64,000 nt of DNA from Nonomuraea guangzhouensis (GTDB lineage: Bacteria > Actinomycetota > Actinomycetes > Streptosporangiales > Streptosporangiaceae): contig NZ_JAHKRM010000002.1 in the NCBI RefSeq assembly GCF_019396345.1, forward strand, positions 248,001-312,000, written 5' to 3'. The notes below the pieces were generated by a model that saw only the letters and a program-made list of their open reading frames with translations, did not search any database and had not been told where the DNA came from. A program made the position numbers and the translations under genes. This document shows, piece by piece, positions 1-64,000 of this stretch (position 1 is its first letter; each line of letters opens with the position of its first letter).

Positions 1-13
1 CGGTCGCCGTCAT
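1..13 (-). CDS. Start of second sugar ABC permease (partial)
   Basis: An ATG at 13-11 on the minus strand overlaps the TGA (12-10) of the preceding permease in an ATGA arrangement. Only four codons (M-T-A-T) lie inside the window, so the product cannot be read. In CUT1 sugar importers a MalG-type permease usually follows the MalF-type one directly, which makes that the likely identity. This is inference from position only. Confidence 0.4.
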
Positions 14-960
14 CGGGTGGCTCCTTCGAGGCGATTGCGCTCACGGCCCCGGACCACGCGCAACCCGGCGGCGATCACGAACAGGGCCACGGCCAGGACA
101 TAAGCGGCGGCGGCTCCATAACCGGCCGTGAAGTTCTTGAACGCCTGCTCCCAGATGAAGTAGACGATCACCGTGGTGGCGCCGAGCGGGCCGCCCTTGG
201 TGGTCACGTACACCAGGTCGAAGACCTGCAGGGCGTTGATGGTCTGCCACAGCACCAGGAACACGCTGACCGGCGTGAGCGTGGGCAGGGTGACGTGGCG
301 CAGCAGGTGCCATCGCCCGGCGCCGTCCAGCCGCGCCGCCTCGATCAGCGGCTGCGGTACGTCCTGGAGGGCCGCGAGATACACCACCACGCAGAACCCG
401 AGTCCGCTCCACAGGCTGATCGCGACCAGCACGAGCAGGGCCTGGGCCGGGTCGGTGAAGAACTTCTGGGGCGAGACGCCGAACCAGTGCAGCACCGCGT
501 TCGCCGCCCCGAACTGCGGGTCGAGGATGAAGGAGAACAGCGTCCCCTGGGCGGTGGCCGAGATGACGAACGGCACGACGAACAGCGTGCGGTACAGGCC
601 GACCAGCCTGATCCGCCGGTTCAGCACCAGCGCGAGCCCCAGTCCCAGCACGATGCTGAGCGGGACGTACAGCGCCGTGTAGACCAGCGTGTTGCGGACG
701 GCCTCACTGAAGTGCGGGTCCTTGGTCAGCGCGTAGTAGTTGTCCAGTCCCACCCAGCGGCTGGGCGTGACCAGGTCGTCGGCCTGGAAGGACAGCAGGA
801 ACGACCAGACCGTGGGCACGATGCTGAGCCCGAGGATGATCAGGACGGCCGGGGAGATGAACGACCAGGCGGTCGCGGACTCCCGGCGCCGGGCCTGGCG
901 CCGGGCCCGTTGCCGCAGGTCGTGGCCGGAGATGGTGATGGGTGTGGGCACAGGAGACAT
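10..960 (-). CDS. Carbohydrate ABC transporter permease (MalF/UgpA type)
   Basis: Inner-membrane permease of a CUT1-family sugar importer, 316 residues. The sequence has about six hydrophobic spans, the first after a basic cytoplasmic head rich in RRQARRR. It carries the EAA loop (EAARLDGAGRWHLLRHVTLP) that contacts the ATPase. I chose the ATG at 960 because GAGGAG lies just upstream; an in-frame start at 1011 would fall inside the preceding binding-protein gene. It lies 10 nt downstream of the binding-protein gene and overlaps the next gene by ATGA, so the genes form one operon. No ATPase gene is visible; CUT1 systems often share an unlinked MsiK-type ATPase in actinobacteria (family knowledge). 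Confidence 0.92.
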   Translation of the reverse strand: MSPVPTPITISGHDLRQRARRQARRRESATAWSFISPAVLIILGLSIVPTVWSFLLSFQADDLVTPSRWVGLDNYYALTKDPHFSEAVRNTLVYTALYVPLSIVLGLGLALVLNRRIRLVGLYRTLFVVPFVISATAQGTLFSFILDPQFGAANAVLHWFGVSPQKFFTDPAQALLVLVAISLWSGLGFCVVVYLAALQDVPQPLIEAARLDGAGRWHLLRHVTLPTLTPVSVFLVLWQTINALQVFDLVYVTTKGGPLGATTVIVYFIWEQAFKNFTAGYGAAAAYVLAVALFVIAAGLRVVRGRERNRLEGATR

Positions 961-970
961 GCGACGCTCC

Positions 971-2293
971 TCAGCGCGGTATGAGCAGGGCGGCGTTGGC
1001 CGCGTCGGCACACTCGCGCAGCGCTTCGGCGGGGGTGCTCTTGCCGAGCAGGACGGCGACGACGGCCTGCCCGAGCGCCTGGGATATCTGCGGATAGGCG
1101 GGGTGCGTGGGGCGGACCCGGGCCGTCTCCAGCGACTTGACGAACACCGGCAGGCCCGGAGCGTCCGCCTCCTGCTTCTTCCAGGCGGGCAGTTGCTGGG
1201 TGGGACGGCTCAGCGGCATGCTGCCCGCCTCCACGTCCCAGCGCACGTCCTGGGCGGGCTGCATGAGCCAGGTCAGGAAGGTGCGGGCGGCCCGCACGCG
1301 CGTCTCGCCGTTGTCGAACATGGTCCAGGTGTCGGGACCCGAGATCGTCATCGGCCGCCCGCTGAAGCTGGGCAGCGGCACGACCTCATAGTCGATCTTG
1401 GCATCCACGATGTCGGGCAGCTGCCACGGGCCCGTGACGACCATCCCCATCCGGCCGCCCAGGAACACCTGGTACATCTGCTCGCTGCCGGGCTTGGGGT
1501 CGATGTAGACGCTCGCGTCCTTCGCGAGCGCCTCCACCACCTGCAACGCCTGCGCGCCAGTGTCGGCGAACCCGATGCCGCGCCCGTCCTTGGCGACCAC
1601 GTCGCCGCCCAGGTCCCAGATCAGCGGCCACATCCGCCAGACCGTGTCCTCGTCCGCCGCGCCCGGCCAGCCGGTGCCGAACCGGCCGCTGCCGGCGTCG
1701 GTCAGCTTCTTGGCCGTCTCGATGAACTCCGGCCACTTCCAGCCCGCCTGGGGCAGAGGCACCCCCGCGTCGCGGAACACCTTCTTGTTGCAGACCACGG
1801 CGAGCGAGTCGAGCACCGCCGGAGCCGCGCGGACCTGGCCGTTGATCGTGACGGCGGCCCGCGCCGGCGCCCAGAAGTCGTTCCACGGCGTGGGACCGGA
1901 CTCGACCATGCTGGTCAGATCCACCACCTGCGGGCTGCGCGCGACGTTGGCCAGGTCCGATCCGAAGATGTAGGCGATGTCGGGGTAGGAGCCGGACGCG
2001 AGCGACGCGGTGATCTTCTGCAGCATCGCGTCGGCCAGCACTCCCCCGCCCATGTCCACCCGGATGCCGGGATGCGCCCGCTCGAAGTCGGCCACCAGCC
2101 GCGCCAGGGCGTCTTTGGCGGTGTCGGTCTGACCGTGCCAGAGCTCGATCGTGACCCGCCCGTCGGCGCCGACGCCATCGCCGGCGCCTTTCGCGCACCC
2201 GGCCAGCGACGTTCCCGCCACCGCCGTGAGCGCCAGGGCGTACCCGCCGCGCAGGACGTCTCGGCGGGAGGGCAGTGGGGCAACGCGCTCCAT
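971..2293 (-). CDS. Sugar ABC transporter substrate-binding lipoprotein
   Basis: Extracellular solute-binding protein, 440 residues, family 1 (MalE-like). The N-terminus has a twin-arginine motif (RRDVLRG) followed by a hydrophobic stretch and the lipobox LAGC, so it is probably Tat-exported and lipid-anchored. The mature part has the typical signature ELWHGQTDTAKDALARLV and a late WTMF/WLMQPAQ region. The ATG at 2293 has a strong GGAGGT upstream. It begins 33 nt after the stop of the GH114 gene, so hydrolase and importer are probably cotranscribed. The bound sugar is not readable from sequence; linkage to GH114 suggests amino-sugar oligosaccharides (inference). Confidence 0.93.
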   Translation of the reverse strand: MERVAPLPSRRDVLRGGYALALTAVAGTSLAGCAKGAGDGVGADGRVTIELWHGQTDTAKDALARLVADFERAHPGIRVDMGGGVLADAMLQKITASLASGSYPDIAYIFGSDLANVARSPQVVDLTSMVESGPTPWNDFWAPARAAVTINGQVRAAPAVLDSLAVVCNKKVFRDAGVPLPQAGWKWPEFIETAKKLTDAGSGRFGTGWPGAADEDTVWRMWPLIWDLGGDVVAKDGRGIGFADTGAQALQVVEALAKDASVYIDPKPGSEQMYQVFLGGRMGMVVTGPWQLPDIVDAKIDYEVVPLPSFSGRPMTISGPDTWTMFDNGETRVRAARTFLTWLMQPAQDVRWDVEAGSMPLSRPTQQLPAWKKQEADAPGLPVFVKSLETARVRPTHPAYPQISQALGQAVVAVLLGKSTPAEALRECADAANAALLIPR

Positions 2294-2326
2294 CTTTACC
2301 TCCAGAAACCGTGGTCAGAAGACCGG

Positions 2327-3130
2327 TCAGCAGGTCTTGCGGACATATCCGCTGCTGCCCTTGGGTGAGACGTCAACGTCGCGCCGGACGATGCTCAGCT
2401 TGGTACCCCAGCCGGAGCACGCCCTCGACAGACCGGTGGCGGTGTACTCGATGACGATCACGTTGTTGCCGAACGCCGCGGTGTAGTCGCCGCACTCCTT
2501 GTACTGGCCGCACTCCTCCGCGACCGCGAAGTCGAGCCCGTTCGCCGTGCGCGAGCCGGCCAGCTCCGAGGTGTTCTTCTGCGCGATGGCCAGGCCCTGG
2601 CTGTGGGCGTGGCTGCTGAGCAGCCGGATGTACGCCTGGGCGTTCGAGGCCGTCAGCAGGCTCTTCGAACGGGTGTAGCTGTCGTAGTTGTCGGGCTCGA
2701 TGGCCTGGTAGCCCTTGGTCTTGCAGCCGGTGATCCAGGAGTTGACCTTCGCGGCGACCCGCTGGCGCTTGGCGTCCGTACGCAGGTCCAGCAGCGCCTC
2801 GCCCCAGTCCTCGTCGATGACGACCTTGCCGTTGGCGTCACGCAGCAGCAGGTCGGAGTCCCAGTCCTTCTCCTCGCCGGGCTGGACCTGGAAGGCGTTG
2901 ACGTAGCAGATGTTGTACAGCCCCGCCGCGGGAGCCGCGGACCTGTCCCTGCTGACCACGGTGACCCCTGACGGGGGCGTGTAGGCGCCGCCGATCTGGT
3001 AGTCGAACCCGGCATGGGTCGGAGGCGGGGTGAACGCGGCCGCCGAGGCGGTCGACGGCGTGGCGGCAAGCGCGGCCACGGCGGCCGTCAATGCCGCCGC
3101 AGCACTCAAACATCTACGGGTGGGGCTCAT
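2327..3130 (-). CDS. Secreted endo-alpha-1,4-polygalactosaminidase (GH114)
   Basis: Predicted secreted TIM-barrel glycosidase of family GH114, 267 residues. A Sec signal peptide (MSPTRRC then Ala-rich hydrophobic core ending near ASA) precedes the catalytic domain from about residue 35. Family-typical segments visible are GLYNICYVNAFQ, DEDWGEALLDLR, the acidic QAIEPDNYDSY motif, and AVAEECGQYKEC near the C-terminus. Characterised GH114 enzymes cleave alpha-1,4-linked galactosamine polymers. The gene is followed after 33 nt by a sugar-binding lipoprotein and permease gene in the same direction, which suggests secreted cleavage coupled to uptake. The ATG at 3130 has GGAG upstream. A -35/-10 pair is visible further upstream. 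Confidence 0.88.
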   Translation of the reverse strand: MSPTRRCLSAAAALTAAVAALAATPSTASAAAFTPPPTHAGFDYQIGGAYTPPSGVTVVSRDRSAAPAAGLYNICYVNAFQVQPGEEKDWDSDLLLRDANGKVVIDEDWGEALLDLRTDAKRQRVAAKVNSWITGCKTKGYQAIEPDNYDSYTRSKSLLTASNAQAYIRLLSSHAHSQGLAIAQKNTSELAGSRTANGLDFAVAEECGQYKECGDYTAAFGNNVIVIEYTATGLSRACSGWGTKLSIVRRDVDVSPKGSSGYVRKTC

Positions 3131-3273
3131 CGTCGGACTCCAGACGATAGGGGGTACGTCCCCGCCTCGGACGCTGACAGCGATCCTGGCGACTTAGTCC
3201 GGGCTCATGGTGGTGACCATCTACCGGCTAGGCGTACCTCTGGCGCCGGATGCTAGATACCGGCGTTCATCGG

Positions 3274-3302
3274 AGTAAATCGAGCACGAACGCTTCTGTC
3301 AA
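3274..3302 (-). promoter_or_regulatory. Promoter candidate for the GH114/sugar importer operon
   Basis: On the minus strand a perfect TTGACA (3302-3297) is followed after 17 nt by TTTACT (3279-3274). This resembles a sigma-70-type promoter with a weak -10. It would leave a leader of about 135 nt before the GH114 ATG. The remainder of 3131-3433 holds no gene; apart from this and the TetR promoter I see nothing definite in it. Confidence 0.45.
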
Positions 3303-3397
3303 GAGCTCGGACCTGCTCGAATGACGGGATTTAAGCGCAAGATTGCACAATATGGGCCTCGCCATCGGTGCGGTCAGCCTATCGGCGATCACGTACG

Positions 3398-3426
3398 TTG
3401 AAAATATACCGGCTGGCCGGTATACA
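3398..3426 (+). promoter_or_regulatory. Promoter of the TetR gene, probably leaderless
   Basis: TTGAAA (3398-3403), 17 nt spacer, TATACA (3421-3426). The predicted transcription start falls at or one base before the ATG at 3434, and no Shine-Dalgarno sequence is present, so the mRNA is probably leaderless. The palindromic operator fills the spacer. Confidence 0.65.
3405..3424. promoter_or_regulatory. TetR operator palindrome
   Basis: Perfect inverted repeat with 9-bp arms TATACCGGC and GCCGGTATA around a TG centre. It lies exactly between the -35 and -10 boxes of the downstream tetR gene, so binding would block RNA polymerase. Its position suggests autorepression by the TetR protein encoded at 3434. 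Confidence 0.75.
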
Positions 3427-3433
3427 TACGAAT

Positions 3434-3982
3434 ATGCCCAGACCAAGCTCGAAAGACCGGCTGCTGGACGCCGCCGCCGACGTGCTGCTGTCCGACGGTG
3501 CGGAGTCGCTCACGCTGGAAGCCGTCGCCAAGCGGGCAGGCGTCTCCAAAGGCGGCCTCTTCTATCACTTCCCCACCAAGCAAGCGCTGACCGCCGCCAT
3601 GATCGAGCGCTTGACGAAGGCCTTCGACGACGCGCTCGACCAAGCGGGCGACAGACCGGGCGACTTCCTGCGCGCCTACGTGCGGGCGACGCTTCCCGAA
3701 CGGCACACCACTGCCGCCCCGGCCGACCGGGTGACCGTCGCGCTGCTGGCCGGGGTCCTGGTCGATCCGGCCGGGCTGGCGCCGCTGCGTGAGCGGTTCG
3801 CCGCCTGGCAGGCACGGCTCGCCGACGACGGCATCGACCCGGCCGCGGCGACGGCGATACGGCTCGCGGTCGACGGATGGTGGGCGGTGAGGCTGCTCGG
3901 GCTGAGCGAACCGGGGCCGGGGCTGCACGAGCGGACCCGCGACTATCTCATGGAGGCGATCGATCGTGCCGCGCACCACTAA
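3434..3982 (+). CDS. TetR/AcrR family transcriptional regulator
   Basis: DNA-binding repressor, 182 residues. The N-terminal helix-turn-helix is clear (LEAVAKRAGVSKGGLFYHFPTKQAL, residues about 28-52); the C-terminal helical ligand domain resembles the TetR_C_6-like group. The start at 3434 agrees with the promoter spacing and would make the transcript leaderless; an upstream in-frame ATG-like start at 3368 would place the operator inside the gene. It overlaps the following membrane-protein gene by 17 nt, so that gene is the likely target together with tetR itself. Confidence 0.9.
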   Translation: MPRPSSKDRLLDAAADVLLSDGAESLTLEAVAKRAGVSKGGLFYHFPTKQALTAAMIERLTKAFDDALDQAGDRPGDFLRAYVRATLPERHTTAAPADRVTVALLAGVLVDPAGLAPLRERFAAWQARLADDGIDPAAATAIRLAVDGWWAVRLLGLSEPGPGLHERTRDYLMEAIDRAAHH

Positions 3983-4424
3983 GGCGTTGATGCTGGTCAC
4001 GGACGTGGGCTTCGTCGTCTACTTCACCGTGACCGGCCTTGGCCTGATCCCGCCGGAGTGGGCGTTCGCCGACTACGCCAATCCCTTGATGGCCGACTGG
4101 AACTGGTCGTTCCTCTGGATCGATCTCCTGGCCAGCGCGACCGGCCTGACCAGCCTGTTGCTCCTGCGCCGGGGCTCGCCCAGCGGCTCGCCGCTGATGC
4201 TGGTCTCGCTGGTGCTGACGATGGCGTCCGGGCTGATGGCGATCGCGTTCTGGACCCTGCGCGGGGACTTCTCACCCCTCTGGTGGATACCGAACCTCTA
4301 CCTCATGCTCTTCCCCGTCCCGGGGATCATCCGCCTGACGGCGTCAGATCCGCGCGTTGCGCCGCAGGACGCCGAGAGCGGCCACGGTCGTGTAGCCGCG
4401 CCAGTCCAGGACGCCCGCGGGTGA
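3966..4424 (+). CDS. DUF5360-like four-helix membrane protein
   Basis: Small integral membrane protein of 152 residues with four hydrophobic segments (about residues 8-26, 45-65, 75-97, 103-120). It resembles the YvaD/DUF5360 group; function unknown. The GTG at 3966 lies within the end of tetR and has GGAGGC upstream, so translation is probably coupled. The last 27 residues (after PGIIRLT) are polar and are read antisense to the 3' end of the convergent gene at 4344. They look like readthrough into the neighbour rather than part of the original domain. Confidence 0.75.
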   Translation: MPRTTKALMLVTDVGFVVYFTVTGLGLIPPEWAFADYANPLMADWNWSFLWIDLLASATGLTSLLLLRRGSPSGSPLMLVSLVLTMASGLMAIAFWTLRGDFSPLWWIPNLYLMLFPVPGIIRLTASDPRVAPQDAESGHGRVAAPVQDARG

Positions 4425-5231
4425 GATCTGGGCGTAGTCGACGGTCCATCCGCCGTCGTCCTGCTGCGCCCCGGCCAGGCGGTCGAGGTCGGCTTCTATC
4501 AGCTCCGGGGCGAACAGGGACCGCACCGGGCGGTCCGGGACCGGCGCGAAGTCCAGCGGGCGGAGCATCTCGTGCTCGGTGCCGCCTTCGACGTGCACCT
4601 GGCCGGTGGCCGGGACGTACGCGCCCAGCCGGTCGAGGAGCCCGGCGGCCTCCGGGTGGGTGTCGTGCACGGCGTCCAGGAACCGCAGCGCGAAGGCCAG
4701 CACGTACGCGTGCGGCCGCTGGTCGAGGGCGGCGATCGTGTCCAGGCAGTAACGGGTGGCCCGGTCCAGCCAGGGGTGCGCGGCCACGCCGGGCAGGTGG
4801 GCGGCGACCCGGTGCGCGGTGGCCACGGTGACGGAGGTGATCTGCAACGAGGACACCGTGCTGTCGGCGCCGGCCCACCAGGGCGCGTTGCCGGCGTCGG
4901 AGGCGCGGGGCAGCGCGAACGGCAGGCCGCCGTCGGGCAGCGAGGCCGACGCCAGCCAGTCGCACAGCTCGGCCGCCCGCGTGGTGGCGGCCGGGGCGGT
5001 GTCCTCGAACACCTCGAAGGCGTGCAGCGCGGCACCGGGCTGGCTCTCGGGCGAGCGCAGGTCGGGCTCCAGACCCCAGCCGTAGCCGCCGTCGGGGTTG
5101 CGGTAGCCGTCCAGCGCGGCCAGCGCACCGGCCGGATCGCCCTGGCCCATGAGGACCTCGAAGCGGCGGCGGTCCAGGACCCGTGCGTGCGTGGCCAGGA
5201 AGGCCGTGGCAGCGGAAAGATCAACGTTCAT
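4344..5231 (-). CDS. Prenyltransferase/squalene-cyclase-like toroid protein
   Basis: Protein of 295 residues with an alpha/alpha-toroid fold of the prenyltransferase/squalene oxidase repeat type. Repeat hallmarks are YRNPDGGYGWGLEPD near residue 45 and QQDDGGWTVDY near the C-terminus (the QxxDGxW pattern). No DxDD cyclase motif is visible, so a terpene-cyclase activity is not supported. I chose the ATG at 5231; the longer reading from 5321 runs through a terminator-like hairpin. It sits between convergent and co-directional genes with no functional link I can see. Its 3' end overlaps the convergent DUF5360-like gene by 81 nt. Confidence 0.75.
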   Translation of the reverse strand: MNVDLSAATAFLATHARVLDRRRFEVLMGQGDPAGALAALDGYRNPDGGYGWGLEPDLRSPESQPGAALHAFEVFEDTAPAATTRAAELCDWLASASLPDGGLPFALPRASDAGNAPWWAGADSTVSSLQITSVTVATAHRVAAHLPGVAAHPWLDRATRYCLDTIAALDQRPHAYVLAFALRFLDAVHDTHPEAAGLLDRLGAYVPATGQVHVEGGTEHEMLRPLDFAPVPDRPVRSLFAPELIEADLDRLAGAQQDDGGWTVDYAQISPAGVLDWRGYTTVAALGVLRRNARI

Positions 5232-5285
5232 GTCTTCATGATGACCCTGCCGCCGAGCTGCGGTCTTGTAAGAAACGGCCGTGAA

Positions 5286-5311
5286 GGGGCGTGCCCCGGA
5301 AGGCACGCCCC
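5286..5311 (-). terminator. Hairpin after the large glycosidase gene
   Basis: A perfect 10-bp stem (GGGGCGTGCC / GGCACGCCCC) with a 6-nt loop lies 6 nt past the stop codon of the glycosidase gene. There is no T-tract, which is common for actinobacterial terminators. Confidence 0.6.
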
Positions 5312-5317
5312 CGGCTG

Positions 5318-8300
5318 TCACGGCCCGTACGCCTTGACCTCCAGGAGGCCGACGGAGTTGGTGCCGTTACCGGTCAGCAGCACCCGCAGACGGGTGGTGC
5401 TCGTCGCCGTGAAGTTGACGGTGTTGTACTGGTTCTTCGCCAGCCCGTACGCACTGGCGCCGGGCATGTCGACGTAGGCGGTGCCGTTCCAGTACTGGAG
5501 CTTCCACGATGCCGGCATGTCGATGCCCTCGTCGTCGTCGAAGAAGTACACCTCGGCCTTGTTCAGGGTCTGGGCCGAGGACCAGGTCAGGTCCACCCAC
5601 TGCTGCCCGGTCTCCGGCCAGCAGCCCCAGCGCGGGTTCACGGTGTCGTTGGACGAGGGCGGGTCGATGCCGTCGTTGATGGCGGCGACGCTCTCCCAGG
5701 AGGAGGTGTTCGACGCCGACGGGGTCGCCGAGGCGGCCAGGTTGCCGCTCGGCGGCTGCTGGGTGCCACCGCGGTTGAAGATCTTGATCTCGGTGAGCCC
5801 GGTCTTGGCCCCCGAGGCGTTGGTGGCCAGCACCCGTACCCGCTGGGCGCTGATCGCCGGGAACTGCACCACGTTGTAGTTGGCCCGTGGCGCCGACGGG
5901 CTCTTGGCCTGGCTCGGCACGCTGACCCAGGCGCTGCCGTTGTAGTACTGGATGTCGTAGGAGGCGGGAGCCCGGTAGGTGGCGCTGGCCGGGCGGCTGT
6001 CCTTGAAGTAGAGCCGTACCTCGTTGAGCGTGCGGGCGGCCCCGAAGTTCACCTCGTACCAGTCCTGGGAGGCGCCGGTGCCGCCCCAGAACGGCTCGTT
6101 GATCGGGAAGCCGTCGACCGCGCCCGCGGCCGTGCTGCCCGAGGCGGTGGAGGAGGTCGAGACGCTCGACCCCTGAGCCAGGTTGGTCAGGTCGGCGGTC
6201 AGGTCGACCCCGGCCTTGGCCAGCAGGTCCACCATCCGGGCGCTGGACTGCGTCACCTGCGCGGGCGCCTGCAGCCCCGGCGAGGCCACGTGGTAGGTGA
6301 CCGTGCCGCTCGTGGTGACATTGCCGGTGGCCGGGTCCCAGGTGAACGGCACCAGCGAGCCGACCGTGGCGACCCTGCTGCCGTTGATGAAGATGGAGTA
6401 GCCCTCGGGCACGCCCGGGTAGCGGACCACGCCGTCCGCCGGGTCGTCCCAGACGATGGTCAGGTCGGCGTTGCGGTAGCGCAGGTTGTTGACGGTGAAG
6501 TGGGTCCAGCCGATGTTGATCGGTGAGAGCTCCACCTTCGCGTCGTTACGCGGGCGCAGCCCCGCCACGTCCTCGATCACGGTCCAGTTGCTGCTGCCCA
6601 GGATGTTGTGGTGGATCCAGGAACGGTAGGTGATCGAGGAGCCGTTCCAGTCGGCCCAGAACTCGTTGGCGTCGGGGTACTGGGTGTTGCCGTTGATGTA
6701 CTGGGCCCAGGCGTTCCAGTACAGGAGCTTCTTGTACCAGGTCGCGTCGATCCACGAGTTGGAGTAGTTCCGCAGCACCGAGGAGAGCAGGCGGAACTGC
6801 ACGGTGGAGTTGATCGTGGAGAAGTTGTTGCTACCTGTGCCCGAGGCCGCCTTGTCGGCCTGGTTGGCGGTGTAGAAGGGGAAGATCGGATACTGCGCCG
6901 GATCGTCGAACAGGCGCAGGGCCTGCTTGTAGGTCGCGGTGTTGGGGATGGCGCCGACGGCGAACGGGTAGTAGTTGTTGATCTCCTTCCACGGCACCCA
7001 CTCGTTGGTGGACTTCAGCCGGTGCTCGAACAGCTGCCGGTTGGGGTTCCACAGCACGTTGACGATGGCGTTCTGGATCTGCGTCGCCAGCGTGCGCATC
7101 TCGGTGGCCTTGGCGGTGTTGCCGACCGCCTCGTACGCCTGCGCCGCGGCCAGCGCGCCGCTGTACTGGTAGGCAGACTCGGCGCGGTCCATGTTGCCGG
7201 CCTTCCAGTGGAAGGAGACGGCGTCGGCGTCGTTGCCGGTCAGGGCGCCCCAGTCGTACTCGATGAGCTTGTTGTTGTCGTGGTCGTAGTAGGAGAGCTG
7301 GCCCTTGACGTCCCCCTCGGCGTAGCGCGCCAGGTTGGCGGCGATCGCCGGCTGGCCGCCGTGGATCTGGTAGCTCTTCCACGCCGCCTCGCCGATGTAC
7401 TGGGTGTAGCTGTTGGACCAGTTCTCGGGATCGCCCGGGTTGTCGAGGAAGCGGCCGTTCTTCGAGACCTGACCGACGCTCAGCCAGTCGCCGTAGGAGT
7501 AGATCGGGTTGCGCAGGTATTTCAGGTCGTCGATGTGCATGGGCTGCGTGAGCACGATGGCGTTGTTGTAGCCCAGCACGCCCTCGGTCGAGGTGGGGAA
7601 CTGGAACGTCTGCCCCGGGATGTCGGCGTCGAGGTTGTTGAAGCGCATCAGCCACCAGCGGTAGTAGATGTTCTTCTTGATGGCCGGCTCGGGCACGTCG
7701 ATGTAGGGCACGTTCTGCGCCCACCACAGGTTGTAGGCCCGTACGTGGGTGGCGAAGGCGGTGGCGTTGGTGTAGCCCGCGTACGCGTCATACTCGGTCC
7801 GCGACTCGGGGATCTCGTTGGTGACGAAGCCCATGACCACCTTGGCGGTCACGGTCGCGCCCGCCGCGATCGTCACGGACCTGTTCAGGCCGCCGCTGGA
7901 GACGGTGAATCCGTCACCGGTCAGCCGGGGGTAGATCGTGGTGAGGTTGTTGTAGGCGTTGACCTGCCCGGTCAGCTCACTGCCCGACCCGGAGGTGGCG
8001 TACGGCGAGGTCGCCCGCAGCTGCAGCGTGGTCGAGCTGGAGCCGCCGTTGGTGATCGACAGGTTCGTCACGGCGACGTTGTTGTTCGTGATGAACTTCG
8101 TCTGGTTCACCGTGATGGAGCCGCTGGTGTGCACGCTCTTCCAGTAGCTGGGCGCCTGCCAGCGGGAGTTCACCTGCTCGGTGAAGGTGCCCGGCGTAAT
8201 GGCCACGGTGTAGGCGTTGTTGTTGCTGATGCTCTCCCAGTACGCCACCTGGCCGGCGAAACCGAGCGTGCCCGGTGTGTGGGTCTTCATGAACAGGGCG

Positions 8301-8557
8301 CGGCCGCGTGACATGAGCCAGGTCCCGGCCGGGTCGTTGCCGGGGCGGGCGAGCAGCCGGTCCATCCAGAAGTCCGTGCCCGAGCTCTCCGCGTCGTAGA
8401 TGGCCTGCATCATGTTGCCGGTCGTGTACGTACCGGGCGCCGCCGGGATCGACGGGCCGGCGAAGGTGGGGTAGCCGATGGTCTGGGCGGCCTGCGCGGG
8501 AGCGCCTAAGGCGAGTGACCCGGCGATGAGCAGCAGGGCCGTGATGATTCTTCTCAT
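5318..8557 (-). CDS. Secreted MGH1-like glycoside hydrolase with two discoidin domains
   Basis: Large secreted protein of 1079 residues. A Sec signal peptide (MRRIITALLLIAGSLALGAPAQAA) is followed by a beta-rich N-terminal domain (about 30-270). An (alpha/alpha)6 catalytic region follows (about 280-690), with Trp/Tyr-rich segments such as NIYYRWWLMRFNNL, YIGEAAWKSYQIHGG and NSWIDATWYKKLLYWNAW. A Ser/Thr-rich linker leads to two F5/8-type C (CBM32-like) carbohydrate-binding domains at about 785-925 and 935-1079. The catalytic part resembles the MGH1/GH63 clan; the substrate is not readable. Upstream are a TTGACA/TACGTT promoter and a LacI-type operator, so sugar induction is likely. The LacI gene at 11.9 kb is a candidate regulator. 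Confidence 0.82.
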   Translation of the reverse strand: MRRIITALLLIAGSLALGAPAQAAQTIGYPTFAGPSIPAAPGTYTTGNMMQAIYDAESSGTDFWMDRLLARPGNDPAGTWLMSRGRALFMKTHTPGTLGFAGQVAYWESISNNNAYTVAITPGTFTEQVNSRWQAPSYWKSVHTSGSITVNQTKFITNNNVAVTNLSITNGGSSSTTLQLRATSPYATSGSGSELTGQVNAYNNLTTIYPRLTGDGFTVSSGGLNRSVTIAAGATVTAKVVMGFVTNEIPESRTEYDAYAGYTNATAFATHVRAYNLWWAQNVPYIDVPEPAIKKNIYYRWWLMRFNNLDADIPGQTFQFPTSTEGVLGYNNAIVLTQPMHIDDLKYLRNPIYSYGDWLSVGQVSKNGRFLDNPGDPENWSNSYTQYIGEAAWKSYQIHGGQPAIAANLARYAEGDVKGQLSYYDHDNNKLIEYDWGALTGNDADAVSFHWKAGNMDRAESAYQYSGALAAAQAYEAVGNTAKATEMRTLATQIQNAIVNVLWNPNRQLFEHRLKSTNEWVPWKEINNYYPFAVGAIPNTATYKQALRLFDDPAQYPIFPFYTANQADKAASGTGSNNFSTINSTVQFRLLSSVLRNYSNSWIDATWYKKLLYWNAWAQYINGNTQYPDANEFWADWNGSSITYRSWIHHNILGSSNWTVIEDVAGLRPRNDAKVELSPINIGWTHFTVNNLRYRNADLTIVWDDPADGVVRYPGVPEGYSIFINGSRVATVGSLVPFTWDPATGNVTTSGTVTYHVASPGLQAPAQVTQSSARMVDLLAKAGVDLTADLTNLAQGSSVSTSSTASGSTAAGAVDGFPINEPFWGGTGASQDWYEVNFGAARTLNEVRLYFKDSRPASATYRAPASYDIQYYNGSAWVSVPSQAKSPSAPRANYNVVQFPAISAQRVRVLATNASGAKTGLTEIKIFNRGGTQQPPSGNLAASATPSASNTSSWESVAAINDGIDPPSSNDTVNPRWGCWPETGQQWVDLTWSSAQTLNKAEVYFFDDDEGIDMPASWKLQYWNGTAYVDMPGASAYGLAKNQYNTVNFTATSTTRLRVLLTGNGTNSVGLLEVKAYGP

Positions 8558-8618
8558 GCCTGATTGATCCGATCCGATCGAGCGCGTGGGGGGAATGATC
8601 GAACCTAGCGCTTGATTG

Positions 8619-8632
8619 TGGTAGCGCTAACA
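8619..8632. promoter_or_regulatory. LacI-family operator upstream of the large glycosidase
   Basis: TGGTAGCGCTAACA is a pseudopalindrome with the central TAGCGCTA and outer TG/CA of classical LacI/CcpA-type operators. It lies 61 nt before the glycosidase start codon and about 35 nt downstream of the predicted transcription start, where a bound repressor would act as a roadblock. Confidence 0.65.
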
Positions 8633-8671
8633 ATCCTTTCTGCCGAATCACCTGAATAAAAGGTTTTCGGA

Positions 8672-8700
8672 AACGTAGACCGATCTTCCGGACCTGTCAA
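8672..8700 (-). promoter_or_regulatory. Promoter of the large glycosidase gene
   Basis: On the minus strand TTGACA (8700-8695), 17-nt spacer, TACGTT (8677-8672). Matches the sigma-70-type pattern with a perfect -35. The predicted leader is about 105 nt and contains the LacI-type operator. Confidence 0.55.
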
Positions 8701-8766
8701 TCAGTACGGCGGCCTATCGCAGGCCACTTCCGCGTGCTGCCGGGCGAAAAGGGTTTCGGTGAGCCG

Positions 8767-9774
8767 TCAGGCGAGGTAGTCGAGCTGCGCGGCTTCCACC
8801 CGGCCGCGCAGCGGGCGCCCGCCCAAGAAACGTTCAAGCTCGCCGACCGCGAACTCACCGAGCCGCCGCAACTCACGCCCCTGCGCGCCCGCCAGGTGCG
8901 GGGTGACGAACACGTTGGGCATCCGGAAGAGCGGATGCTCCAGCGGCAATGGCTCGGGGTCGGTCACGTCGAGCACGGCCGAGACGCGACCGGTCGCGCA
9001 CACCCGGGTGAGCGCCTCGGTGTCGATCAGCGAGCCGCGGGCGGTATTGATCACGACCGCCTGGTCGGGCAGGAGGGCGAGGCGCCGTTCGTCCAGCAGG
9101 TGGTGGGTCTCGGCGAGGGCCGGGGCGTGCACGGTGACCAGGTCGCTGCGCCGGCACAGTTCGTCCACGTCCACCAGCTCGACCTCCAGCCGGGACGCCT
9201 CCTCCGGGGAGACGTGGGGGTCGGACAGCAGGATGTCCACCTCGAAGTCGCGCAGCCGCCGCAGCACATGACGGCCGACCCGGGAGGCGCCGATCACGCC
9301 GACGGTGCAGTGGTGCAGCCCGGTGCCCGCGCCCGGCTGCCAGGCGGACCGGTCGGCGCCGGCCGCGTAGTGGCCGGCCCGCCCGAAGACCCGTTTCGCG
9401 CCGAGGACGAGCATGGCGATGGTGTACTCGGCGACGGGCACGGCGTTCGCCTCCGCCGCGGACGACACGACGACCCCGCGCTCGAATACGACGGGATCGA
9501 CGATGGCCTTGACGGTGCCGGCGGCGTGCACGAGGGCCCGCAGCCCCGGCGCCGCCTTCAGCACCTCGGCGTCGATCCGCGGGCAGTCCCAGCCGGTCAG
9601 CAGGATCTCCGCCGTGGCCAGCGCGCGGGCCGCCTCCGCGCCGTCGAACGAGGTGAAGGTCACCGCCGGGTCGACGTCCACCGACTGCCGCAACCGGGTG
9701 ATGAGGTCGGCGGGGAAGACGTCGTGGAAGGCCCAGGGCGCGATCGCGAAGACCGCTACGGGTCGCCGTGCCAT
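8767..9774 (-). CDS. D-isomer-specific 2-hydroxyacid dehydrogenase
   Basis: NAD-dependent cytoplasmic dehydrogenase, 335 residues. It has the Rossmann dinucleotide motif GVIGASRVGRHVLRRL in mid-protein. The catalytic set is visible: Arg in NTARGSLIDTEAL, Glu in DVTDPEPLPLEHPLF and His in VTPHLAG. The natural hydroxy/keto acid is unknown; family members include phosphoglycerate and glyoxylate reductases. The ATG at 9774 follows GAGGAG. It lies 84 nt downstream of the DUF2264 gene, and that gap contains a GC-rich hairpin (arms 9807-9813 and 9829-9835) that could attenuate readthrough. It probably belongs to the same sugar-catabolic operon. Confidence 0.9.
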   Translation of the reverse strand: MARRPVAVFAIAPWAFHDVFPADLITRLRQSVDVDPAVTFTSFDGAEAARALATAEILLTGWDCPRIDAEVLKAAPGLRALVHAAGTVKAIVDPVVFERGVVVSSAAEANAVPVAEYTIAMLVLGAKRVFGRAGHYAAGADRSAWQPGAGTGLHHCTVGVIGASRVGRHVLRRLRDFEVDILLSDPHVSPEEASRLEVELVDVDELCRRSDLVTVHAPALAETHHLLDERRLALLPDQAVVINTARGSLIDTEALTRVCATGRVSAVLDVTDPEPLPLEHPLFRMPNVFVTPHLAGAQGRELRRLGEFAVGELERFLGGRPLRGRVEAAQLDYLA

Positions 9775-9858
9775 AGAAGGCTCCTCGGGTAGGTGAACGG
9801 TTCCGCGGCGGCCCCCGACCTCAGCGAAGGCCGCCCGCCACCGGCGACGATCCCCACG

Positions 9859-11802
9859 TCAGGGAAGGTCGCCGCCATTGACGACCCGCGCGCAGGTGGG
9901 AGTGCCGGTGAGGTGGATCGTCGCCGAGTCGCCGCCCGGCAGTTCCAGGGTGACCTGGTCGCCCTCGACCCGCGCCACGGGCGGCCGGAGCTCCTCGTCC
10001 GCGCCGGTGAGCAGGACGAGGCTGACATACACGGCGGTCCCGCCCGGGTGGGCGTCGGCGATCACGTACGGGGTGGCCGAGTGCCGCCCGAAGGCGTTGG
10101 CGCCCTCCGCCGTCGCCACCCCCGCGCCCGTGTAACCGTGCAGCCCGCGCACCACGCTGACCAGCCCGTCCGCCCGCCGCGCCGCCGCCCAGACGCCGCT
10201 CTCGCCGCTCCCGCGGCCGCCGCTCGCATCGCCGCTCCCGCCGGCGCTCACGTCGCCGCGCTGCCACATGAGCGGCGCCTCGCTCGCGAGGGCGTGGCCG
10301 CCGTCCCTGATCCGGTGTCCGGCGGGCGCGGTGACCTGGTGGATCCGTACCTCGGCCGGCCCGTCCACCACCGAGGCCGTCACCACGCAGACCGGCCCGG
10401 CCGGCAGGTCGTCGCGGTAGGCGGAGGCGGCGAACCGGTCCTGCGTCGTGAGGGGCTCGATACGCCGCCGGCGGGAGACGGCCCCATCCGGCGCGACGAC
10501 GACGATCTCCCCGTCGAAACCGGGTGCCTCGCCCAGGTCCGGCCCGGTGTGGCTGGTGTAGGCGAGTTTGAGGTAGTGCGGATCCGGCAGCCCCGACGGG
10601 TCCTGGATCCGGTCCCGGTCGCTGCCGTGGTTGACCAGCCGGACCACGCCGTCCTCGCGGGTGGCGTGCAGCAGCCACCCCGGCGGGCGCAGCGCCACCG
10701 CCTGGTCCGCGAGGTCGATCGGCGCCGGGACCTCGGCGTCCGTCCAGACCGGATGCTCGGGCGGCAGCAGCAGCCCGAGGAACGCCTTGCTGGCCCAGTA
10801 GGGCGAGCCCGGCCCGGAGTAGCTCTGCGTGACCGGCAGGAACGTGTCGTACCAGCCGAGCGTCAGCAGCCCGCGCTCGTCCGGCACGCCGCGCTCGGCG
10901 AAGTGACGCAGCACGCCGCTGGCGATCCGCCGGGTCCGGCCGGGCGGCAGCGGCGAGGAGCCGGTCAGCGCGCCCAGCCAGAGCGGCGCGGCCGTGGCGA
11001 ACCGGTAGGTCAGCGAGCGCCCCTGGTGCACGGGCCCGCCGTCGGCGGCGAACAGGTGCTGGTACTGGCCGAGGAAGAGCCGCAGCCGCTCACCGTAACG
11101 CGCCAGGCGGGCGGTGTCCCCGGCCATCCTGGCCCACAGCACCGGGTAGAGGTGCATGGCCCAGCCCGCGTAGTAGTCGAAGTTCTTGCCCGCGCCGTCG
11201 GAGTACCAGCCGTCTCCGACGTACCACTCCTCGATGCGCTCCAGCCCGCCGGTGATCTCGGCGGCCTCGTACGGCCCGCCCACCTCGGCCAGGAACTGCT
11301 CGACGACCACCCGGAACAGCACCCAGTTGTTGTCCGGGGTCCGCTTGCCGATGAAACCCGCCAGCCACGCCACCACCCGCTCCTGCTCGGCCGGGGACAG
11401 CCGGTCGTACAGCCAGGGCCGGGTCTCGTGCAGGGCCAGCGCGATCGAGGCCGCCTCCACCAGCGGCTGGGACATGTCGGTCAGGGGCGGCCAGGCGTAC
11501 GGGTGCGCCGGGTCGGTGCCCGCCACCAGCCCCTGGGCGTACCGCTCCAGCAGGGCGGGCGGCACCTGACCAGCCGCCCCGGCGATCCGGAACGCGGCCA
11601 GCATGAACGTGCGGGCGTACCCCTCCAGCCCATCGCTCACCGGCCCCGAGATGCTCTGCCTGCCCGGCAGGCGGTATTGGGCGAAGTCGTCGGTGGCGTA
11701 CGGCACCACGGACGCCAGCAGGTGATCCGCCACGGCCTCCCAGTGCGCCCGGGTCCAGCCGGTGTAGGCGGACAGCTCGGCATTGGCGGATGGGAGGCGC
11801 AT
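9859..11802 (-). CDS. DUF2264 domain protein (probable sugar-catabolic)
   Basis: 647-residue protein that fits the DUF2264 family over most of its length. The N-terminal half is an (alpha/alpha)6-type region (RLPGRQSISGPVSDGLEGYARTF; WLAGFIGKRTPDNNWVLF; GDGWYSDGAGKNFDYYAGW) followed by a beta-rich C-terminal domain. DUF2264 genes commonly occur beside glycosidases and sugar transporters and are suspected polysaccharide-active enzymes, but no activity is established to my knowledge. No signal peptide is seen, so it is probably cytoplasmic. No Shine-Dalgarno is present; a TAGTAT box lies 7 nt before the ATG, so the transcript is probably leaderless. It is divergent from the LacI gene, and an inverted repeat sits between them. 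Confidence 0.82.
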   Translation of the reverse strand: MRLPSANAELSAYTGWTRAHWEAVADHLLASVVPYATDDFAQYRLPGRQSISGPVSDGLEGYARTFMLAAFRIAGAAGQVPPALLERYAQGLVAGTDPAHPYAWPPLTDMSQPLVEAASIALALHETRPWLYDRLSPAEQERVVAWLAGFIGKRTPDNNWVLFRVVVEQFLAEVGGPYEAAEITGGLERIEEWYVGDGWYSDGAGKNFDYYAGWAMHLYPVLWARMAGDTARLARYGERLRLFLGQYQHLFAADGGPVHQGRSLTYRFATAAPLWLGALTGSSPLPPGRTRRIASGVLRHFAERGVPDERGLLTLGWYDTFLPVTQSYSGPGSPYWASKAFLGLLLPPEHPVWTDAEVPAPIDLADQAVALRPPGWLLHATREDGVVRLVNHGSDRDRIQDPSGLPDPHYLKLAYTSHTGPDLGEAPGFDGEIVVVAPDGAVSRRRRIEPLTTQDRFAASAYRDDLPAGPVCVVTASVVDGPAEVRIHQVTAPAGHRIRDGGHALASEAPLMWQRGDVSAGGSGDASGGRGSGESGVWAAARRADGLVSVVRGLHGYTGAGVATAEGANAFGRHSATPYVIADAHPGGTAVYVSLVLLTGADEELRPPVARVEGDQVTLELPGGDSATIHLTGTPTCARVVNGGDLP

Positions 11803-11809
11803 AAAGCGG

Positions 11810-11851
11810 ATACTACGCCATTTGAGCAGGGCTTTTCTGGCTAAAATGGCG
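11810..11851. promoter_or_regulatory. DUF2264/LacI divergent control region
   Basis: On the minus strand TAGTAT (11815-11810) ends 7 nt before the DUF2264 ATG, a leaderless arrangement. Directly upstream is a 12-bp inverted repeat with one mismatch, CGCCATTTGAGC (11816-11827) and GCTAAAATGGCG (11840-11851), separated by 12 nt. It covers where the -35 would be and is a likely operator for the divergent LacI protein. A GATAGT box at 11856-11861 may serve lacI. Confidence 0.55.
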
Positions 11852-11886
11852 TCGCGATAGTAACCGTTTTAACTTTGGGAGGCGGC

Positions 11887-12957
11887 ATGGCCCGGCGGAC
11901 GGCGTCCGATGACGGCGGGCCGCGACCGTCGACGATCCGTGACGTGGCGAAACACGCCGGCGTATCCGTCGCCACGGTGTCCAGGATCCTGTCCGGCACC
12001 TATCCCAGCGCGCCCGCCACGCGCGGCAAGGTCATGCGGGCGGTCCGCGAGCTCGACTACGTGGCCAACGCCCACGCCCGGGGGCTGGCCGGGGCGAGCA
12101 GCAGCAGCGTCGCCATCATCGTCAACTCGGTCATCTCCCCCCACTACGCCGCCGTCGCCCAGGGTGTGCAGACCCAGGCCGCCCTCGAAGGCCGGTTGTG
12201 CATCGTCGGCACCACCGGAGGCGATCCGGAACGGGAGCTGGCGACGATCCAGCTCATGCGCGAGGAGCACGCCGACGCGGTCATCCTGGTCGGCAACGTG
12301 GTGGCCGACGACGCCTACCGCGAGCGGATGGGCGAGTACGCCCGTGCCCTGGCCCTCGCGGGCTCGCAGCTCGTGCTGTGCGGGCGCCCCCCGCTGGGCG
12401 CCGACGTACCGGCCATCGTGGTCGAATACGACAACACCGGCGGCGCGTACGCCATCACCAGCCACCTGCTCTCGGCGGGCCACCAGCGCATCCTGTTCCT
12501 CGGGCGACGGGACGGCTACAGCACTCCGAAGAGCCGCATCGCCGGCTACCGGGCGGCGCTGGCCGCCTACCACGTGCCCGGCGATCCGGCGCTGGAGGTG
12601 GCGGGCACGATGGAGCGCCACGAGGGCTACCGCATGGTGCGCGAACGGCTCGACGCGGGACCGCGCGACTTCACCGCCATCTTCGCCGGCAACGACCTGA
12701 TCGCCGCGGGTGCCCGCCAGGCGCTCAGGGAGCGGGGCCTGCGCATTCCGGACGACGTGTCCATGGTCGGCTTCGACGACCTGCCGCCCGCCGCCGACAT
12801 CGACCTGACCACCGTGCACGTACCGCACGAGGAACTGGGGCGCACCGCCGTACGGCTGGCGCTCGAACGCGAGCGCGGCAGGACGGGCGCCGCTGAGCAC
12901 GTCCTGCTGGGCACGCACATCGTCGTCCGCGACTCGGTCCGCCCGAACCTCCCCTGA
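11887..12957 (+). CDS. LacI family transcriptional regulator
   Basis: Sugar-responsive repressor of 356 residues. The N-terminal LacI helix-turn-helix is clear (STIRDVAKHAGVSVATVSRI, about residues 13-32), followed by a hinge helix (YVANAHARGLAG) and a periplasmic-binding-protein-like effector domain ending LLGTHIVVRDSVRP. The ATG at 11887 has GGGAGG upstream; an alternative TTG at 11875 lacks one. It is divergent from the DUF2264/dehydrogenase genes. Likely targets are that operon and possibly the glycosidase at 5.3-8.6 kb, whose leader carries a LacI-type operator, though the two candidate sites do not share a sequence. Confidence 0.93.
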   Translation: MARRTASDDGGPRPSTIRDVAKHAGVSVATVSRILSGTYPSAPATRGKVMRAVRELDYVANAHARGLAGASSSSVAIIVNSVISPHYAAVAQGVQTQAALEGRLCIVGTTGGDPERELATIQLMREEHADAVILVGNVVADDAYRERMGEYARALALAGSQLVLCGRPPLGADVPAIVVEYDNTGGAYAITSHLLSAGHQRILFLGRRDGYSTPKSRIAGYRAALAAYHVPGDPALEVAGTMERHEGYRMVRERLDAGPRDFTAIFAGNDLIAAGARQALRERGLRIPDDVSMVGFDDLPPAADIDLTTVHVPHEELGRTAVRLALERERGRTGAAEHVLLGTHIVVRDSVRPNLP

Positions 12958-13021
12958 CCACTCAGCGGGCAGGGCTCACCGGCGCCACAGGGGCCTCGCG
13001 GATCGCCGGCGCCGCCAGCGC

Positions 13022-13369
13022 TCAGGACGCCACGCGGATCACCGGCGCCACAGGCGCTCCGGGCGCGCCGGGGGCGCCCGGCAACTGGGTGCCGGTGGGC
13101 AGCAGCGACTCGCACGCCTTCACCGCCGCCCCGTACTTGGCGGAGAGGGCGTCGACGCGTTCACCCTTGATCTCGAGGTTGACCAGCCCGTCCGAGGAGA
13201 CCGCCACCTCGGGAAAGTCGGGCAGCCCCTTCGAACGCATGCAGTCGGTGAACGCCTTGGCGTCCCCGCGGGGGCCGTCCGGGGCGGACAGCATACTCGC
13301 GCCCCCACCCACTCCCGCGGCGACGACCGCTGCGGCGAGGACCACGTTCCTGATCGTTGAGCCGAGCAT
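13022..13369 (-). CDS. Small exported protein of unknown function
   Basis: Protein of 115 residues starting with a probable signal/anchor segment (STIRNVVLAAAVVAAGVGGG). The body carries AFTDCMRSKGLPDFPEV, a pattern seen in many actinobacterial exported proteins with an unassigned role. The C-terminus is a collagen-like PGAPGAPGAP run. The ATG at 13369 has GAGGAG upstream; earlier in-frame starts lack one. It is divergent from a two-component system and may be its target. No enzymatic motif is visible. Imperfect GC-rich repeats continue past its stop codon (about 12985-13060). Confidence 0.7.
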   Translation of the reverse strand: MLGSTIRNVVLAAAVVAAGVGGGASMLSAPDGPRGDAKAFTDCMRSKGLPDFPEVAVSSDGLVNLEIKGERVDALSAKYGAAVKACESLLPTGTQLPGAPGAPGAPVAPVIRVAS

Positions 13370-13424
13370 GATGGCTCCTCCGTTTCTGTCGCGTTTGTTC
13401 GGTAAGGCAAGCAAAGCCGAGGAC

Positions 13425-13467
13425 CGGTTACGGGACGGGAACGGCGGCGGTTACCCCGCTGTAACCG
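13425..13467. promoter_or_regulatory. Repeated CGGTTAC boxes upstream of the response regulator
   Basis: Two direct copies of CGGTTAC (13425-13431 and 13448-13454, 23 bp apart) and one inverted copy GTAACCG (13461-13467), the latter pair forming a 7-bp inverted repeat around 6 nt. Repeats spaced near two helical turns fit binding of an OmpR-type regulator, so autoregulation of the two-component genes is likely. Confidence 0.5.
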
Positions 13468-13491
13468 GCGGCTGGGCATCCTGGGGAGATC

Positions 13492-14145
13492 ATGAGGGTG
13501 CTGATGGTCGAAGACCACGAGGAACTGGCCCACACCGTGGCCGCGGGGCTGCGCCGTGAGGGCATGGCCGTCGATGTGGTGCTGGACGGCGACGCCGCGC
13601 TGGACCGTACCTCCACCAACCACTACGACGTGGTCATCCTCGACCGCGACCTGCCTGGCCTGCACGGCGACGACGTCTGCAGGTCGCTCGTGGGCGCGGG
13701 CTACCCGGCGCGGGTGCTGATGCTCACCGCCGCCGGGACGATCGATGACAAAGTGACCGGGCTGGGGGTCGGCGCCGACGACTACCTGCCCAAGCCGTTC
13801 GCCTTCGCCGAGCTGGTCGCCCGGCTCCGGGCGCTGGCCAGACGGTCGCGGCCAGCGCTGCCGCCGGTGCTCGTCCACGGCGACCTGCGCCTCGACTCGA
13901 CCACGCGGATCGCCACCCGCGACGGGCGGCGGCTGTCGCTGAGCCCCAAGGAGTTCGCGGTGCTGGAGCTGCTGCTGGCCGCCCAGGGTGCCGTGGTCTC
14001 CGCCGAACAGCTCCTGGAGCAGGGCTGGGACGAGTTCGCCGACCCGTTCACGCAGACAGTGAAGGTGACGATCAGCCGGTTGCGCCGCAAACTGGGCGAC
14101 CCACCGCTGATCGAGACGGTTCCGCAGGCCGGATACCGGATATGA
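13492..14145 (+). CDS. OmpR/PhoB family response regulator
   Basis: Cytoplasmic transcription factor of 217 residues. The receiver domain has the acidic pair E7/D8, phosphoacceptor D51 (VVILDRDLPG) and the conserved Lys in YLPKPF. The C-terminal winged helix includes LSPKEFAVLELLL and VKVTISRLRRKLGDP. Its ATG follows GGGGAG. It overlaps the kinase gene by ATGA, so both are cotranslated as a pair. Candidate binding boxes lie directly upstream. The signal is unknown. Confidence 0.95.
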   Translation: MRVLMVEDHEELAHTVAAGLRREGMAVDVVLDGDAALDRTSTNHYDVVILDRDLPGLHGDDVCRSLVGAGYPARVLMLTAAGTIDDKVTGLGVGADDYLPKPFAFAELVARLRALARRSRPALPPVLVHGDLRLDSTTRIATRDGRRLSLSPKEFAVLELLLAAQGAVVSAEQLLEQGWDEFADPFTQTVKVTISRLRRKLGDPPLIETVPQAGYRI

Positions 14146-15245
14146 GGCGGACGGCCCGGCTGCGCCTGACGCTCCTGTACAGCGGGCTGTTCCTGCTGGC
14201 CGCGGTGGTGCTGGTCACCCTCATCTACCTCCTGGTGGTGTACTCGCCCTTCCCAGGGCCGCCGACCGCTCCCACGGCACCCGGGGGGCTCGACCTGCCC
14301 GTACCTGAGCCCCAGGTGAAGGCGCAGCAGGCCGAGAGCCTGCGCCGGCTGCTGGTCAACTCCCTGGTCGCGCTGGCGGTCATGGCGTTCGCGTCGGTAC
14401 TGCTGGGGCAGCTCATGGCCGGGCGCGTCCTACGGCCGCTGGGCGACATGACGGCCACCGTCCGGCGCATCACGGCCGACCGGCTCGACCGGCGGCTGGC
14501 CGCGTCCGGGCCGGACGACGAGCTCAAGGAGCTGGCCGACACCTTCGACGAGCTCCTGGATCGGCTGGAGGCCGCGTTCACCGCGCAGCGGCGGTTCGTC
14601 GCCAACGCCTCCCACGAGCTGCGCACCCCGCTGACGCTGCAGCAGGCCATGGTCGAGGTCGCGCTCGCCGACTCCACGACCGACGCCGGGTCGTTGCGGG
14701 CCGTACTGGAACGGCTGCTCGCCAACGGAAAGCACCAGGAACGGCTCATCGAGGCCCTCCTCACCCTGGCCCGCAGCCAGCAGGGCCTGAGCAACCGGCA
14801 ACCCCTCGACCTGGCCGCGATCGCCAGGCAGGCCCTCGACCAGCGGGGCGACCAGGGCGTCCGCGTCGAGTCCGCGCTGCGCCCGGCACCCGCGTCCGGC
14901 GACCGTGCCCTGCTCGAACGCCTGGTCGCGAACCTGCTGGACAACGCCGCACGGCACAACGTGCCCGACGGCTGGATCAAGGTGACGACAGCCGTGGAGT
15001 CCGGGCGGCCTACTCTCAGGGTCGCCAACAGCGGCCCGGTGATCCCGCCCGAACGGGTCCCCACGCTCCTGCAGCCCTTCCAGCGGCTGGAGACCGGCAG
15101 GAGAGCCACCGGCGACGGCCTGGGGCTGGGCCTGTCGATCGTCGCCGCCATCGTCCAGGCCCACCACGGCACGCTGGAGGCCCGCGCCCTGCCTGGCGGC
15201 GGGCTGGAGGTGACCGTCGCTTTCATGGAGAACGTCACGCCGTAG
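14142..15245 (+). CDS. Sensor histidine kinase
   Basis: Membrane kinase of 367 residues. Two transmembrane segments (about 12-34 and 70-92) flank a short, Pro-rich extracellular loop of roughly 35 residues, too small for a typical ligand domain. A HAMP linker follows, then HisKA with phosphoacceptor H158 (ANASHELRTPL), and the ATPase domain with N-box NLLDNAARHN and G-box GDGLGLGLSI. It partners the regulator immediately upstream. The short sensor loop suggests sensing within the membrane or through a partner protein (inference). Its end overlaps the convergent Rrf2 gene by 11 nt. Confidence 0.94.
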   Translation: MRRTARLRLTLLYSGLFLLAAVVLVTLIYLLVVYSPFPGPPTAPTAPGGLDLPVPEPQVKAQQAESLRRLLVNSLVALAVMAFASVLLGQLMAGRVLRPLGDMTATVRRITADRLDRRLAASGPDDELKELADTFDELLDRLEAAFTAQRRFVANASHELRTPLTLQQAMVEVALADSTTDAGSLRAVLERLLANGKHQERLIEALLTLARSQQGLSNRQPLDLAAIARQALDQRGDQGVRVESALRPAPASGDRALLERLVANLLDNAARHNVPDGWIKVTTAVESGRPTLRVANSGPVIPPERVPTLLQPFQRLETGRRATGDGLGLGLSIVAAIVQAHHGTLEARALPGGGLEVTVAFMENVTP

Positions 15246-15714
15246 CGGTCAGCCAGCGGCGGACATCGGCCATCGCCGTGCCCTCGCTGTCGGCATCGAT
15301 GCCCGCCGCCAGGTCCGCGATCGTGATGCCCGCCAGCGCACCGGACCAGGCCTCCTGCGCCGAGGCCATCGCGCGGGCGATCGCGCACGGCCGGTCACAC
15401 CGTTCGGCCGGTACGGCCAGCGGCCCCTGCTGCCGGATCTCCGTGCACCGGTAGGCGGGCTCGGTGCCGTCGATGGCCTGGACCACCTCCAGCACGGTGA
15501 TCGCCGCGGCGGGCCTGGTGAGGAGATAGCCGCCGACCTGGCCGGCCGTCGACCGTACGATGCCCGCCCTGGAGAGCGCCTGGAGGTGCTTGGCCAGGTA
15601 CGCCGGAGGGGTGCCGTGCAGCTCCGCGAGCCGCGCCGCCGGCACCGGGTCCCGGCTCTGGCTGAGCGTGACGCAGCCGTGCAGCGCCCACTCCACTCCG
15701 TTGGACATCTTCAT
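15235..15714 (-). CDS. Rrf2 family transcriptional regulator
   Basis: 159-residue winged-helix regulator. The HTH region is AARLAELHGTPPAYLAKHLQALSRAG with the Rrf2 signature STAGQVGGYLLTRP. Cysteines at about 90, 106 and 110 (YRC, ERCDRPC) match the three-Cys cluster that binds an iron-sulfur centre in IscR/NsrR-like members, so redox or NO sensing is plausible. Divergent from an MFS transporter, with two operator-like repeats in between. The start at 15714 has only a weak ribosome site; a second ATG two codons later is possible. Confidence 0.9.
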   Translation of the reverse strand: MKMSNGVEWALHGCVTLSQSRDPVPAARLAELHGTPPAYLAKHLQALSRAGIVRSTAGQVGGYLLTRPAAAITVLEVVQAIDGTEPAYRCTEIRQQGPLAVPAERCDRPCAIARAMASAQEAWSGALAGITIADLAAGIDADSEGTAMADVRRWLTATA

Positions 15715-15732
15715 GCGAGCACCCTACCCATT

Positions 15733-15778
15733 CCGGATAAGAAATGTCCGTGATAGAACTCGGATGGAAAATATCCGA
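15733..15778. promoter_or_regulatory. Tandem Rrf2 operators
   Basis: Two 19-bp sites of the same layout: TCGGAT-N7-ATCCGA at 15760-15778 (perfect arms) and CCGGAT-N7-GTCCGT at 15733-15751 (imperfect). Their centres are 27 bp apart. Both lie between the divergent Rrf2 and MFS starts, so the regulator probably controls both directions. Confidence 0.65.
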
Positions 15779-15796
15779 GATCAACTAGGAGTCTCC

Positions 15797-17023
15797 ATGA
15801 CGCGTACCGCCCTGGGCGCGGCCGCCGTCGCGCTGTTCGTCGCCGCGGCGAACCTGCGGCCGGCGATCGCCGCCGTGTCCCCTCTGGTGGACCGCATCCG
15901 AACCGACCTCGACCTGTCCGCCACGGGAGTGGCGCTGCTGACGACCATCCCGACGCTGGCGATGGGGGTCTGCGCGCCTCTGGCCGCCGTGGTCGGCCGC
16001 AGGTTCGGGCTGCGGCGCGGGGTGCTGTTCGGGCTCGCCGTCATCGCCGTGGCGACGGCGGCCCGCGTCCTCGGCGGCTCCGCCTGGCTGCAGCTGATCT
16101 GCGCGGCGGCCGTCGGGGCCGGGATCGCGATCGCGCAGACGCTGCTGCCCGCCGTGGTCAAGACCCGCTTCGCCGACCGCGCCGGCCTGGTGACCGGCAT
16201 CTACACGGCCGGCCTCGGCCTGGGCGGGGCGGTCGCGGCCGGGGTGACCGCCCCGCTCGCCGACGCCATCGACTCCTGGCCGGGCGCGCTGGCCTGCTGG
16301 TCGGTGCTCGCGGTGGCGGGCATGGCGACGTGGTCGGCCTCCGCCACCTCCCTGGGCCTCGACAGCACTGCGGGAACGGACCGAACCGGGGCGGTCCAAG
16401 CGGGCCCCGTCACCAAGGGGCTGCCCTGGCGGAGCGGTGTGGCGTGGCGCATCACCGCGCTGTCCGCCGCCAACTCCGCGCTGTACTACTGCGAACTGGC
16501 CTGGGTCGTCCCCCTGCTGCACGAGGACGGGCAGCATGGCGCCACCGGCGCGGGCGTGCTGCTGACCGTGATGATCTCCATCCAGGTCGTCGCCATGCTG
16601 GCCGTACCGGCGCTGCTGGGTGAGGGGCGGGACAGGCGCACCGGGCTGGCCCTGACGACGGTGTTGACGGCGATCGGGTTCGCGGGGCTGGCGGCGGCGC
16701 CGGCGACGGTCACCTGGTTGTGGATCGCCGCTCTGGGCGTCGGTCACGGGGGGCTGTTCACGCTCGTGCTCACGCTTCCCGTGGTGGTCAGCCGCGACGC
16801 CGCCGAGGCCGGACGGATCAGCGCGATGGCGTTCTTCGTCGGCTACGCCTGCGCCGCCCTGGCGCCGCTGCTGGTGGGAGCGCTACGCGACGCGACAGGA
16901 GACTTCCACCTGGCCTTCGGCCTGCTGAGCGGCCTGACCGCCGCGATGCTGCTGCCCATCGCGCGGCTGCACAAGGGCGGGGGCGAGCGTACGGCCCGGG
17001 TTTGTGAGGCGTCACAGACTTGA
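15797..17023 (+). CDS. MFS transporter, CynX/NimT-like
   Basis: Integral membrane transporter of 408 residues with about 12 hydrophobic spans. The N-terminal AAANLRPAIAAVSPLVDRIRTD and PTLAMGVCAPLAAVVGRRFG segments are typical of the CynX/NimT (cyanate/nitroimidazole-like) subfamily of the major facilitator superfamily. The substrate is not known. I chose the ATG at 15797 because CTAGGAG lies upstream; a longer reading from 15764 would start inside the second operator. Its divergent Rrf2 neighbour suggests control by a redox or nitrogen-oxide signal. Confidence 0.88.
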   Translation: MTRTALGAAAVALFVAAANLRPAIAAVSPLVDRIRTDLDLSATGVALLTTIPTLAMGVCAPLAAVVGRRFGLRRGVLFGLAVIAVATAARVLGGSAWLQLICAAAVGAGIAIAQTLLPAVVKTRFADRAGLVTGIYTAGLGLGGAVAAGVTAPLADAIDSWPGALACWSVLAVAGMATWSASATSLGLDSTAGTDRTGAVQAGPVTKGLPWRSGVAWRITALSAANSALYYCELAWVVPLLHEDGQHGATGAGVLLTVMISIQVVAMLAVPALLGEGRDRRTGLALTTVLTAIGFAGLAAAPATVTWLWIAALGVGHGGLFTLVLTLPVVVSRDAAEAGRISAMAFFVGYACAALAPLLVGALRDATGDFHLAFGLLSGLTAAMLLPIARLHKGGGERTARVCEASQT

Positions 17024-17055
17024 CATGCGGGACGCGTTTCCGCAACGCGTCCGGT

Positions 17056-17874
17056 TCACCGCACCCGCAGCGGCATGGCCGACAGAACGCCTCGGCCGCC
17101 CGGTGGCAGCCCCAAGGCGACCGAGAGCTGGCGCGCCGTCTCCGCGGCGATGCCACCGACCTCGTGCAGGCGGGCCTCGTTCGGCGCGCGAGTGACCGAC
17201 ACGGAGACGGCGGCCGCGATCACCCCTCGGTGGTCGCGTACCGGCGCCGACACCCCGAACACACCGTCGTCCAGCTCGAACGCCGTCACCGCGTAGCCGA
17301 AGGAGCGTACGTGGGCGACGTCGGCCAGCCACTGCTTCTCGTCGTCGACCGCGGAGCCCAGGCCGGCGGGCAGGGCAGCCCGCAGGCTTTCGCGGATCTG
17401 CGCGTCGTCCCAGTCCGCCAGCAGCGACCGCCCGGCCGCCGCCATGATCACCGGGATCGAGATGCCCTCCCAGATCCGGTGGAAGGCCCGCGAGGAGGGC
17501 AGCGTCATCAGCGTGAGCGCCATGTCGCCGCGCTGCACGCACAGGTGCGTGTCCTCGTCGCAGACCGTGGCCAGCCGCCGCAGGAAGGGCACGGCCAGCT
17601 GGACCAGCCTCGACTGCTGCGTACGCGCCGCGAGCGCGAACAGCCGCCAGCCCAGGCGATAGCGCTTGGTCAGCGGGTCGCGCTCGACCATGCCCTCGGC
17701 CTCCAGACCGCGCAGCGCCCTCGACACCTGGCTCTTCTCCCGGCCCAGCCGCTGCGCGATCCAGTTGACGCCGAACCCGTCCACGTCGCGATCGTCCCCA
17801 TTGCCCGCCAGCACTTCCAGGATGTCCATGTCCCGCCGGAGTCCGGCCGACGACAGCGGCGACTTCTCGCTCAT
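17056..17874 (-). CDS. IclR family transcriptional regulator
   Basis: 272-residue regulator. N-terminal winged helix: DILEVLAGNGDD, then GVNWIAQRLGREKSQVSRALRGLEAEGMVERDP. The C-terminal effector domain runs to about residue 255 (VIMAAAGRSLLADW, FGVSAPVRDHRGVIAAAVSV). ATG at 17874 has GAGG 6 nt upstream; a GTG at 17880 would have no spacing. Divergent from the four-gene osmoprotectant-type ABC operon, with two operator-like repeats in the gap, so it most likely controls that operon. Confidence 0.9.
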   Translation of the reverse strand: MSEKSPLSSAGLRRDMDILEVLAGNGDDRDVDGFGVNWIAQRLGREKSQVSRALRGLEAEGMVERDPLTKRYRLGWRLFALAARTQQSRLVQLAVPFLRRLATVCDEDTHLCVQRGDMALTLMTLPSSRAFHRIWEGISIPVIMAAAGRSLLADWDDAQIRESLRAALPAGLGSAVDDEKQWLADVAHVRSFGYAVTAFELDDGVFGVSAPVRDHRGVIAAAVSVSVTRAPNEARLHEVGGIAAETARQLSVALGLPPGGRGVLSAMPLRVR

Positions 17875-17889
17875 TCCCACCCTCGCTCA

Positions 17890-17927
17890 GTTGCGCTGAC
17901 CGCAACCCGTTTTGCGATGACTGCAAT
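17890..17927. promoter_or_regulatory. Tandem IclR operators
   Basis: Two 17-bp sites with the same layout: GTTGCG-N5-CGCAAC (17890-17906, perfect) and TTTGCG-N5-TGCAAT (17911-17927, imperfect). Centres are 21 bp apart, two helical turns, so two dimers would bind the same DNA face. The position between iclR and the ABC operon suggests control of both. Confidence 0.7.
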
Positions 17928-17979
17928 TGGTCACATACGTTTACACATTCCTACAAGCGTAAGTAAAGGCGGACACTCT

Positions 17980-18633
17980 ATGAACTTCAGCGAGTACGTG
18001 GTCTCGCGCTGGGACACCCTCTCGCTGGCTGCCGCCGAACACGCCCTGGTCGTAGGCGTCGCCATCGGCATCTCCACCGCCGTCGGCGTCGGCATCGGAC
18101 TCCTCACCCACGACCTTCCCAAGACCCGGGGTGCCTCGCTGGGCATCTCCGCCGCGATCCTGACGGTTCCCTCCCTGGCACTGCTCACCCTGCTCATCCC
18201 AGTCACCGGGCTGGGATGGGGGTCCACGCTGGTCGCGCTGACCGCGTACGCCTTCCTGCCGATCATCAGGAACACGGTCGCGGGGCTGCGCGGCGTCGAC
18301 GCCGCCATGGTGGAGGCGGGGCGCGGGATGGGCATGAGCCGCCTCCGCGTCCTGCTGAAGGTGCGACTGCCGCTGGCCTGGCCGCTGATCCTCACCGGAG
18401 TGCGCGTCGCCACGCAGATGCTCATCGGCATCGCGGCCATCGCCGCCTACGTCGACGGGCCCGGCCTCGGCACGCAGATCTTCGAAGGGCTGTCCCGGCT
18501 GGGCTCGGTGAACGCGCTCAACGCGACGCTCGCCGGCACGCTCGGCATCGTGGTCATCGCGGTGCTGTTCGACCTGTTCTTTTTCGCCGTACGTCAACTG
18601 ACCATCCCAAGGGGGCTTCGTGTTCGACCGTGA
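17980..18633 (+). CDS. Osmoprotectant-type ABC permease (OpuCB/ProW-like), first
   Basis: Permease of 217 residues with about five membrane spans and the binding-protein-dependent transport loop VEAGRGMGMSRLRVLLKVRLP (EAA-like). Similar to OpuCB/OpuCD permeases for glycine betaine, choline or carnitine. The ATG at 17980 follows AAAGG; the reading frame remains open far upstream but that part is antisense to iclR. Its stop codon overlaps the ATPase gene by 14 nt. First gene of a permease-ATPase-permease-binding protein operon. Confidence 0.92.
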   Translation: MNFSEYVVSRWDTLSLAAAEHALVVGVAIGISTAVGVGIGLLTHDLPKTRGASLGISAAILTVPSLALLTLLIPVTGLGWGSTLVALTAYAFLPIIRNTVAGLRGVDAAMVEAGRGMGMSRLRVLLKVRLPLAWPLILTGVRVATQMLIGIAAIAAYVDGPGLGTQIFEGLSRLGSVNALNATLAGTLGIVVIAVLFDLFFFAVRQLTIPRGLRVRP

Positions 18634-19660
18634 CACCGGAGGCGCGCGTATTGAGCTGCGGGCACTGACCAAGCACTACCCAGGGCAGCCCGCGCCCGCG
18701 GTGGACAACGTCGATCTCGACATCCCCGCCGGTGAACTCGTGGTCTTCGTCGGCCCGTCGGGCTGCGGCAAGACGACCACGATGAAGATGATCAACCGCC
18801 TGGTCGAGCCCACGTCGGGCGAGATCCGCATCGGCGGCCAGGACGTGCTGAGCCTGCATCCCGACGAGCTGCGCAGGCACATCGGCTATGCCATCCAGCA
18901 GGTGGGGCTGTTCCCGCATCTGACCATCGGCCAGAACATCGGCCTGGTGCCGAAGCTGCTGGGCTGGTCCGCCGCCCGTACGGCCGACCGGGTCGAGGAA
19001 CTGCTGACCCTGGTGAACCTGGAGCCGTCGGCCTTCCACGACCGCTACCCCAGCCAGCTCTCCGGCGGGCAGCAGCAGCGGGTGGGCGTGGCCAGGGCGC
19101 TGGCGGCCGACCCGCCCGTGATGCTGATGGACGAGCCCTTCGGCGCCACCGACCCCATCACCCGTGAACACCTGCAGAACGAGTTCGTCAAGCTCCAGAA
19201 GCAGCTGCGCAAGACGATCATCTTCGTCACGCACGACTTCGAGGAGGCCATCAAGCTCGGCGACCGCATCGCCGTACTCCGGGAGCGATCGCACATCGCG
19301 CAGTACGACACGCCCGCGAACATCCTGGCCAACCCCGCCGACGACTACGTCGCCGGCTTCATCGGGCAGGACGCCACGCTCAAGCGGCTCGCACTGCTAC
19401 GCGTGGCGGACGTCCAGTGTGAGCGGCAGCCGATGAGCGCGGACATGCCGCGGATCACCGCGGACGCCAGCCTGCGCGAGGCCCTGGACGTCATGCTCGC
19501 CCACGGCACCGACCGCTGCGGCTCACCGTCCGGCGTGCTCACCTACGACGCGCTGTGCGAGGCGGTAGGAACCGAACCGGCATCGGGGACCGCCCCCGCG
19601 CGGAAGGAGCCGGTGGGAGCCGGGCCGGCCGCCGCCCTGAAGGAGGCGGTCCGCCGGTGA
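18620..19660 (+). CDS. Osmoprotectant-type ABC ATPase (OpuCA/ProV-like)
   Basis: ATPase of 346 residues. Walker A GPSGCGKTTT, signature LSGGQQQRVG, Walker B VMLMDEPFGA and switch His in VTHDFEEA are intact. The C-terminal part has one incomplete CBS-like segment (RITADASLREALDVMLAHGTDRCG) followed by an Ala/Pro-rich tail, whereas OpuCA usually has two CBS domains; ionic-strength sensing may therefore be altered or lost. The start is GTG at 18620 with GGGGG upstream. It overlaps the first permease by 14 nt and the second by GTGA. Confidence 0.93.
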   Translation: MFDRDTGGARIELRALTKHYPGQPAPAVDNVDLDIPAGELVVFVGPSGCGKTTTMKMINRLVEPTSGEIRIGGQDVLSLHPDELRRHIGYAIQQVGLFPHLTIGQNIGLVPKLLGWSAARTADRVEELLTLVNLEPSAFHDRYPSQLSGGQQQRVGVARALAADPPVMLMDEPFGATDPITREHLQNEFVKLQKQLRKTIIFVTHDFEEAIKLGDRIAVLRERSHIAQYDTPANILANPADDYVAGFIGQDATLKRLALLRVADVQCERQPMSADMPRITADASLREALDVMLAHGTDRCGSPSGVLTYDALCEAVGTEPASGTAPARKEPVGAGPAAALKEAVRR

Positions 19661-20424
19661 CCACCGCGACACTCCGTGCCGGCCGGACCCGCCCGACCTG
19701 GCGCCTGTCAGGTCTGCGGCACGTCATCACCCCGGTCGTCCTGTGCGGCGTACTGATCGGCCTATACGTATGGGTCGGCGCGCAGAGCCTGGACTCGATC
19801 GAGAGCCGCAGCCTCACCCGGGAGTTCCTCCTGACCAAGGCCGTGGAGCACATCCAGATGACGCTCCTGGCCACCGCGCTCGTGGTGGTCGTCGCGATCC
19901 CCCTGGGCGTCGTCGCCTCCCGGGCCCGCAACCGGCTGATCGCCCCCGTCATCCTCACCATGGCCAACCTCGGCCAGGCGATCCCGGCCATCGGACTGCT
20001 CGTGCTCTGCACGTTCATGTTCGGGGTGGGCTTCCAGACCGCCCTGGTCGGCCTGGTCGCCTACGCGGTGCTGCCCGTGCTGCGCAACACGATGGTCGGC
20101 GTGCAGCAGGTCGATCCGGCGCTCATCGAGGCCGCGCGCGGCATGGGGATGACCAAGGGGCAGGTGCTGCGCCGGGTCGAGCTCAAGCTGGCCGTGCCGG
20201 CGATCCTCGCCGGCCTGCGGACCGCGCTCGTCCTGACCGTCGGCGTCGCCACGCTCGGCGCGTTCGTCGCCGCGGGCGGCTTCGGCGAGCTGATCATCAA
20301 CGGGCTCAAGCTGAACCGCATGCCCGTGACCATCGTGGGCGCCGTGCTGACCGCGTGCATCGCCTTCTTCATCGACTGGCTGAGCGGGCTCGCCGAAGAC
20401 CTGCTCAAGCCCCGCGGCATCTGA
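19657..20424 (+). CDS. Osmoprotectant-type ABC permease, second
   Basis: 255-residue permease paralogous to the first one of this operon. It has about six spans and the loop IEAARGMGMTKGQVLRRVELKLAVP. The GTG at 19657 overlaps the ATPase stop and has AAGGAGG upstream, which decides this start over the longer reading frame. Together the two permeases would form the heterodimeric channel. Confidence 0.92.
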   Translation: MTTATLRAGRTRPTWRLSGLRHVITPVVLCGVLIGLYVWVGAQSLDSIESRSLTREFLLTKAVEHIQMTLLATALVVVVAIPLGVVASRARNRLIAPVILTMANLGQAIPAIGLLVLCTFMFGVGFQTALVGLVAYAVLPVLRNTMVGVQQVDPALIEAARGMGMTKGQVLRRVELKLAVPAILAGLRTALVLTVGVATLGAFVAAGGFGELIINGLKLNRMPVTIVGAVLTACIAFFIDWLSGLAEDLLKPRGI

Positions 20425-20484
20425 CCCCACAGCCCCGCGGCAACCGACCCCCACGCAAGTCCAGCTTCAAGAGGTGTTTTTTTC

Positions 20485-21450
20485 ATGCATGTCCGCAAGA
20501 CGTTCACCCTGCTCGCCGCCGCCGCCCTGACCCTGACCGCCACGAGCGCGTGTGGTTCGAGCGACTCCGTCGAGGCCGCCAGTGCGGGCAACGAGTTGTC
20601 CGGCGCCAAGTTCGTCATCGGCTCCAAGGACTTCACCGAGAACATCATGCTCGGGCAGATCGCCGTGCAGCTGCTCAAGGCGCACGGGGCCGAGGTCGAG
20701 GACAAGACCAACCTCGGCGGTACGGTGCCCAACCGCAAGGCCCTGGAGTCCAAGTCGATCGACATGTACTGGGACTACTCGGGCACCGGCTGGATCGAGC
20801 ACCTGAAGAACGCCACCCCCATCCCGGACGCGGCCAAGCAGTTCAAGGCCACCGCGGACGAGGACCTCGCGAAGAACAAGATCCGCTGGGTCGGGCCGAC
20901 GCCGCTGAACAACACCTACGCCCTGGCGATCCGCTCGGAGAAGGCCAAGGAACTCGGCGTCAAGACGATCTCCGACGTGGTGAAACTGGCCAAGACCAAC
21001 CCGGACCAGGCGTCGTTGTGCGTCGAGTCGGAGTTCTCGACCCGTGACGACGGGCTGCCGGGGCTGTCCAAGGCGTATGGACTGAACCTCCCGAAGGACA
21101 AGATCAGCCAGCTCGACACCGGCGTCGTCTACACGGAGACCGACAAGGGCCAGACCTGCAACTTCGGCGAGGTGTACACCACCGACGGCCGCATCTCCGC
21201 GCTCGGCCTGACCGTGCTGCAGGACGACAAGCACTTCTTCCCGATCTACAACGCCGCCGTCACCGTACGGGACGAGACGTACCAGAAGTACCCGGCCCTG
21301 GAGAAGGTGCTCAAGCCGGTGATCGCCAAGCTGGACGACACGACCATGCGGAAGCTCAACGCCCAGGTGGACGTCGACGGCGAGGAGCCGAGCAAGGTCT
21401 CCGCCGACTGGCTCCGCACCTCGGGCTTCCTCGGCAAGTCCGACGCCTAA
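20485..21450 (+). CDS. Osmoprotectant-type substrate-binding lipoprotein (OpuAC/OsmF fold)
   Basis: 321-residue exported binding protein. The N-terminal signal ends at a lipobox-like TSAC (Cys about 23). The start of the mature domain, KFVIGSKDFTENIMLGQIAVQL, and the aromatic stretch IDMYWDYSGTGW are typical of type F binding proteins for quaternary amines such as betaine, choline and carnitine. Two cysteines (SLCVESEF and QTCNFGE) could form a disulfide. Follows the second permease after 60 nt. Substrate cannot be assigned more closely; an IclR regulator suggests catabolic use rather than osmotic control (inference). Confidence 0.92.
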   Translation: MHVRKTFTLLAAAALTLTATSACGSSDSVEAASAGNELSGAKFVIGSKDFTENIMLGQIAVQLLKAHGAEVEDKTNLGGTVPNRKALESKSIDMYWDYSGTGWIEHLKNATPIPDAAKQFKATADEDLAKNKIRWVGPTPLNNTYALAIRSEKAKELGVKTISDVVKLAKTNPDQASLCVESEFSTRDDGLPGLSKAYGLNLPKDKISQLDTGVVYTETDKGQTCNFGEVYTTDGRISALGLTVLQDDKHFFPIYNAAVTVRDETYQKYPALEKVLKPVIAKLDDTTMRKLNAQVDVDGEEPSKVSADWLRTSGFLGKSDA

Positions 21451-21464
21451 AAGGGCTTGGGGCC

Positions 21465-22388
21465 TCACCCCCAGCGGCGGCGCAGCCAGCCGATCGTGGC
21501 CTGACGCGAGCGCTCGCGCCGCACCCGCAGGTGCGGGGCGTGCGGCGGGCCCGGCTCGCCCGCGGTGCGGGTCCAGTAGCCGGCGAACGCCACCAGCAGC
21601 GCGTCCACCCGCTCCGGCTCCGCCGCCCGGCCCAGCGGATGCGCGGCGAACAGCTCCTCGGGGTCGGCGTCACCCAGATCCGACTCCAGCAGCAGGCAGA
21701 CCAGGTCGGCCCACGCGGGGCCGGTGCACGCGCGGCCCCAGTCGACCAGACTGGCCCGGCCGTGCGGGGTGATGAGCAGGTTGTCGAAACGCGGATCGAA
21801 GTGCAGCAGCGAGTCGCCGACGACCAGCGACGCCCAGTCCCGTTCGACCTCGGCCAGCCGCCCCAGCCGCGCCCGCTCCCAGGCGCCGAGACCGTCGGTG
21901 GCGCCGTCGCGTTCCCTGGCCTGCCAGGTCTCGCAGCGGCCCGCCATGCGGTCGGCCACCGTCGGCAGGCCGCCGATCGGCGACGGCGTGAGCTCGCGGG
22001 CGCAGACGGTCACCAGGTGGAGGGCGGCGGCCAGCTCCTCCGGCCGCCAAGGCTCGTGCGGAAGCCCGCCGGGCGCGACGTCGGAGCAGAGCAGCACCCA
22101 CCCGGCCGCCTCGCACGAGAACCGGAAGCGCGGCGCCGGAACCCCCGAGGGCAGCGCCGCCGCGACGATCGCCTCCAGGCGGTAGTCGGCCACGTGGCCG
22201 GAGTCCTCGGGGACGGCCTTGACGAACACCCGCTCGCCACCGTCCAGCGTGGCCACCCCCAGCACACCGTACGAGAACCCGCCCCGACGCTCCTCGAAAC
22301 GCCGCACGGCCGAGCCGAGGCGGTGTTCCACCTCTTCCACCAGAGGGCCGGGCAGCTCGTGCCAGGCGCGGCGGCCGGATTCGCGCAC
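21465..22388 (-). CDS. Aminoglycoside phosphotransferase-fold kinase
   Basis: 307-residue cytoplasmic protein of the APH/choline-kinase fold. The catalytic loop LLHFDPRFDNLLI gives the HxDxxxxN pattern, and VDWGRA is the DFG-like metal site. Upstream, ERVFVKAVPED carries the likely ATP-binding lysine. Members phosphorylate small molecules; resistance cannot be inferred from sequence alone. The start is GTG at 22388. It is convergent with the ABC operon, and 35 nt upstream lies the end of the PEP-utilising enzyme gene. Confidence 0.85.
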   Translation of the reverse strand: MRESGRRAWHELPGPLVEEVEHRLGSAVRRFEERRGGFSYGVLGVATLDGGERVFVKAVPEDSGHVADYRLEAIVAAALPSGVPAPRFRFSCEAAGWVLLCSDVAPGGLPHEPWRPEELAAALHLVTVCARELTPSPIGGLPTVADRMAGRCETWQARERDGATDGLGAWERARLGRLAEVERDWASLVVGDSLLHFDPRFDNLLITPHGRASLVDWGRACTGPAWADLVCLLLESDLGDADPEELFAAHPLGRAAEPERVDALLVAFAGYWTRTAGEPGPPHAPHLRVRRERSRQATIGWLRRRWG

Positions 22389-22423
22389 GACTCCGGCCTA
22401 CCCGATCAAGGCTCAAAGCACCC

Positions 22424-24916
22424 TCAGCCCAGCAATTCGACCGTGCCCCGCTCGCCGTCCACCCGGACGCGGTCGCCGTCGTGCAGCCGCATCGTCGCGT
22501 TGCCCGTACCGACCACCGCCGGGATGCCCAGCTCGCGGGCCACGATCGAGGCGTGCGACAGCGGCGCCCCCATGTCCGTCACGACGGCGGCGGCGCGCGG
22601 GAACATCGGTGTCCAGCCGATGTTGGTCAGCGTCGTCACGAGGATCTCGCCGGGCTTGAGCCGCTCGCCGTCCTCGGGCGAGGCGATCACCCGGGCGACG
22701 CCCTCGACGATGCCCGGCGCGCCGGGGAAACCGGTCACCGTGTCACTGACCGGCGCGCTCCCGCCGCGCGCGTCGTAGATGTCGCTCCGCCTGCCGGGGT
22801 CGGCGGCCCAGCGCACCGGGTCGAAGTGGCCGACGATCAGCGTCGGGTACGGCGGCAGCGCGGCGTAGCGTTCGTAGGTCGACCGCCGTACCGGGACCTG
22901 GTCCAGCGAGGACGCGTCGCCCCGCAGGAGGTCGAGGATCTCCTCCAGGTAGAGGAAGAACAGGTCGTCGCCGTGCCCCGTGAGCTGCCCGGCCCGCAGC
23001 ATGAAGGCGCGCAGCACCCAGAACGCCCGCATGTTCTCCGACCTGGCGGTCTCGCGGTCGCGGACGACCTGGTTCCACCGGGTGACCCGGTCCCGCATCT
23101 TGGCTTCCTGGCGGGGGTACCGCTGGGCGAACCGCGCCCACGCCTCCTCGCGCGCCTTCTTCTGGCGGGCGAGGAGGGCCTCGGTGTCGGCGCTCATGTC
23201 GCGGAGCCCGGCGAGCTGGGCGTCGATCCAGGCCGGGTCCTCGCCGGGGCGCGGTAGGGAGACCTCGAACTCGTGGGGGCCGCGATGCCCGTACAAGCGG
23301 GCGAACGTGTCACGGTCGATCTCGCCCCTGGCCAGTTTGCCCAGCCCGATGACCGGGCCGAGACTGGCCAGTTCGCCGTCGGCGTTGGCGCCGGTGAGCA
23401 TGGCTTCGGCGTCGACGTCGCCCATCATTTTGCGCAGCTTGTCGCGGGTGTACACGAGCGTGGCCCCGCCCTGCCGGCCGGCGGCCTCCAGCATGCGGCA
23501 ACTGGTGACGACGTACGGCTCGATCTCGCGCTCCCACAGGGCGGCCAGGTCGGGGCCGGTCTCCGTGGTGGCGATCCGGGCCCGCAGCTCCTCCGAGCGG
23601 CGCTGGGCGGTGGCGAGGAAGGGGCGCAGGCCCTTGAGGTTCGTACGGACGCGCTTCTGGATGTTGATGAACATCGGCACGATCTTCTTGACGATCTCCC
23701 AGCGGGAGACCTTCAGCAGCGGCACGTCGAGGCCGGGTGGCATCTTGCCGAAGACCTGCTCGACGGCGGCCAGCCGCTTGTTCATGCCGAGCGATCTGGC
23801 CAGCGAGTACAGGACACTCAGGTTCATGTAGAACCGGCCGCCGATGTTGCCGACCAGGTCGAACCCGGGCAGCGCCGAGGCGGCCATCGCCTCATGGATG
23901 AACAGGCGGACGAACGACCAGGTCGCGGGGGTCATCACGTCGGGAATGGCCTCACCGAGGTTGCCGCCGGTCCACAGGTAGTCGCCCTTGAGGCTGTCGT
24001 TCCACTCCTCGACCCGCTGCTTGAGGCCGGTGATCGGGCGGGCCTGGACGATGAAGAACGAGCCGTCGCGCCTGGCCCATTCGACGTCCATCGGCGTGCC
24101 GTACAGCTCCTCGATGCGCGCTCCGATCGCGGCCAGCTCGACGGCCTGCGACGAGCCGAGGACGGCCCGGTGCCGCAGGTCGTCGGGGACGGGCTCCTCC
24201 CGCGTGCCGGACGGCGTACGCACGGTCATGACCGTCTTGTCGCCGATCCGCGACTCCGCGACGGCGCCGTCGCGGAGCACGACGGTGTCGGGGGTGACCT
24301 GGCCGCCGACGACCGCCTCGCCGAGGCCCCAGGAGGCGTTGATGACGATCTCGTCGCGGGCGCCGTTGACCGGGTTCGCGGTGAACAGGACGCCGGCCGC
24401 GTCGGCGTCCACGAGCTCCTGCACGACGACGGCCAGCGCCACGTCGTCCTGGGGCACGCCGTTCTGCTCGCGGTAGGCGATGGCGCGGGCGTTCCAGAGC
24501 GAGGCCCAGCAGCGCTTGACGGCGTCGAGCAGCGCCTCGCCCCTGATGTTGAGGTAGGTGTCCTGCTGTCCGGCGAACGACATGTCGGGCAGGTCCTCGG
24601 CCGTGGCGGACGAGCGGACGGCCACGGGCACGTCGTGGCCCAGCGCGTCATACGCCTCGCGGATCTCGGCGGCGAGCGCGGCGGGCATGTCGTGCCCGGC
24701 GAACAGGGCGGCGATCGCGGCGGCGTCACCGGAGGCGGCCGCGTCGAGGATCTGGTCGTGGAAGTCCGCGACGAACGCGCGGTAGGCCTCGGTGGTGACG
24801 TGGAATCCATGGGGAACGGGCAGTCCCGCCCTGGTCAGCCTGGCCAGGGAAGCGCCCTTTCCACCCGCTGTCGCGAGGTCGGCGGCGGCATCGTCGAGAG
24901 GGAGTACGGCCCTCAC
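22424..24916 (-). CDS. Rifampicin phosphotransferase-like PEP-utilising enzyme
   Basis: 830-residue dikinase. The N-terminal ATP-grasp domain (about 1-310) has GGKGASLARLTRAGLPVPHGF, AVRSSATAEDLPDMSFAGQQ and WGLGEAVVGGQVTPDT. A long helical middle region (about 320-730) follows, and the phosphohistidine domain is at the C-terminus, with H788 in APLSHASIVAREL. True PEP synthases carry the His domain in the middle and a C-terminal TIM barrel, which is absent; this ATP-grasp/middle/His order is that of rifampicin phosphotransferases. Those enzymes inactivate rifamycins using ATP. The substrate here is unproven. GTG start overlaps the tetR stop (GTGA), so the two are one operon. Confidence 0.8.
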   Translation of the reverse strand: MRAVLPLDDAAADLATAGGKGASLARLTRAGLPVPHGFHVTTEAYRAFVADFHDQILDAAASGDAAAIAALFAGHDMPAALAAEIREAYDALGHDVPVAVRSSATAEDLPDMSFAGQQDTYLNIRGEALLDAVKRCWASLWNARAIAYREQNGVPQDDVALAVVVQELVDADAAGVLFTANPVNGARDEIVINASWGLGEAVVGGQVTPDTVVLRDGAVAESRIGDKTVMTVRTPSGTREEPVPDDLRHRAVLGSSQAVELAAIGARIEELYGTPMDVEWARRDGSFFIVQARPITGLKQRVEEWNDSLKGDYLWTGGNLGEAIPDVMTPATWSFVRLFIHEAMAASALPGFDLVGNIGGRFYMNLSVLYSLARSLGMNKRLAAVEQVFGKMPPGLDVPLLKVSRWEIVKKIVPMFINIQKRVRTNLKGLRPFLATAQRRSEELRARIATTETGPDLAALWEREIEPYVVTSCRMLEAAGRQGGATLVYTRDKLRKMMGDVDAEAMLTGANADGELASLGPVIGLGKLARGEIDRDTFARLYGHRGPHEFEVSLPRPGEDPAWIDAQLAGLRDMSADTEALLARQKKAREEAWARFAQRYPRQEAKMRDRVTRWNQVVRDRETARSENMRAFWVLRAFMLRAGQLTGHGDDLFFLYLEEILDLLRGDASSLDQVPVRRSTYERYAALPPYPTLIVGHFDPVRWAADPGRRSDIYDARGGSAPVSDTVTGFPGAPGIVEGVARVIASPEDGERLKPGEILVTTLTNIGWTPMFPRAAAVVTDMGAPLSHASIVARELGIPAVVGTGNATMRLHDGDRVRVDGERGTVELLG

Positions 24917-25641
24917 GTGACACGCTCCTTAGCGCCTAGGGAGACCGCGAGTTTCCGCTGCGCGATCTCCTCCATGGTGTCGAGATAGCCGAGGGTGGCC
25001 AGCCTGACGGCCCGGGCGTCGTCGTCCGACAACGTGGCACCCGTGCCCATCGCGCGGACGCCGGTGTCGGCGACCAGCTCGACGAGCCGGTCCTCCGGCG
25101 TCCGTATCTGCTCGGGCATCATTTTCTGCGTGAACAGGAACCCGTAGATGACCGAGGCGAGGGTCGCCAGGTGCTCGGCGGGCGTCAGGTCCGAGCGGAG
25201 CACACCCCGCCCGGCCAGCTCACCGAGGTACGTCCCGAACGCGGCGCCCAGATCGAGCGTGGTCTGGCTGCTCTTCTTCTGCCTGCTGAGCTTGCCGAAC
25301 ACCTCCGAGTCGTCCAGGATCAGCGCCCTCATCAGCGGTCGGCGCAAGAGCCCCCCGACCAGCTCCCGGAGCAGCTCGCGCAGGTCCGCGGGCGCGCTCT
25401 CGCGGACCTCACGCATCAGAAGGACCCGCTCACGGCGGATCAGCGCCGCGAAGAGCAGCTCGCGGGTCTTCCAGTGCAGGTAGATCGTGCCCTTGGCGAC
25501 GTCGGCCTGCCTGGCCACGTCGTCGATGGTCGTCTTGTCGTAGCCCCAGCGCAGGCACAGCTCGGCGGCGGCGTCCAGAATCCGGTGCGCCCGCTCCAGC
25601 TGACGCGCGGGATCCTGCGGAGGCCGTCCCACCCTTGCCAT
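24913..25641 (-). CDS. TetR/AcrR family transcriptional regulator
   Basis: 242-residue regulator. The HTH is clear (TTIDDVARQADVAKGTIYLHWKTRELLFAAL, about residues 38-68). A long helical ligand domain follows. ATG at 25641 and GTG at 25644 are both possible; GAGGTGAG upstream serves either. It is translationally coupled to the dikinase gene, so the regulator probably senses a substrate of that enzyme and represses the pair. A small palindrome lies just upstream. Confidence 0.9.
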   Translation of the reverse strand: MARVGRPPQDPARQLERAHRILDAAAELCLRWGYDKTTIDDVARQADVAKGTIYLHWKTRELLFAALIRRERVLLMREVRESAPADLRELLRELVGGLLRRPLMRALILDDSEVFGKLSRQKKSSQTTLDLGAAFGTYLGELAGRGVLRSDLTPAEHLATLASVIYGFLFTQKMMPEQIRTPEDRLVELVADTGVRAMGTGATLSDDDARAVRLATLGYLDTMEEIAQRKLAVSLGAKERVT

Positions 25642-25652
25642 CACGTCTCACC

Positions 25653-25664
25653 TCAAATGTTTGA
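25653..25664. promoter_or_regulatory. Palindrome upstream of the tetR-dikinase operon
   Basis: TCAAATGTTTGA: 5-bp arms around a TG centre, 11 nt before the TetR start codon. Short, but AT-rich and well placed for autorepression. Confidence 0.35.
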
Positions 25665-25702
25665 CTAGATGAGACTATGTGGTCATTTAATTAATGGCAA
25701 GT

Positions 25703-28700
25703 TCATCCCAGCTTCGCCAGGAGTTGCTCGGCGTCGGCCGCGAAGGTCGAGTCGTCGGTGCCGGCCGCGAGCCGGAGCATCCGCCTGGCCACCGTGAGGT
25801 CGCCGTGGGCGTACCGGATCTCCCCCAGGCGGAAGGCGGCCTCGGCGACCAGGTCGGGCTGCTCGGTCAGCCCCAGCGTGAGCTCGTAGTAGCGCACGGC
25901 GCCGTCGCGGTCGTTCAGCCAGTAGCAGAGCTCCCCCAGATGCGCGGCCGCCATGCCCGACTCCGTGTCGCCCGAGTCGATGACCCGCTGGTACCAGCCG
26001 AGCGCCTCGGGGAAGTCCCGCTCCCGCTTGGCCAGCGCCCCGAGGTACATCGCCCCGAGCGCGGTGACGTGCCCGGTTCCGAACTCGACCGCCCGGACGT
26101 ACCAGCGGCGGGCCTCGTCCTCGTCCTCGTCGTGGTAGCTGTGGCCGAGCGCGACCATCGCCCTGGCCGCCAGCTCATCGTCGCCCGCGCTCAGCACGCG
26201 CCGGTAGACCTCCCTGCCCTCGGCCACCTCACCGGTCCCGACCAGGGCCTGGGCGAGCACGCTCAACGCGGTGGGCTCACCGCTCTCGGCCGCCTCCCGC
26301 AGCGTGCGCAGCGACGCCTCAGTGTCGCCCTGGCGGCCCTGGAGCATGCCGAGCAAGCTGCCGAACACCGACCGCACCGGACTGTCGGCGTCACCCGCCT
26401 GCCGTTCGGCCAGGTTGTAGAAGGCGGCGACGTCGTTCTCGACGTCGAGGAGCGCCAGCAGCCTGCCGCCCGCGACGAACCGCACGTCCGGGTCCTCGTG
26501 CTCGTTCAGCCGCTCGTAGATCGCCCGCGCCCGCGCCGTCTCGCCGAGCTCGGCGAGCCGCTCGGCGACCCCCAGCTCGGTGAAGGCGTCGGAGCCGACC
26601 AGCTCGTAGTAGAGGTGGACGGCGTCGGGGTCGTCGCAGAGCTCCGCGAGCTCCCTGGCCTTGGTTCCGGCGTGCGGCCCCAGATGCGACAGCACCTGTA
26701 CGGCCAGCGCGTGTTCGCCCTGCTCGTATGCCTGGTAGGCCAGGGTGCTCAGGTTGTTCAGGGCGATCTGGGCCAGCTCGTGGGCCGTTTCGTGGGTCAG
26801 CTGGGCGGCTGTTCCCGCAGCGCTCGTTCCCGCAGCGGCGGCGAACGCCTCCGCGGCCCCGAGCGGGTCGCCGTCCTCGTGCAGCCAGCAGCCGAGCTGA
26901 AGGCCGCCCCTGGCCACGGCGTCGGCCTCGCCCGACTCGATGGCCAGCCGCGCCTCCCCTGCTGCGGCGGCCGTGTCACCCAGCGAGTGCAGAGCGTCCG
27001 CGAGATCGACCCGCATCCCCGCGCTCGGGTGACCGGTGTCGATCCCCTTGCGGTACATGGCAACCGCGCCCGCCAGATCATCCGTCGCCTTGCACGCGTC
27101 ACCCCACACCCAGTAGCCCATGGCCACCGTCTCGGGATCGCCGGTACCGACCGCCAACTCGGCCTCGGCGGCGACGGCCGCGTACTCCCGCCGCTGGAAC
27201 AGGTTGACGAGCAGATGACGCAGACTCGCGAGGTCCCCGGCCGCGGCGCCACGATCGAGCACGTCACCGGCCCCCGCCAGATCGCCGCCCTCCTCCAGCA
27301 ACCCGGCCAGTTCGACGGCGGTCGACGGCATCGCGGCCCGCAGCGCCTCGACGGCCCCGTCCAGGTCACCGCACCGACGCCGGACGGCGGAGACGTCGCG
27401 CCACGCCATGAGGCTGATGTCGGCATCGTCGCTCTCCGTCGCGGGCAGAAGGCACAGCTCGGCCTGGCTGTACTGACCGTCACGGGCCAGCTCCGCACCA
27501 AGCCCCAGCCTTGCCATCGCGGCCCATCTCGGCCCGCCCAGCTCGATGACCAGCAGGTAGAGCGCCCTGGCGAAGGCATCGTCCCGGGTCGTCCTGGCCA
27601 TCTCCAACGTCTCGGCAAACGCCTCGTCGACGGGAAATCCGCACGCCTCAGCCACAGAGGCTTCAGACACCTCGGCGAGCGTGTCAGCCGTGGAGGGGGC
27701 GAACTGCCCGACCACGGAGAAGCCGGACCTCTCGGCGGGCGAGGAGTTGGGCTTTCCGGCCGTAGGAGATGCGGTCAGCAGGCGACATACCTCGGTCGGC
27801 TCGCCCGCGTCCAGCGCGAGCAGCAGCCGCGCCATCAACGCCGAACCGGTCAGCTCGGTCAGAGCCGCCAGCGCGCCCTGCCGGTCGCCTTCGGCGGCCA
27901 GCACCCATGGCCGCTCCTTCGGCGACGCCGTGCCGAGCCGGACCCGGGCCGTGGCCGCGGCCTGCCGGTCCAGGTCCTGGGCCGCCGCACGCTGGTAGGC
28001 CGAACGGGCGCCATCCTGGTCACCCGCCTCCTCCAGACGCCGGCCCGCCTCCACCAGCGTGGCACCCGCCGACGCCGGATCAGCCGCCACGGCCCGCTCG
28101 AACGCCGCCAGCGCCCCCTCCATATCACCGGTCCGCGCGAGCAGACCACCCAGCAGGCAGACCACCTCCGCGCCCGGCGCGATCCCCACCGCGATCTCCG
28201 CAGCCGCCAGCGCGCCCTCCAGATCACCGGCATCCCGCAGAAGCCGGGCCAGCTGCGGGACCGCCGCATCCCCGAACACCACCCGCAGCACTTCGCGAGC
28301 CTCGTCGGTCGACCCGGTCGCGATCAGAATCTCCCCGAGCCGCAACGCGGCCTCGGCCACATGCGCCTCGACCACCGCCTCTCGGTACGCCTCCCCCGCG
28401 TCCGCTTCTCCAGCCCCGCCCACCATCCCCTGATACGCCTCCGCCACGTACGCCTTATCGACGCCCGTCACCGACCCCTGGTACACGGGCGCCTCGCCAG
28501 CGGCGGCCACCATCCCTTGGTACATCTCCGCCTCGTACGCCTTATCGACGCCGGCCACCGACCCCCGGTACACAGGCGCCTCGCCAGCGGCGGCCACCAT
28601 CCCCTGGTAGGCGGGCGCCTCGTTGACGCCAGTCACCATCCCCTGATACGTGCGCCCCTCGTCGAGGCCGGCCATCCCCTGGCACGCCTCCGCCACGAAC

Positions 28701-31378
28701 GCCGCTTCGGCGACCGCCACCCCGTCGTACGCCGTTTCAGCTCCCGGGGCTGCCCCCTGGTCCTCCGCCACGCGCCCGGCAACCACCGCCCCTTGGTGGG
28801 CTTTCGCCACCCCGCCGCACCCCGCCAATACCTTCCGGTACGCCTGTGCCGCCGCGTCGAGGTCGCCGAGGGTGTGCCAGGTCCGGGCGAGGTCGCGGTG
28901 TGCGATGGTGGTGAGGCGTTCGTCGGGGCCGGTCGTGGCCTGTCGCCAGGCGGCGATCGCGCCGTGCGGGTCGCCGGCGTCGTGGCGCAGGGCGCCGAGG
29001 TAGCAGGCCGCCTCCTGCCGGAAGTCCGGGTCACCGACGTCGAGCACCAGGGACAGCGCCCCGTCCGCGGCGGCCGTCTCGCCCTGCCGGTGCCAGGCGT
29101 GCGAGCTCTGCATCGCCAGCATGGCCGCCATCCAGGTTCGGCCGTCGTCGGCTATCTCCTGGAAGGCCGCAGCCGCCGCACCGAAGTCGCGGTCGAGCAG
29201 GAACCGGGCGTAGCGCCCGGTGTCCCCCTCTTCCGGGTGAGTCTCCGGGATATGGGCGAACGCGGCGCGAGCGCCGTCGAGGTCGTCGATCCGTACCCGG
29301 GTGAGTCCGAGCAGCCACGCGTTGCGCGGCGCCTGGACCGGGTCACCCTCGGCGACGAACCGCTCGTGCAGGCGGCACGCGGCCAGCAGATCGCCCTGGC
29401 GCTCGAACAGCCCGAGCAGCGCGCCCATCGCCTCGACCCGCAGCCCGCGATGGCCGGTCTCCATCGCGGCGGCGAACGCGGCCCGCGCCTCCACCAGATC
29501 ACGCGCCCCCGCCCCCCGAACGCCAGCACCCCCAAGAGCGCCCGCACCCTCACCCGCGCCGAAGCCCAGGTCGTCACCGGCACGCTCGCTGAGCAGCTCA
29601 CCCAGCCCGTACGCCACCCAAGGCGCCAACCCAGGATGCCCATCGGCACGAGCCCGGCGCAGCAGCGTGACCGCCTCCTCGGTCTGGTCCTGGTTCACCA
29701 GGACGTCCTTGAAGATGGTGGCCGTGTACGAGAGCGCGAGCGGGTCACCGGATTCGGCCGCCGCGCGGAACAGCTGGGCCGCGTCCGACAGGTCGTACCC
29801 GATGGAGGCCAGCACCTGCGCGAACACCGCGGTGCCGATCGCGGCCGTCGCCGGGTTCGGGTGCTCCATGGCCTGGCGGTAGCGGACCAGCCCCTCCTCC
29901 CTGCCCAGGCGCTGGTGGTCGATGACCGCCCGCAGCACGGGATGCGGTTCGCCGCCCGATTCGCGGAGCAGGTGCAGGAAGAACTCGGCGCTGAAGCCCT
30001 GCAGCAGATCGTCGCCCTCGGCGACGTACGACAGAAGCTCGTCGGCCTGCTCTCGATCACCCTCGCCCAGTTCCAGCTCGGCCAGCGTCATCATGGCCCG
30101 GACCGACTGGGTGGCCGCGCCGGAGTCGATGGCCCTGCGCAGCAGCCGCCGCGCAACGGCCAGGTCACCCGCCTGCAGGTGGCGCAGGGCCTCGTCGACG
30201 TCCAGGAGCGCCTGCTCCTCCACCGGGTCGGCGAGCGGCTGCTGCCGCGCCGCATGGTCGATCAGCAGCGCGGCCTTGAACGCCGTGTCGGGATCGTCGT
30301 GCTCGGCCGCGTCGAGTACGAGCGCCATGAGGCTCTCCCGCTCGTCCGGGTGCCGGTCGAGCAGCAGGCCGAGCAGTGTGACGCAGATCGACGACCACTC
30401 CGACTCCCCTGCCTCCAGTACGGCCCGCAACGCCGCGAGCGCCGCGGCCACCTCCCCGGCCTCGGTGTGCATCTGCGCCAGGCAGGCCTGGGCCTCGACG
30501 GCGTACTCGCGCTGGCCGCTGGCGATCACCCGGTGGAAGATCGCCTTCGTCGCCACCACGTCGCCGAGCTGCGCGGTCACCTTGGCCTGCTCGATGAGCG
30601 CGGGCAGCCGCTCCTCGGGCCTGGGGTCCTCGGCGGCCGTGGCGTAGGAGGCGGCCGCTTCGGCGTACTCGCCGAGGTCGACGAGGACCGCGCCGCGCAA
30701 CCGGTGGGCCGTGGCCAGGTGGTCGGGGTGCCCCACGGCGATCGCGTACTCGCACACCTCGCGGGCGGCCGCGAAGTCCTCCTCGTCGGCGTACATCTGG
30801 AAGAGCCGGAACGCCGACAACGACACCACCTCGGGATCGCCGCAGGTCAGCAACTGCTGGTAGTCGTCCTCGTCCTCCGCCAGCTCGTACAGGTCGCGGG
30901 CCGTACCGGGATCGTGGGGGACGAAGTCGGGCAGCTCCAGCTGGGCGGCCAGCTCGGCCACGGCGGGACTGTCACACCGGCGCGCCCGCTCCAGCGCCTC
31001 CGCCGCGCCCTGGGCGTCGCCCATCTCGGTCAGTACGAGGACCAGCGCCGTCTCGGCGAGCGCGGCCACCTCGAAGTCGGCGCCGTCGGAGGCGATCATC
31101 AGCACCCGGTAGGCGGCGGGCCATTCCCGCGCGGCGATCAGCATCATGCTCATGGCGATGGCCGACCGCTGCCCGAAGACCGGGTCGCCCGACTGGATCA
31201 CCGACCGGTGCGCGGCCTCCGCACCGTCGAGGTCGCCCTGCTCCTCCAGCAGGCAAGCCAGCAGATGCGACGCCTCGGGATCGCTGGTGGCCGCGTTCTC
31301 CCTGAACAGCACCGCCGCCGCACCGAGGTCTCCCGCTTCCCAGTACCTCATCGCGGCGGCGAGCTGTTCTGACTCCAT
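25703..31378 (-). CDS. Giant tetratricopeptide-repeat protein
   Basis: 1891-residue protein built almost wholly of degenerate TPR/Sel1-like helical pairs with the pattern A-x3-L-G-x-L-x7-G-D-x2-A-A-x2-A-x3-A. No signal peptide, membrane span or catalytic domain is visible, so it is probably a large cytoplasmic superhelical scaffold. At residues about 905-990 the TPR array is broken by a low-complexity stretch with two 29-residue repeats (YQGMVAAAGEAPVY type). The ATG at 31378 follows GGGGAG; longer in-frame starts lack a ribosome site. It is divergent from a 181-residue protein gene. Partner and process are unknown; an almost equally long open frame on the other strand is a high-GC shadow. 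Confidence 0.85.
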   Translation of the reverse strand: MESEQLAAAMRYWEAGDLGAAAVLFRENAATSDPEASHLLACLLEEQGDLDGAEAAHRSVIQSGDPVFGQRSAIAMSMMLIAAREWPAAYRVLMIASDGADFEVAALAETALVLVLTEMGDAQGAAEALERARRCDSPAVAELAAQLELPDFVPHDPGTARDLYELAEDEDDYQQLLTCGDPEVVSLSAFRLFQMYADEEDFAAAREVCEYAIAVGHPDHLATAHRLRGAVLVDLGEYAEAAASYATAAEDPRPEERLPALIEQAKVTAQLGDVVATKAIFHRVIASGQREYAVEAQACLAQMHTEAGEVAAALAALRAVLEAGESEWSSICVTLLGLLLDRHPDERESLMALVLDAAEHDDPDTAFKAALLIDHAARQQPLADPVEEQALLDVDEALRHLQAGDLAVARRLLRRAIDSGAATQSVRAMMTLAELELGEGDREQADELLSYVAEGDDLLQGFSAEFFLHLLRESGGEPHPVLRAVIDHQRLGREEGLVRYRQAMEHPNPATAAIGTAVFAQVLASIGYDLSDAAQLFRAAAESGDPLALSYTATIFKDVLVNQDQTEEAVTLLRRARADGHPGLAPWVAYGLGELLSERAGDDLGFGAGEGAGALGGAGVRGAGARDLVEARAAFAAAMETGHRGLRVEAMGALLGLFERQGDLLAACRLHERFVAEGDPVQAPRNAWLLGLTRVRIDDLDGARAAFAHIPETHPEEGDTGRYARFLLDRDFGAAAAAFQEIADDGRTWMAAMLAMQSSHAWHRQGETAAADGALSLVLDVGDPDFRQEAACYLGALRHDAGDPHGAIAAWRQATTGPDERLTTIAHRDLARTWHTLGDLDAAAQAYRKVLAGCGGVAKAHQGAVVAGRVAEDQGAAPGAETAYDGVAVAEAAFVAEACQGMAGLDEGRTYQGMVTGVNEAPAYQGMVAAAGEAPVYRGSVAGVDKAYEAEMYQGMVAAAGEAPVYQGSVTGVDKAYVAEAYQGMVGGAGEADAGEAYREAVVEAHVAEAALRLGEILIATGSTDEAREVLRVVFGDAAVPQLARLLRDAGDLEGALAAAEIAVGIAPGAEVVCLLGGLLARTGDMEGALAAFERAVAADPASAGATLVEAGRRLEEAGDQDGARSAYQRAAAQDLDRQAAATARVRLGTASPKERPWVLAAEGDRQGALAALTELTGSALMARLLLALDAGEPTEVCRLLTASPTAGKPNSSPAERSGFSVVGQFAPSTADTLAEVSEASVAEACGFPVDEAFAETLEMARTTRDDAFARALYLLVIELGGPRWAAMARLGLGAELARDGQYSQAELCLLPATESDDADISLMAWRDVSAVRRRCGDLDGAVEALRAAMPSTAVELAGLLEEGGDLAGAGDVLDRGAAAGDLASLRHLLVNLFQRREYAAVAAEAELAVGTGDPETVAMGYWVWGDACKATDDLAGAVAMYRKGIDTGHPSAGMRVDLADALHSLGDTAAAAGEARLAIESGEADAVARGGLQLGCWLHEDGDPLGAAEAFAAAAGTSAAGTAAQLTHETAHELAQIALNNLSTLAYQAYEQGEHALAVQVLSHLGPHAGTKARELAELCDDPDAVHLYYELVGSDAFTELGVAERLAELGETARARAIYERLNEHEDPDVRFVAGGRLLALLDVENDVAAFYNLAERQAGDADSPVRSVFGSLLGMLQGRQGDTEASLRTLREAAESGEPTALSVLAQALVGTGEVAEGREVYRRVLSAGDDELAARAMVALGHSYHDEDEDEARRWYVRAVEFGTGHVTALGAMYLGALAKRERDFPEALGWYQRVIDSGDTESGMAAAHLGELCYWLNDRDGAVRYYELTLGLTEQPDLVAEAAFRLGEIRYAHGDLTVARRMLRLAAGTDDSTFAADAEQLLAKLG
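28448..28621. repeat. Two tandem 87-bp repeats inside the TPR gene
   Basis: Unit 1 is 28448-28534 and unit 2 is 28535-28621. They differ at only a few scattered positions except near the end of the unit. Each encodes 29 residues in frame (GEAPVYxGSVxGVDKAY core). Partial copies extend on both sides. The repeats explain the low-complexity break in the TPR array. Confidence 0.85.
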
Positions 31379-31413
31379 GCTGCACTCCCCAGTCATCCAA
31401 TACTGTGAAAAAG

Positions 31414-31425
31414 CTACATGTGTAG
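31414..31425. promoter_or_regulatory. Palindrome in the TPR/181-aa divergent gap
   Basis: CTACATGTGTAG: 5-bp arms around TG, in the 123-bp gap between divergent starts (31378 and 31502). Possible operator. No clear promoter boxes are visible for either gene. Confidence 0.3.
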
Positions 31426-31501
31426 TCGCCTGGTTACCGCCCATTCTTCGGATCTCCGGACCTGGGGCCATCACCGCTCGGAGCGCCGTAGCGTAGACCC
31501 C

Positions 31502-32047
31502 ATGGCTAGAGCGTTCTGGATCGACCAGGAGTTCGACAGGGATCGTGACGGGCGCTACGCCGTACACGTGCGCAAGAACCTCGAAGAGTTCGAGTGGGGC
31601 GACATCGCGCCGGTCAGGTTCGCCTGCGCGGCCTGGCGGCTGGCCACGCCGCCGTCGCTGAACCCGGGCTACGTGCGCTGGGACCGCCGCATCCTGGAGG
31701 CGACGTGCGACCGCAACACGTGGGACGGCACGCTCAACGCGCGGATCCGGCTGGTCTCACCGCTGCCCGAGGAGCTCACCCGCTCGCGGGCCTGGTGGCG
31801 CGACCGCGGCTGGCTGGGCTGGCAGGAGACGTTCGGCCAGTACGTCGAGCCGACGCAGCAGGACCTGGCCAGGATCCCGTTCCTGCGGGCGACGCTGCTG
31901 GTCGAGGTGCCGGTGCCGCTCGACGACCTGCCGCCGGAGCCCGAGGGCCCGCATGACCAGGTCGAACAGAGCGCGGAACGGGCCCTGGTCGTGCTGGTAC
32001 GCGAGCTGAACCAACTAGTCGCCCCCATCCTCGACCAGCTCGGTTAA
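31502..32047 (+). CDS. Conserved-looking protein of unknown function (181 aa)
   Basis: 181-residue protein that I do not recognise. It is soluble-looking, rich in Trp and Arg in the middle (SRAWWRDRGWLGWQETFGQYV), acidic at the end, and has no signal peptide or known motif. The ATG at 31502 starts MARAFWIDQEFDRDRDGRYAV; no Shine-Dalgarno sequence is visible. It is divergent from the giant TPR gene. After its TAA the same frame stays open for a further 58 codons to 32224, antisense to the end of the next gene; this looks accidental or a decayed extension. Confidence 0.6.
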   Translation: MARAFWIDQEFDRDRDGRYAVHVRKNLEEFEWGDIAPVRFACAAWRLATPPSLNPGYVRWDRRILEATCDRNTWDGTLNARIRLVSPLPEELTRSRAWWRDRGWLGWQETFGQYVEPTQQDLARIPFLRATLLVEVPVPLDDLPPEPEGPHDQVEQSAERALVVLVRELNQLVAPILDQLG

Positions 32048-32148
32048 GAGCCTGCTCGACCCGCGAAGAAGCTGCCCGACCCCGGCCAGACCTGCGCCGA
32101 GGCGCTGCGGGACCTGAAGCTGGGCGCCGTCCTGTCGATGCTCTCGAT

Positions 32149-33039
32149 CTACCTGCGGCAGCGCGGGTCGCCGGAGTCGAGGCCGGTGGGCACGCCGCAC
32201 TCCGTGACCGGGGTCGAGAGCTGATCGGTCGCCGGGTTCCAGGGCTCGCCGGTGACGACGGCGACGATGCGGGTGCCCGGCTGGAAGGCGCCTTGCCGTA
32301 CGAGGTCGAAGACGCCGTACAGCATCTTCCCGACGTACACCCCCTCGACCCCATATTTCGCGATGAAGTCGTCGAGAACCGGAGTCGAGCGGGCGTAGCC
32401 CCCGAAGTGGTAGTCCAGGTTGACCGACCAGTTGGACCACACGCGCCCGTAAGCCTCGCGCTGCAGGCGCGCGACCTCACCCTCGAGGAACCCGGCCCCC
32501 TTCAGCACCGCGAACCCGATCGCCCGCCGCCCCTCCGGCAACCCGGCCGCGATCCCGGCCAGGGTGCCGCCCGTGCCGACCGCGCAGCAGATCACGTCGT
32601 AGTCGCCACCGATCTCACCGGACAGCCCCGCGATCTCATCGGGCAGCTCGGCGCATCCGCGCACGGCCGCCGCGTTGCTGCCACCCTCGGGCAGGATCGC
32701 CACGTCGCCCCACTGCTCGCGCAGCGCGGCCTGCACCTCTGGGGTGTGCTTGAGCCGGTACGTCCCCCGGTCGAGGTACGTCAGCCGCATGCCGCAGGAC
32801 GCCGCGTACGCCAGCGACGAATTGAGCGGCAACCGCTCCTCGCCGCGGATCACCCCGATCGTCTCGAACCCATCCCGCCGCCCGGCCGCCGCCACAGCCC
32901 TGATGTGGCCGGAGTAGGCGCCGCCGAACGTGAGCACCCGTGGATGGCCCAGGTTGTACTTGAGTTTGCGCGCCTTGTTGTCGTCGCGGACGAGGAAGAC
33001 CCGGACAGAGGCGAGCGCCGGATCCACCAGCTCCTCCAT
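32149..33039 (-). CDS. PLP-dependent ACC deaminase/D-cysteine desulfhydrase family enzyme
   Basis: 296-residue fold-type II PLP enzyme. The PLP lysine lies in VRDDNKARKLKYNLG. Other family motifs are LTFGGAYSGHIRAVAAA, the phosphate-binding CCAVGTGGTLAGIAAGL and LPEGGSNAAAVRGCAELPDEI. Members degrade 1-aminocyclopropane-1-carboxylate to 2-oxobutyrate and ammonia, or D-cysteine to pyruvate, sulfide and ammonia. Which applies is not decidable here; the lack of the canonical GGNK (here DDNK) leaves activity less certain. Divergent from galK with only 43 bp between the start codons. Confidence 0.87.
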   Translation of the reverse strand: MEELVDPALASVRVFLVRDDNKARKLKYNLGHPRVLTFGGAYSGHIRAVAAAGRRDGFETIGVIRGEERLPLNSSLAYAASCGMRLTYLDRGTYRLKHTPEVQAALREQWGDVAILPEGGSNAAAVRGCAELPDEIAGLSGEIGGDYDVICCAVGTGGTLAGIAAGLPEGRRAIGFAVLKGAGFLEGEVARLQREAYGRVWSNWSVNLDYHFGGYARSTPVLDDFIAKYGVEGVYVGKMLYGVFDLVRQGAFQPGTRIVAVVTGEPWNPATDQLSTPVTECGVPTGLDSGDPRCRR

Positions 33040-33082
33040 AGCGCTAGTCTACGGTCGGAGCTTTGTTGAGGAGTGTTGGATT

Positions 33083-34195
33083 ATGCGCGCTACTGATGCT
33101 TTCCGTGCCGCCTTCGGCGCCGACCCGCGTACCGTCTGGCACGCGCCCGGCCGGGTCAACCTGATCGGCGAGCACACCGACTACAACGACGGCTTCGTCC
33201 TGCCCTTCGCGGTGCCGTGGGGCGTCACGGCGGCGGTCAGCCCGCGCGACGACAGCACGATCCGGCTGCTCTCCCTGCAGTCGCCCGGCGACCCGGTGGT
33301 CATCTCCAACCACGAGGAGTCGCGCGGCTGGACCCGCTACGTGGTCGGCGTCCTGGCCATGCTGGGCGACCGGGTACGCGGCGCCGACATCGCCATCGAC
33401 GGCGACATCCCGCCGGGCGCCGGGCTCAGTTCGAGCGCCGCCCTGGAGGTGGCCGTCGCCTCGGCCCTCGACGACCTGTACGACCTGGGCATGACGCCCA
33501 TGGAGCGCGCCCTGCTCAGCCAGCGGGCGGAGAACGACTTCGTCGGCATGCCGTGCGGCATCATGGACCAGGCCGCGTCCGCGCTGAGCGCCGAGGGGCA
33601 CGCGCTGTTCCTCGACTGCCGCTCGCTCGGCTCCCGCAACATCCCGCTCGACCTGGCCGCGCACGGGATGACCATCCTCATCATCGACACGCGGGCGCAC
33701 CACGAGCACGCGGGCGGCGAGTACGCCAAGCGCCGCGCGGAGTGCGAGTCGGCGGCCCGCAAGCTGGGCGTCGCGGCCCTGCGCGACGTCACGGACCTGG
33801 CCGGGGCCCTCGACCTGCTGCAGGGCGACGAGCGCAAGCGCACGATGCACATCGTCACGGAGAACCACCGCGTCGAGGCGCTCGTCGGCCTGCTGCGGGC
33901 GGGGGCGATCACGGAGATCGGGGCGCTGCTGAACGCGTCCCACCTGTCGCTGCGCGACCAGTACGAGGTGTCGTCGCCGGAGCTGGACCTGGCCGTGGAG
34001 GCGTCCCTGCGCGGCGGCGCCCGGGGCGCCCGCATGACGGGGGGCGGCTTCGGCGGCTCGGCGATCGCGCTGGTGGCCGACGACCGCCTGGAGTCGGTGA
34101 AGGAGTCGGTGAGCAGCGCCTACGCGGAACGCGGCTGGCAGGCCCCCCGCTTCCTCCCCGCCACCCCCTCCGCGGGTGCTCGCCGCATTTCGTGA
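33083..34195 (+). CDS. galK: Galactokinase
   Basis: 370-residue GHMP kinase that phosphorylates D-galactose at C1 with ATP, the first step of the Leloir pathway. Motifs are all present: galactokinase signature GRVNLIGEHTDYNDG, phosphate-binding GDIPPGAGLSSSAALEVA, and C-terminal MTGGGFGGSAIAL. Usual length. The ATG at 33083 has TGAGGAG upstream. galT and galE are not adjacent. A ~100-nt dispersed element begins 26 nt after its stop. Confidence 0.96.
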   Translation: MRATDAFRAAFGADPRTVWHAPGRVNLIGEHTDYNDGFVLPFAVPWGVTAAVSPRDDSTIRLLSLQSPGDPVVISNHEESRGWTRYVVGVLAMLGDRVRGADIAIDGDIPPGAGLSSSAALEVAVASALDDLYDLGMTPMERALLSQRAENDFVGMPCGIMDQAASALSAEGHALFLDCRSLGSRNIPLDLAAHGMTILIIDTRAHHEHAGGEYAKRRAECESAARKLGVAALRDVTDLAGALDLLQGDERKRTMHIVTENHRVEALVGLLRAGAITEIGALLNASHLSLRDQYEVSSPELDLAVEASLRGGARGARMTGGGFGGSAIALVADDRLESVKESVSSAYAERGWQAPRFLPATPSAGARRIS

Positions 34196-34220
34196 CCTCT
34201 GTTACGGGCGGCATTCTCTG

Positions 34221-34318
34221 TTACGGCCGGCCCGGTGGGCCCCACCCTCCGCACGGGGCCGGCGTCTGTCCAGGGGAACGCTCCTCCGGTTCACCGGCTT
34301 ACCGCCGTTACGTGCGCA
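34221..34318 (+). repeat. Dispersed ~100-nt element, copy 1 (after galK)
   Basis: Clearly related to copy 2 at 62283-62382 (minus strand). Shared blocks are TTACGGCC, CCCCACCCTC, GGGGC, TCTGTCCAGGGG, ACGCTCCT and GACGTGCGCA-like ends. The ends pair (TTACGGC with GCCGTTA), the middle forms a GC hairpin (GGCCCC/GGGGCC) and AGGGG can pair with CTCCT. In both copies one frame encodes LSRGTLLRFTGL (here 34266-34301). It lies downstream of a gene in the same orientation. Confidence 0.7.
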
Positions 34319-34350
34319 CCGGCACCGTCTGGGTGGTCCCTTCGGGCTGG

Positions 34351-35127
34351 CTAGTAGAGGGGCGGGAAGTTCGGCGGGCGGCGTTCCAGGAAGCTGGCGA
34401 CGCCCTCGGCGAAGTCCGGGCGGGTAAAGGAGGCGAGCATCTCCTGGGTCGCCGTCTTGGCCGATTCTTCGAGGGTGACGTTCCAGTCGTTCCAGATCTG
34501 GCGCTTGATGATGGCCATGGAGGCCGGGGAGCTGTGGATCGCGAGCTCCCTGGCGTACTCCTGGGCCGTGGCGAGCAGTGAGTCGCCTGGGACCGAGCGG
34601 TTCGCCAGGCCGAGTTCGTAGGCTTCCGCGCCGGTGAAGACCCTCCCCGACAGGAGGATGTCCATGGCTCGCTGCTGGCCCATGAGGCGGGGGAGGATCC
34701 AGGACAGGCCGTACTCCGCGACCAGGCCGCGGCGGGGGAAGGCCGTGGTCCATTTGGCGTCCTCAGCAGTGAAGATCAGGTCGCAGGCCAGCGCGTGGAC
34801 CATGCCCAGACCGGCGCAGGCGCCGTTGACGGCGGCGATGATCGGCTTGGCGATGGTCGTGGGGAAGGTGTTGGGGCGCGGATCCGGGGTCTCGTCGTAG
34901 GAGCCGGTCTGGAGGGCGCTGAGCGTCTGGAAGTCGGCGCCCGAACAGAAGCCCTTACCCGCGCCGGTCACCACGATGGCCCGCACGTTCGAATCTTCCT
35001 CGGCCTCCTGGAGGAGGTCGAAGTAGCGCCGGCCCATCGCGTCCGTCCAGGCGTTGAGCCTGTCGGGCCGGTTGAAGGTCAGTGTGAGCACGCCTTGGTC
35101 GGCCGAGGTGAGAACGAGTTCCGCCAT
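34351..35127 (-). CDS. Enoyl-CoA hydratase/isomerase family protein
   Basis: 258-residue crotonase-fold enzyme, usual length. The oxyanion-hole segments are VTGAGKGFCSGADFQTL and NGACAGLGMVHALACDLIFTAEDA. The catalytic region shows AEYGLSWILPRLMGQQRAMDILL; in place of the second catalytic Glu of true hydratases the residues differ, so isomerase or another crotonase reaction is possible. It lies 63 nt after the nitric oxide synthase gene on the same strand; a shared transcript is possible but no functional link is known. Confidence 0.9.
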   Translation of the reverse strand: MAELVLTSADQGVLTLTFNRPDRLNAWTDAMGRRYFDLLQEAEEDSNVRAIVVTGAGKGFCSGADFQTLSALQTGSYDETPDPRPNTFPTTIAKPIIAAVNGACAGLGMVHALACDLIFTAEDAKWTTAFPRRGLVAEYGLSWILPRLMGQQRAMDILLSGRVFTGAEAYELGLANRSVPGDSLLATAQEYARELAIHSSPASMAIIKRQIWNDWNVTLEESAKTATQEMLASFTRPDFAEGVASFLERRPPNFPPLY

Positions 35128-35190
35128 GGGGCAACCGAATCATATTCTAGTGGCGGAACGCAAGAAAGGCGGAGATGGCAGGCCGCGCGA

Positions 35191-36453
35191 TCAACCGCTG
35201 TGGTGGACGAACGCCGGAGTCAGCGTGGGATTGTCGTAGTAGCGGTGGAAAACGCGTGTGGCGCCGCCGGAGATCGGCGGCACGATCCACGACCAGTCCG
35301 CCGGGCAGACGCGCCCCGCCTTCTCCTCCCGCTCCAGGTGCGTGAGGAACCGGTTCGACTCCGTATGGTGGTCGGTCATCGTGACCCCCGCCTGCTCGAA
35401 CGAGTGCAACACGGCCACGTTCAGCTCGACCAGCGCGTGGTCCCGCCACAGGGACCGGTCGGTGGCGGTGTTCAGCCTGAGACGCTCGGCGACCACGGGC
35501 AGCTGGTCGTAGCGGTCGACGTCGGCGAGGTTGCGGGCGCCGATCTCCGCCCCCATGTACCAGCCGTTGAAGGGCGCGCACGGATAGCACAACCCGCCGA
35601 TCTCCAGGCACATGCCGGAAATGGCCGGCACGGCATGCCAGCGTAGCCCCAGCTCGGCGAACCACGGATATTCCGGATGCGTGAGGGGCACCTCCAGAAC
35701 CGCGTCGCCCGGCAGATTACACAGCAGCGGCCGCCCTGCCGCCGGCTGGATGACCAGTGGCAGCACGTCGAACCTCCCCTCCCCGCCACGCCAGCCGAGC
35801 CCCCTGACCATCGTGGTGAAGTCGGCGTGGCGGGGATCCCCGACGATCGAGCCGTCCCGCAGGCGATGACCGGCGTACCGGATGAGCTGCTCGTTCAGCA
35901 CCCGGGGCCCGCGCCTGGCCGGCGTGTCCGGCGGGAACACGGTGACCGTCGGCCGAATCCGCCCATCACCGGTCGCGGCGCGCAGATGGGCCACACACTC
36001 GATGGCCACGCCCTCGGCGCTGTGCACCTGCCTGCGGTCGCGCACTCTCAACGACCGCCAGTAGAGCCGCCCGATGCAGCGGCTGCTGTTACGCCAGGCC
36101 ACCCTGGCCCCGAACTGAAGCTCCTCGAACGTATGGACGTAGGTCCCATGACGGGCCACGTCCCTGGCGACCTCACGCAGCCGCGCGTGCACGTCGCCGG
36201 CGCTGGGGTTCTCGGCGTGGAAGAGCCTGATGAAGCGCTCCGCCTCGCGGATGTCGATCGTGTGCTCGATGAAGGTCTGTACGGCGATGGCATCGAAGGG
36301 ACGCAGGGACCTGATCCAGGTACGCAACGCAGTAACCAGCACTTTTCCATCAACGGAGCGCCCCGCCGATTCCGGGTCGGCGGCACCTCCTTGCAGGCGG
36401 CGCCCTCTCCACACCGCCTTCACAACGGGACCGCAGCTCCTGCCATCCTTCAC
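35191..36453 (-). CDS. nos: Bacterial nitric oxide synthase oxygenase
   Basis: Heme-thiolate enzyme that oxidises L-arginine to citrulline and NO. The heme-ligating Cys is C126 in AWRNSSRCIGRLYW. Substrate and pterin region: PFNGWYMGAEIGARNLADVDRYDQLP, with the arginine-binding Glu. It ends DWSWIVPPISGGATRVFHRYY, typical of the family. No reductase domain, as usual in bacteria, and no dedicated reductase gene nearby. The reading from GTG at 36453 gives 420 residues, about 50 more at the N-terminus than typical NOS; a start at GTG 36342 is possible, so the first 37 residues are uncertain. Confidence 0.92.
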   Translation of the reverse strand: MKDGRSCGPVVKAVWRGRRLQGGAADPESAGRSVDGKVLVTALRTWIRSLRPFDAIAVQTFIEHTIDIREAERFIRLFHAENPSAGDVHARLREVARDVARHGTYVHTFEELQFGARVAWRNSSRCIGRLYWRSLRVRDRRQVHSAEGVAIECVAHLRAATGDGRIRPTVTVFPPDTPARRGPRVLNEQLIRYAGHRLRDGSIVGDPRHADFTTMVRGLGWRGGEGRFDVLPLVIQPAAGRPLLCNLPGDAVLEVPLTHPEYPWFAELGLRWHAVPAISGMCLEIGGLCYPCAPFNGWYMGAEIGARNLADVDRYDQLPVVAERLRLNTATDRSLWRDHALVELNVAVLHSFEQAGVTMTDHHTESNRFLTHLEREEKAGRVCPADWSWIVPPISGGATRVFHRYYDNPTLTPAFVHHSG

Positions 36454-36528
36454 CGTCCGACAGCCGTTTGTCCCGGCAAATCAAAAATCCAGTGATCTTA
36501 TGACTACAAAGCGTGAATGACGGCGTGT

Positions 36529-37083
36529 TCAGGTTCGTCGGACCATGGGGCGCACCGTGCCGGCATGATCTCCTGCTTCGGTGAGCGCCTGTGATGCGTC
36601 CTGACGTGCGCTTCCCCGCCAGCCGCAAGCACATACGGCCACGTAACCTTCACCGCCTCCGGCCCGTTCCTCCGCCCATCCGATGTGCTTCACGTCTGTC
36701 TCGCGCAGGAGGAGAACAGCCGTCCCCACCAGCACCATCCCTCCACCTGCCACGAACCCGCCGAGCATCCCGAGGAAACCAGCGTCCGAGGCCTCCTCAA
36801 TCAGATATGCACCCGAACGGGACAGATGCGCGAGGAGCACGACAAGAGCAAGCGCGCCACCGCCGCCCACGGCCGCCAGGCCCCACGTCATGCGGAGGGC
36901 CCGTGAGATGCGCCCGAGGACGGCGGGGATGACAACGACGTCTACTCCGATGATGGCGCCTCCGAGTACATGAGGCGTGAGCATCGGGTGCCAGAAGGGG
37001 CGTGCGATGAGAGCAACTGCCACACCGGCGAGCATCAAGCCGCCTGCGGCCAGGGCAAGCGCGGGACGCCTGTCTAGGATCAT
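36529..37083 (-). CDS. Membrane protein with C-terminal Cys/His tail
   Basis: 184-residue protein with four transmembrane segments (about 8-27, 36-57, 66-85, 103-124). The cytoplasmic C-terminus contains VCACGWRGSARQDASQALTEAGDHAG, a CxC-x-Trp plus downstream His arrangement that may bind zinc. Function unknown. The ATG at 37083 has GGGGGAGG upstream. It precedes the nos gene on the same strand by 75 nt. A strong terminator separates it from the tRNA gene further upstream. Confidence 0.75.
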   Translation of the reverse strand: MILDRRPALALAAGGLMLAGVAVALIARPFWHPMLTPHVLGGAIIGVDVVVIPAVLGRISRALRMTWGLAAVGGGGALALVVLLAHLSRSGAYLIEEASDAGFLGMLGGFVAGGGMVLVGTAVLLLRETDVKHIGWAEERAGGGEGYVAVCACGWRGSARQDASQALTEAGDHAGTVRPMVRRT

Positions 37084-37146
37084 GGTTCCTCCCCCGCCCA
37101 GAACAACGGAACTTGGGAGAGGTTGGTGCCTGGTTTCCGGAACGAC

Positions 37147-37182
37147 TCAGGCCCCCTTCCTTGATCCAGGAAGAGGGCCTGA
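37147..37182 (-). terminator. Strong hairpin downstream of tRNA-Asn
   Basis: Fourteen of fifteen positions pair between 37147-37161 and 37168-37182, with a 6-nt loop. It lies 5 nt beyond the tRNA 3' end and would end the tRNA transcript. Confidence 0.8.
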
Positions 37183-37187
37183 TGTTG

Positions 37188-37259
37188 CTCCCGCGATAGG
37201 ACTCGAACCTATAACCTGCCGGTTAACAGCCGGCTGCTCTGCCGTTGAGCTACGCGGGA
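37188..37259 (-). tRNA. tRNA-Asn (GTT)
   Basis: A 72-nt cloverleaf on the minus strand: acceptor TCCCGCG/CGCGGGA with discriminator G, D arm GCTC/GAGC, anticodon stem GCCGG/CCGGC with loop CTGTTAA (anticodon GTT), five-base variable loop, and T arm ATAGG/CCTAT with loop TTCGAGT. CCA is not encoded. Confidence 0.97.
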
Positions 37260-37386
37260 TCGAACGTTTCGCGCCGGTCGGCGGGCCTTGCGGTCCGCTT
37301 CCCCTGCGCGCAGGAATAGATTAGCGCACTCCAGGAGTGCGTGTCGCATCGTCATCGGGGTAGTCCGGAGACAGCGGAGGTGCAAT

Positions 37387-37701
37387 ATGCGTTATCGAAT
37401 GACGTTCGCCATTGGGCTCGCTGTCGGCTACGTCCTGGGCAGCCGGGCTGGTCGCGAACGCTATGAGCAGATCAAGCGGGCGGCCCAGCGTGTTGCCGAC
37501 AGTCCCAGGTTCCAGGAGACCGCGGGGGTGGTCGGCGCGCAGGTGTCCAAGGCGGCCGGAGTGGCCAGGTCGAAGGTGGGTGACACGCTCCAGCATCGGA
37601 TCCCGTTCCTCAACAAGCACGACCACGCCGACACCGGCACCGGCTGGCCCGGCGAACAGGTCAACGAGAAGAAGGCCAACGAAACCGGCATCCCCTACTG
37701 A
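37387..37701 (+). CDS. YtxH-like small membrane-anchored protein
   Basis: 104-residue protein with one N-terminal hydrophobic segment (MTFAIGLAVGYVLGSRAGRERYEQI) followed by an amphipathic helix region and a polar tail. The GYVLGSRAGRERYEQI start is common in small actinobacterial proteins of the YtxH type; function unknown. The ATG at 37387 has GGAGGT upstream. Divergent from tRNA-Asn. It is followed by a perfect 12-bp hairpin terminator. Confidence 0.78.
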   Translation: MRYRMTFAIGLAVGYVLGSRAGRERYEQIKRAAQRVADSPRFQETAGVVGAQVSKAAGVARSKVGDTLQHRIPFLNKHDHADTGTGWPGEQVNEKKANETGIPY

Positions 37702-37710
37702 GCCGGTCAA

Positions 37711-37737
37711 CCCCGGGCATGGCACCCATGCCCGGGG
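37711..37737 (+). terminator. Terminator hairpin after the YtxH-like gene
   Basis: Perfect 12-bp stem (CCCCGGGCATGG / CCATGCCCGGGG) with a CAC loop, 9 nt after the stop codon. It also faces the convergent gene at 37767 and may serve both strands. Confidence 0.75.
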
Positions 37738-37761
37738 AACGGGGAACGGGGAACAGGGAAC
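37734..37761. repeat. Four tandem GGGGAAC heptamers
   Basis: GGGGAAC three times and then AGGGAAC, starting at the edge of the terminator stem. Short simple repeat between two convergent genes; probably slippage-derived. Confidence 0.8.
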
Positions 37762-37766
37762 AGCAC

Positions 37767-38240
37767 TCACACGCCCATGCTGCGCCGTACGCCCTCAAGG
37801 GCCTGTTCGGCCTGTGCCCGCACGCCCGGGTCGTCCGGGTCGAGACCTTCGTCGAAGACGAGGGTCCAGCCCAGCATCTCGCCGCCGGGCCGCCGCCTGG
37901 CCACCAGGCGCACCCCGCCACGCCCGGGCAGGTCCACGTGCTTGTTCACCACGATGGTGGCGTTGACCCGCTCCCGCACCGTCTCGGGCAGCAGGCGCGG
38001 CTCCGGCAGCAGCACGCGGTGCCTCTCGCCGGACATGGTCAGGACGTTCAGCCCCTCCTCGTCCCAGGAGGCCCGGTCGATCGTCTCGTACGGCACGCGG
38101 ACCCCGCCGGGCAGGTGCAGCGCCAGGTTCGTGGCCACCACGTGCCCGTCGCCGGTGGCGGCGAAGGTCAGCACCCGCTCCCCCGGCTCGGTGACCAGGG
38201 CCTTGCGGGCGTCGGCGGGCAGGCGGCGAAGGATGCTCAT
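37767..38240 (-). CDS. Conserved actinobacterial protein of unknown function
   Basis: 157-residue soluble protein. It opens MSILRRLPADARKALVTEPGERVLTFAATGDG and is rich in beta-strand-like segments with a central VPYETIDRASWDEEGLNVL; this resembles a PH-like domain, but I do not recognise a family with certainty. No cofactor motif is visible. It starts within the stop codon of the MGH1-type glycosidase gene (ATGA), so the two are cotranslated. Confidence 0.72.
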   Translation of the reverse strand: MSILRRLPADARKALVTEPGERVLTFAATGDGHVVATNLALHLPGGVRVPYETIDRASWDEEGLNVLTMSGERHRVLLPEPRLLPETVRERVNATIVVNKHVDLPGRGGVRLVARRRPGGEMLGWTLVFDEGLDPDDPGVRAQAEQALEGVRRSMGV

Positions 38241-39511
38241 TCCTTCACGCTATCGGCGAGCAGGTCCAGGGTCAGCGCCGCACTCCAGGAGAAGTCCCGG
38301 CACCCCCGCCCGCTGCCGTCGAACGGGTCGAAGCACTCGCGGAACCCGGCCTGCCTGACCAGGCGGAGCGTGCCGTTGGTGAGCTGCTGGCTGAGCGAGT
38401 CGAGCGCGTGCACGCCGGCGGCCCGGCGCAGCAGCCAGTTGGTGTTCACCCAGGACGGGCCGCGCCAGTAGCGGGTGCGGTCGAACTGGGTCGCGCGGAT
38501 CTCGCAGCTGGGCACCGGGTAGCCGGTGGCGCCCATGAACCTGGCCGATTCGAGCACGTCGATGGCCGCCTGGACGCGGTCGCTCGGCAGGCCGGGGTCG
38601 AGCAGGGGGCCGAAGCCGCCGACCGTACAGACGCGGATGAGCCGGTCGGCCCGCAGGTCGCGGGCGTAGAAGCAGCCGTCCCAGAGGCGGTCGAGGAGTG
38701 CCTGCCTGATGCGTTCGGCCTGCTCGGTGTGGGGCACCGGGTCGGCGCGGGCCAGCGGCGCCAGGTCGGCCAGGGCCAGGCAGGAGGCGAGCCAGATCCC
38801 GTTGAACATCGGGTCCTCGATGGCGAACGGGTGCTCGTCGCGCAGGTATTCGGACCGGTAGCCGGCGTTGCGGTATCGCAGGGCCAGCCAGACGTAGCGG
38901 TCGTGGTCGCTGTCGGGGTGGCGCTCGTCGAGTTCGACGTTGCGGTAGCCGTACCTGATCTCGGGCAGCGCGGCCAGCGCCTGGTCCCAGGCCGGGCTGT
39001 CGTCCATGCCCGACTCCCAGGGGTGCACGATCGCGGCCAGCCCCGAGCCGCCGAGGTCGCGCGCGGCGGCCAGGTAGGCGTGCTGGGCGGCCAGCGCCGG
39101 AAACGCTCGCCTGACGAAGTCGGCGTCCCCGGTGTGCCGGTAGAGCCACCACAGGGCCAGCGCCTGCAGCGGTGGCGAGGTGAGACCCGAGGTGAGCACG
39201 CGCGGCGCGGCGTCGTGGTCCTGCGAGCGCCAGACCGAAGGGCCCGGGAAGTACGCCTCGGGAGTGTGGAAGACGATGTGCGGCACCATGCCGGTCGCCC
39301 ACTGCCCGGCCAGCAGGCTGAGCAGCTCGGCTCTGGCCCGGTCCGGCCGGTACCTGGCCAGACCGATCACCACGAACGCCGAGTCCCAGCTCCACTGGTG
39401 CGGGTAGAGACCTGGTGCGGGCACGGTGGAGGTTCCCGTCCAGTTCGCCTCGAGCACGGACATCGCCTCGCGCCCGAGCGCGGCGTCGTCAACCGCCGGC
39501 CGCGCCTCCAT
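38237..39511 (-). CDS. MGH1-type glycosidase (glucosylglycerate/mannosylglycerate hydrolase-like)
   Basis: 424-residue cytoplasmic (alpha/alpha)6 glycosidase. Signatures of the GH63/MGH1 group are LYPHQWSWDSAFVVIGLARY near the N-terminus, LTSGLTSPPLQALALWWLY, WESGMDDSPAWD, and RYWRGPSWVNTNWLL near the C-terminus, with acidic residues in the usual places. Characterised relatives hydrolyse glucosylglycerate or mannosylglycerate. No signal peptide, which fits an intracellular compatible-solute role. Start chosen at ATG 39511; the longer frame is antisense to the small membrane gene. Translationally coupled to the following 157-residue protein. Confidence 0.87.
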   Translation of the reverse strand: MEARPAVDDAALGREAMSVLEANWTGTSTVPAPGLYPHQWSWDSAFVVIGLARYRPDRARAELLSLLAGQWATGMVPHIVFHTPEAYFPGPSVWRSQDHDAAPRVLTSGLTSPPLQALALWWLYRHTGDADFVRRAFPALAAQHAYLAAARDLGGSGLAAIVHPWESGMDDSPAWDQALAALPEIRYGYRNVELDERHPDSDHDRYVWLALRYRNAGYRSEYLRDEHPFAIEDPMFNGIWLASCLALADLAPLARADPVPHTEQAERIRQALLDRLWDGCFYARDLRADRLIRVCTVGGFGPLLDPGLPSDRVQAAIDVLESARFMGATGYPVPSCEIRATQFDRTRYWRGPSWVNTNWLLRRAAGVHALDSLSQQLTNGTLRLVRQAGFRECFDPFDGSGRGCRDFSWSAALTLDLLADSVKE

Positions 39512-39551
39512 CAACCCACTATGCGCCGCCGAGCCGCAGGAAGCCAGGTCG

Positions 39552-39707
39552 CTACGTACGGACCCACTTGGACACGAGCATGATCCCGAAGGCCACGGCA
39601 CCGATGATGAGGCCCCACTTGAGCAGCGTGAAGGCGAAGCCCACAAGGGGGCCGATGAGGATGAACACGGCGATGATCGCCAGGATTGCGAGAAGTATGC
39701 GTCCCAT
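39552..39707 (-). CDS. Very small two-helix membrane protein
   Basis: 51-residue hydrophobic protein (MGRILLAILAIIAVFILIGP, then GFAFTLLKWGLIIGAVAFGIMLV) ending KWVRT. Two membrane helices; function unknown. A longer start at 39770 is possible but adds an unlikely N-terminus. 40 nt upstream of the glycosidase start on the same strand. Confidence 0.6.
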   Translation of the reverse strand: MGRILLAILAIIAVFILIGPLVGFAFTLLKWGLIIGAVAFGIMLVSKWVRT

Positions 39708-39793
39708 GCCCAAGACGCTACGAGATCCTTTAAGCGAATTGCAGGTGAGACAGGGTTGAATCAGGGACAAGTCAGGGTCCTCCCTACCTTCGG

Positions 39794-39809
39794 AACCAAC
39801 CGGTCGGTT
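39794..39809. promoter_or_regulatory. Imperfect palindrome upstream of the PknG operon
   Basis: AACCAACCGGTCGGTT: 16 bp with one mismatched pair around a central ACCGGT. It lies 56 nt before the first gene of the kinase operon and is a candidate operator. No confident -35/-10 pair is visible nearby. Confidence 0.35.
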
Positions 39810-39864
39810 TCACCGTTTAGCCGGTAGACAACGGGGCGCGGGGGCCCGTATCACGGGGAGCGTG

Positions 39865-41052
39865 ATGAGTCTCGGACCACCCATGAGCAGGGAGGGCGCG
39901 GAGTACGCGCTGCGCGCTCGTTCCGACGAGCGCGACCGCATCTCCGGCGACCTGCTCGATCTTGAAGCGCACACCACCTATCAATTACTCAAGGGCGCCT
40001 CCTTACGCGGCCCGACCCAGACCCGCTGGGCCGCCGCGCAGGGCGCGCTCGCCACGTTGTGGGCGCTTTACGACACCTACCGGGGCGTATTACGTACGGC
40101 CGAGCAGGTCAAGGGCCCCCGCGGCCGCCTCGGCGCGGAGCAGCTCGCCACCTTGACCGAGCTGCTGTCCGGCCGCTCGGTGGTCCTGAAGGCCGCCGCC
40201 AAGCCGGTCGAGGAACGCTCCCTGCTGCCCCAGGCGGACGAGCGGCTCACCCTGGACGAGACCGTCACCCGGATGGACGCCGCCTTCCAGCTGGCCACGG
40301 ACGTGCTGACCGAGATCGACACGGTCTGGTCCGCGGCGCTGCCCCGCCTCGACGCCGCCGACGCCGAGCTGCGCGTGGTGAGCGACCTGCAGCGGCAGCT
40401 CGGCGAGACCCTCGATCTGACCCAGGCGGAGGCCGAGCTGAAGCGGATGCGCGCCGCCGTACTGGAAGATCCCCTCGGCTCGGCCCCACCCGACCACGAG
40501 CTGGCCCGCGTCACCGGCGCCCTGGCGAGCACCCGCGCGGACCTGGAGCAGGCGTTGCGGGTCAGCCAGGAGTACGGCAGGCGGCGCGAGGAGCTGGCGG
40601 CCGCGCTGGACCGGGTACGGGCGGCCGAGAGCGACGCCAGGGTGGCCCACGGCACGGTCGTCGCCAAGATCGCCCTGCCGCCGCAGGCACAGCCGCGGAG
40701 CAAGGTGGACGCGCTGGCCGGCGAACTCGACGCGCTCGACGCCTCGACCGGCACCTGGCTCGACAGGTCCGGCCGGCTGACGGCGCTGGAGCAGGGCGTC
40801 GAGCAGGCCGCCCAGCAGGCGGGGGCCACGGCGAAGGCGCTGTTGGGGCTGATCGGCCGGCGGAACGAACTGCGCGGACTGCTCGGCGCGTGCCAGGCGA
40901 TGGCGGTCCGCAAGGGCCTGGCGGAGGACCCGGACGCCACCGGGCTGTACGAGCGGGCGCGGCTGCTGCTGTGGAGCGCTCCCTGTGATCTGACGAAGGC
41001 GGCACAAGCCGTCGACCTGTACCAGCGTGCGATCCACGGAGGTGGCCGATGA
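39865..41052 (+). CDS. Coiled-coil protein opening the PknG operon
   Basis: 395-residue, almost entirely helical protein with long heptad-like stretches (for example RDRISGDLLDLEAHTTYQLL, AEAELKRMRAAVLEDPLG, RREELAAALDRVRAAESDAR). No membrane segment, signal peptide or catalytic motif is visible. It is probably a cytoplasmic scaffold or adaptor. The ATG at 39865 has GGGGAG upstream; a GTG one codon earlier is also possible. Its stop overlaps the kinase start by ATGA. I do not recognise the family; the operon position suggests a structural role in the kinase complex (inference). Confidence 0.78.
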   Translation: MSLGPPMSREGAEYALRARSDERDRISGDLLDLEAHTTYQLLKGASLRGPTQTRWAAAQGALATLWALYDTYRGVLRTAEQVKGPRGRLGAEQLATLTELLSGRSVVLKAAAKPVEERSLLPQADERLTLDETVTRMDAAFQLATDVLTEIDTVWSAALPRLDAADAELRVVSDLQRQLGETLDLTQAEAELKRMRAAVLEDPLGSAPPDHELARVTGALASTRADLEQALRVSQEYGRRREELAAALDRVRAAESDARVAHGTVVAKIALPPQAQPRSKVDALAGELDALDASTGTWLDRSGRLTALEQGVEQAAQQAGATAKALLGLIGRRNELRGLLGACQAMAVRKGLAEDPDATGLYERARLLLWSAPCDLTKAAQAVDLYQRAIHGGGR

Positions 41053-43181
41053 CCGGATGCGCTCAGCCAGGCTGTACGGGCACGATCGAAGACGGCTACT
41101 GCGACCTGTGCGGGCACGCGGCGGCGGCCGCCACGTCCGTGTCCACCCCCTCATCGTCGGCCTCCTCGCCGTCCCCGGACACCCGGCCGGTGAGCCGGCC
41201 GATGACCGGCCCGCTGAGCAGTGGCCGGTCGCGGGCCGGCGTGCTGGGCGACCTCGCCGACCTGCCGTCGGTGCCCTACCGGGACCCGGCCAGCGCGATC
41301 ATGGCCAATCCCGAGGTGCCGGAGGAGAAGCGGTTCTGCGCCAACCCGGCGTGCGGCGAGCCGGTCGGCCGCTCCAGGCAGGGACGCGCCGGGCTGCCCG
41401 ACGGGTTCTGCCCGCACTGCCGTACCCAGTTCTCCTTCACCCCCAAGCTGGGCCAGGACGACCTGGTGGCGGGCCAGTACCGGGTGCTGGGCTGCCTGGC
41501 GCACGGCGGCCTCGGCTGGATCTACCTGGCCGCCGACGAGAACCTCGACGGCCGCTGGGTGGTGCTCAAGGGCCTGCTGAACACCGCCGACGCCGAGGCG
41601 CTGGCGGCGGCGGAGGCCGAGCGGAAGTTCCTCACCACCGTCGACCACCCGAACATCGTCAAGATCATCAACTTCCAGCGCTCCGCCGGCCTCGGCTACA
41701 TCGTCATGGAGTACGTCGGCGGCCAGTCGCTGCACGAGCTGCGCCGCCAGGGCCCGTTGCCGCTGCGCGAGACGCTGATGTACGGGCGGGAGATCCTGCG
41801 CGCGTTCGGCTACCTGCACGAGCAGGGCCTGGTCTACTGCGACCTCAAACCGGCCAACGTGATCAGGGTCGGCAAGCGGCTCAAGCTCATCGACCTGGGC
41901 GCGGTCCAGCGCGTCGGCTCGCCGCCGGGCACGTCCTGGGCCACGGTCGGCTACCACGCGCCCGAGCTCGACACCCGGCCCTCGTCCGTCGCCTCCGACC
42001 TGTACACGGTGGCCAGGACGCTGGCGGTGCTGACCATCCCGTCGTTCAGCCCGGCCAAGGGCGGCGCGGAGAACCCGCTGCCGGCGGACTGCGGCAACGA
42101 GTCGTTCGCCCGGCTGCTGCGGCGGGCGACCGCGCCGGATCCCGCCGCCAGGTTCCAGAGCGCGGAGGAGATGGAGGAACAGCTCGTCGGCGTGCTGCGC
42201 GAGGTCAGCGCGGTGACGGAGGGCGTGCCGTACCCCGCGCAGTCGTCGATGTTCGGGCCCGAGCGGCTCGCGGCGGGGGCGGCGCTGGCCGCCGACCGCG
42301 GGCGGGTGTTCGACGGGCTCGACCCGCTGGAGGCGGCGGCCGCGCTGCCGGTGCCGCTGGCCGACCCCGCCGACCCGGCGGCGGGCGCGCTGGCCGGCCT
42401 GGTCGGCCGCGATCCCGACGTCCTGGTCAGCCAGGTCGAGGGGATGGCTCGGACGCCCGAGACGCTGCTGACCAAGGCCCGGCTCCTCGCCGAACAGGGC
42501 TCGGACCAGGCGCTCCAGGCGCTGGACGAGGCCGAGCGGGCACGGCCCGGCGACTGGCGGGTGACCTGGTACCGGGCCGTTCACCTGCTGGCCGCGCGGC
42601 AGGCCGGCCGGGCGGCGCAGATCTTCGACGAGTGCTTCTCGCTGCTGCCCGGCGAGTGCGCGCCCAAGCTGGGGCTGGCGTTCGCGCTGGAGTGCATGGG
42701 CGACGACCCGGTCCGCTGGTACGAGAGCGTGTGGCGTACCGACCACTCCTATGTGAGCGCCGCGTTCGGGCTGGCCAGGGCGGGCCGGATCGGGGTGCTC
42801 GACGAGGTGCCCGTCACCTCCAGCCACCGGGTGGCCGCGCAGCTCGCGGTCGTGGCCTCGGTGGCCAGAGCGCCCGGCGCCGACCCGGGCAAGCCGAACG
42901 AGCTGTCGGCCGCGGCCGACCGCCTCGACGACCTCACCCACCTCGACCCGCGCCGCCGCGAGCTGCTCATCGCCGAGCTGCTGGAGAGCGCTCTGTCCTG
43001 GCTCGACAGCGGTAAGCCGCCCGCCGGGCTGAAACTGGCGGGCGCCGAGTTCACCGAACCCGGTGTACGCAAACGGCTGGAAGGCATCTTCCGCCGCCTG
43101 GCCGTGGCCGCGAGCTCCCGCCAGGAGCGCCAGACCCTCGTCGACCAGGCCAACGCCGTGCGGCCCCGGACGTGGGTGTGA
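41049..43181 (+). CDS. pknG: PknG-family serine/threonine protein kinase
   Basis: 710-residue soluble kinase. N-terminal zinc ribbon (C4, C9, C18, C21: GYCDLCG), a disordered Ser/Pro linker, then a rubredoxin-like CANPACGEP...GFCPHCRTQFSF module at about 96-132. Kinase domain about 140-385: Gly loop AHGGLGWIYLA, lysine in WVVLKGL, catalytic VYCDLKPANV and metal site LIDLGAV, the last as in M. tuberculosis PknG. C-terminal TPR-like helices to residue 710. In mycobacteria PknG responds to amino acids through GlnH/GlnX and controls 2-oxoglutarate metabolism through GarA. GlnX- and GlnH-like genes lie downstream in the same operon, supporting the assignment. Extra N-terminal zinc ribbon is shared with two operon partners. 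Confidence 0.94.
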   Translation: MTGCAQPGCTGTIEDGYCDLCGHAAAAATSVSTPSSSASSPSPDTRPVSRPMTGPLSSGRSRAGVLGDLADLPSVPYRDPASAIMANPEVPEEKRFCANPACGEPVGRSRQGRAGLPDGFCPHCRTQFSFTPKLGQDDLVAGQYRVLGCLAHGGLGWIYLAADENLDGRWVVLKGLLNTADAEALAAAEAERKFLTTVDHPNIVKIINFQRSAGLGYIVMEYVGGQSLHELRRQGPLPLRETLMYGREILRAFGYLHEQGLVYCDLKPANVIRVGKRLKLIDLGAVQRVGSPPGTSWATVGYHAPELDTRPSSVASDLYTVARTLAVLTIPSFSPAKGGAENPLPADCGNESFARLLRRATAPDPAARFQSAEEMEEQLVGVLREVSAVTEGVPYPAQSSMFGPERLAAGAALAADRGRVFDGLDPLEAAAALPVPLADPADPAAGALAGLVGRDPDVLVSQVEGMARTPETLLTKARLLAEQGSDQALQALDEAERARPGDWRVTWYRAVHLLAARQAGRAAQIFDECFSLLPGECAPKLGLAFALECMGDDPVRWYESVWRTDHSYVSAAFGLARAGRIGVLDEVPVTSSHRVAAQLAVVASVARAPGADPGKPNELSAAADRLDDLTHLDPRRRELLIAELLESALSWLDSGKPPAGLKLAGAEFTEPGVRKRLEGIFRRLAVAASSRQERQTLVDQANAVRPRTWV

Positions 43182-44239
43182 TGGACCACACCGCCGCCCC
43201 GCGGGCGGACGTGCGGTGCCCGGTCTGCGAGGCTCCCGTGGTCACCGGCGACGCCTTCTGCGAGGCGTGCGGCCATCCGCTCGGCGCGCCTTCCTGCAGC
43301 TCCTGCGGCGCGCCGGCCGTGGACGCGGACGGCTACTGCGAGCGGTGCGGCCTGCGCCAGCCCACCGGCCGGGACCACACCGAGCTCACGCTCGACAACG
43401 GTACGGCGGGCGTGACCGACAAGGGCCTGCGACGCAGCCGAAACGAGGACGCGATGGCGCTGCTGTCCACGGACACGCGGACCGTCGTCGTGGTCTGCGA
43501 CGGCGTGGGCAGCTCGCCCCGCGCGGACGAGGCGTCGGCGGCCGCCGTGGAGGCGGCGTCCGCCGCCCTGGCCAGGGGTGTGTCCGCCGAGGAGGCGTTC
43601 GACCTGGCCGGGCGGGCCGTGGGCAAGCTGGCCACCTCGGTGGACGACGCCCCTGCCTGCACCTACGTCTCGGCGGTCGTCGAAGGCGGCCGGATCACGC
43701 TCGGCTGGGCGGGCGACTCCCGCGCGTACTGGCTGTCCCCCGGCACCCGACCGGCCGCGAACGATCCGTCCGTCGGCACCCAACCGATCGACGCCGACCC
43801 GACCGCCGGCATCCGACCGGTCAACGCGGGCCTGACCGACGCCGATCCGGTCGACGCCGATGCGACCGCCACCACCCGTCCGGTCGGGGCACATCCGCCC
43901 GCCGGGACCCGACCCGCCGAGCCCGGTCCGCCGCCAGGCGTCCGGCTGACCGGCATCCAGTTGACCGAGGACGACGCCGCGCCCACGGGCGAGATCACCG
44001 CCTGGCTCGGCGCCGACTACGGCGACGTCCGCCCGCACGTCCGCGTGCTGGAGCCGGAGCACCCGGGCCTGCTGCTCGTGTGCAGCGACGGCCTGTGGCG
44101 CTATCTCGACGGCTACACCTTCCCTTCCACCGGCAGCCCCCTGGACATGGCCCGCGTGATGCTGCGGCACGCGCTCGACTCCGGCGGGCAAGACAACGTG
44201 ACCATCGTCCTGATCCCTCTAGGAGACGCACATGGGTGA
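43181..44239 (+). CDS. PP2C-type protein phosphatase with double zinc ribbon
   Basis: 352-residue soluble phosphatase. Residues 1-60 hold two zinc ribbons (CPVCEAPV/FCEACGHP and CSSCGAPA/YCERCGLR). The PP2C domain shows SRNEDAMALL, VVVCDGVGSS, GWAGDSRAYWL, LLLVCSDGLWRYL and DNVTIVLIPL, so metal-binding acidic residues are intact. A Pro/Asp/Thr-rich insert of about 65 residues (near 188-255) replaces the usual loop after GDSRAY. The stop of pknG overlaps its ATG by one base. It probably reverses PknG phosphorylation. GTG at 43172 is a possible alternative start. Confidence 0.92.
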   Translation: MDHTAAPRADVRCPVCEAPVVTGDAFCEACGHPLGAPSCSSCGAPAVDADGYCERCGLRQPTGRDHTELTLDNGTAGVTDKGLRRSRNEDAMALLSTDTRTVVVVCDGVGSSPRADEASAAAVEAASAALARGVSAEEAFDLAGRAVGKLATSVDDAPACTYVSAVVEGGRITLGWAGDSRAYWLSPGTRPAANDPSVGTQPIDADPTAGIRPVNAGLTDADPVDADATATTRPVGAHPPAGTRPAEPGPPPGVRLTGIQLTEDDAAPTGEITAWLGADYGDVRPHVRVLEPEHPGLLLVCSDGLWRYLDGYTFPSTGSPLDMARVMLRHALDSGGQDNVTIVLIPLGDAHG

Positions 44240-45524
44240 CCAGCCCACCTTCACCCTCCACATCGACCAGAACAAGTACCTCCCGATCGACGGGCGCGAG
44301 GTGCACGCCATCCTCACGATCAACTCCACCGGCTCGGTGACCACCACGGCCGCCACCCCGGCCGAGGCCGCGGAAGTGATCATCATCGACACGTCCGGGT
44401 CGATGAGCGGCGGCAAGATCCGCGAGGCCAGGCAGGCGGCCGCGACGGCCGTGCAGACGCTGCGCGACGGCGTCAACTTCGCGGTGATCGCCGGAACCGA
44501 CCGCGCCAGGGTCGTCTACCCGCGCAACCCCCAGCTGGTCAGGGCCAACGCGGCCACCCGGGCCGAGGCGCAGCGGGCCATCGGTCAGCTGTCCGCCGGC
44601 GGCGGCACCTCGATCGGCCAGTGGCTGCACCTGGCCGCCCAGATGCTGTCGGCCCATCCGAACGCGATCAGGCACGCCATCCTGATGACCGACGGCCAGA
44701 ACAACGAGCGCGCCGACGTGTTCGCCGCCGCGCTGGCCCGCTGCGAGGGCGCGTTCGTCTGCGACAGCCTCGGCGTCGGCGACGACTGGGTGCCCGCCGA
44801 GCTGCGCAAGGTCGCCGAGGCGCTGCTGGGTACGTTCGACTTCGTCAGGAACCAGGGCGACCTGGCCGACTTCTTCCGCAAGCTCACCCAGACCTCGATG
44901 AGCAAGACCGTGGCCGAGCTGGTGATGCGGGTGTGGGTGCCGCAGACGGCGACGCTCAAGTGGGTCAAGCAGGTCTCGCCCACGCTGCTCGACCTGACCG
45001 GCAAGCGCACCGACGTGAACCCGCTGACCGGCGACTACCCGACCGGCTCGTGGGGCACCGAGGACCGCGAGTACCACCTGTGCGTCGAGGTGCCGCCCGG
45101 CCAGATCGGCAGCGAGATCCGCGCGGGCTGGGTGAAGCTGCTCCGCCCCGACACCCAGGAGGTCTTCGCCAGCGGCAACGTGCTCGCCCAGTGGACCGAC
45201 GACCTCGCCCAGTCCACCCGGATCAACGGCAAGGTCGCCCACTACACCGGCCAGGCCGAGCTGCACGAGCTGATCCAGGACGGACTGAGCGCCCGCGCGG
45301 CCGGCAACGTCGACCAGGCGACGGCCCAGCTGGCCAAGGCCAAACAGATCGCCGTCGATTCGGGCCGCGAGGACACGGCCAGGCTGCTCGACAAGGTCGT
45401 CGAGGTGGATCCGGCCTCCGGCACGGCCCGGCTGCGCAAGAACGTCGACAAGGCCGACGCCATCGAGCTCGACACGGGCTCGGTACGTACCAGCAGGCTG
45501 CGCAAGGACGGGGAGGGCAGCTGA
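44232..45524 (+). CDS. von Willebrand factor A domain protein
   Basis: 430-residue cytoplasmic protein. The VWA domain at about 45-230 has a complete metal-ion-dependent adhesion site: DTSGSMSGGK, GGGTSIGQW and MTDGQNNE. The C-terminal part is beta-rich and then helical (GNVDQATAQLAKAKQIAVDSGREDTARLLDKV). No signal peptide, so it acts inside the cell, perhaps assembling the kinase/phosphatase/FHA complex (inference). It overlaps the phosphatase gene by 8 nt and its TGA shares one base with the next ATG. Confidence 0.92.
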   Translation: MGDQPTFTLHIDQNKYLPIDGREVHAILTINSTGSVTTTAATPAEAAEVIIIDTSGSMSGGKIREARQAAATAVQTLRDGVNFAVIAGTDRARVVYPRNPQLVRANAATRAEAQRAIGQLSAGGGTSIGQWLHLAAQMLSAHPNAIRHAILMTDGQNNERADVFAAALARCEGAFVCDSLGVGDDWVPAELRKVAEALLGTFDFVRNQGDLADFFRKLTQTSMSKTVAELVMRVWVPQTATLKWVKQVSPTLLDLTGKRTDVNPLTGDYPTGSWGTEDREYHLCVEVPPGQIGSEIRAGWVKLLRPDTQEVFASGNVLAQWTDDLAQSTRINGKVAHYTGQAELHELIQDGLSARAAGNVDQATAQLAKAKQIAVDSGREDTARLLDKVVEVDPASGTARLRKNVDKADAIELDTGSVRTSRLRKDGEGS

Positions 45525-46180
45525 TGGCGACCTGCCCACAGGGCCACGCGTCGGGTGACGACGAATACTGCGACGTCTGCGGCCTCCAGATGGCCGGCTC
45601 CCCGGCACCGGCCGCGGCCACCAGCCCGGCCGGCTCCGCCGCCCCCACCGGCGCCGGGGCCGGGGCCGTGGTGGAGGACTGTCCCGTCTGCCAGACGCCA
45701 CGTGCCGGGCAGTTCTGCGAGGTGTGCGGCCATGACTACTCCGGCACCGCGCCGTCGCTGGCGCCGGTGTCCGGAGCCCGCTGGGAGGCGGTCAGCGCCG
45801 CCGATCGCGCCTACTACGACCAGGTGATCGCCGAGGGCGGTCCCGACGCGCACGTCGTCGCCTTCCCGCCGTACTGTCCCGAGCGGTCCTTCGCGCTGTC
45901 GGGCGAGCAGGTACGCATCGGCCGCCGCAGCCGGGGCCGCGACCTGCGGCCGGAGATCGACCTGACCGGCCCGCCGGAGGACCCGGGCGTGTCCCACCTG
46001 CACGCCGTGCTGCTGGCCCAGCACGACGGCTCATGGACGCTCGTCGACCCGGGCTCCGCCAACGGCACCCAGGTGAACGGCAAGCCGGTCATGGTCAACG
46101 TGCCGGTCCGGGTGGGCGCGGGCGACCGCATCCACCTCGGCGCGTGGACCGTGATCACGATCCGCGAGGGCACACCATGA
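45524..46180 (+). CDS. FHA domain protein with zinc ribbons
   Basis: 218-residue protein. N-terminal zinc ribbons (CPQGHASGDDEYCDVCG and CPVCQTPRAGQFCEVCG) flank an Ala/Pro/Gly linker. FHA domain about 125-216: RIGRRSRGRDLRPEIDL, VSHLHAVLL, DPGSANGTQVNG and GDRIHLGAWTVI. FHA domains bind phosphothreonine, so this is a likely reader of PknG phosphorylation. It is not GarA, since the conserved N-terminal ETT phosphorylation motif is absent. The ATG at 45524 follows GGGGAGGG; longer open frame upstream is antisense-like shadow. Confidence 0.92.
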   Translation: MATCPQGHASGDDEYCDVCGLQMAGSPAPAAATSPAGSAAPTGAGAGAVVEDCPVCQTPRAGQFCEVCGHDYSGTAPSLAPVSGARWEAVSAADRAYYDQVIAEGGPDAHVVAFPPYCPERSFALSGEQVRIGRRSRGRDLRPEIDLTGPPEDPGVSHLHAVLLAQHDGSWTLVDPGSANGTQVNGKPVMVNVPVRVGAGDRIHLGAWTVITIREGTP

Positions 46181-46257
46181 CCGCGGTCACAAGGACCGCC
46201 GCCGTCACCGCCGTCACAAGGACCGCCGTCGTCACCAGCCATGAGGGGGCGCCATGA
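46177..46257 (+). CDS. 26-codon micro-ORF between FHA and GlnX genes
   Basis: ATG overlaps the FHA stop (ATGA) and its own TGA overlaps the GlnX start (ATGA), so a ribosome could pass through all three. The peptide is two near-identical 9-residue repeats (VTRTAAVTA, VTRTAVVTS) plus SHEGAP; the DNA repeat period is 27 bp. It may be a real peptide or only a coupling device created by a duplication. GGGGGC before the GlnX ATG lies inside it. Confidence 0.45.
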   Translation: MTAVTRTAAVTAVTRTAVVTSHEGAP

Positions 46258-47642
46258 CCATCGTCCAGGCCGGCCGGCCCGGTCAGGCCGTGCCGGCCCC
46301 GCCGGGGACCCCGGCTCCGGCGCGCCGGAGCGTGCCTGGCCGGATCCGCGTCATCTCCGGCATCACCGTGGCCTCCCTGGCGCTGCTCTTCGCCGCGCTG
46401 GCGGCCGGGAGCACGAGCGCGCGCGACGGGCTGACGGTGATCGGCCGCGACGCGGGCCCGCAGGTCGTCGCCACCGCCGGCCTGTATCTCGGGCTGAGCG
46501 ACATGGACGCGCAGGTCGCCGACGCCCTGCTGATGGGCAAGGAGTACGGCCCCCAGCGCCAGGCCGCCATCGCCCAGTACGAACGCCGGCGCTCCGAGGC
46601 CAACCAGGCGCTGCTGAAGGCGTTCGAGCTGTCCGGCGACAACCCGGCCGAGCGGCAGACCGTCCAGTCCGTGCTCGACGGCCTCGGCCGCTACGAGCGG
46701 CTGGCCGGGCAGGCGCTGCTGCTCGACACCCAGGCCGATCACCCGGCCGGCCCGCCGCCGCAGAAGGTGGTCGAGGTGTACCGGCAGGCCACCGACCTGA
46801 TGCGGCTGGTCCTGCTCCCCCAGGCCTACAACCTGACGCTGGAGAGCGGCACGATCGTGCGGCGCACCTATGACGAGAAGAGCGTCATGGTGCCGACCGT
46901 ACGGTTCGCGGTGATCGTGGCCGGGCTGCTGGCGCTGAGCTGCCTGATCTGGCTGCAGGTCTTCCTGGCGCGGCGCTTCCGCCGGGTGTTCGGGCCGGCG
47001 CTGCTGGCCGCGACCGTCGTGACCATCGTCGCGCTGGTCGCCGGGGTGAACGTGCTCGGCCGGGATCTGCAGGAGCTGCGCACCGCCAAGGCCGACGGCT
47101 TCGACTCGGTGCTCACGCTGGCCAGGGCCCGCGCGATCAGTAACAGCCTGCACGGCGACCAGAGCCGGTTCCTGCTCGACAAGGGCCGGGCCGACACCTA
47201 CGAGCACACCTTCCTCGACAAGTCGCAGTCGGTGATCTACCTGGAGGCGGGCAACCTCGACGGCTACCAGGCCAAGGTGGCGCAGGGCGCCAAGCACTTC
47301 CTCGGCCTGCTGGGCACCGAGCTCGGCGGCAGCGACGGCGAGCGGGCGCTCGACGCGTACACCCGCTTCCAGGACGCCGACGCCAAGTTCCGCGCCCTGG
47401 CCGCCAGTGGTCAGGCCAGTGAGGCCGTGTCGGCCCGGCTGGGGACGGTCCGCGAGTCCTTCGACGCCTACGACAAGGCGCTGCTGAAACTCGCCGAGCA
47501 GCATGAGGCCGTGTTCAAGCGGGCCACGGACGCCGGCGAGAGCGCGCTCGACAACCTGTGGCGGCTGCTCCCGTTCGCGATCGGCGGCCTCGGCCTGCTG
47601 GTCATCGCCGGGGTGTGGCCACGGCTGAAGGAGTATCGATGA
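46254..47642 (+). CDS. glnX: GlnX-like four-span membrane protein
   Basis: 462-residue membrane protein. Predicted spans are near residues 32-52, 218-238, 243-265 and 438-456, giving two extracellular helical regions of about 160 residues each. The cytoplasmic N-terminus is Pro-rich, the C-terminus is short (WPRLKEYR). This topology matches GlnX of the mycobacterial glnH-glnX-pknG system, which passes the GlnH signal to PknG. It lies directly before the GlnH-like gene with ATGA overlap. Sequence identity to GlnX itself cannot be judged here; the assignment rests on topology and operon. Confidence 0.82.
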   Translation: MTIVQAGRPGQAVPAPPGTPAPARRSVPGRIRVISGITVASLALLFAALAAGSTSARDGLTVIGRDAGPQVVATAGLYLGLSDMDAQVADALLMGKEYGPQRQAAIAQYERRRSEANQALLKAFELSGDNPAERQTVQSVLDGLGRYERLAGQALLLDTQADHPAGPPPQKVVEVYRQATDLMRLVLLPQAYNLTLESGTIVRRTYDEKSVMVPTVRFAVIVAGLLALSCLIWLQVFLARRFRRVFGPALLAATVVTIVALVAGVNVLGRDLQELRTAKADGFDSVLTLARARAISNSLHGDQSRFLLDKGRADTYEHTFLDKSQSVIYLEAGNLDGYQAKVAQGAKHFLGLLGTELGGSDGERALDAYTRFQDADAKFRALAASGQASEAVSARLGTVRESFDAYDKALLKLAEQHEAVFKRATDAGESALDNLWRLLPFAIGGLGLLVIAGVWPRLKEYR

Positions 47643-48448
47643 AGCGGCTGCTACCCGCGGTGCTGGCCCTGACGGCACTGCTCGCCGGGGGGTGCGGCAT
47701 GGGCGGCCAGGAGTCGATCGAGTCCAAGGACAAGATCGTCATCGGGGTCCGCACCGACCTGCCGTCGGTCGGCGCGCGCAAGGCCGACGGCACCTTCGAG
47801 GGCTTCGACGTGGACGTGGCCCGCTACATCGCCCAGAAGCTCGGCAAGGACTTCGAGTTCATCCCGGTGCTGGCGGCCGACCGGGAGAAGGTCCTGGTCG
47901 ACGGCAAGGCCGACCTGGTGCTGGCCACGTACACGATCAGCCAGGACCGCAAGTCGAAGGTCCTGTTCGCCGGGCCGTACCACATCTCCTACCAGGACAT
48001 CCTGGTACGCCCGGACGAGCCGTCGATCGGAAACGTCCGCGACCTCAAGGGCCGCAAGATCTGCCAGGTGCAGGGCTCGAACGCGGCGCAGCGGGTCGTG
48101 GAGGAGCGCAAGGTGGCCGCGCAGGTGGTGCCGGTAAGCGACTACGCGGCCTGTATGGCGGCGCTCAAGGACCACCGGGTGGACGCGATCACCACCAACG
48201 ACGTCATCCTGGCCGGGCTGGCCATCAAGGACGGCAGCGGGCTGCGCCTGGTCAACGCCCAGTTCAACGAGCAGCGGACCGGGGTCGGCATGCACAAGGG
48301 CGACGTCGCGGGCTGCGAGGCGGTCAACCGGGCGATCACCACCATGTACCAGGACGGGACGGCCTCGAAGCTGCTGCACAAGTGGTTCGGCAAGGCCGGC
48401 CTGAACCTCAGCACCATCGCGGTCCCCCAGTTCGAGGGCTGTTCGTAA
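47639..48448 (+). CDS. glnH: GlnH-like amino-acid-binding lipoprotein
   Basis: 269-residue extracellular solute-binding protein, family 3. Signal peptide with lipobox LAGGC (C19). Domain hallmarks: DKIVIGVRTDLPSVGARKADGTFEGFDVDVARYIAQKLG, FAGPYHISYQDILVRPDE and LKGRKICQVQGSNAAQRV, typical for glutamate/aspartate binders. No permease or ATPase gene is linked, so it acts as a sensor rather than a transporter component, as described for GlnH of M. tuberculosis. Last gene of the operon; a 19-bp hairpin follows its stop. Confidence 0.92.
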   Translation: MKRLLPAVLALTALLAGGCGMGGQESIESKDKIVIGVRTDLPSVGARKADGTFEGFDVDVARYIAQKLGKDFEFIPVLAADREKVLVDGKADLVLATYTISQDRKSKVLFAGPYHISYQDILVRPDEPSIGNVRDLKGRKICQVQGSNAAQRVVEERKVAAQVVPVSDYAACMAALKDHRVDAITTNDVILAGLAIKDGSGLRLVNAQFNEQRTGVGMHKGDVAGCEAVNRAITTMYQDGTASKLLHKWFGKAGLNLSTIAVPQFEGCS

Positions 48449-48488
48449 GAACGGCGGGCCCGGGGAACTCCCCGGGCCCGCCGTTCTT
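48447..48488. terminator. Bidirectional terminator between glnH and sigA
   Basis: Perfect 19-bp GC-rich stem (48447-48465 with 48470-48488) and a 4-nt loop, overlapping the glnH stop codon and 12 nt from the convergent sigA stop. It ends with TT on one side and AA on the other, usable by both genes. Confidence 0.88.
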
Positions 48489-48499
48489 CGCCGCAAGAG

Positions 48500-49648
48500 T
48501 CAATCCAGATAGTCGCGGAGCATCTGCGCCCTGGTCGGGTGGCGGAGCTTGGCCAGCGTCTTCGACTCGATCTGCCGGATGCGCTCCCTGGTGACGCCGA
48601 ACTCCCTGCCCACCTCCTCCAGTGTGCGCGGATGCCCGTCGGCCAGGCCGAAGCGGAGCTGGATGATGCGCTGCTCGCGGTCCGACAGCGTCGCCAGGAT
48701 GTCGTCGAGCTGGTCCTGCAGCATGATGAAGGCCGCCGCCTCCATGGGCACGACCGCGTCGGCGTCCTCGATGAAATCGCCGAGGTCGGAGTCTTCCTCA
48801 CCGATCGGCGACTGCAGTGACACCGGCTCCTGGGCGATGCGCTGGATCTCCACCACGCGATCGACCGGGAGATCCATCTCCTTGGCGATCTCCTCGGGCG
48901 CGGGTTCGCGCCCCAGGTCCTGGTGGAGCTGTCGCTGCACTCTGACGAGCTTGTTGATCGTCTCCACCATGTGCACCGGAATGCGAATGGTGCGCGCCTG
49001 GTCGGCTATCGCCCGCGTGATCGCCTGCCGGATCCACCACGTGGCATAAGTGGAGAACTTGTATCCCTTGGTGTAGTCGAACTTCTCGACCGCGCGGATG
49101 AGCCCGAGGTTGCCTTCCTGGATGAGGTCCAGGAAGAGCATTCCACGACCCACATAACGCTTGGCGATCGAGACGACGAGCCTGAGATTGGCCTCGATGA
49201 GGCGCTGTTTCGCCCGGGTTCCCTGCCAGACGAGCTCCCTGAACTCAGGGAAGGCCAACCGCGAGACCCCACTGGCCAGCTTGTCCTCGGCGAACAGACC
49301 CGCTTCGATCGACTTGGCGAGCTCCACCTCCTCTTCGGCTGTGAGCAGCGGCACCCGGCCGATCTCCCGCAGGTAGATACGGACAAGATCGCTGGTCGGG
49401 GCCCGCTTGCCTACGTCTTCCTCGTCGGCGCGGGTGGTCTCTTCCTCTCCCTGGGGTTCGAGAACCTCCACGCCGTTCTCCGCGAGCATCCGCACGACGC
49501 GTTCCAACGCGTCGGACGGGAGCTCTGAGCGGTCAAGCGCGGCTGCGACGTCATCGACGGTTACGCTTCCGCGCTCCCTTCCCTTAGCGACGAGGTCCGC
49601 CACTTGATCTACGGATGGCGGTCCACTTGGCAGTACCGATGCACCCAC
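48500..49648 (-). CDS. sigA: RNA polymerase principal-type sigma factor (RpoD/SigA)
   Basis: 382-residue group 1/2 sigma factor. Region 1.1-like N-terminus ([26 protein letters not shown]), region 1.2 ([26 protein letters not shown]), region 2 ([60 protein letters not shown]), region 3 and region 4.2 ([30 protein letters not shown]). It lacks the long acidic N-terminal extension of Streptomyces HrdB. Location downstream of dnaG and dgt supports the principal factor. GTG start at 49648 has no ribosome site. The preceding 372 bp are non-coding. Confidence 0.93.
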
Positions 49649-50020
49649 GGGACACAGTCTGCAGTATTGGTTCCGTAAAATGGCAGACCCATTTTTGTAA
49701 CCGAAGGTAAGGCCGTGACCCTTACCAAAACGAGATCGCTTTAAGGTTTGGCGGGACTTTGATCAGGAAAGTAAAGTCCATTACGCGGTCGAGTAAGGCG
49801 CGTCCGGCCCGGGGTTGTCGCCGGTCGCATGGCGCAGCCTGCCCGGATACGGATTGACTCCGAGGTCCGGCGGGGCGCGTGAAGGATTCCGCCACCGTCA
49901 TCTGGATTCAACAAGTTCCCGACATCTTCTGGTCACCAGCTCTTGAACAAGCCGTTACGGGGCCCCATTCGCGGCCGACGGCGTGGGCAAAGCGGGTGCT
50001 CACATCCCCGCCGAAAACCC
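49649..50020 (-). promoter_or_regulatory. 372-bp non-coding region upstream of sigA
   Basis: No gene is seen. Two inverted repeats occur: GGTAAGG/CCTTACC at 49706-49712 and 49720-49726, and GGACTTT/AAAGTCC at 49754-49760 and 49773-49779. The part nearest sigA is less GC-rich than the surroundings, as expected for a promoter, but I cannot identify convincing -35/-10 boxes. sigA therefore probably has its own regulated transcription, separate from dnaG. Confidence 0.5.
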
Positions 50021-51862
50021 TCAGCTGCCCGCGGCCCGGTCCCGGAGGACCCTGCGCTGCTGCTCCAGCGCCACCAATTCGCCGAACAGCCGGTTGTAGT
50101 CCTGCTGCTCGTCCACCGGGTTGAGCCGCTGGATGCGCGACTTGACCTGAGCGATCGCCCGGTCGACCGCGATGGCCTCGATCGCCGCCAGCATGGCCGC
50201 CCCGTAGCGCTCCTCGGTGTGCGAGTCGGCCCGGATCGCCTCGACCGCGAACCGGGTCACCAGCGCCCGCGTCACCTCGTCGTGACACTGCTCCAGGAGC
50301 CGGTCGACCCACTCCCGGCCGCCGTGGCCGGCCGACGCGGCGCCCCCCGCCGCGGTGATCACCTGGTGCACGAGGACATGGTCGGGCGCGGTGAACGCCC
50401 GCGGGTCGAGCGCGTCGAAGCGGGGGCCGAGCAGCGCGGGCCGCTGGATGGCCAGTTTGAGCAGCTCGCCCTCGACCCGCACGTTGGGATCGACGGGCGC
50501 GGCCTTCGGCGCCCGCTGCGGGCGGCCCTGCTGGGCCCCGCCGACCTCGGCGATGCGCTGCATGACGAACCGCTCGTCCATGAAGCCGAGCCACCGGTCG
50601 AGGTCGATCGCGTAGCGCTTGCGCAGGCCGACGTCCTTGATCCCGGCCACGATCGGCGCCGCCGCGTCGAGCGCGGCGATCTTGCCCTCGTTGCTGCGCA
50701 GGTCGTAGCGGCTGATCGTGCTGCGGATGGCGAACTGGAACAGCGGCTCGCGGCTGGCGATCAGGTCGCGCACGGCCGCGTCGCCCTGCTTGACGCGCAG
50801 GTCGCACGGGTCGAGCCCGTCGGGCTGCACGGCCACGTAGGTCTGGGTGACGAACTTCTGCTCGTCGGCGAACGCCCGCAGCGCCGCCTTCTGCCCGGCC
50901 GCGTCGCCGTCGAAGGTGAAGATCACCTCGCCGCGGAACTCCGCCTGGTCGAGCAGGAAGCGCCGCAGGATCTTGATGTGCTCCTCGCCGAACGACGTGC
51001 CGCAGGTGGCGACCGCCGTCGGCACCCCCGCCAGGTGGCAGGCCATGACGTCGGTGTAGCCCTCGACGATCACCGCCTGGGACCGCTTGGAGATCTCCCG
51101 CTTGGCCAGGTCGATGCCGTAGAGCACCTGGCTCTTCTTGTAGAGCGGGGAATCAGGGGTGTTGAGATATTTCGGCCCGTCGTCGGAGTCGAGCAGCTTG
51201 CGCGCCCCGAACCCGATCACGTCGCCCGTCGCATCACGGATCGGCCAGATCAGCCGCCCGCGGAACCGGTCCATCGGCCCGCGGCGCCCCTCCTTGGCCA
51301 GCCCGCCCTTGACGATCTCCTCGGCGGTGAAGCCGCGCCCCATGAGATGCCGGGCCAGCGCCTCCCACTCGTTGGGCGCGTAGCCCACGCCGAACAACTC
51401 GGCGTCGGCCCGCTCGAACCCCCGCTCCGACAGGAACCGCCGCCCGGGCGCGGCGTCCGGGCCGAGCAGCTTGTCGGCGTAGAACTCGGCGGCGGCCTTG
51501 TGCGCCTCGATCAGCCGGGCCCGCTCACCGTGGTCGCGCCGCGGCATGTAGCCGCCCTGCTCGTACTGCAACTGGATGCCGGCCCGCTGCGCCAGCCGCT
51601 CGACCGCCTCGCCGAACGTCAGGTGCTCGATCTTCTCGACGAACGTGATGACGTCGCCGCCCTCACTGCAGCCGAAGCAGAAGTACATGCCGCGCTCGGG
51701 CGTCACGTTGAAGGACGGGCTCTTCTCATCGTGGAACGGGCACAACCCCTTGAGGTTGCCGCCCCCCGCGTTGCGCAACTGGATGTGCTCGCCGATCACA
51801 TCGGCGATGGGTGATCGCTCACGAACGAGCGCGATGTCGACGTCACGGATCCGGCCAGCCAC
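50021..51862 (-). CDS. dnaG: DNA primase
   Basis: 613-residue primase that makes RNA primers at the replication fork. Zinc site C41, H44, C62, C65 (LCPFHDEKSPSF, YFCFGCSEGGD). Catalytic core with RFRGRLIWPIRD and GFGARKLLD; Toprim motifs AVIVEGYTDVMACHLAG and FTFDGDAAGQKAAL. The C-terminal helicase-binding domain runs from about 480 to 613. GTG start at 51862 reads MAGRIRDVDIALVRERSPI, typical for the family. Lies between dgt-side genes and sigA, the standard actinobacterial arrangement, although the M23-like and flavoprotein genes are inserted between dgt and dnaG. Confidence 0.97.
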   Translation of the reverse strand: MAGRIRDVDIALVRERSPIADVIGEHIQLRNAGGGNLKGLCPFHDEKSPSFNVTPERGMYFCFGCSEGGDVITFVEKIEHLTFGEAVERLAQRAGIQLQYEQGGYMPRRDHGERARLIEAHKAAAEFYADKLLGPDAAPGRRFLSERGFERADAELFGVGYAPNEWEALARHLMGRGFTAEEIVKGGLAKEGRRGPMDRFRGRLIWPIRDATGDVIGFGARKLLDSDDGPKYLNTPDSPLYKKSQVLYGIDLAKREISKRSQAVIVEGYTDVMACHLAGVPTAVATCGTSFGEEHIKILRRFLLDQAEFRGEVIFTFDGDAAGQKAALRAFADEQKFVTQTYVAVQPDGLDPCDLRVKQGDAAVRDLIASREPLFQFAIRSTISRYDLRSNEGKIAALDAAAPIVAGIKDVGLRKRYAIDLDRWLGFMDERFVMQRIAEVGGAQQGRPQRAPKAAPVDPNVRVEGELLKLAIQRPALLGPRFDALDPRAFTAPDHVLVHQVITAAGGAASAGHGGREWVDRLLEQCHDEVTRALVTRFAVEAIRADSHTEERYGAAMLAAIEAIAVDRAIAQVKSRIQRLNPVDEQQDYNRLFGELVALEQQRRVLRDRAAGS

Positions 51863-52056
51863 GCCGGTGAGTCTATTCCCGCGCTACGACAACCGGCCCC
51901 ACCCGGGCTCATGACTGCCCTCCGTGAGGTGACGGTGACCTGCTGGTAAGGGGATGTCACCGTCGAGTCGCGAATGGGGGAAATATGTCGGTAGCACGTC
52001 CCCGGTCGGCTACAAAGGTAAATGTTTGCGGTGGAACATCGACACGGGTGGAGATC

Positions 52057-52923
52057 ATGCGAGCGGGGCATCTCGGACGATGGGCGGCCTTAACGGGCGC
52101 AGCGCTTCTGGCGAGCGCGTGCTCGCCGGCCACCGGAGTGGCGGGCGTCAGCGCGCAGTCAACGGCCGCGACCACGGCGAGCGCCAGCCCGTCGGTCACC
52201 GCCACCATCCCGTCGGGCGACGCTCAGTCGGCCGAGACGCCGCCCAAGGGCGAGGATCCGACCAAGATCCCACCGCCGAAGGTGTCGAAGTACACCTACT
52301 CCTTCCCCGTCCAGGGCTGCAAGACGACCTACCAGCGCAAGCTCCTCGTCCTCCCGAAGACGACGATCTGGGCGGCCAAGGGATGCGCCTTCGTCTCGCC
52401 GGTCGACGGCGTGGTCGACGAGGTCAACACCGTGAACAGGTGGGCGTTCGCCACCGACGCGGGCGCCACCCGTGAGGGCCGCTACGTCACGATCATCGGC
52501 GACGACGGCGTCCGCTACCTCGGCGGCCATCTCGACACCGTGGCCGACGGCCTCAAGCCGGGCGCGCGGGTGAAGGTCGGGCAGAAGCTCGGCCAGGTCG
52601 GCAACTCCGGCAACGCCGGCGCCACCGCCCCGAACCTGTACTTCGCGATCTCCTGGAAGACCGGTCCCGCCTACTGGTGGGTGCGCCGGGGCATGGTGAA
52701 CCCCTGGAGCTACCTCGACGCCTGGCAGTCCGGCAACAAGACGCTGTCGCCGAAGGAGGAGACGCTGAAGTTGCGCGGCAAGGTGGGCGAGACGCCGCCC
52801 TGCTCGGTTCAGTGCGCGTCGAAGCAGGCGCCGGAACCCACCCCCACCACCAAGAAGAAAAAGAAGAAGAGGACCGGCGCCAAGCCGTCTCAGACCCCGA
52901 TCATCATTACCGATCCGACGTGA
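52057..52923 (+). CDS. M23-fold lipoprotein, probably catalytically inactive
   Basis: 288-residue exported protein. Signal peptide with lipobox LLASAC, then a Thr/Ser/Pro linker, and an LytM/M23-like beta domain at about 95-245 (VSPVDGVVDEVNTVN, GRYVTIIGDDGVRYLGGHLDTV, LGQVGNSGNAGATAPNLYFAI). Of the M23 zinc ligands, only one His (GHLDT) is present; the final HxH is replaced by NLYF. It is likely a non-catalytic LytM factor acting in the cell wall. The C-terminus is Lys-rich. The ATG at 52057 follows GGTGGAG; an earlier frame start at 51985 would precede the signal peptide. Confidence 0.82.
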   Translation: MRAGHLGRWAALTGAALLASACSPATGVAGVSAQSTAATTASASPSVTATIPSGDAQSAETPPKGEDPTKIPPPKVSKYTYSFPVQGCKTTYQRKLLVLPKTTIWAAKGCAFVSPVDGVVDEVNTVNRWAFATDAGATREGRYVTIIGDDGVRYLGGHLDTVADGLKPGARVKVGQKLGQVGNSGNAGATAPNLYFAISWKTGPAYWWVRRGMVNPWSYLDAWQSGNKTLSPKEETLKLRGKVGETPPCSVQCASKQAPEPTPTTKKKKKKRTGAKPSQTPIIITDPT

Positions 52924-54067
52924 GCTCCTTCGGGTCCACGGTCGCTCCGGAGCGGATGAGTTCCTTGATCTCGCCGGCGACGTCCCAGATGTTGACGTTC
53001 ATGCCGGCGACGACCTTGCCCTCGCGCAGCCAGTAGGCGACGAACTCCTGGTCGGGGACCGAGCCCCGGTAGACGACGTCGTCGTAGCCCTGGATGTCGC
53101 CGTTGAACTCCATGCCCAGGTCGTACTGGTCGGTGTAGAAGTACGGCAGGCGGTCGTAGGTGACGTCCTGGCCCAGCATGGACCGGGCCGCCACGGGGCC
53201 GCCGTTGAGCGCGTTGGCCCAGTGTTCGACCCGGATGCGCCGGCCGTACAGCGGGTGGAAGGCCTCGGCGACGTCGCCCGCGGCGAACACGTCGGGATGC
53301 GAGGTGCGCAGGGCGGCGTCCGTCAGGATGCCGCTGCCGACGTCCAGTCCGGCGTCGCGGGCCAGGCCGACCTCGGGTGCCGCGCCGATGCCGACGACCA
53401 CCAGGTCGGCGGTCAGGCGCTCGCCGGAGCTGAGCCGCACGCCGGTCTCGGTGATCTCCGCGGCGCCGGTACCGGTGCGCAGGTCGACGCCGTTGCGCCG
53501 GTGCAGCCGGGCGAAGACCTCGCCGAGTTCGGGCCCGAGCGGCCGGTACAGCGGCGTGGGGTCGGGTTCGACGATCGTGACCTCGCATCCGGCCTTGCGG
53601 GCGGCCGCGGCGGTCTCCAGGCCGATCCAGCCCGCGCCGACGACGGTCACCCGCCCGGCGTCGGCGAAGCGGGCCTTGAGCGCCTCGCTGTCCCCGACCG
53701 TGCGCAGGTAGAGGGCGGGGCCAGGCAGCCGCCTCGGCGTCGCCCCCGTGGCGATCAGCAGCTTGTCGTACGACTGGCGCGAGCCGTCAGCGAACCTGAC
53801 CACGTGCTCGTCGAGCTCGACCCGCGTGACCCGCAGGCCGGTCCGGAGATCCACGTCGTTGTCGGCGTACCAGCCGGCGCCGTGGACGAAGATCTTCTCC
53901 CGCTCGCTCTTGCCCAGCAGGTATTCCTTCGACAGGGGCGGTCGTTCGTAAGGGCGTTCGGACTCCGCGCCGATCAGGACGATCTGGTCGCCTGAGCCTT
54001 CTTCGCGCAACGTCTGCGCCGCCTTGGCCCCCGCCAGACCCGCGCCGACGATCACATATGTAGCCAT
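52907..54067 (-). CDS. FAD-dependent NAD(P)H oxidoreductase (ferredoxin reductase-like)
   Basis: 386-residue flavoprotein. N-terminal FAD site YVIVGAGLAGAKAAQTLREEG, NAD site VTVVGAGWIGLETAAAARKAG, and the FAD signature DVFAAGDVAEAFHP. The pattern PYERPPLSKEYLLG is typical of ferredoxin/rubredoxin/putidaredoxin reductases. The C-terminal domain is of the reductase type. Its electron acceptor is not linked here. Its 3' end overlaps the M23-fold gene by 17 nt in convergent orientation. The start at 54067 is only 26 nt from the dgt stop, on the same strand. Confidence 0.92.
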   Translation of the reverse strand: MATYVIVGAGLAGAKAAQTLREEGSGDQIVLIGAESERPYERPPLSKEYLLGKSEREKIFVHGAGWYADNDVDLRTGLRVTRVELDEHVVRFADGSRQSYDKLLIATGATPRRLPGPALYLRTVGDSEALKARFADAGRVTVVGAGWIGLETAAAARKAGCEVTIVEPDPTPLYRPLGPELGEVFARLHRRNGVDLRTGTGAAEITETGVRLSSGERLTADLVVVGIGAAPEVGLARDAGLDVGSGILTDAALRTSHPDVFAAGDVAEAFHPLYGRRIRVEHWANALNGGPVAARSMLGQDVTYDRLPYFYTDQYDLGMEFNGDIQGYDDVVYRGSVPDQEFVAYWLREGKVVAGMNVNIWDVAGEIKELIRSGATVDPKELTSDR

Positions 54068-54092
54068 GGGCGCAGTATCCGCCCGCCGGGGG

Positions 54093-55313
54093 TCATCGGG
54101 AAAGACGCTTGTGCCAGGCGACGGCCGACGTGTCGGTGAGGGAGGCGATCTGGTCGATGACCACCCGGACGCGAGCGGCGTCGTTGGGCGCGCCGAGATA
54201 GGAGGGCCGGAAGGCGGGCTCCAGGGTGGCGGGCGCGCCGAGCGTGATCAGGGAGGCCAGCTCGGAGATGAGGTCGCGCTGCCGGACCTGGTTGGCGTGG
54301 TGGTCCTCGGTGGTCATCACGTAATGGGCGGTGATGCCCTTGAGCAGCGCGCACTCCAGCCGCGTGGCCGGCGGCACGACGAGCTCCGCGCGGTGCCGCG
54401 AGGCGTACGCGTCCTTGGTGGCGGTCTCGGCGGAGCGGCAGAAGCGGCCGATGAGGCCGCTCGTCAGCGCCTTGAGCCCGGCCAGGTCGGCGAAGGTGGC
54501 CTCGAAGCGTCGCGGCCAGAGCGGGGTGGCGAGCAGCCCGGCGAAGACGGCTTCGAGCTCGGCCAGGTCGGCGCCCGGCGCGTACCAGGTGCGGGCGGTC
54601 TCGCAGACCTGGCGGCGCTCGCCGGCCGACAGCAGCGCCTCGGGCGTGACGTGGCCGGAGTGCAGCGCGTCCTCCAGGTCGTGGACGGAGTAGGCGACGT
54701 CGTCGGCCCAGTCCATGATCTGCGCCTCGAAGCTGACCCGGCCTTCGGGCGCGCCGTCCCTGATCCACTCGAAGACCGGCAGGTCGTCGTCGTAGACCCC
54801 GAACTTCGGTGACCTGTCGCAGGTCCACGGGTATTTGATGGAGGCGTCGAGCGCGGCCCTGGTGAGGTTGAGCCCGGCGCTGCCGCCGTCCTCGGTGAGG
54901 ACCTTGGCCTCCAGCCGGGTGAGCAGGCGCAGGCTCTGCGCGTTGCCCTCGAAGCCGCCGCACGACGTGGACAGCTTGTTGAGCGCCACCTCGCCGTTGT
55001 GGCCGAACGGCGGATGGCCCAGGTCGTGCGCCAGGCAGGCCGTCTCGACCAGGTCGGGGTCGACGCCGAGCGTCGCGCCCATCTCCCTGCCGACCTGGGC
55101 GCATTCGAGCGAGTGGGTGAGCCGGGTGCGTGGGATGTGCTGGCCGCCGCCGAGGGTCTCGCCGGGCCCCACCACCTGCGTCTTGGCGGCCAGTCTGCGG
55201 AGCGCGGAGCTGTGCAGGACCCGGGCGCGGTCGCGTTCGAACGCGCTCCGCTCCGGGTTGCCGGGAGGTTCCGGCACCCACCGTGCCTGGTCGTGCTCGT
55301 CGTAGCGGGCCAT
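54093..55313 (-). CDS. dgt: Deoxyguanosinetriphosphate triphosphohydrolase-like protein
   Basis: 406-residue HD-domain enzyme that hydrolyses dNTPs to deoxynucleosides and triphosphate. HD metal ligands: the His in RTRLTHSLECAQVGREMG, the pair CLAHDLGHPPFGHNGE, and the Asp in DWADDVAYSVHDLEDAL. Start chosen at ATG 55313 (MARYDEHDQARWVPEPPGN); the open frame continues upstream for 500 codons but only as shadow of the M48 gene. No Shine-Dalgarno is seen and promoter boxes lie within 45 nt, so the message may be leaderless. Confidence 0.94.
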   Translation of the reverse strand: MARYDEHDQARWVPEPPGNPERSAFERDRARVLHSSALRRLAAKTQVVGPGETLGGGQHIPRTRLTHSLECAQVGREMGATLGVDPDLVETACLAHDLGHPPFGHNGEVALNKLSTSCGGFEGNAQSLRLLTRLEAKVLTEDGGSAGLNLTRAALDASIKYPWTCDRSPKFGVYDDDLPVFEWIRDGAPEGRVSFEAQIMDWADDVAYSVHDLEDALHSGHVTPEALLSAGERRQVCETARTWYAPGADLAELEAVFAGLLATPLWPRRFEATFADLAGLKALTSGLIGRFCRSAETATKDAYASRHRAELVVPPATRLECALLKGITAHYVMTTEDHHANQVRQRDLISELASLITLGAPATLEPAFRPSYLGAPNDAARVRVVIDQIASLTDTSAVAWHKRLSR

Positions 55314-55323
55314 AAGAGCTGTG

Positions 55324-55357
55324 ATTTTATCCAGTTTCCGGTCTCCGCTAGTGTCAA
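55324..55357 (-). promoter_or_regulatory. Promoter candidate of dgt
   Basis: On the minus strand a perfect TTGACA (55357-55352). CTGGAT follows after 17 nt (55334-55329) and TAAAAT after 22 nt (55329-55324). The spacing favours the first, the sequence the second. Either gives a leader shorter than about 10 nt. Confidence 0.45.
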
Positions 55358-55394
55358 CCCTCGCGAGAACCCCCTTCCCCGGGAGCCCTCCTCC

Positions 55395-56894
55395 ATGACC
55401 ACTGCGTTCCGGGCGGTGCTGGCCTTCGGCCTGCTCGCCGGTTTTTACCTGCTCGTCGGCCTCATCCTGGCGGCGGCCGTCTTCTTCGACGTGCTGCTGC
55501 TGGTGGACTTCCATGTCAACGCGCTCAAGCTCGCGGTCCCGCTGACCCTGGCGGCGGGCGCGCTCGTCCGCGCCCTGATCATGGTCAGCCGCCGCAAGGA
55601 CGGCGAGCAGCCGGGCGTACTGGTCACCCGCGAGCACGAGCCCGCCCTCTGGCAGGTGGTCGAAGACCTGTCCCAGCGCGTCCGTACGGCGCCGCCCGAC
55701 GAGATCCGCCTGGTGCCCGAGGTCAACGCGGCCGTGTCGGAGGACACCCGCTTCCTCGGCATGAAGGCCACCAGGCGGCGCATGTACATCGGGCTGCCGC
55801 TGCTGCAGACCCTCACGGTCGACGAGATGCGCGCGGTGCTCGGCCACGAGCTGGGCCACTACAGCGGCGCCCACACCCGCCTGGGCGCGCCGGTCTACCG
55901 GGGCCGGGTGTCGCTGATCGCGACCGTTCAGGGGCTCGGCAACCATCCGTTCATCCAGCGCCTGTTCGCCTACTACGCCAAGCTCTACCTGCTCGTCTCC
56001 CAGGGCGTGTCGCGCAGGCAGGAGCTGGAGGCCGACCGGTTCGCCGTGGGCATCGGCGGTCGCCAGGCGATGTCGGAGGCGCTGCGCAAGATCCACGGCA
56101 CGGCGGCCGCCTGGGACATCTACGCCGCCGGCTACCTGTCGATGACCGGCGTGGGCGGCAACCGGCCCGCGGCCGTGTTCGGCGGGTTCCACGCGCTGAT
56201 GAGCGACCCTGCCAGGCAGGCCGAGGTGGCCAAGCTCGGCGAGCAGCCGGAGGAGACCTCCCTCTACGACTCGCACCCGAGCCTGAGCGAGCGGCTGGCC
56301 GCCATCGAGCTGCTGCCGGAGCCGGAGCACGTGCCCGACCCCCGCTCGGCCCTCACCATGCTGCGTGACGCGAACGTGGCGGTGCAGGCGGTCGAGGAGT
56401 CGATGTGGACACCGGAGGCGCTCACGGGGCTGCGGCCGGTGACGTGGGAGGAGCTGATCTCCCAGGGCATGTACGCCGCCCGCAACGCCGAGGCCCTGAA
56501 CGACCTGGCGCTGGCCGGGCAGCGGGTGCTGGGCGCCACCCGGCCCTACCTCGACGCGGCCTTCGAGGTGATCGCCAGGGACCGGCGGCCCGAGCTGGAG
56601 GAGAAGCTGCTCGAGCTGGGCTGGAAACCGTCCGAGACGCTGCTGGCCGGGGTGCTCGGCCAGGCGCTGGAGGCCGTGCTGATCCAGCACGGCCAGGCCC
56701 GGTGGACGCTGTCGTGGGCGGGCCCGGCGCGGCTGCTGTTCGACGACGGCGAGGAGGTGGCGCTGTCGGAGTACGCGGCCCAGGTCGCGGGCGATCCGTC
56801 CGCCGTTCCCGGACTCCGGAAGTGGCTGGGCGACCTGGGCATGCGTCACGACTACGTGCCTGCCACGCTGGAACAGGCCGAGGCGGCCGTCTAG
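55395..56894 (+). CDS. M48 family membrane zinc metalloprotease
   Basis: 499-residue protein. Two N-terminal membrane spans (about 8-30 and 40-64), then an M48 peptidase domain with HELGH at 151-155 (AVLGHELGHYSGAH) and the third ligand Glu in SRRQELEADRFAVG. A second half of about 200 residues has no recognised motif and may be helical. Such proteases degrade damaged membrane proteins; the natural target is unknown. Divergent from dgt with 81 bp between start codons; ATG at 55395. Confidence 0.9.
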   Translation: MTTAFRAVLAFGLLAGFYLLVGLILAAAVFFDVLLLVDFHVNALKLAVPLTLAAGALVRALIMVSRRKDGEQPGVLVTREHEPALWQVVEDLSQRVRTAPPDEIRLVPEVNAAVSEDTRFLGMKATRRRMYIGLPLLQTLTVDEMRAVLGHELGHYSGAHTRLGAPVYRGRVSLIATVQGLGNHPFIQRLFAYYAKLYLLVSQGVSRRQELEADRFAVGIGGRQAMSEALRKIHGTAAAWDIYAAGYLSMTGVGGNRPAAVFGGFHALMSDPARQAEVAKLGEQPEETSLYDSHPSLSERLAAIELLPEPEHVPDPRSALTMLRDANVAVQAVEESMWTPEALTGLRPVTWEELISQGMYAARNAEALNDLALAGQRVLGATRPYLDAAFEVIARDRRPELEEKLLELGWKPSETLLAGVLGQALEAVLIQHGQARWTLSWAGPARLLFDDGEEVALSEYAAQVAGDPSAVPGLRKWLGDLGMRHDYVPATLEQAEAAV

Positions 56895-56949
56895 CGGCCG
56901 TTCCTCGGCGGCTGTCCCTCAGCGACCGTTCCTCAGCGGCTGTCCGAGT
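56894..56949. repeat. Tandem 28-bp duplication at the M48/ppdK junction
   Basis: Two 28-bp units (56894-56921 and 56922-56949) sharing GCG-CCGTTCCTC-GCGGCTGTCC with a few changes. The second unit contains the stop codon and last codons of ppdK, so the first unit is an extra copy of the ppdK 3' end. Confidence 0.8.
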
Positions 56950-59566
56950 CGCACTCCGCCATGGCCGCGCGGCCGGCCTCCAGGCGGGCGACCGGGATGC
57001 GGAACGGCGAGCAGGAGACGTAGTCGAGCCCGGCCTCGTGGCAGAAGTGCACCGAGTCGGGATCGCCCCCGTGCTCGCCGCAGATGCCGAGCTTGAGGTC
57101 CGGACGCGCCTTGCGGCCCTCCTCGACCGCGATCCTGACCAGCCGGCCGACGCCGTCACGGTCGAGGGTCTCGAACGGGGAGACACCGAAGATGCCCAGC
57201 TCCAGGTAGCGCGAGAAGAACGCCGCCTCGACGTCGTCGCGGGAGAAGCCCCAGGTCATCTGGGTCAGGTCGTTGGTGCCGAAGGAGAAGAACTGGGCCG
57301 CCTCGGCGACCTGCCCCGCGGTGAGCGCCGCCCTGGGCGTCTCGATCATGGTGCCGACCAGGGCGTCGACGCCGAGGTCCGCGAGAATCCCGGCGGCCTC
57401 CTCACGGACGGCCTCCAGCTCCTGTACGGCGGCGACGAGCGGGATCATGATCTCCGGCTTGGCTCCCGGCACGTCCTTGGCCGCCTGGGCGATGGCGCGT
57501 ACCTGCATGGCGAACAGGCCGGGAATGACCAGCCCGAGCCGTACGCCGCGCAGGCCGAGCATGGGATTCTCCTCGTGCAGCCGCTTGACGGCGGCCAGCA
57601 GGTCGCGCTGCTTGTCCGAGGTCTCGCCGGTCGCCGCCTTGACCGACAGGTCCACGATGTCGGGCAGGAACTCGTGCAGCGGCGGGTCGATGAGCCGCAC
57701 GGTCACCGGCTGACCGTCCATAGCCCGAAATATCTCGACGAAGTCTGCCTTCTGGAGCGGCTCCAGCGCGTCCAGCGCCGCCTGGCGCTCCTCGTCGCCG
57801 GAAGCCAGCACCAGATCCTCGACGAGCTGCCGGCGCTCGCCCAGGAACATGTGCTCGGTGCGGCACAGCCCGATCCCCTCGCCGCCGAAGCGGCGCGCCC
57901 TGGCCGCGTCGGCGGCGGTGTCGGCGTTGGCCCGCACGCCCAGCCGGCGCACCTCGTCGGCCCGGCGCATGATCCGGTCCACGGCCCGGACCAGGTCGTC
58001 GTCGGGCTCGCGGCCCTCGAAGTACTCGACCACGGCCGAGTCCACCACGGGCACCTCGCCGAGGAAGACCTCGCCGGTGGTGCCGTCGATGGAGATGACG
58101 TCGCCCTCGTTCACCACGACGTCGCCCGGCGCGGTGAACCTGCGCTCGGCGATCGACACCTCCAGCTCCTCGGCGCCGCAGACGCAGGTCTTGCCCATGC
58201 CGCGGGCGACCACGGCGGCGTGCGAGGTCTTGCCGCCGCGGCTGGTCAGGATGCCGCGCGCGGCGATCATCCCGGACAGGTCGTCCGGGTTGGTCTCACG
58301 GCGTACCAGGATGACGTCCTCACCCTGGTCGGCCAGCTCGACGGCGCGCGCGGAGGAGAACACGACCTTGCCGACGGCGGCCCCCGGCGAGGCGTTCATG
58401 CCCTTGGCGATCTTCTTCTTCTCGGTGCCCGAGTCGAAGCGCGGGAACATCAGCTGCACCAGCTGGTCGCCCGTCACCCGCGTGACGGCCTCGTCGAGCG
58501 TGATGAGGCCCTGGTCGACGAGCTGGGTCGCGATGCAGAACGCGGCGGCCGCGGTGCGCTTGCCGACTCTGGTCTGCAGCATCCAGAGCTTGCCGCGCTC
58601 GATCGTGAACTCGATGTCGCACAGGTCGCGGTAGTGGTTCTCCAGCGTCTCCATGATCCGCAGGAGCTCGTCGTACGAGCTCTTGTCGAGGCGTTCCAGC
58701 TCCTGGAGCGGGATCGTGTTGCGGATGCCGGCGACGACGTCCTCGCCCTGGGCGTTCTGCAGGTAGTCGCCGTAGATGCCCTGCTGGCCGGAGCCGGGGT
58801 CGCGGGTGAAGGCGACGCCGGTGCCCGAGTCGTTGCCGACGTTGCCGAAGACCATGGCCACGATGTTGACCGCGGTGCCGAGGTCGGCGGGGATGCGTTC
58901 CTGGCGGCGGTAGAGGATGGCGCGCGGAGCGTTCCACGAGTCGAAGACGGCCATGACGGCCAGCCGCATCTGCTCGCGCGGATCGGCGGGGAAGTCCTTG
59001 CCGGTCTGCTCGCGCACGATGCCCTTGAACGTCTCGACCAGGCCCTGCAGCTCGCCCGCGTCGAGGTCGGTGTCCTGCCGGTCGCCCTTCAGCGATTCGA
59101 GCGCGTGCTCGAACAGCTCGCCGTCGATGCCGAGCACGGTCTTGCCGAACATCTGGATGAGCCTGCGGTAGGAGTCCCAGGCGAAGCGGTCGTTGCCGCC
59201 GGCCTGCTTGGCCAGGCCGTGGACGGACTCGTCGTTCAGCCCGATGTTGAGGACGGTCTCCATCATCCCGGGCATCGAGAACTTGGCGCCGGAGCGGACA
59301 CTGACGAGCAGCGGGTCGTCGGCCTGGCCGAGCGCCTTGCCCATCCGCTTCTCCATCGCGCCCAGGTGCTCGGACACCTCCCGCTCCAGGCCGTCGGGGA
59401 CCGCGCCCTCGGCCAGGTAGTGGCGGCACGCCTCGGAGGTGATCGTGAACCCGGGAGGAACGGGCAGTCCGAGATTGGTCATTTCGGCAAGGTTTGCTCC
59501 CTTGCCTCCGAGAAGATCCTTGAGATCCTTGTTGCCCTCGGTGAAGTCGTAAACGTACTTGGCCAC
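56933..59566 (-). CDS. ppdK: Pyruvate, phosphate dikinase
   Basis: 877-residue enzyme that interconverts pyruvate + ATP + Pi with PEP + AMP + PPi. ATP-grasp domain with LLGGKGANLAEMTNLGLPVPPGFTI and VSVRSGAKFSMPGMMETVLN; swivelling domain with the phospho-His in TSRGGKTSHAAVVARGMGKTCVCG; C-terminal PEP/pyruvate TIM barrel with GIGLCRTEHMF and GICGEHGGDPDSVHF. Full usual length. I prefer GTG at 59566 (VAKYVYDFTEG) because GGAG lies 5 nt upstream; the frame also allows a TTG at 59581. Divergent from the cytochrome b gene across a 225-bp gap that holds two palindromes. Confidence 0.96.
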   Translation of the reverse strand: MAKYVYDFTEGNKDLKDLLGGKGANLAEMTNLGLPVPPGFTITSEACRHYLAEGAVPDGLEREVSEHLGAMEKRMGKALGQADDPLLVSVRSGAKFSMPGMMETVLNIGLNDESVHGLAKQAGGNDRFAWDSYRRLIQMFGKTVLGIDGELFEHALESLKGDRQDTDLDAGELQGLVETFKGIVREQTGKDFPADPREQMRLAVMAVFDSWNAPRAILYRRQERIPADLGTAVNIVAMVFGNVGNDSGTGVAFTRDPGSGQQGIYGDYLQNAQGEDVVAGIRNTIPLQELERLDKSSYDELLRIMETLENHYRDLCDIEFTIERGKLWMLQTRVGKRTAAAAFCIATQLVDQGLITLDEAVTRVTGDQLVQLMFPRFDSGTEKKKIAKGMNASPGAAVGKVVFSSARAVELADQGEDVILVRRETNPDDLSGMIAARGILTSRGGKTSHAAVVARGMGKTCVCGAEELEVSIAERRFTAPGDVVVNEGDVISIDGTTGEVFLGEVPVVDSAVVEYFEGREPDDDLVRAVDRIMRRADEVRRLGVRANADTAADAARARRFGGEGIGLCRTEHMFLGERRQLVEDLVLASGDEERQAALDALEPLQKADFVEIFRAMDGQPVTVRLIDPPLHEFLPDIVDLSVKAATGETSDKQRDLLAAVKRLHEENPMLGLRGVRLGLVIPGLFAMQVRAIAQAAKDVPGAKPEIMIPLVAAVQELEAVREEAAGILADLGVDALVGTMIETPRAALTAGQVAEAAQFFSFGTNDLTQMTWGFSRDDVEAAFFSRYLELGIFGVSPFETLDRDGVGRLVRIAVEEGRKARPDLKLGICGEHGGDPDSVHFCHEAGLDYVSCSPFRIPVARLEAGRAAMAECDSDSR

Positions 59567-59647
59567 CACAGCTCCAATCAACGCCTCTGCCCCGGACTCT
59601 ACCGGCGATAATCATGATGAAACTGCACTCACCCGTTAAGTCAACGT

Positions 59648-59660
59648 TTCACCTGGTGAA
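59648..59660. promoter_or_regulatory. Palindrome TTCACCTGGTGAA upstream of ppdK
   Basis: Perfect 13-bp palindrome with a central T, 82 nt upstream of the ppdK start. It lies beside the 42-bp palindrome, and is a candidate second operator for the divergent pair. Confidence 0.5.
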
Positions 59661-59700
59661 GGGCACATAACCGGTCTAATCCAATTAATATTCTGTTTAG

Positions 59701-59742
59701 CCAGAAATTGGTTTATACCAATTGGTATAAACCAATTTCTGG
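59701..59742. promoter_or_regulatory. Perfect 42-bp AT-rich palindrome
   Basis: The 21 bases 59701-59721 are the exact reverse complement of 59722-59742, with no spacer. It is about two-thirds A+T within DNA of about 70% GC. Two shorter inverted repeats (AATTGGT-TTAT-ACCAATT and its mirror) overlap the main TATACCAATTGGTATA centre, so three dimers could bind in register. It ends 50 nt before the cytochrome b ATG, at the expected -35 of a promoter with TAGAAT at 59758-59763. Confidence 0.85.
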
Positions 59743-59791
59743 GAAAGATCTGGATGATAGAATCGGATCACCGTCTAGCAGGAGGCGCCCG

Positions 59792-61117
59792 ATGGCCACT
59801 CCTACCAAGCCACAGCGTCGCGCCCGTGTGGTCACCGGATCGGCCAAGGCCGCGCAGGGCTCCGCGAGCTTCCTGGACGAGCGCCTCGGCCTGGCCCGCT
59901 GGCTCCGCCCGAATCTCCGCAAGCTCTTCCCGAGCCACTGGTCGTTCCTGCTCGGCGAGTTCGCCCTCTACTCGTTCGTCGTGCTCGTGCTGACGGGCAC
60001 CTTCCTGACCCTCTTCTACAAGCCCAACCCCGACGTGGCCTTCACCTCGGTGCGCGAGATCAGCCTGGACGTCAGGGGCGGCCTGCTGATCCGCCAGATG
60101 CACCACTGGGCGGCGACGATCTTCGTGCTGTCGATCGTGGCCCACCTGTTCCGCGTCTTCTTCACCGCCGCCTTCCGCAAGCCGCGCGAGCTGAGCTGGA
60201 TGACCGGGGTGGTGCTGTTCGGGCTGGCGCTGTTCGAGTCGTTCCTGGGCGTCTCGCTGCCCGCCGACCAGCTCGCCATGACCGGTCTGCGGGAGGCGCA
60301 GGGCCTGCTGCTGTCGACCCCGCTCATCGGCGGCTACCTGTCGGCGCTCGTCTTCAACGGCGACTTCCCCGGCCAGGTCATCCCGCGCATCTTCGTGACG
60401 CACGTCCTGCTGGTGCCGGGCATCCTGCTGGCGCTCATACCGCTGCACGGGATCGTCCTGACCTGGCGGCAGAAGCACACCGATCACCGCACCCCGACGT
60501 CGGACGAGTCGCGGGTCACGGGCGGCCCGTTCTTCCCGTACTTCATCGTCAAGAACGGCGCCACCACCATGTTCACGATGGCCGTGGTGGCAGTGCTGGC
60601 CACCTTCGTCCGGGTCAACCCGGTGTGGGAGCACGGGCCGTACCAGCCCGGCAACTGGCCACCGTCGGCCCAGCCGTTCTGGTATTACGGCGTCCTGGAA
60701 GGCGCGCTACGCCTGACGCCGCCGTGGGTGATCACCGTCGGCGGTGTCCCCCTGCAGGTCGGCCTCTGGATCCCGATGCTGGTCCTGACGGCCTTCTTCA
60801 CGATCCTGTTCCTCTACCCGTTCCTGGAACGCCGCTTCACCAAGGACCGCCGCGTCCACAACCTGCTGGACCGTCCCTCACACGCCCCCGTCCGCACCGC
60901 GCTGGGTGCGGCGGTGATCACCTTCTTCACGGTGCTGTGGGCCGGGACGTGGGTCTCAGAGACCCCACCGGACCCGAACGCCCCGGTGCCACTCCTCACC
61001 GCACCACACGAGACCTACGTCTGGATCGTGTACGGCCTGCGCATCGCGATCTTCGTCCTGCCGCCGATCGTGTACGCCATCACCCTGGCAGTGTGCAGGA
61101 GCCGCGCCCGCCGCTGA
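59792..61117 (+). CDS. Stand-alone QcrB-like cytochrome b
   Basis: 441-residue membrane protein related to cytochrome b of the actinobacterial bc1 complex. About eight to nine spans. Heme ligand pairs are visible: QMHHWAATIFVLSIVAHLFRV and FVTHVLLVPGILLALIPLHG. The segment SLPADQLAMTGLREAQGLLLSTPLIGG parallels QcrB. It is shorter than QcrB (about 540) and no qcrA or qcrC is nearby, so it may work with another partner or as a paralogue. ATG at 59792 has AGGAGG upstream. Followed by a dienelactone hydrolase gene after a local duplication. Confidence 0.9.
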   Translation: MATPTKPQRRARVVTGSAKAAQGSASFLDERLGLARWLRPNLRKLFPSHWSFLLGEFALYSFVVLVLTGTFLTLFYKPNPDVAFTSVREISLDVRGGLLIRQMHHWAATIFVLSIVAHLFRVFFTAAFRKPRELSWMTGVVLFGLALFESFLGVSLPADQLAMTGLREAQGLLLSTPLIGGYLSALVFNGDFPGQVIPRIFVTHVLLVPGILLALIPLHGIVLTWRQKHTDHRTPTSDESRVTGGPFFPYFIVKNGATTMFTMAVVAVLATFVRVNPVWEHGPYQPGNWPPSAQPFWYYGVLEGALRLTPPWVITVGGVPLQVGLWIPMLVLTAFFTILFLYPFLERRFTKDRRVHNLLDRPSHAPVRTALGAAVITFFTVLWAGTWVSETPPDPNAPVPLLTAPHETYVWIVYGLRIAIFVLPPIVYAITLAVCRSRARR

Positions 61118-61193
61118 TCCCTTGCCCGGCCTTTCGGACGCGCCATCACCTGGCCGTGTGCACCCGCCGCTGAATCTTTTGCCCGGCCTTTCG
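61075..61193. repeat. Diverged tandem duplication of the cytochrome b 3' end
   Basis: Unit A (61075-61136) includes the last codons and stop of the cytochrome b gene. Unit B (61141-61193) repeats it with a deletion of about 9 nt and several substitutions. Shared blocks are CGCCATCACC, TGTGCA, CCCGCCGCTGA and TTGCCCGGCCTTTCG. It forms most of the gap to the next gene. Confidence 0.8.
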
Positions 61194-61217
61194 CTGGGGA
61201 GGGGTACATCTCCCGGC

Positions 61218-62171
61218 ATGACGCCTATCCAGCGCTACCTCGCCGAAGAGGTGGCCATCGACCACGCGGACGGCCTCATCCCACGTCGCGAAGCGCTGCG
61301 CCGGCTTGGCCTCCTCGGCATCGCCCTGCCCGCCGCCAGCGCCCTGCTCACCGCCTGCGGCTCGCCACCGGAGCCGACTCGCGGCACACCGGCGACCTCA
61401 TCCGGCGCCGCCGCCCCAGCGGCATCGTCCGGCGCCCCGGCGGCATCGTCCGGCCCCGCCGAATCCGCCTCCCCGGCCGGCCCGTCGCCCCTGCCCACGC
61501 GGCCCATCACCTTTCCCGGCCCCGAGGGGACGACGCTGCAGGGCGCCTGGGCCGCCGCCGCGAACCCCAAGGGCGCCGTCCTGGTGATCCACGAGAACCG
61601 CGGCCTCACCGACCACATCCGCTCCGTGGCCGGCCGACTCGCCGCCAGCGGCTACTCGGCCCTGGCGATCGACCTGCTGTCCCGAGAGGGCGGCACCGCC
61701 GCGTTCGCCGACACCGCGCAGGCCACCGCCAAGCTGGCCGAGATCCCGCCCGAGCGCTTCGTCGCCGACATGAAGGCGGGACTGGGCGAGCTGACCAAGC
61801 GCGCGAACGGGGCAAAACTTGGCGCGATCGGCTTCTGCTTCGGCGGCGGCATGACATGGCTCCTGCTGTCATCGTCCGAACCACGCCTGTCCGCCGCCGC
61901 ACCCTTCTACGGCCCCCTGCCCGACCACGCCGACTTCACGGGCACCAAGGCCGCCGTCCTGGCCATCTACGCGGAGCAGGACGCCCGCGTCAACGCCAGC
62001 AGGGACGCCGCCAAGGCCGCACTGGAAAAGGCCGGCCTCCCCCACGAGATCGTGACCTTCCCGGGCGTGAACCACGCCTTCTTCAACGACACGGGCCCGC
62101 GCTACAACGCCCAGGCCGCCGCCCAGGCGTACCAACGGGTCCTGGACTGGTTCGGGGAACACCTGTCCTGA
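61218..62171 (+). CDS. Exported dienelactone hydrolase family protein
   Basis: 317-residue alpha/beta hydrolase. The N-terminus has a twin-arginine-like region (PRREALRRLG) and a lipobox LLTAC, followed by an Ala/Ser/Pro linker, so it is probably a Tat-dependent lipoprotein. Catalytic triad of the family: Cys nucleophile in IGFCFGGGM, Asp in YAEQDARVN, His in VNHAFFND. Substrate is unknown. The ATG at 61218 has GGGGAGGGG about 15 nt upstream, rather distant. Probably cotranscribed with the cytochrome b gene. Confidence 0.9.
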   Translation: MTPIQRYLAEEVAIDHADGLIPRREALRRLGLLGIALPAASALLTACGSPPEPTRGTPATSSGAAAPAASSGAPAASSGPAESASPAGPSPLPTRPITFPGPEGTTLQGAWAAAANPKGAVLVIHENRGLTDHIRSVAGRLAASGYSALAIDLLSREGGTAAFADTAQATAKLAEIPPERFVADMKAGLGELTKRANGAKLGAIGFCFGGGMTWLLLSSSEPRLSAAAPFYGPLPDHADFTGTKAAVLAIYAEQDARVNASRDAAKAALEKAGLPHEIVTFPGVNHAFFNDTGPRYNAQAAAQAYQRVLDWFGEHLS

Positions 62172-62239
62172 CTCTGGTGAACAGCCCCGCGATGCCTCAG
62201 GCATGACGACATCTAGGCGGTCTCCGGCACAACGACGTC

Positions 62240-62277
62240 GACCCCGCCCACGGTCTCGAAAGACCGCGAACGGGGTC
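62240..62277. terminator. Nested hairpin after the dienelactone hydrolase gene
   Basis: Outer stem GACCCCG (62240-62246) with CGGGGTC (62271-62277), inner stem CGGTCT (62251-62256) with AGACCG (62261-62266) around a CGAA loop. Internal loops of 4 nt on each side. It lies 69 nt past the stop and 6 nt from the dispersed element copy 2. Confidence 0.6.
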
Positions 62278-62282
62278 AAGAA

Positions 62283-62382
62283 TGCGCACGTCACGGCGCC
62301 CAGCCCCGTAAACCTCAGGAGCGTGCCCCTGGACAGAGGCCAGCCCCGCACAGAGGGTGGGGCTGGCCCATGCTGGCCGTAA
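62283..62382 (-). repeat. Dispersed ~100-nt element, copy 2 (after glyS)
   Basis: Minus-strand partner of the element at 34221-34318. It starts 8 nt after the glyS stop. The central hairpin here is a perfect 10-bp stem (GGCCAGCCCC/GGGGCTGGCC), CAGGGG can pair with CTCCTG, and TTACGGC with GCCGTGA closes the ends. The frame from 62336 to 62301 encodes LSRGTLLRFTGL, identical to copy 1 although 8 bases differ. Confidence 0.7.
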
Positions 62383-62389
62383 AAAATAA

Positions 62390-63775
62390 TTAGTCGTTCA
62401 GGTGCTGGCGGAGGTAAGAGTCAACCGCGTCGAGCGAGATGCGCTCCTGGGCCATCGAGTCGCGCTCGCGGATCGTGACCGCCTGGTCCTCAAGCGTGTC
62501 GAAGTCGACCGTGATGCAGAACGGCGTGCCGATCTCGTCCTGGCGCCGGTAGCGGCGGCCGATCGCGCCCGCGTCGTCGAACTCGACGTTCCACCGCCGG
62601 CGCAGCTGCGCGGCCAGGTCGCGGGCCTTCGGCGACAGGTCGGCGTTGCGGGACAGCGGCAGCACCGCGGCCTTGACCGGGGCGAGCCGGTGGTCGAGCC
62701 GCATGACCGTGCGCTTCTCCATGACGCCCTTGGCGTTGGGCGCCTCGTCCTCGGTGTAGGCGTCGAGCAGGAACGTCAGCGTGGCCCGGTCGACACCCGC
62801 CGCCGGCTCGATGACGTAGGGCACGTAACGCTCGCCCGTGTCCTGCTCGAAGAAGCTCAGGTCGACGCCCGACGCCTTGGAGTGGGCGGTCAGGTCGAAG
62901 TCGGTGCGGTTGGCGATGCCTTCGAGCTCACCCCACTCGCCGCCCGCGAAGTTGAAGCGGTATTCGACGTCGACCGTGCGCTTGGAGTAGTGGGACAGCT
63001 TCTCCTTGGGGTGCTCGTAGAGCCGGAGGTTGTCCTTGTTGATGCCCAGATCGGAGTACCAGCGGAAGCGCTCGTCGATCCAGTATTGGTGCCACTCCTC
63101 GTCGCTGCCCGGCTTGACGAAGAACTCCATCTCCATCTGCTCGAACTCGCGGGTGCGGAAGATGAAGTTGCCCGGCGTGATCTCGTTGCGGAACGACTTG
63201 CCGACCTGGCCGATGCCGAACGGGATCTTCTTGCGCGCCGACTGCTGCACGTTGAGGTAGTTGATGAAGATGCCCTGCGCGGTCTCCGGGCGCAGGTAGG
63301 CCAGGCCGGACTCGTCCTCGACCGGGCCGAGGTAGGTCTTGAGCAGGCCGCTGAACTGCTTCGGGTCGGTGAAGGCGCCCTTGTTGCCGCAGTTGGGGCA
63401 GGTGATGTCGGCCAGGCCGTTCTCGGGCGCCTTGCCGTTCTTCTCCTCGTACGCCTCAAGGAGGTGGTCGGCGCGGTAGCGCTTGTGGCACGACTGGCAC
63501 TCGGTCAGCGGGTCGGTGAAGGTCTCCACGTGGCCGCTGGCCTGCCAGACCTCGCGGGCCAGGATGACGCAGGAGTCGAGGCCCACCACGTCGTCGCGCG
63601 ACTGGACCATGGACAGCCACCACTGCCGCTTGACGTTGTTCTTCAGCTCGACGCCCAGGGGACCGTAGTCCCACGACGCGCGCAGTCCGCCGTAGATCTC
63701 GCTCGACGGGTAAACGAGCCCGCGGCGTTTGGCGAGGCTGACGATCGTGTCCATGACGTCTGTGCGTCGTGCCAT
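62390..63775 (-). CDS. glyS: Glycyl-tRNA synthetase
   Basis: 461-residue class II aminoacyl-tRNA synthetase of the dimeric alpha2 type. Catalytic motifs: [15 protein letters not shown], motif 2 [25 protein letters not shown], and the late [19 protein letters not shown] zinc module is visible ([13 protein letters not shown] and [10 protein letters not shown]). The C-terminal anticodon-binding domain is intact. ATG at 63775 ([19 protein letters not shown]) matches family N-termini; the frame continues upstream without coding character. No T-box leader is recognisable. Confidence 0.97.
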
Positions 63776-63860
63776 TTTGGTTGCGTCTCTTTCCGGCTGG
63801 AGGTCGGCGAGGAAAATTGGATGAGCTCCCAGCTTAGGGGACGCCCGGGAGCCCTCGCGC

Positions 63861-63878
63861 GCGAGTATTTCTACTCGC
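63861..63878 (-). terminator. Short hairpin at the end of the edge gene
   Basis: Perfect 7-bp stem GCGAGTA/TACTCGC with a TTTC loop, overlapping the TAG of the partial gene at the right edge. It may end that transcript ahead of glyS; there is no T-tract. Confidence 0.4.
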
Positions 63879-64000
63879 CGTCTTGTAGGTAAACGTCCTC
63901 GAACGCACTCGGTTCGTTGACCATGAGGATCATCAGGGGATACATCGCCATCCGCGCCGCGGATAGGGCTCTCCGGTAGAAACCGGCGCCCTCCCACTCA
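63871..64000 (-). CDS. C-terminus of an unidentified protein (partial)
   Basis: A minus-strand frame enters from the right edge and ends at TAG 63873-63871, giving 42 residues: helix-like [20 protein letters not shown], then [17 protein letters not shown]. Third codon positions are mostly G or C, as in real genes of this DNA. It precedes glyS on the same strand by 95 nt. No family can be assigned. Confidence 0.5.

What the first reader, a model, noticed from the sequence alone, without database searches (positions are those of the whole stretch)
39865..48448. Complete zinc-ribbon-tagged PknG signalling operon: receptor, transducer, kinase, phosphatase, reader and scaffolds
Seven genes plus a micro-ORF run in one direction, nearly all with stop/start overlaps: coiled-coil protein, PknG, PP2C, VWA, FHA, GlnX-like, GlnH-like. 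The mycobacterial glnH-glnX-pknG system is established as an amino-acid sensor. Here the same core is fused with a dedicated eraser (PP2C), a phosphothreonine reader (FHA) and two scaffold-like proteins. PknG, PP2C and FHA all begin with related CxxC ribbons (GYCDLCG, YCERCG, EYCDVCG, FCEVCG), which suggests a common zinc-dependent docking or redox signal. Inference: a self-contained phospho-relay module for glutamate/aspartate status.
Basis: partly seen in the sequence, partly recalled or inferred. Interest (0 to 1): 0.75.

Follow-up and report, generated by a model that had tools for sequence, protein, structure and literature searches.

The report
Full-kit PknG signalling operon
A soil actinobacterium carries a seven-gene operon, kept together in many actinobacteria, that joins a predicted amino-acid sensor to a protein kinase with its own likely eraser, phosphate reader and scaffold proteins, so that the well-studied mycobacterial version is likely a trimmed-down form.

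Summary
In detail: seven + strand genes (39865-48448) encode coiled-coil protein, PknG, PP2C, VWA, FHA, GlnX and GlnH, nearly all overlapping. Of the 80 best named VWA loci, 66 carry all seven on one strand and 13 of the other 14 are cut by contig ends. Two gene orders occur, swapping sensor pair and kinase block. Mycobacteria-like genomes lack the four extra genes, probably by loss. The PknG N-terminal ribbon goes with VWA/FHA: 74 of 75 loci with them have it, 10 of 13 loci without any accessory gene lack it. Corrections: the micro-ORF is a spacer; of the ribbons, only the FHA ribbon-2 profile finds another protein's, PP2C; a ribbon-tagged GarA/OdhI-like protein is encoded elsewhere; the GlnH pocket differs from the Asp/Glu-specific one at two contacts. 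Best reading: GlnH-GlnX drives PknG, which phosphorylates GarA and probably the near-invariant threonine tail of VWA, read by FHA and erased by PP2C. New variant of a known kind; no phosphotransfer was tested.

The parts
39865..41052 (+). Coiled-coil protein (CC), 395 aa, helical, family undescribed
   Evidence: No hit in Pfam, NCBIfam or PADLOC; 276 homologues at E<=0.001, 120 listed, most of the names given being 'hypothetical protein'; AlphaFold2 mean pLDDT 93.1, long helices and two 3-residue strands
41049..43181 (+). PknG-type Ser/Thr kinase, 710 aa: N-terminal zinc ribbon, Thr/Ser-rich linker, rubredoxin-like, kinase, TPR
   Evidence: PF16919 81.4, PF00069 95.6, PF16918 246.8 bits; best solved relative 2pzi PknG, E 3.8e-140
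41052..41126 (+). PknG N-terminal zinc ribbon CAQPGCTGTIEDGYCDLCG
   Evidence: Pattern in 74 of 75 loci that hold VWA or FHA; up to four tandem copies in relatives
41127..41246 (+). Thr/Ser-rich linker of PknG, candidate autophosphorylation and FHA docking region
   Evidence: 110 of 110 readable linkers have Thr in the last 40 residues, 100 of 110 have R[TS] in the last 30; role by analogy with PMC8546545 (passages)
43181..44239 (+). PP2C phosphatase, 352 aa, with N-terminal double zinc ribbon
   Evidence: PF13672, PF13240, PF12773, PF18912 over cut-off; R.NED, DG and GD[ST]R motifs in 143, 145 and 146 of 146 homologues, two further motifs as written in only 76 and 82
43217..43351 (+). Double zinc ribbon of PP2C
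   Evidence: PF12773 34.9 bits, best of 4 matches in the whole genome at E<=0.01
44232..45524 (+). VWA protein, 430 aa, with complete metal site (D53,S55,S57,T126,D154) and VWA_3_C domain
   Evidence: the five metal residues in 144 of 148 homologues, the other 4 gapped
45468..45506 (+). C-terminal tail of VWA (LDTGSVRTSR; consensus LDTRSTKTVR), candidate phosphosite Thr420
   Evidence: Thr420 in 146 and Ser417 in 143 of 148 homologues
45524..46180 (+). FHA protein, 218 aa, with two N-terminal zinc ribbons
   Evidence: PF00498 50.7 bits; R134, S157, H160, N180 invariant in 25 aligned; AlphaFold2 pLDDT 86.7, ribbon blocks 92-93 (residues 1-20) and 86-88 (51-70)
46177..46257 (+). Micro-ORF: spacer made of repeated sequence, not a conserved gene
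   Evidence: Absent in 7 of 7 relatives of the same genus
46254..47642 (+). GlnX-family membrane signal transducer, 462 aa
   Evidence: NF058618 281.9 bits, cut-off 250
47639..48448 (+). GlnH-like solute-binding lipoprotein, 269 aa
   Evidence: PF00497 106 bits; mycobacterial GlnH 6h1u E 4.1e-25; Cys after a signal peptide (LLAGGC) read from the sequence
48447..48488 (.). 19-bp hairpin closing the operon, between GlnH and a convergent sigma-70 gene
   Evidence: -44.8 kcal/mol, z -7.07, 0 of 200 shuffles as good; the simple terminator scan, which asks for a T run, found none

Best explanation
This is a seven-gene operon, conserved across several actinobacterial lineages, that would work as an amino-acid-sensing phospho-switch with its own likely writer (PknG), eraser (PP2C), reader (FHA) and scaffold proteins (VWA, coiled-coil). 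Proposed steps, all inferred: GlnH binds a small amino acid outside the cell; GlnX carries the signal across the membrane to the TPR part of PknG; PknG phosphorylates its own Thr/Ser-rich linker, the unlinked ribbon-tagged GarA/OdhI-like protein (at DTTST) and the near-invariant threonine tail of VWA; the FHA protein binds the phosphothreonine and holds kinase, VWA and coiled-coil protein together; PP2C resets the system. The zinc ribbons at the N-termini of kinase, phosphatase, reader and GarA would bring these partners together. Shown here: gene content, order, conservation, motif and ligand-site residues, and joint occurrence of PknG ribbon and module. Not shown: any binding, phosphorylation or ligand.
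For: Synteny: of the 80 best named VWA loci 66 have all seven genes on one strand, 13 of the other 14 are cut by contig ends, and L241 lacks PP2C and FHA. 45 have GlnX-GlnH in front and 20 behind (one more, L237, has an extra GlnX), so two blocks were swapped yet kept together. In 120 family genomes PknG (E<=1e-60) and VWA (E<=1e-20) occur together in 59, PknG alone in 9, VWA alone in 1, neither in 51. A member of another class (L010) has all seven genes in one neighbourhood, with GlnH and GlnX on the opposite strand. Motifs: VWA metal site, PP2C motifs, FHA core residues. VWA Thr420 in 146 of 148. One genome has the VWA ends fused to FHA in one ORF (L072). Its genus mates L083 and L085 lost VWA, FHA and CC and also the PknG ribbon. 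GarA-like protein with ribbon and DTTST, and a match to NF006914 (1162.6 bits; recalled as the 2-oxoglutarate dehydrogenase E1 model). GlnH-GlnX-PknG-GarA is supported by experiments elsewhere (PMC6069109, PMC9769921, PMC8546545; passages read), and the ETTS site of GarA is phosphorylated in S. erythraea (PMC12321487, passages).
Against: No binding or phosphorylation data. GarA-like proteins occur in most actinobacteria without PknG (GarA in 333 of 396 genomes at E<=1e-20, PknG in 26 of 396 at E<=1e-40), so the GarA ribbon is not specific to this kinase. A profile of the operon ribbons does not find the GarA ribbon (8.7 bits, E 17). Neither PknG copy's ribbon is found by PP2C or FHA ribbon profiles (E 0.8 or worse). 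Ribbon without module in L009 and L037, and the L037 genome, G410, has no VWA at E<=1e-20. The near-invariant VWA tail may be structural. Counts are not corrected for shared descent.
Confidence: 0.5

Rival explanations
1. It is simply the known GlnH-GlnX-PknG-GarA metabolic switch; PP2C is the GarA phosphatase and VWA, FHA and CC only stabilise or position the complex. No local substrate exists.
For: The core is established elsewhere (PMC6069109, PMC9769921; passages); GarA-like protein with DTTST and an NF006914 enzyme are in the genome; only the module PP2C and GarA pass the Pfam DZR cut-off genome-wide.
Against: Does not explain the near-invariant Thr420 tail of VWA, the joint loss of PknG ribbon with VWA/FHA in L083/L085, or why mycobacteria manage without the four genes.
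Confidence: 0.3
2. The kinase-PP2C-VWA-FHA block belongs to the stress or conflict systems of multicellular actinobacteria, with a different output (assembly of a VWA-based complex), and has recruited GlnH-GlnX as sensor.
For: [quoted passage not shown] A second Streptomyces-like locus pairs a ribbon-PknG with a VWA that carries its own ribbon, without GlnX/GlnH hits.
Against: None of the seven proteins matches a GTPase, MoxR or effector family in Pfam; PADLOC hits are to kinase and phosphatase models only; the sensor pair stays with the block in both gene orders.
Confidence: 0.15
3. The ribbons are redox or zinc sensors: oxidation releases zinc and shifts kinase, phosphatase and reader together, instead of docking partners.
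For: The neighbouring rubredoxin part of PknG changes activity with its metal centre (PMC8546545 and PMC6069109, passages); the FHA ribbon cysteines are invariant or nearly so in 25 aligned.
Against: Ribbon number varies from 1 to 4 in PknG, and ligands are sometimes Asp or His (L061 and L065; FHA ribbon 1), which fits binding better than redox sensing.
Confidence: 0.15

Closest known systems
GlnH-GlnX-PknG-GarA/OdhI cascade of mycobacteria and Corynebacterium glutamicum
   Same: PknG with rubredoxin, kinase and TPR parts (rubredoxin absent in corynebacteria), GlnX family transducer, GlnH-type lipoprotein, GarA/OdhI-like protein encoded elsewhere
   Different: Four extra genes (CC, PP2C, VWA, FHA) in the same operon; extra N-terminal ribbon on PknG; ribbon on GarA; altered GlnH pocket
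Kinase-PP2C-vWA theme of actinobacterial GAP1-N2 GTPase systems (PMC7159879)
   Same: Active kinase often with zinc ribbon, adjacent PP2C and stand-alone vWA
   Different: No GTPase among the seven genes; has PknG TPR, GlnX, GlnH, FHA and CC
Zinc-ribbon PP2C (NCBIfam PRK14559) and 4-Cys prefix kinases (NF045510); their cyanobacterial origin is recalled, not from a call
   Same: Ribbon in front of a phospho-signalling domain: PP2C ribbons match PRK14559 (30.2 bits); GarA ribbon matches NF045510 (23.2 bits)
   Different: Far below the curated cut-off of PRK14559 (374) and just below that of NF045510 (24); no such set of genes known to me there (recalled)

Membership tests
PknG kinases | Rubredoxin-like, kinase and PknG_TPR parts in this order | tested here: met
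   PF16919 67-134, PF00069 148-329, PF16918 396-708, all over cut-off
PknG kinases | Catalytic motifs VVLKG, CDLKPxN, DLG as in the family | tested here: met
   Residues 171, 264, 280; comparison with mycobacterial PknG motifs recalled
PknG kinases | Linked to glnX and glnH | tested here: met
PknG kinases | Phosphorylates GarA/OdhI | not testable with these tools
   GarA-like protein with DTTST present
GlnX signal transducers | NCBIfam subfamily NF058618 over cut-off | tested here: met
   281.9 vs 250 bits
GlnX kinase-G-activating protein (equivalog NF041460) | Over the equivalog cut-off | tested here: not met
   44.8 vs 780 bits
Asp/Glu-specific GlnH | Side-chain contacts Arg147, Thr162, Trp232 | tested here: not met
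   Arg and Thr kept, Trp is Tyr (window and all 77 rows of its group)
Asp/Glu-specific GlnH | Amine and carboxyl contacts Ser164, Arg169, Asp250 | tested here: not met
   Thr, Arg, Asn in the window; Asn250 only in the 7 rows of this genus among 149
GarA/OdhI (operon FHA protein) | [ED]TTS phosphomotif | tested here: not met
   0 of 138 operon FHA proteins
GarA/OdhI (unlinked protein, G000:C83) | NF041660 equivalog cut-off | tested here: not met
   179.1 vs 200 bits, over model positions 1-128 of 130; motif DTTST present: OdhI-like, no stronger claim
PP2C phosphatases | PP2C domain with metal-binding motifs | tested here: met
   PF13672 38.9 vs 24 bits; RNED, DG, GDSR, SDGL, DNV all found in the window protein
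GAP1-N2 GTPase conflict systems | GAP1-N2 / GTPase genes with the kinase | tested here: not met
   No such family among the seven proteins; genes farther away not tested

The most novel reading that the evidence does not exclude
The zinc ribbons are a pathway address: kinase, phosphatase, reader and the metabolic regulator GarA carry ribbons that gather them on the VWA/coiled-coil scaffold, so that one operon insulates nutrient phospho-signalling from the forty-odd other kinase-like genes of the cell. The textbook mycobacterial PknG system is the remnant left after scaffold and tags were lost.
Probability: 0.25. Interest if true: 0.8.

Novelty: new variant of a known kind. Interest (0 to 1): 0.55.

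Why it matters
How PknG is kept specific, which phosphatase and which reader serve it, and how GlnX acts on PknG are not settled in the model organisms (PMC9769921 calls the GlnX-PknG mode of interaction elusive; passage). This operon names candidate answers that genetics can test in harmless streptomycetes, and says which parts the mycobacterial system likely lost. It also offers a concrete candidate phosphosite (VWA Thr420) and a concrete question about what zinc ribbons do in front of signalling proteins. A GarA variant that cannot be phosphorylated doubled erythromycin yield (PMC12321487, abstract passage), so control of GarA in antibiotic producers has practical weight.

Full report
What is there. 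The window lies in a 13.7 Mb draft genome (G000:C40:248001-312000). The closest relatives of the coiled-coil protein are from Nonomuraea (95% identity), so the host is very likely a Nonomuraea. Seven genes run on the + strand with overlaps of 1 to 8 bases, except for a 73-base FHA-GlnX spacer. The operon ends at a 19-bp hairpin facing a convergent sigma-70 gene. The spacer micro-ORF is absent in 7 of 7 relatives of the genus, where the GlnX start overlaps the FHA stop.

Is it more than chance? PknG was found in 68 of 120 genomes of the family (E<=1e-60) and 26 of 396 of the phylum (E<=1e-40). VWA was found in 60 of the same 120 (E<=1e-20): both 59, PknG only 9, VWA only 1, neither 51. From the listed places I fetched 92 stretches (L009-L100); not fetched were G074, G096, G182, G325, G377, G385 and a second place in G050 and G396, G445 and G463. 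Of the 92, 49 hold all seven families and 52 all four accessory ones (hits of 60 bits or more; several stretches are cut by contig ends). All 9 Streptomyces-like stretches with the main PknG (from 9 of 10 such genomes) hold the module. All 10 mycobacteria-like stretches (from 9 of 14 such genomes) lack it; 8 of them have GlnX-GlnH-PknG, L014 and L015 PknG alone. Of the other 14, 13 are cut by contig ends; Spirillospora L241 lacks PP2C and FHA. A genome of another class (L010) has all seven, with GlnH and GlnX on the other strand.

The ribbons. The PknG ribbon (CxxPxCxG...DGYCxxCG) lies in front of a variable Thr/Ser-rich linker. It is present in 74 of 75 loci that have VWA or FHA (the miss, L093, has unread bases there). 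It is absent in 10 of 13 loci with no accessory gene (with L016 corrected); the three exceptions are L009, L037 and L092, the last on a 4.8 kb contig. The genome of L037 (G410) has no VWA at E<=1e-20, so the link is not strict. Loci with only PP2C or CC split 2 to 2. Six PknGs have two to four tandem ribbons. In the first 200 residues read, PP2C has a ribbon pattern in 68 of 69 and FHA in 64 of 67, against 0 of 73 for VWA and 0 of 61 for CC. Within one genus, L072 keeps a fused VWA-FHA ORF (without the VWA metal core) and the PknG ribbon, while L083 and L085 lost VWA, FHA, CC and the ribbon. A second Streptomyces-like locus (L022-L024) pairs a ribbon-PknG with a VWA that has its own C-terminal ribbon. 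How alike are the ribbons? Profiles trained on one protein find another's only once: FHA ribbon 2 finds PP2C (E 7e-4). PP2C profiles do not find FHA, and no PP2C or FHA profile finds the PknG ribbon (E 0.8 or worse for either PknG copy). Profile comparison gives 94-96% for PknG against FHA ribbon 1 and PP2C ribbon 2, but the rubredoxin control scores as high. In the whole genome, Pfam DZR passes its cut-off at two places only: this PP2C and the GarA-like gene (four matches at E<=0.01). A six-row profile (five operon ribbons and the GarA one) in 18 further genomes gave 63 places in 16 of them: 46 in PknG modules, 11 in GarA, 2 in the second Streptomyces-like locus and 4 elsewhere, these four at E 0.0039 or worse (sorted by distance to known places; in four genomes only 150 candidates were scored). 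GarA is a row of that profile; without that row it is not found.

GarA. The genome has an OdhI/GarA-like protein at C83 (179.1 bits, equivalog cut-off 200; FHA 75.1 bits) that starts with a CxxC-x12-CxxC ribbon followed by DTTST. Such proteins occur in 117 of 120 family genomes and 333 of 396 phylum genomes. Of 59 fetched loci 54 were readable; all 54 have the ribbon and 32 a strict [DE]TTS, but these were the best matches to a query that has the ribbon. In the 11 of 14 mycobacteria-like genomes whose row was listed, the match starts only at residues 21 to 62, which suggests that the ribbon is missing there; the same holds for G062 and G085 of other families. So GarA and its ribbon are wider, and likely older, than PknG.

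Direction of change. In a 54-sequence PknG tree rooted on the second Streptomyces-like paralogues, the mycobacteria-like clade (support 1.0) is sister to the module PknGs, and the outgroup paralogues (L022-L024, L094, L095) carry ribbon and VWA. Loss in mycobacteria-like genomes is therefore the simpler reading, with the usual caution about paralogue rooting and long branches.

Active parts. The VWA metal site is complete in 144 of 148 homologues (4 gapped), and Thr420 of the C-terminal tail is kept in 146 of 148. The FHA residues Arg134, Ser157, His160 and Asn180 are invariant in 25 (their phosphothreonine role is recalled). PP2C motifs are in place in 143 to 146 of 146 for three motifs; two further motifs as written matched only 76 and 82. 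The coiled-coil protein is confidently predicted as long helices, with no trusted structural relative. The two FHA ribbons are predicted with good confidence over most of their length. In GlnH, Arg147 is kept in 149 of 149 rows; Trp232 is Tyr in the window and all 77 of its group, Gln in 53 and Trp in 9 of 62 of the Streptomyces-like group, Trp in 8 of 8 mycobacteria-like; Asp250 is Asn in 7 rows, all of the window's genus; Arg169 is Asn in 6 others (contacts from PMC6069109, passages). An acidic ligand remains plausible; Asp/Glu specificity is not established here.

How it most likely works. [quoted passage not shown] passages). Inferred here: the same core plus a private eraser, reader and scaffold, with the VWA tail as the best local phosphosite candidate. 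What is ordinary: the GlnH-GlnX-PknG core. What seems new, as far as the listings show: the seven-gene set, the PknG ribbon, its joint occurrence with VWA/FHA, and the ribbon on GarA. PMC7159879 (passage) had already noted ribbon-kinase, PP2C and vWA as neighbours in another kind of system.

Noticed in passing
G000:C58:37816-39781 (L009:9286-11251, - strand): A second PknG with ribbon, rubredoxin and kinase part, but without TPR; the second half of a GlnX follows in another frame. It looks like a deletion remnant of a second sensor-kinase pair.
   Followed up: partly
L022:8415-12044, L023:7116-10770, L024:8614-12146: Second locus of Streptomyces-like genomes: a divergent ribbon-PknG next to a VWA whose C-terminus carries its own FCExCG zinc ribbon; no GlnX, GlnH, PP2C or FHA model hit. 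In L023 a protein that looks by eye like a trypsin-type peptidase lies next to the kinase.
   Followed up: partly
   Followed up: yes
window 48197-48199 (GlnH residue 187) and L032, L034, L037, L042, L043, L171: GlnH of this genus has Asn at the amine-binding Asp250 position; a Planobispora-type group has Asn at the Arg169 position. Possible ligand switches in two lineages.
   Followed up: partly
L052, L053, L055, L056, L057, L060: PknGs with two to four tandem N-terminal ribbons, a variable number that hints at a binding rather than a catalytic role.
   Followed up: no
G000:C83:7520-8029: The GarA/OdhI-like protein carries an N-terminal zinc ribbon in all 54 readable relatives fetched; it is apparently missing in mycobacteria-like genomes, where GarA is best studied.
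   Followed up: yes
window 48447-48488: Perfect 19-bp hairpin between the convergent operon and sigma-70 gene, able to form on both strands, without a long T run.
   Followed up: yes
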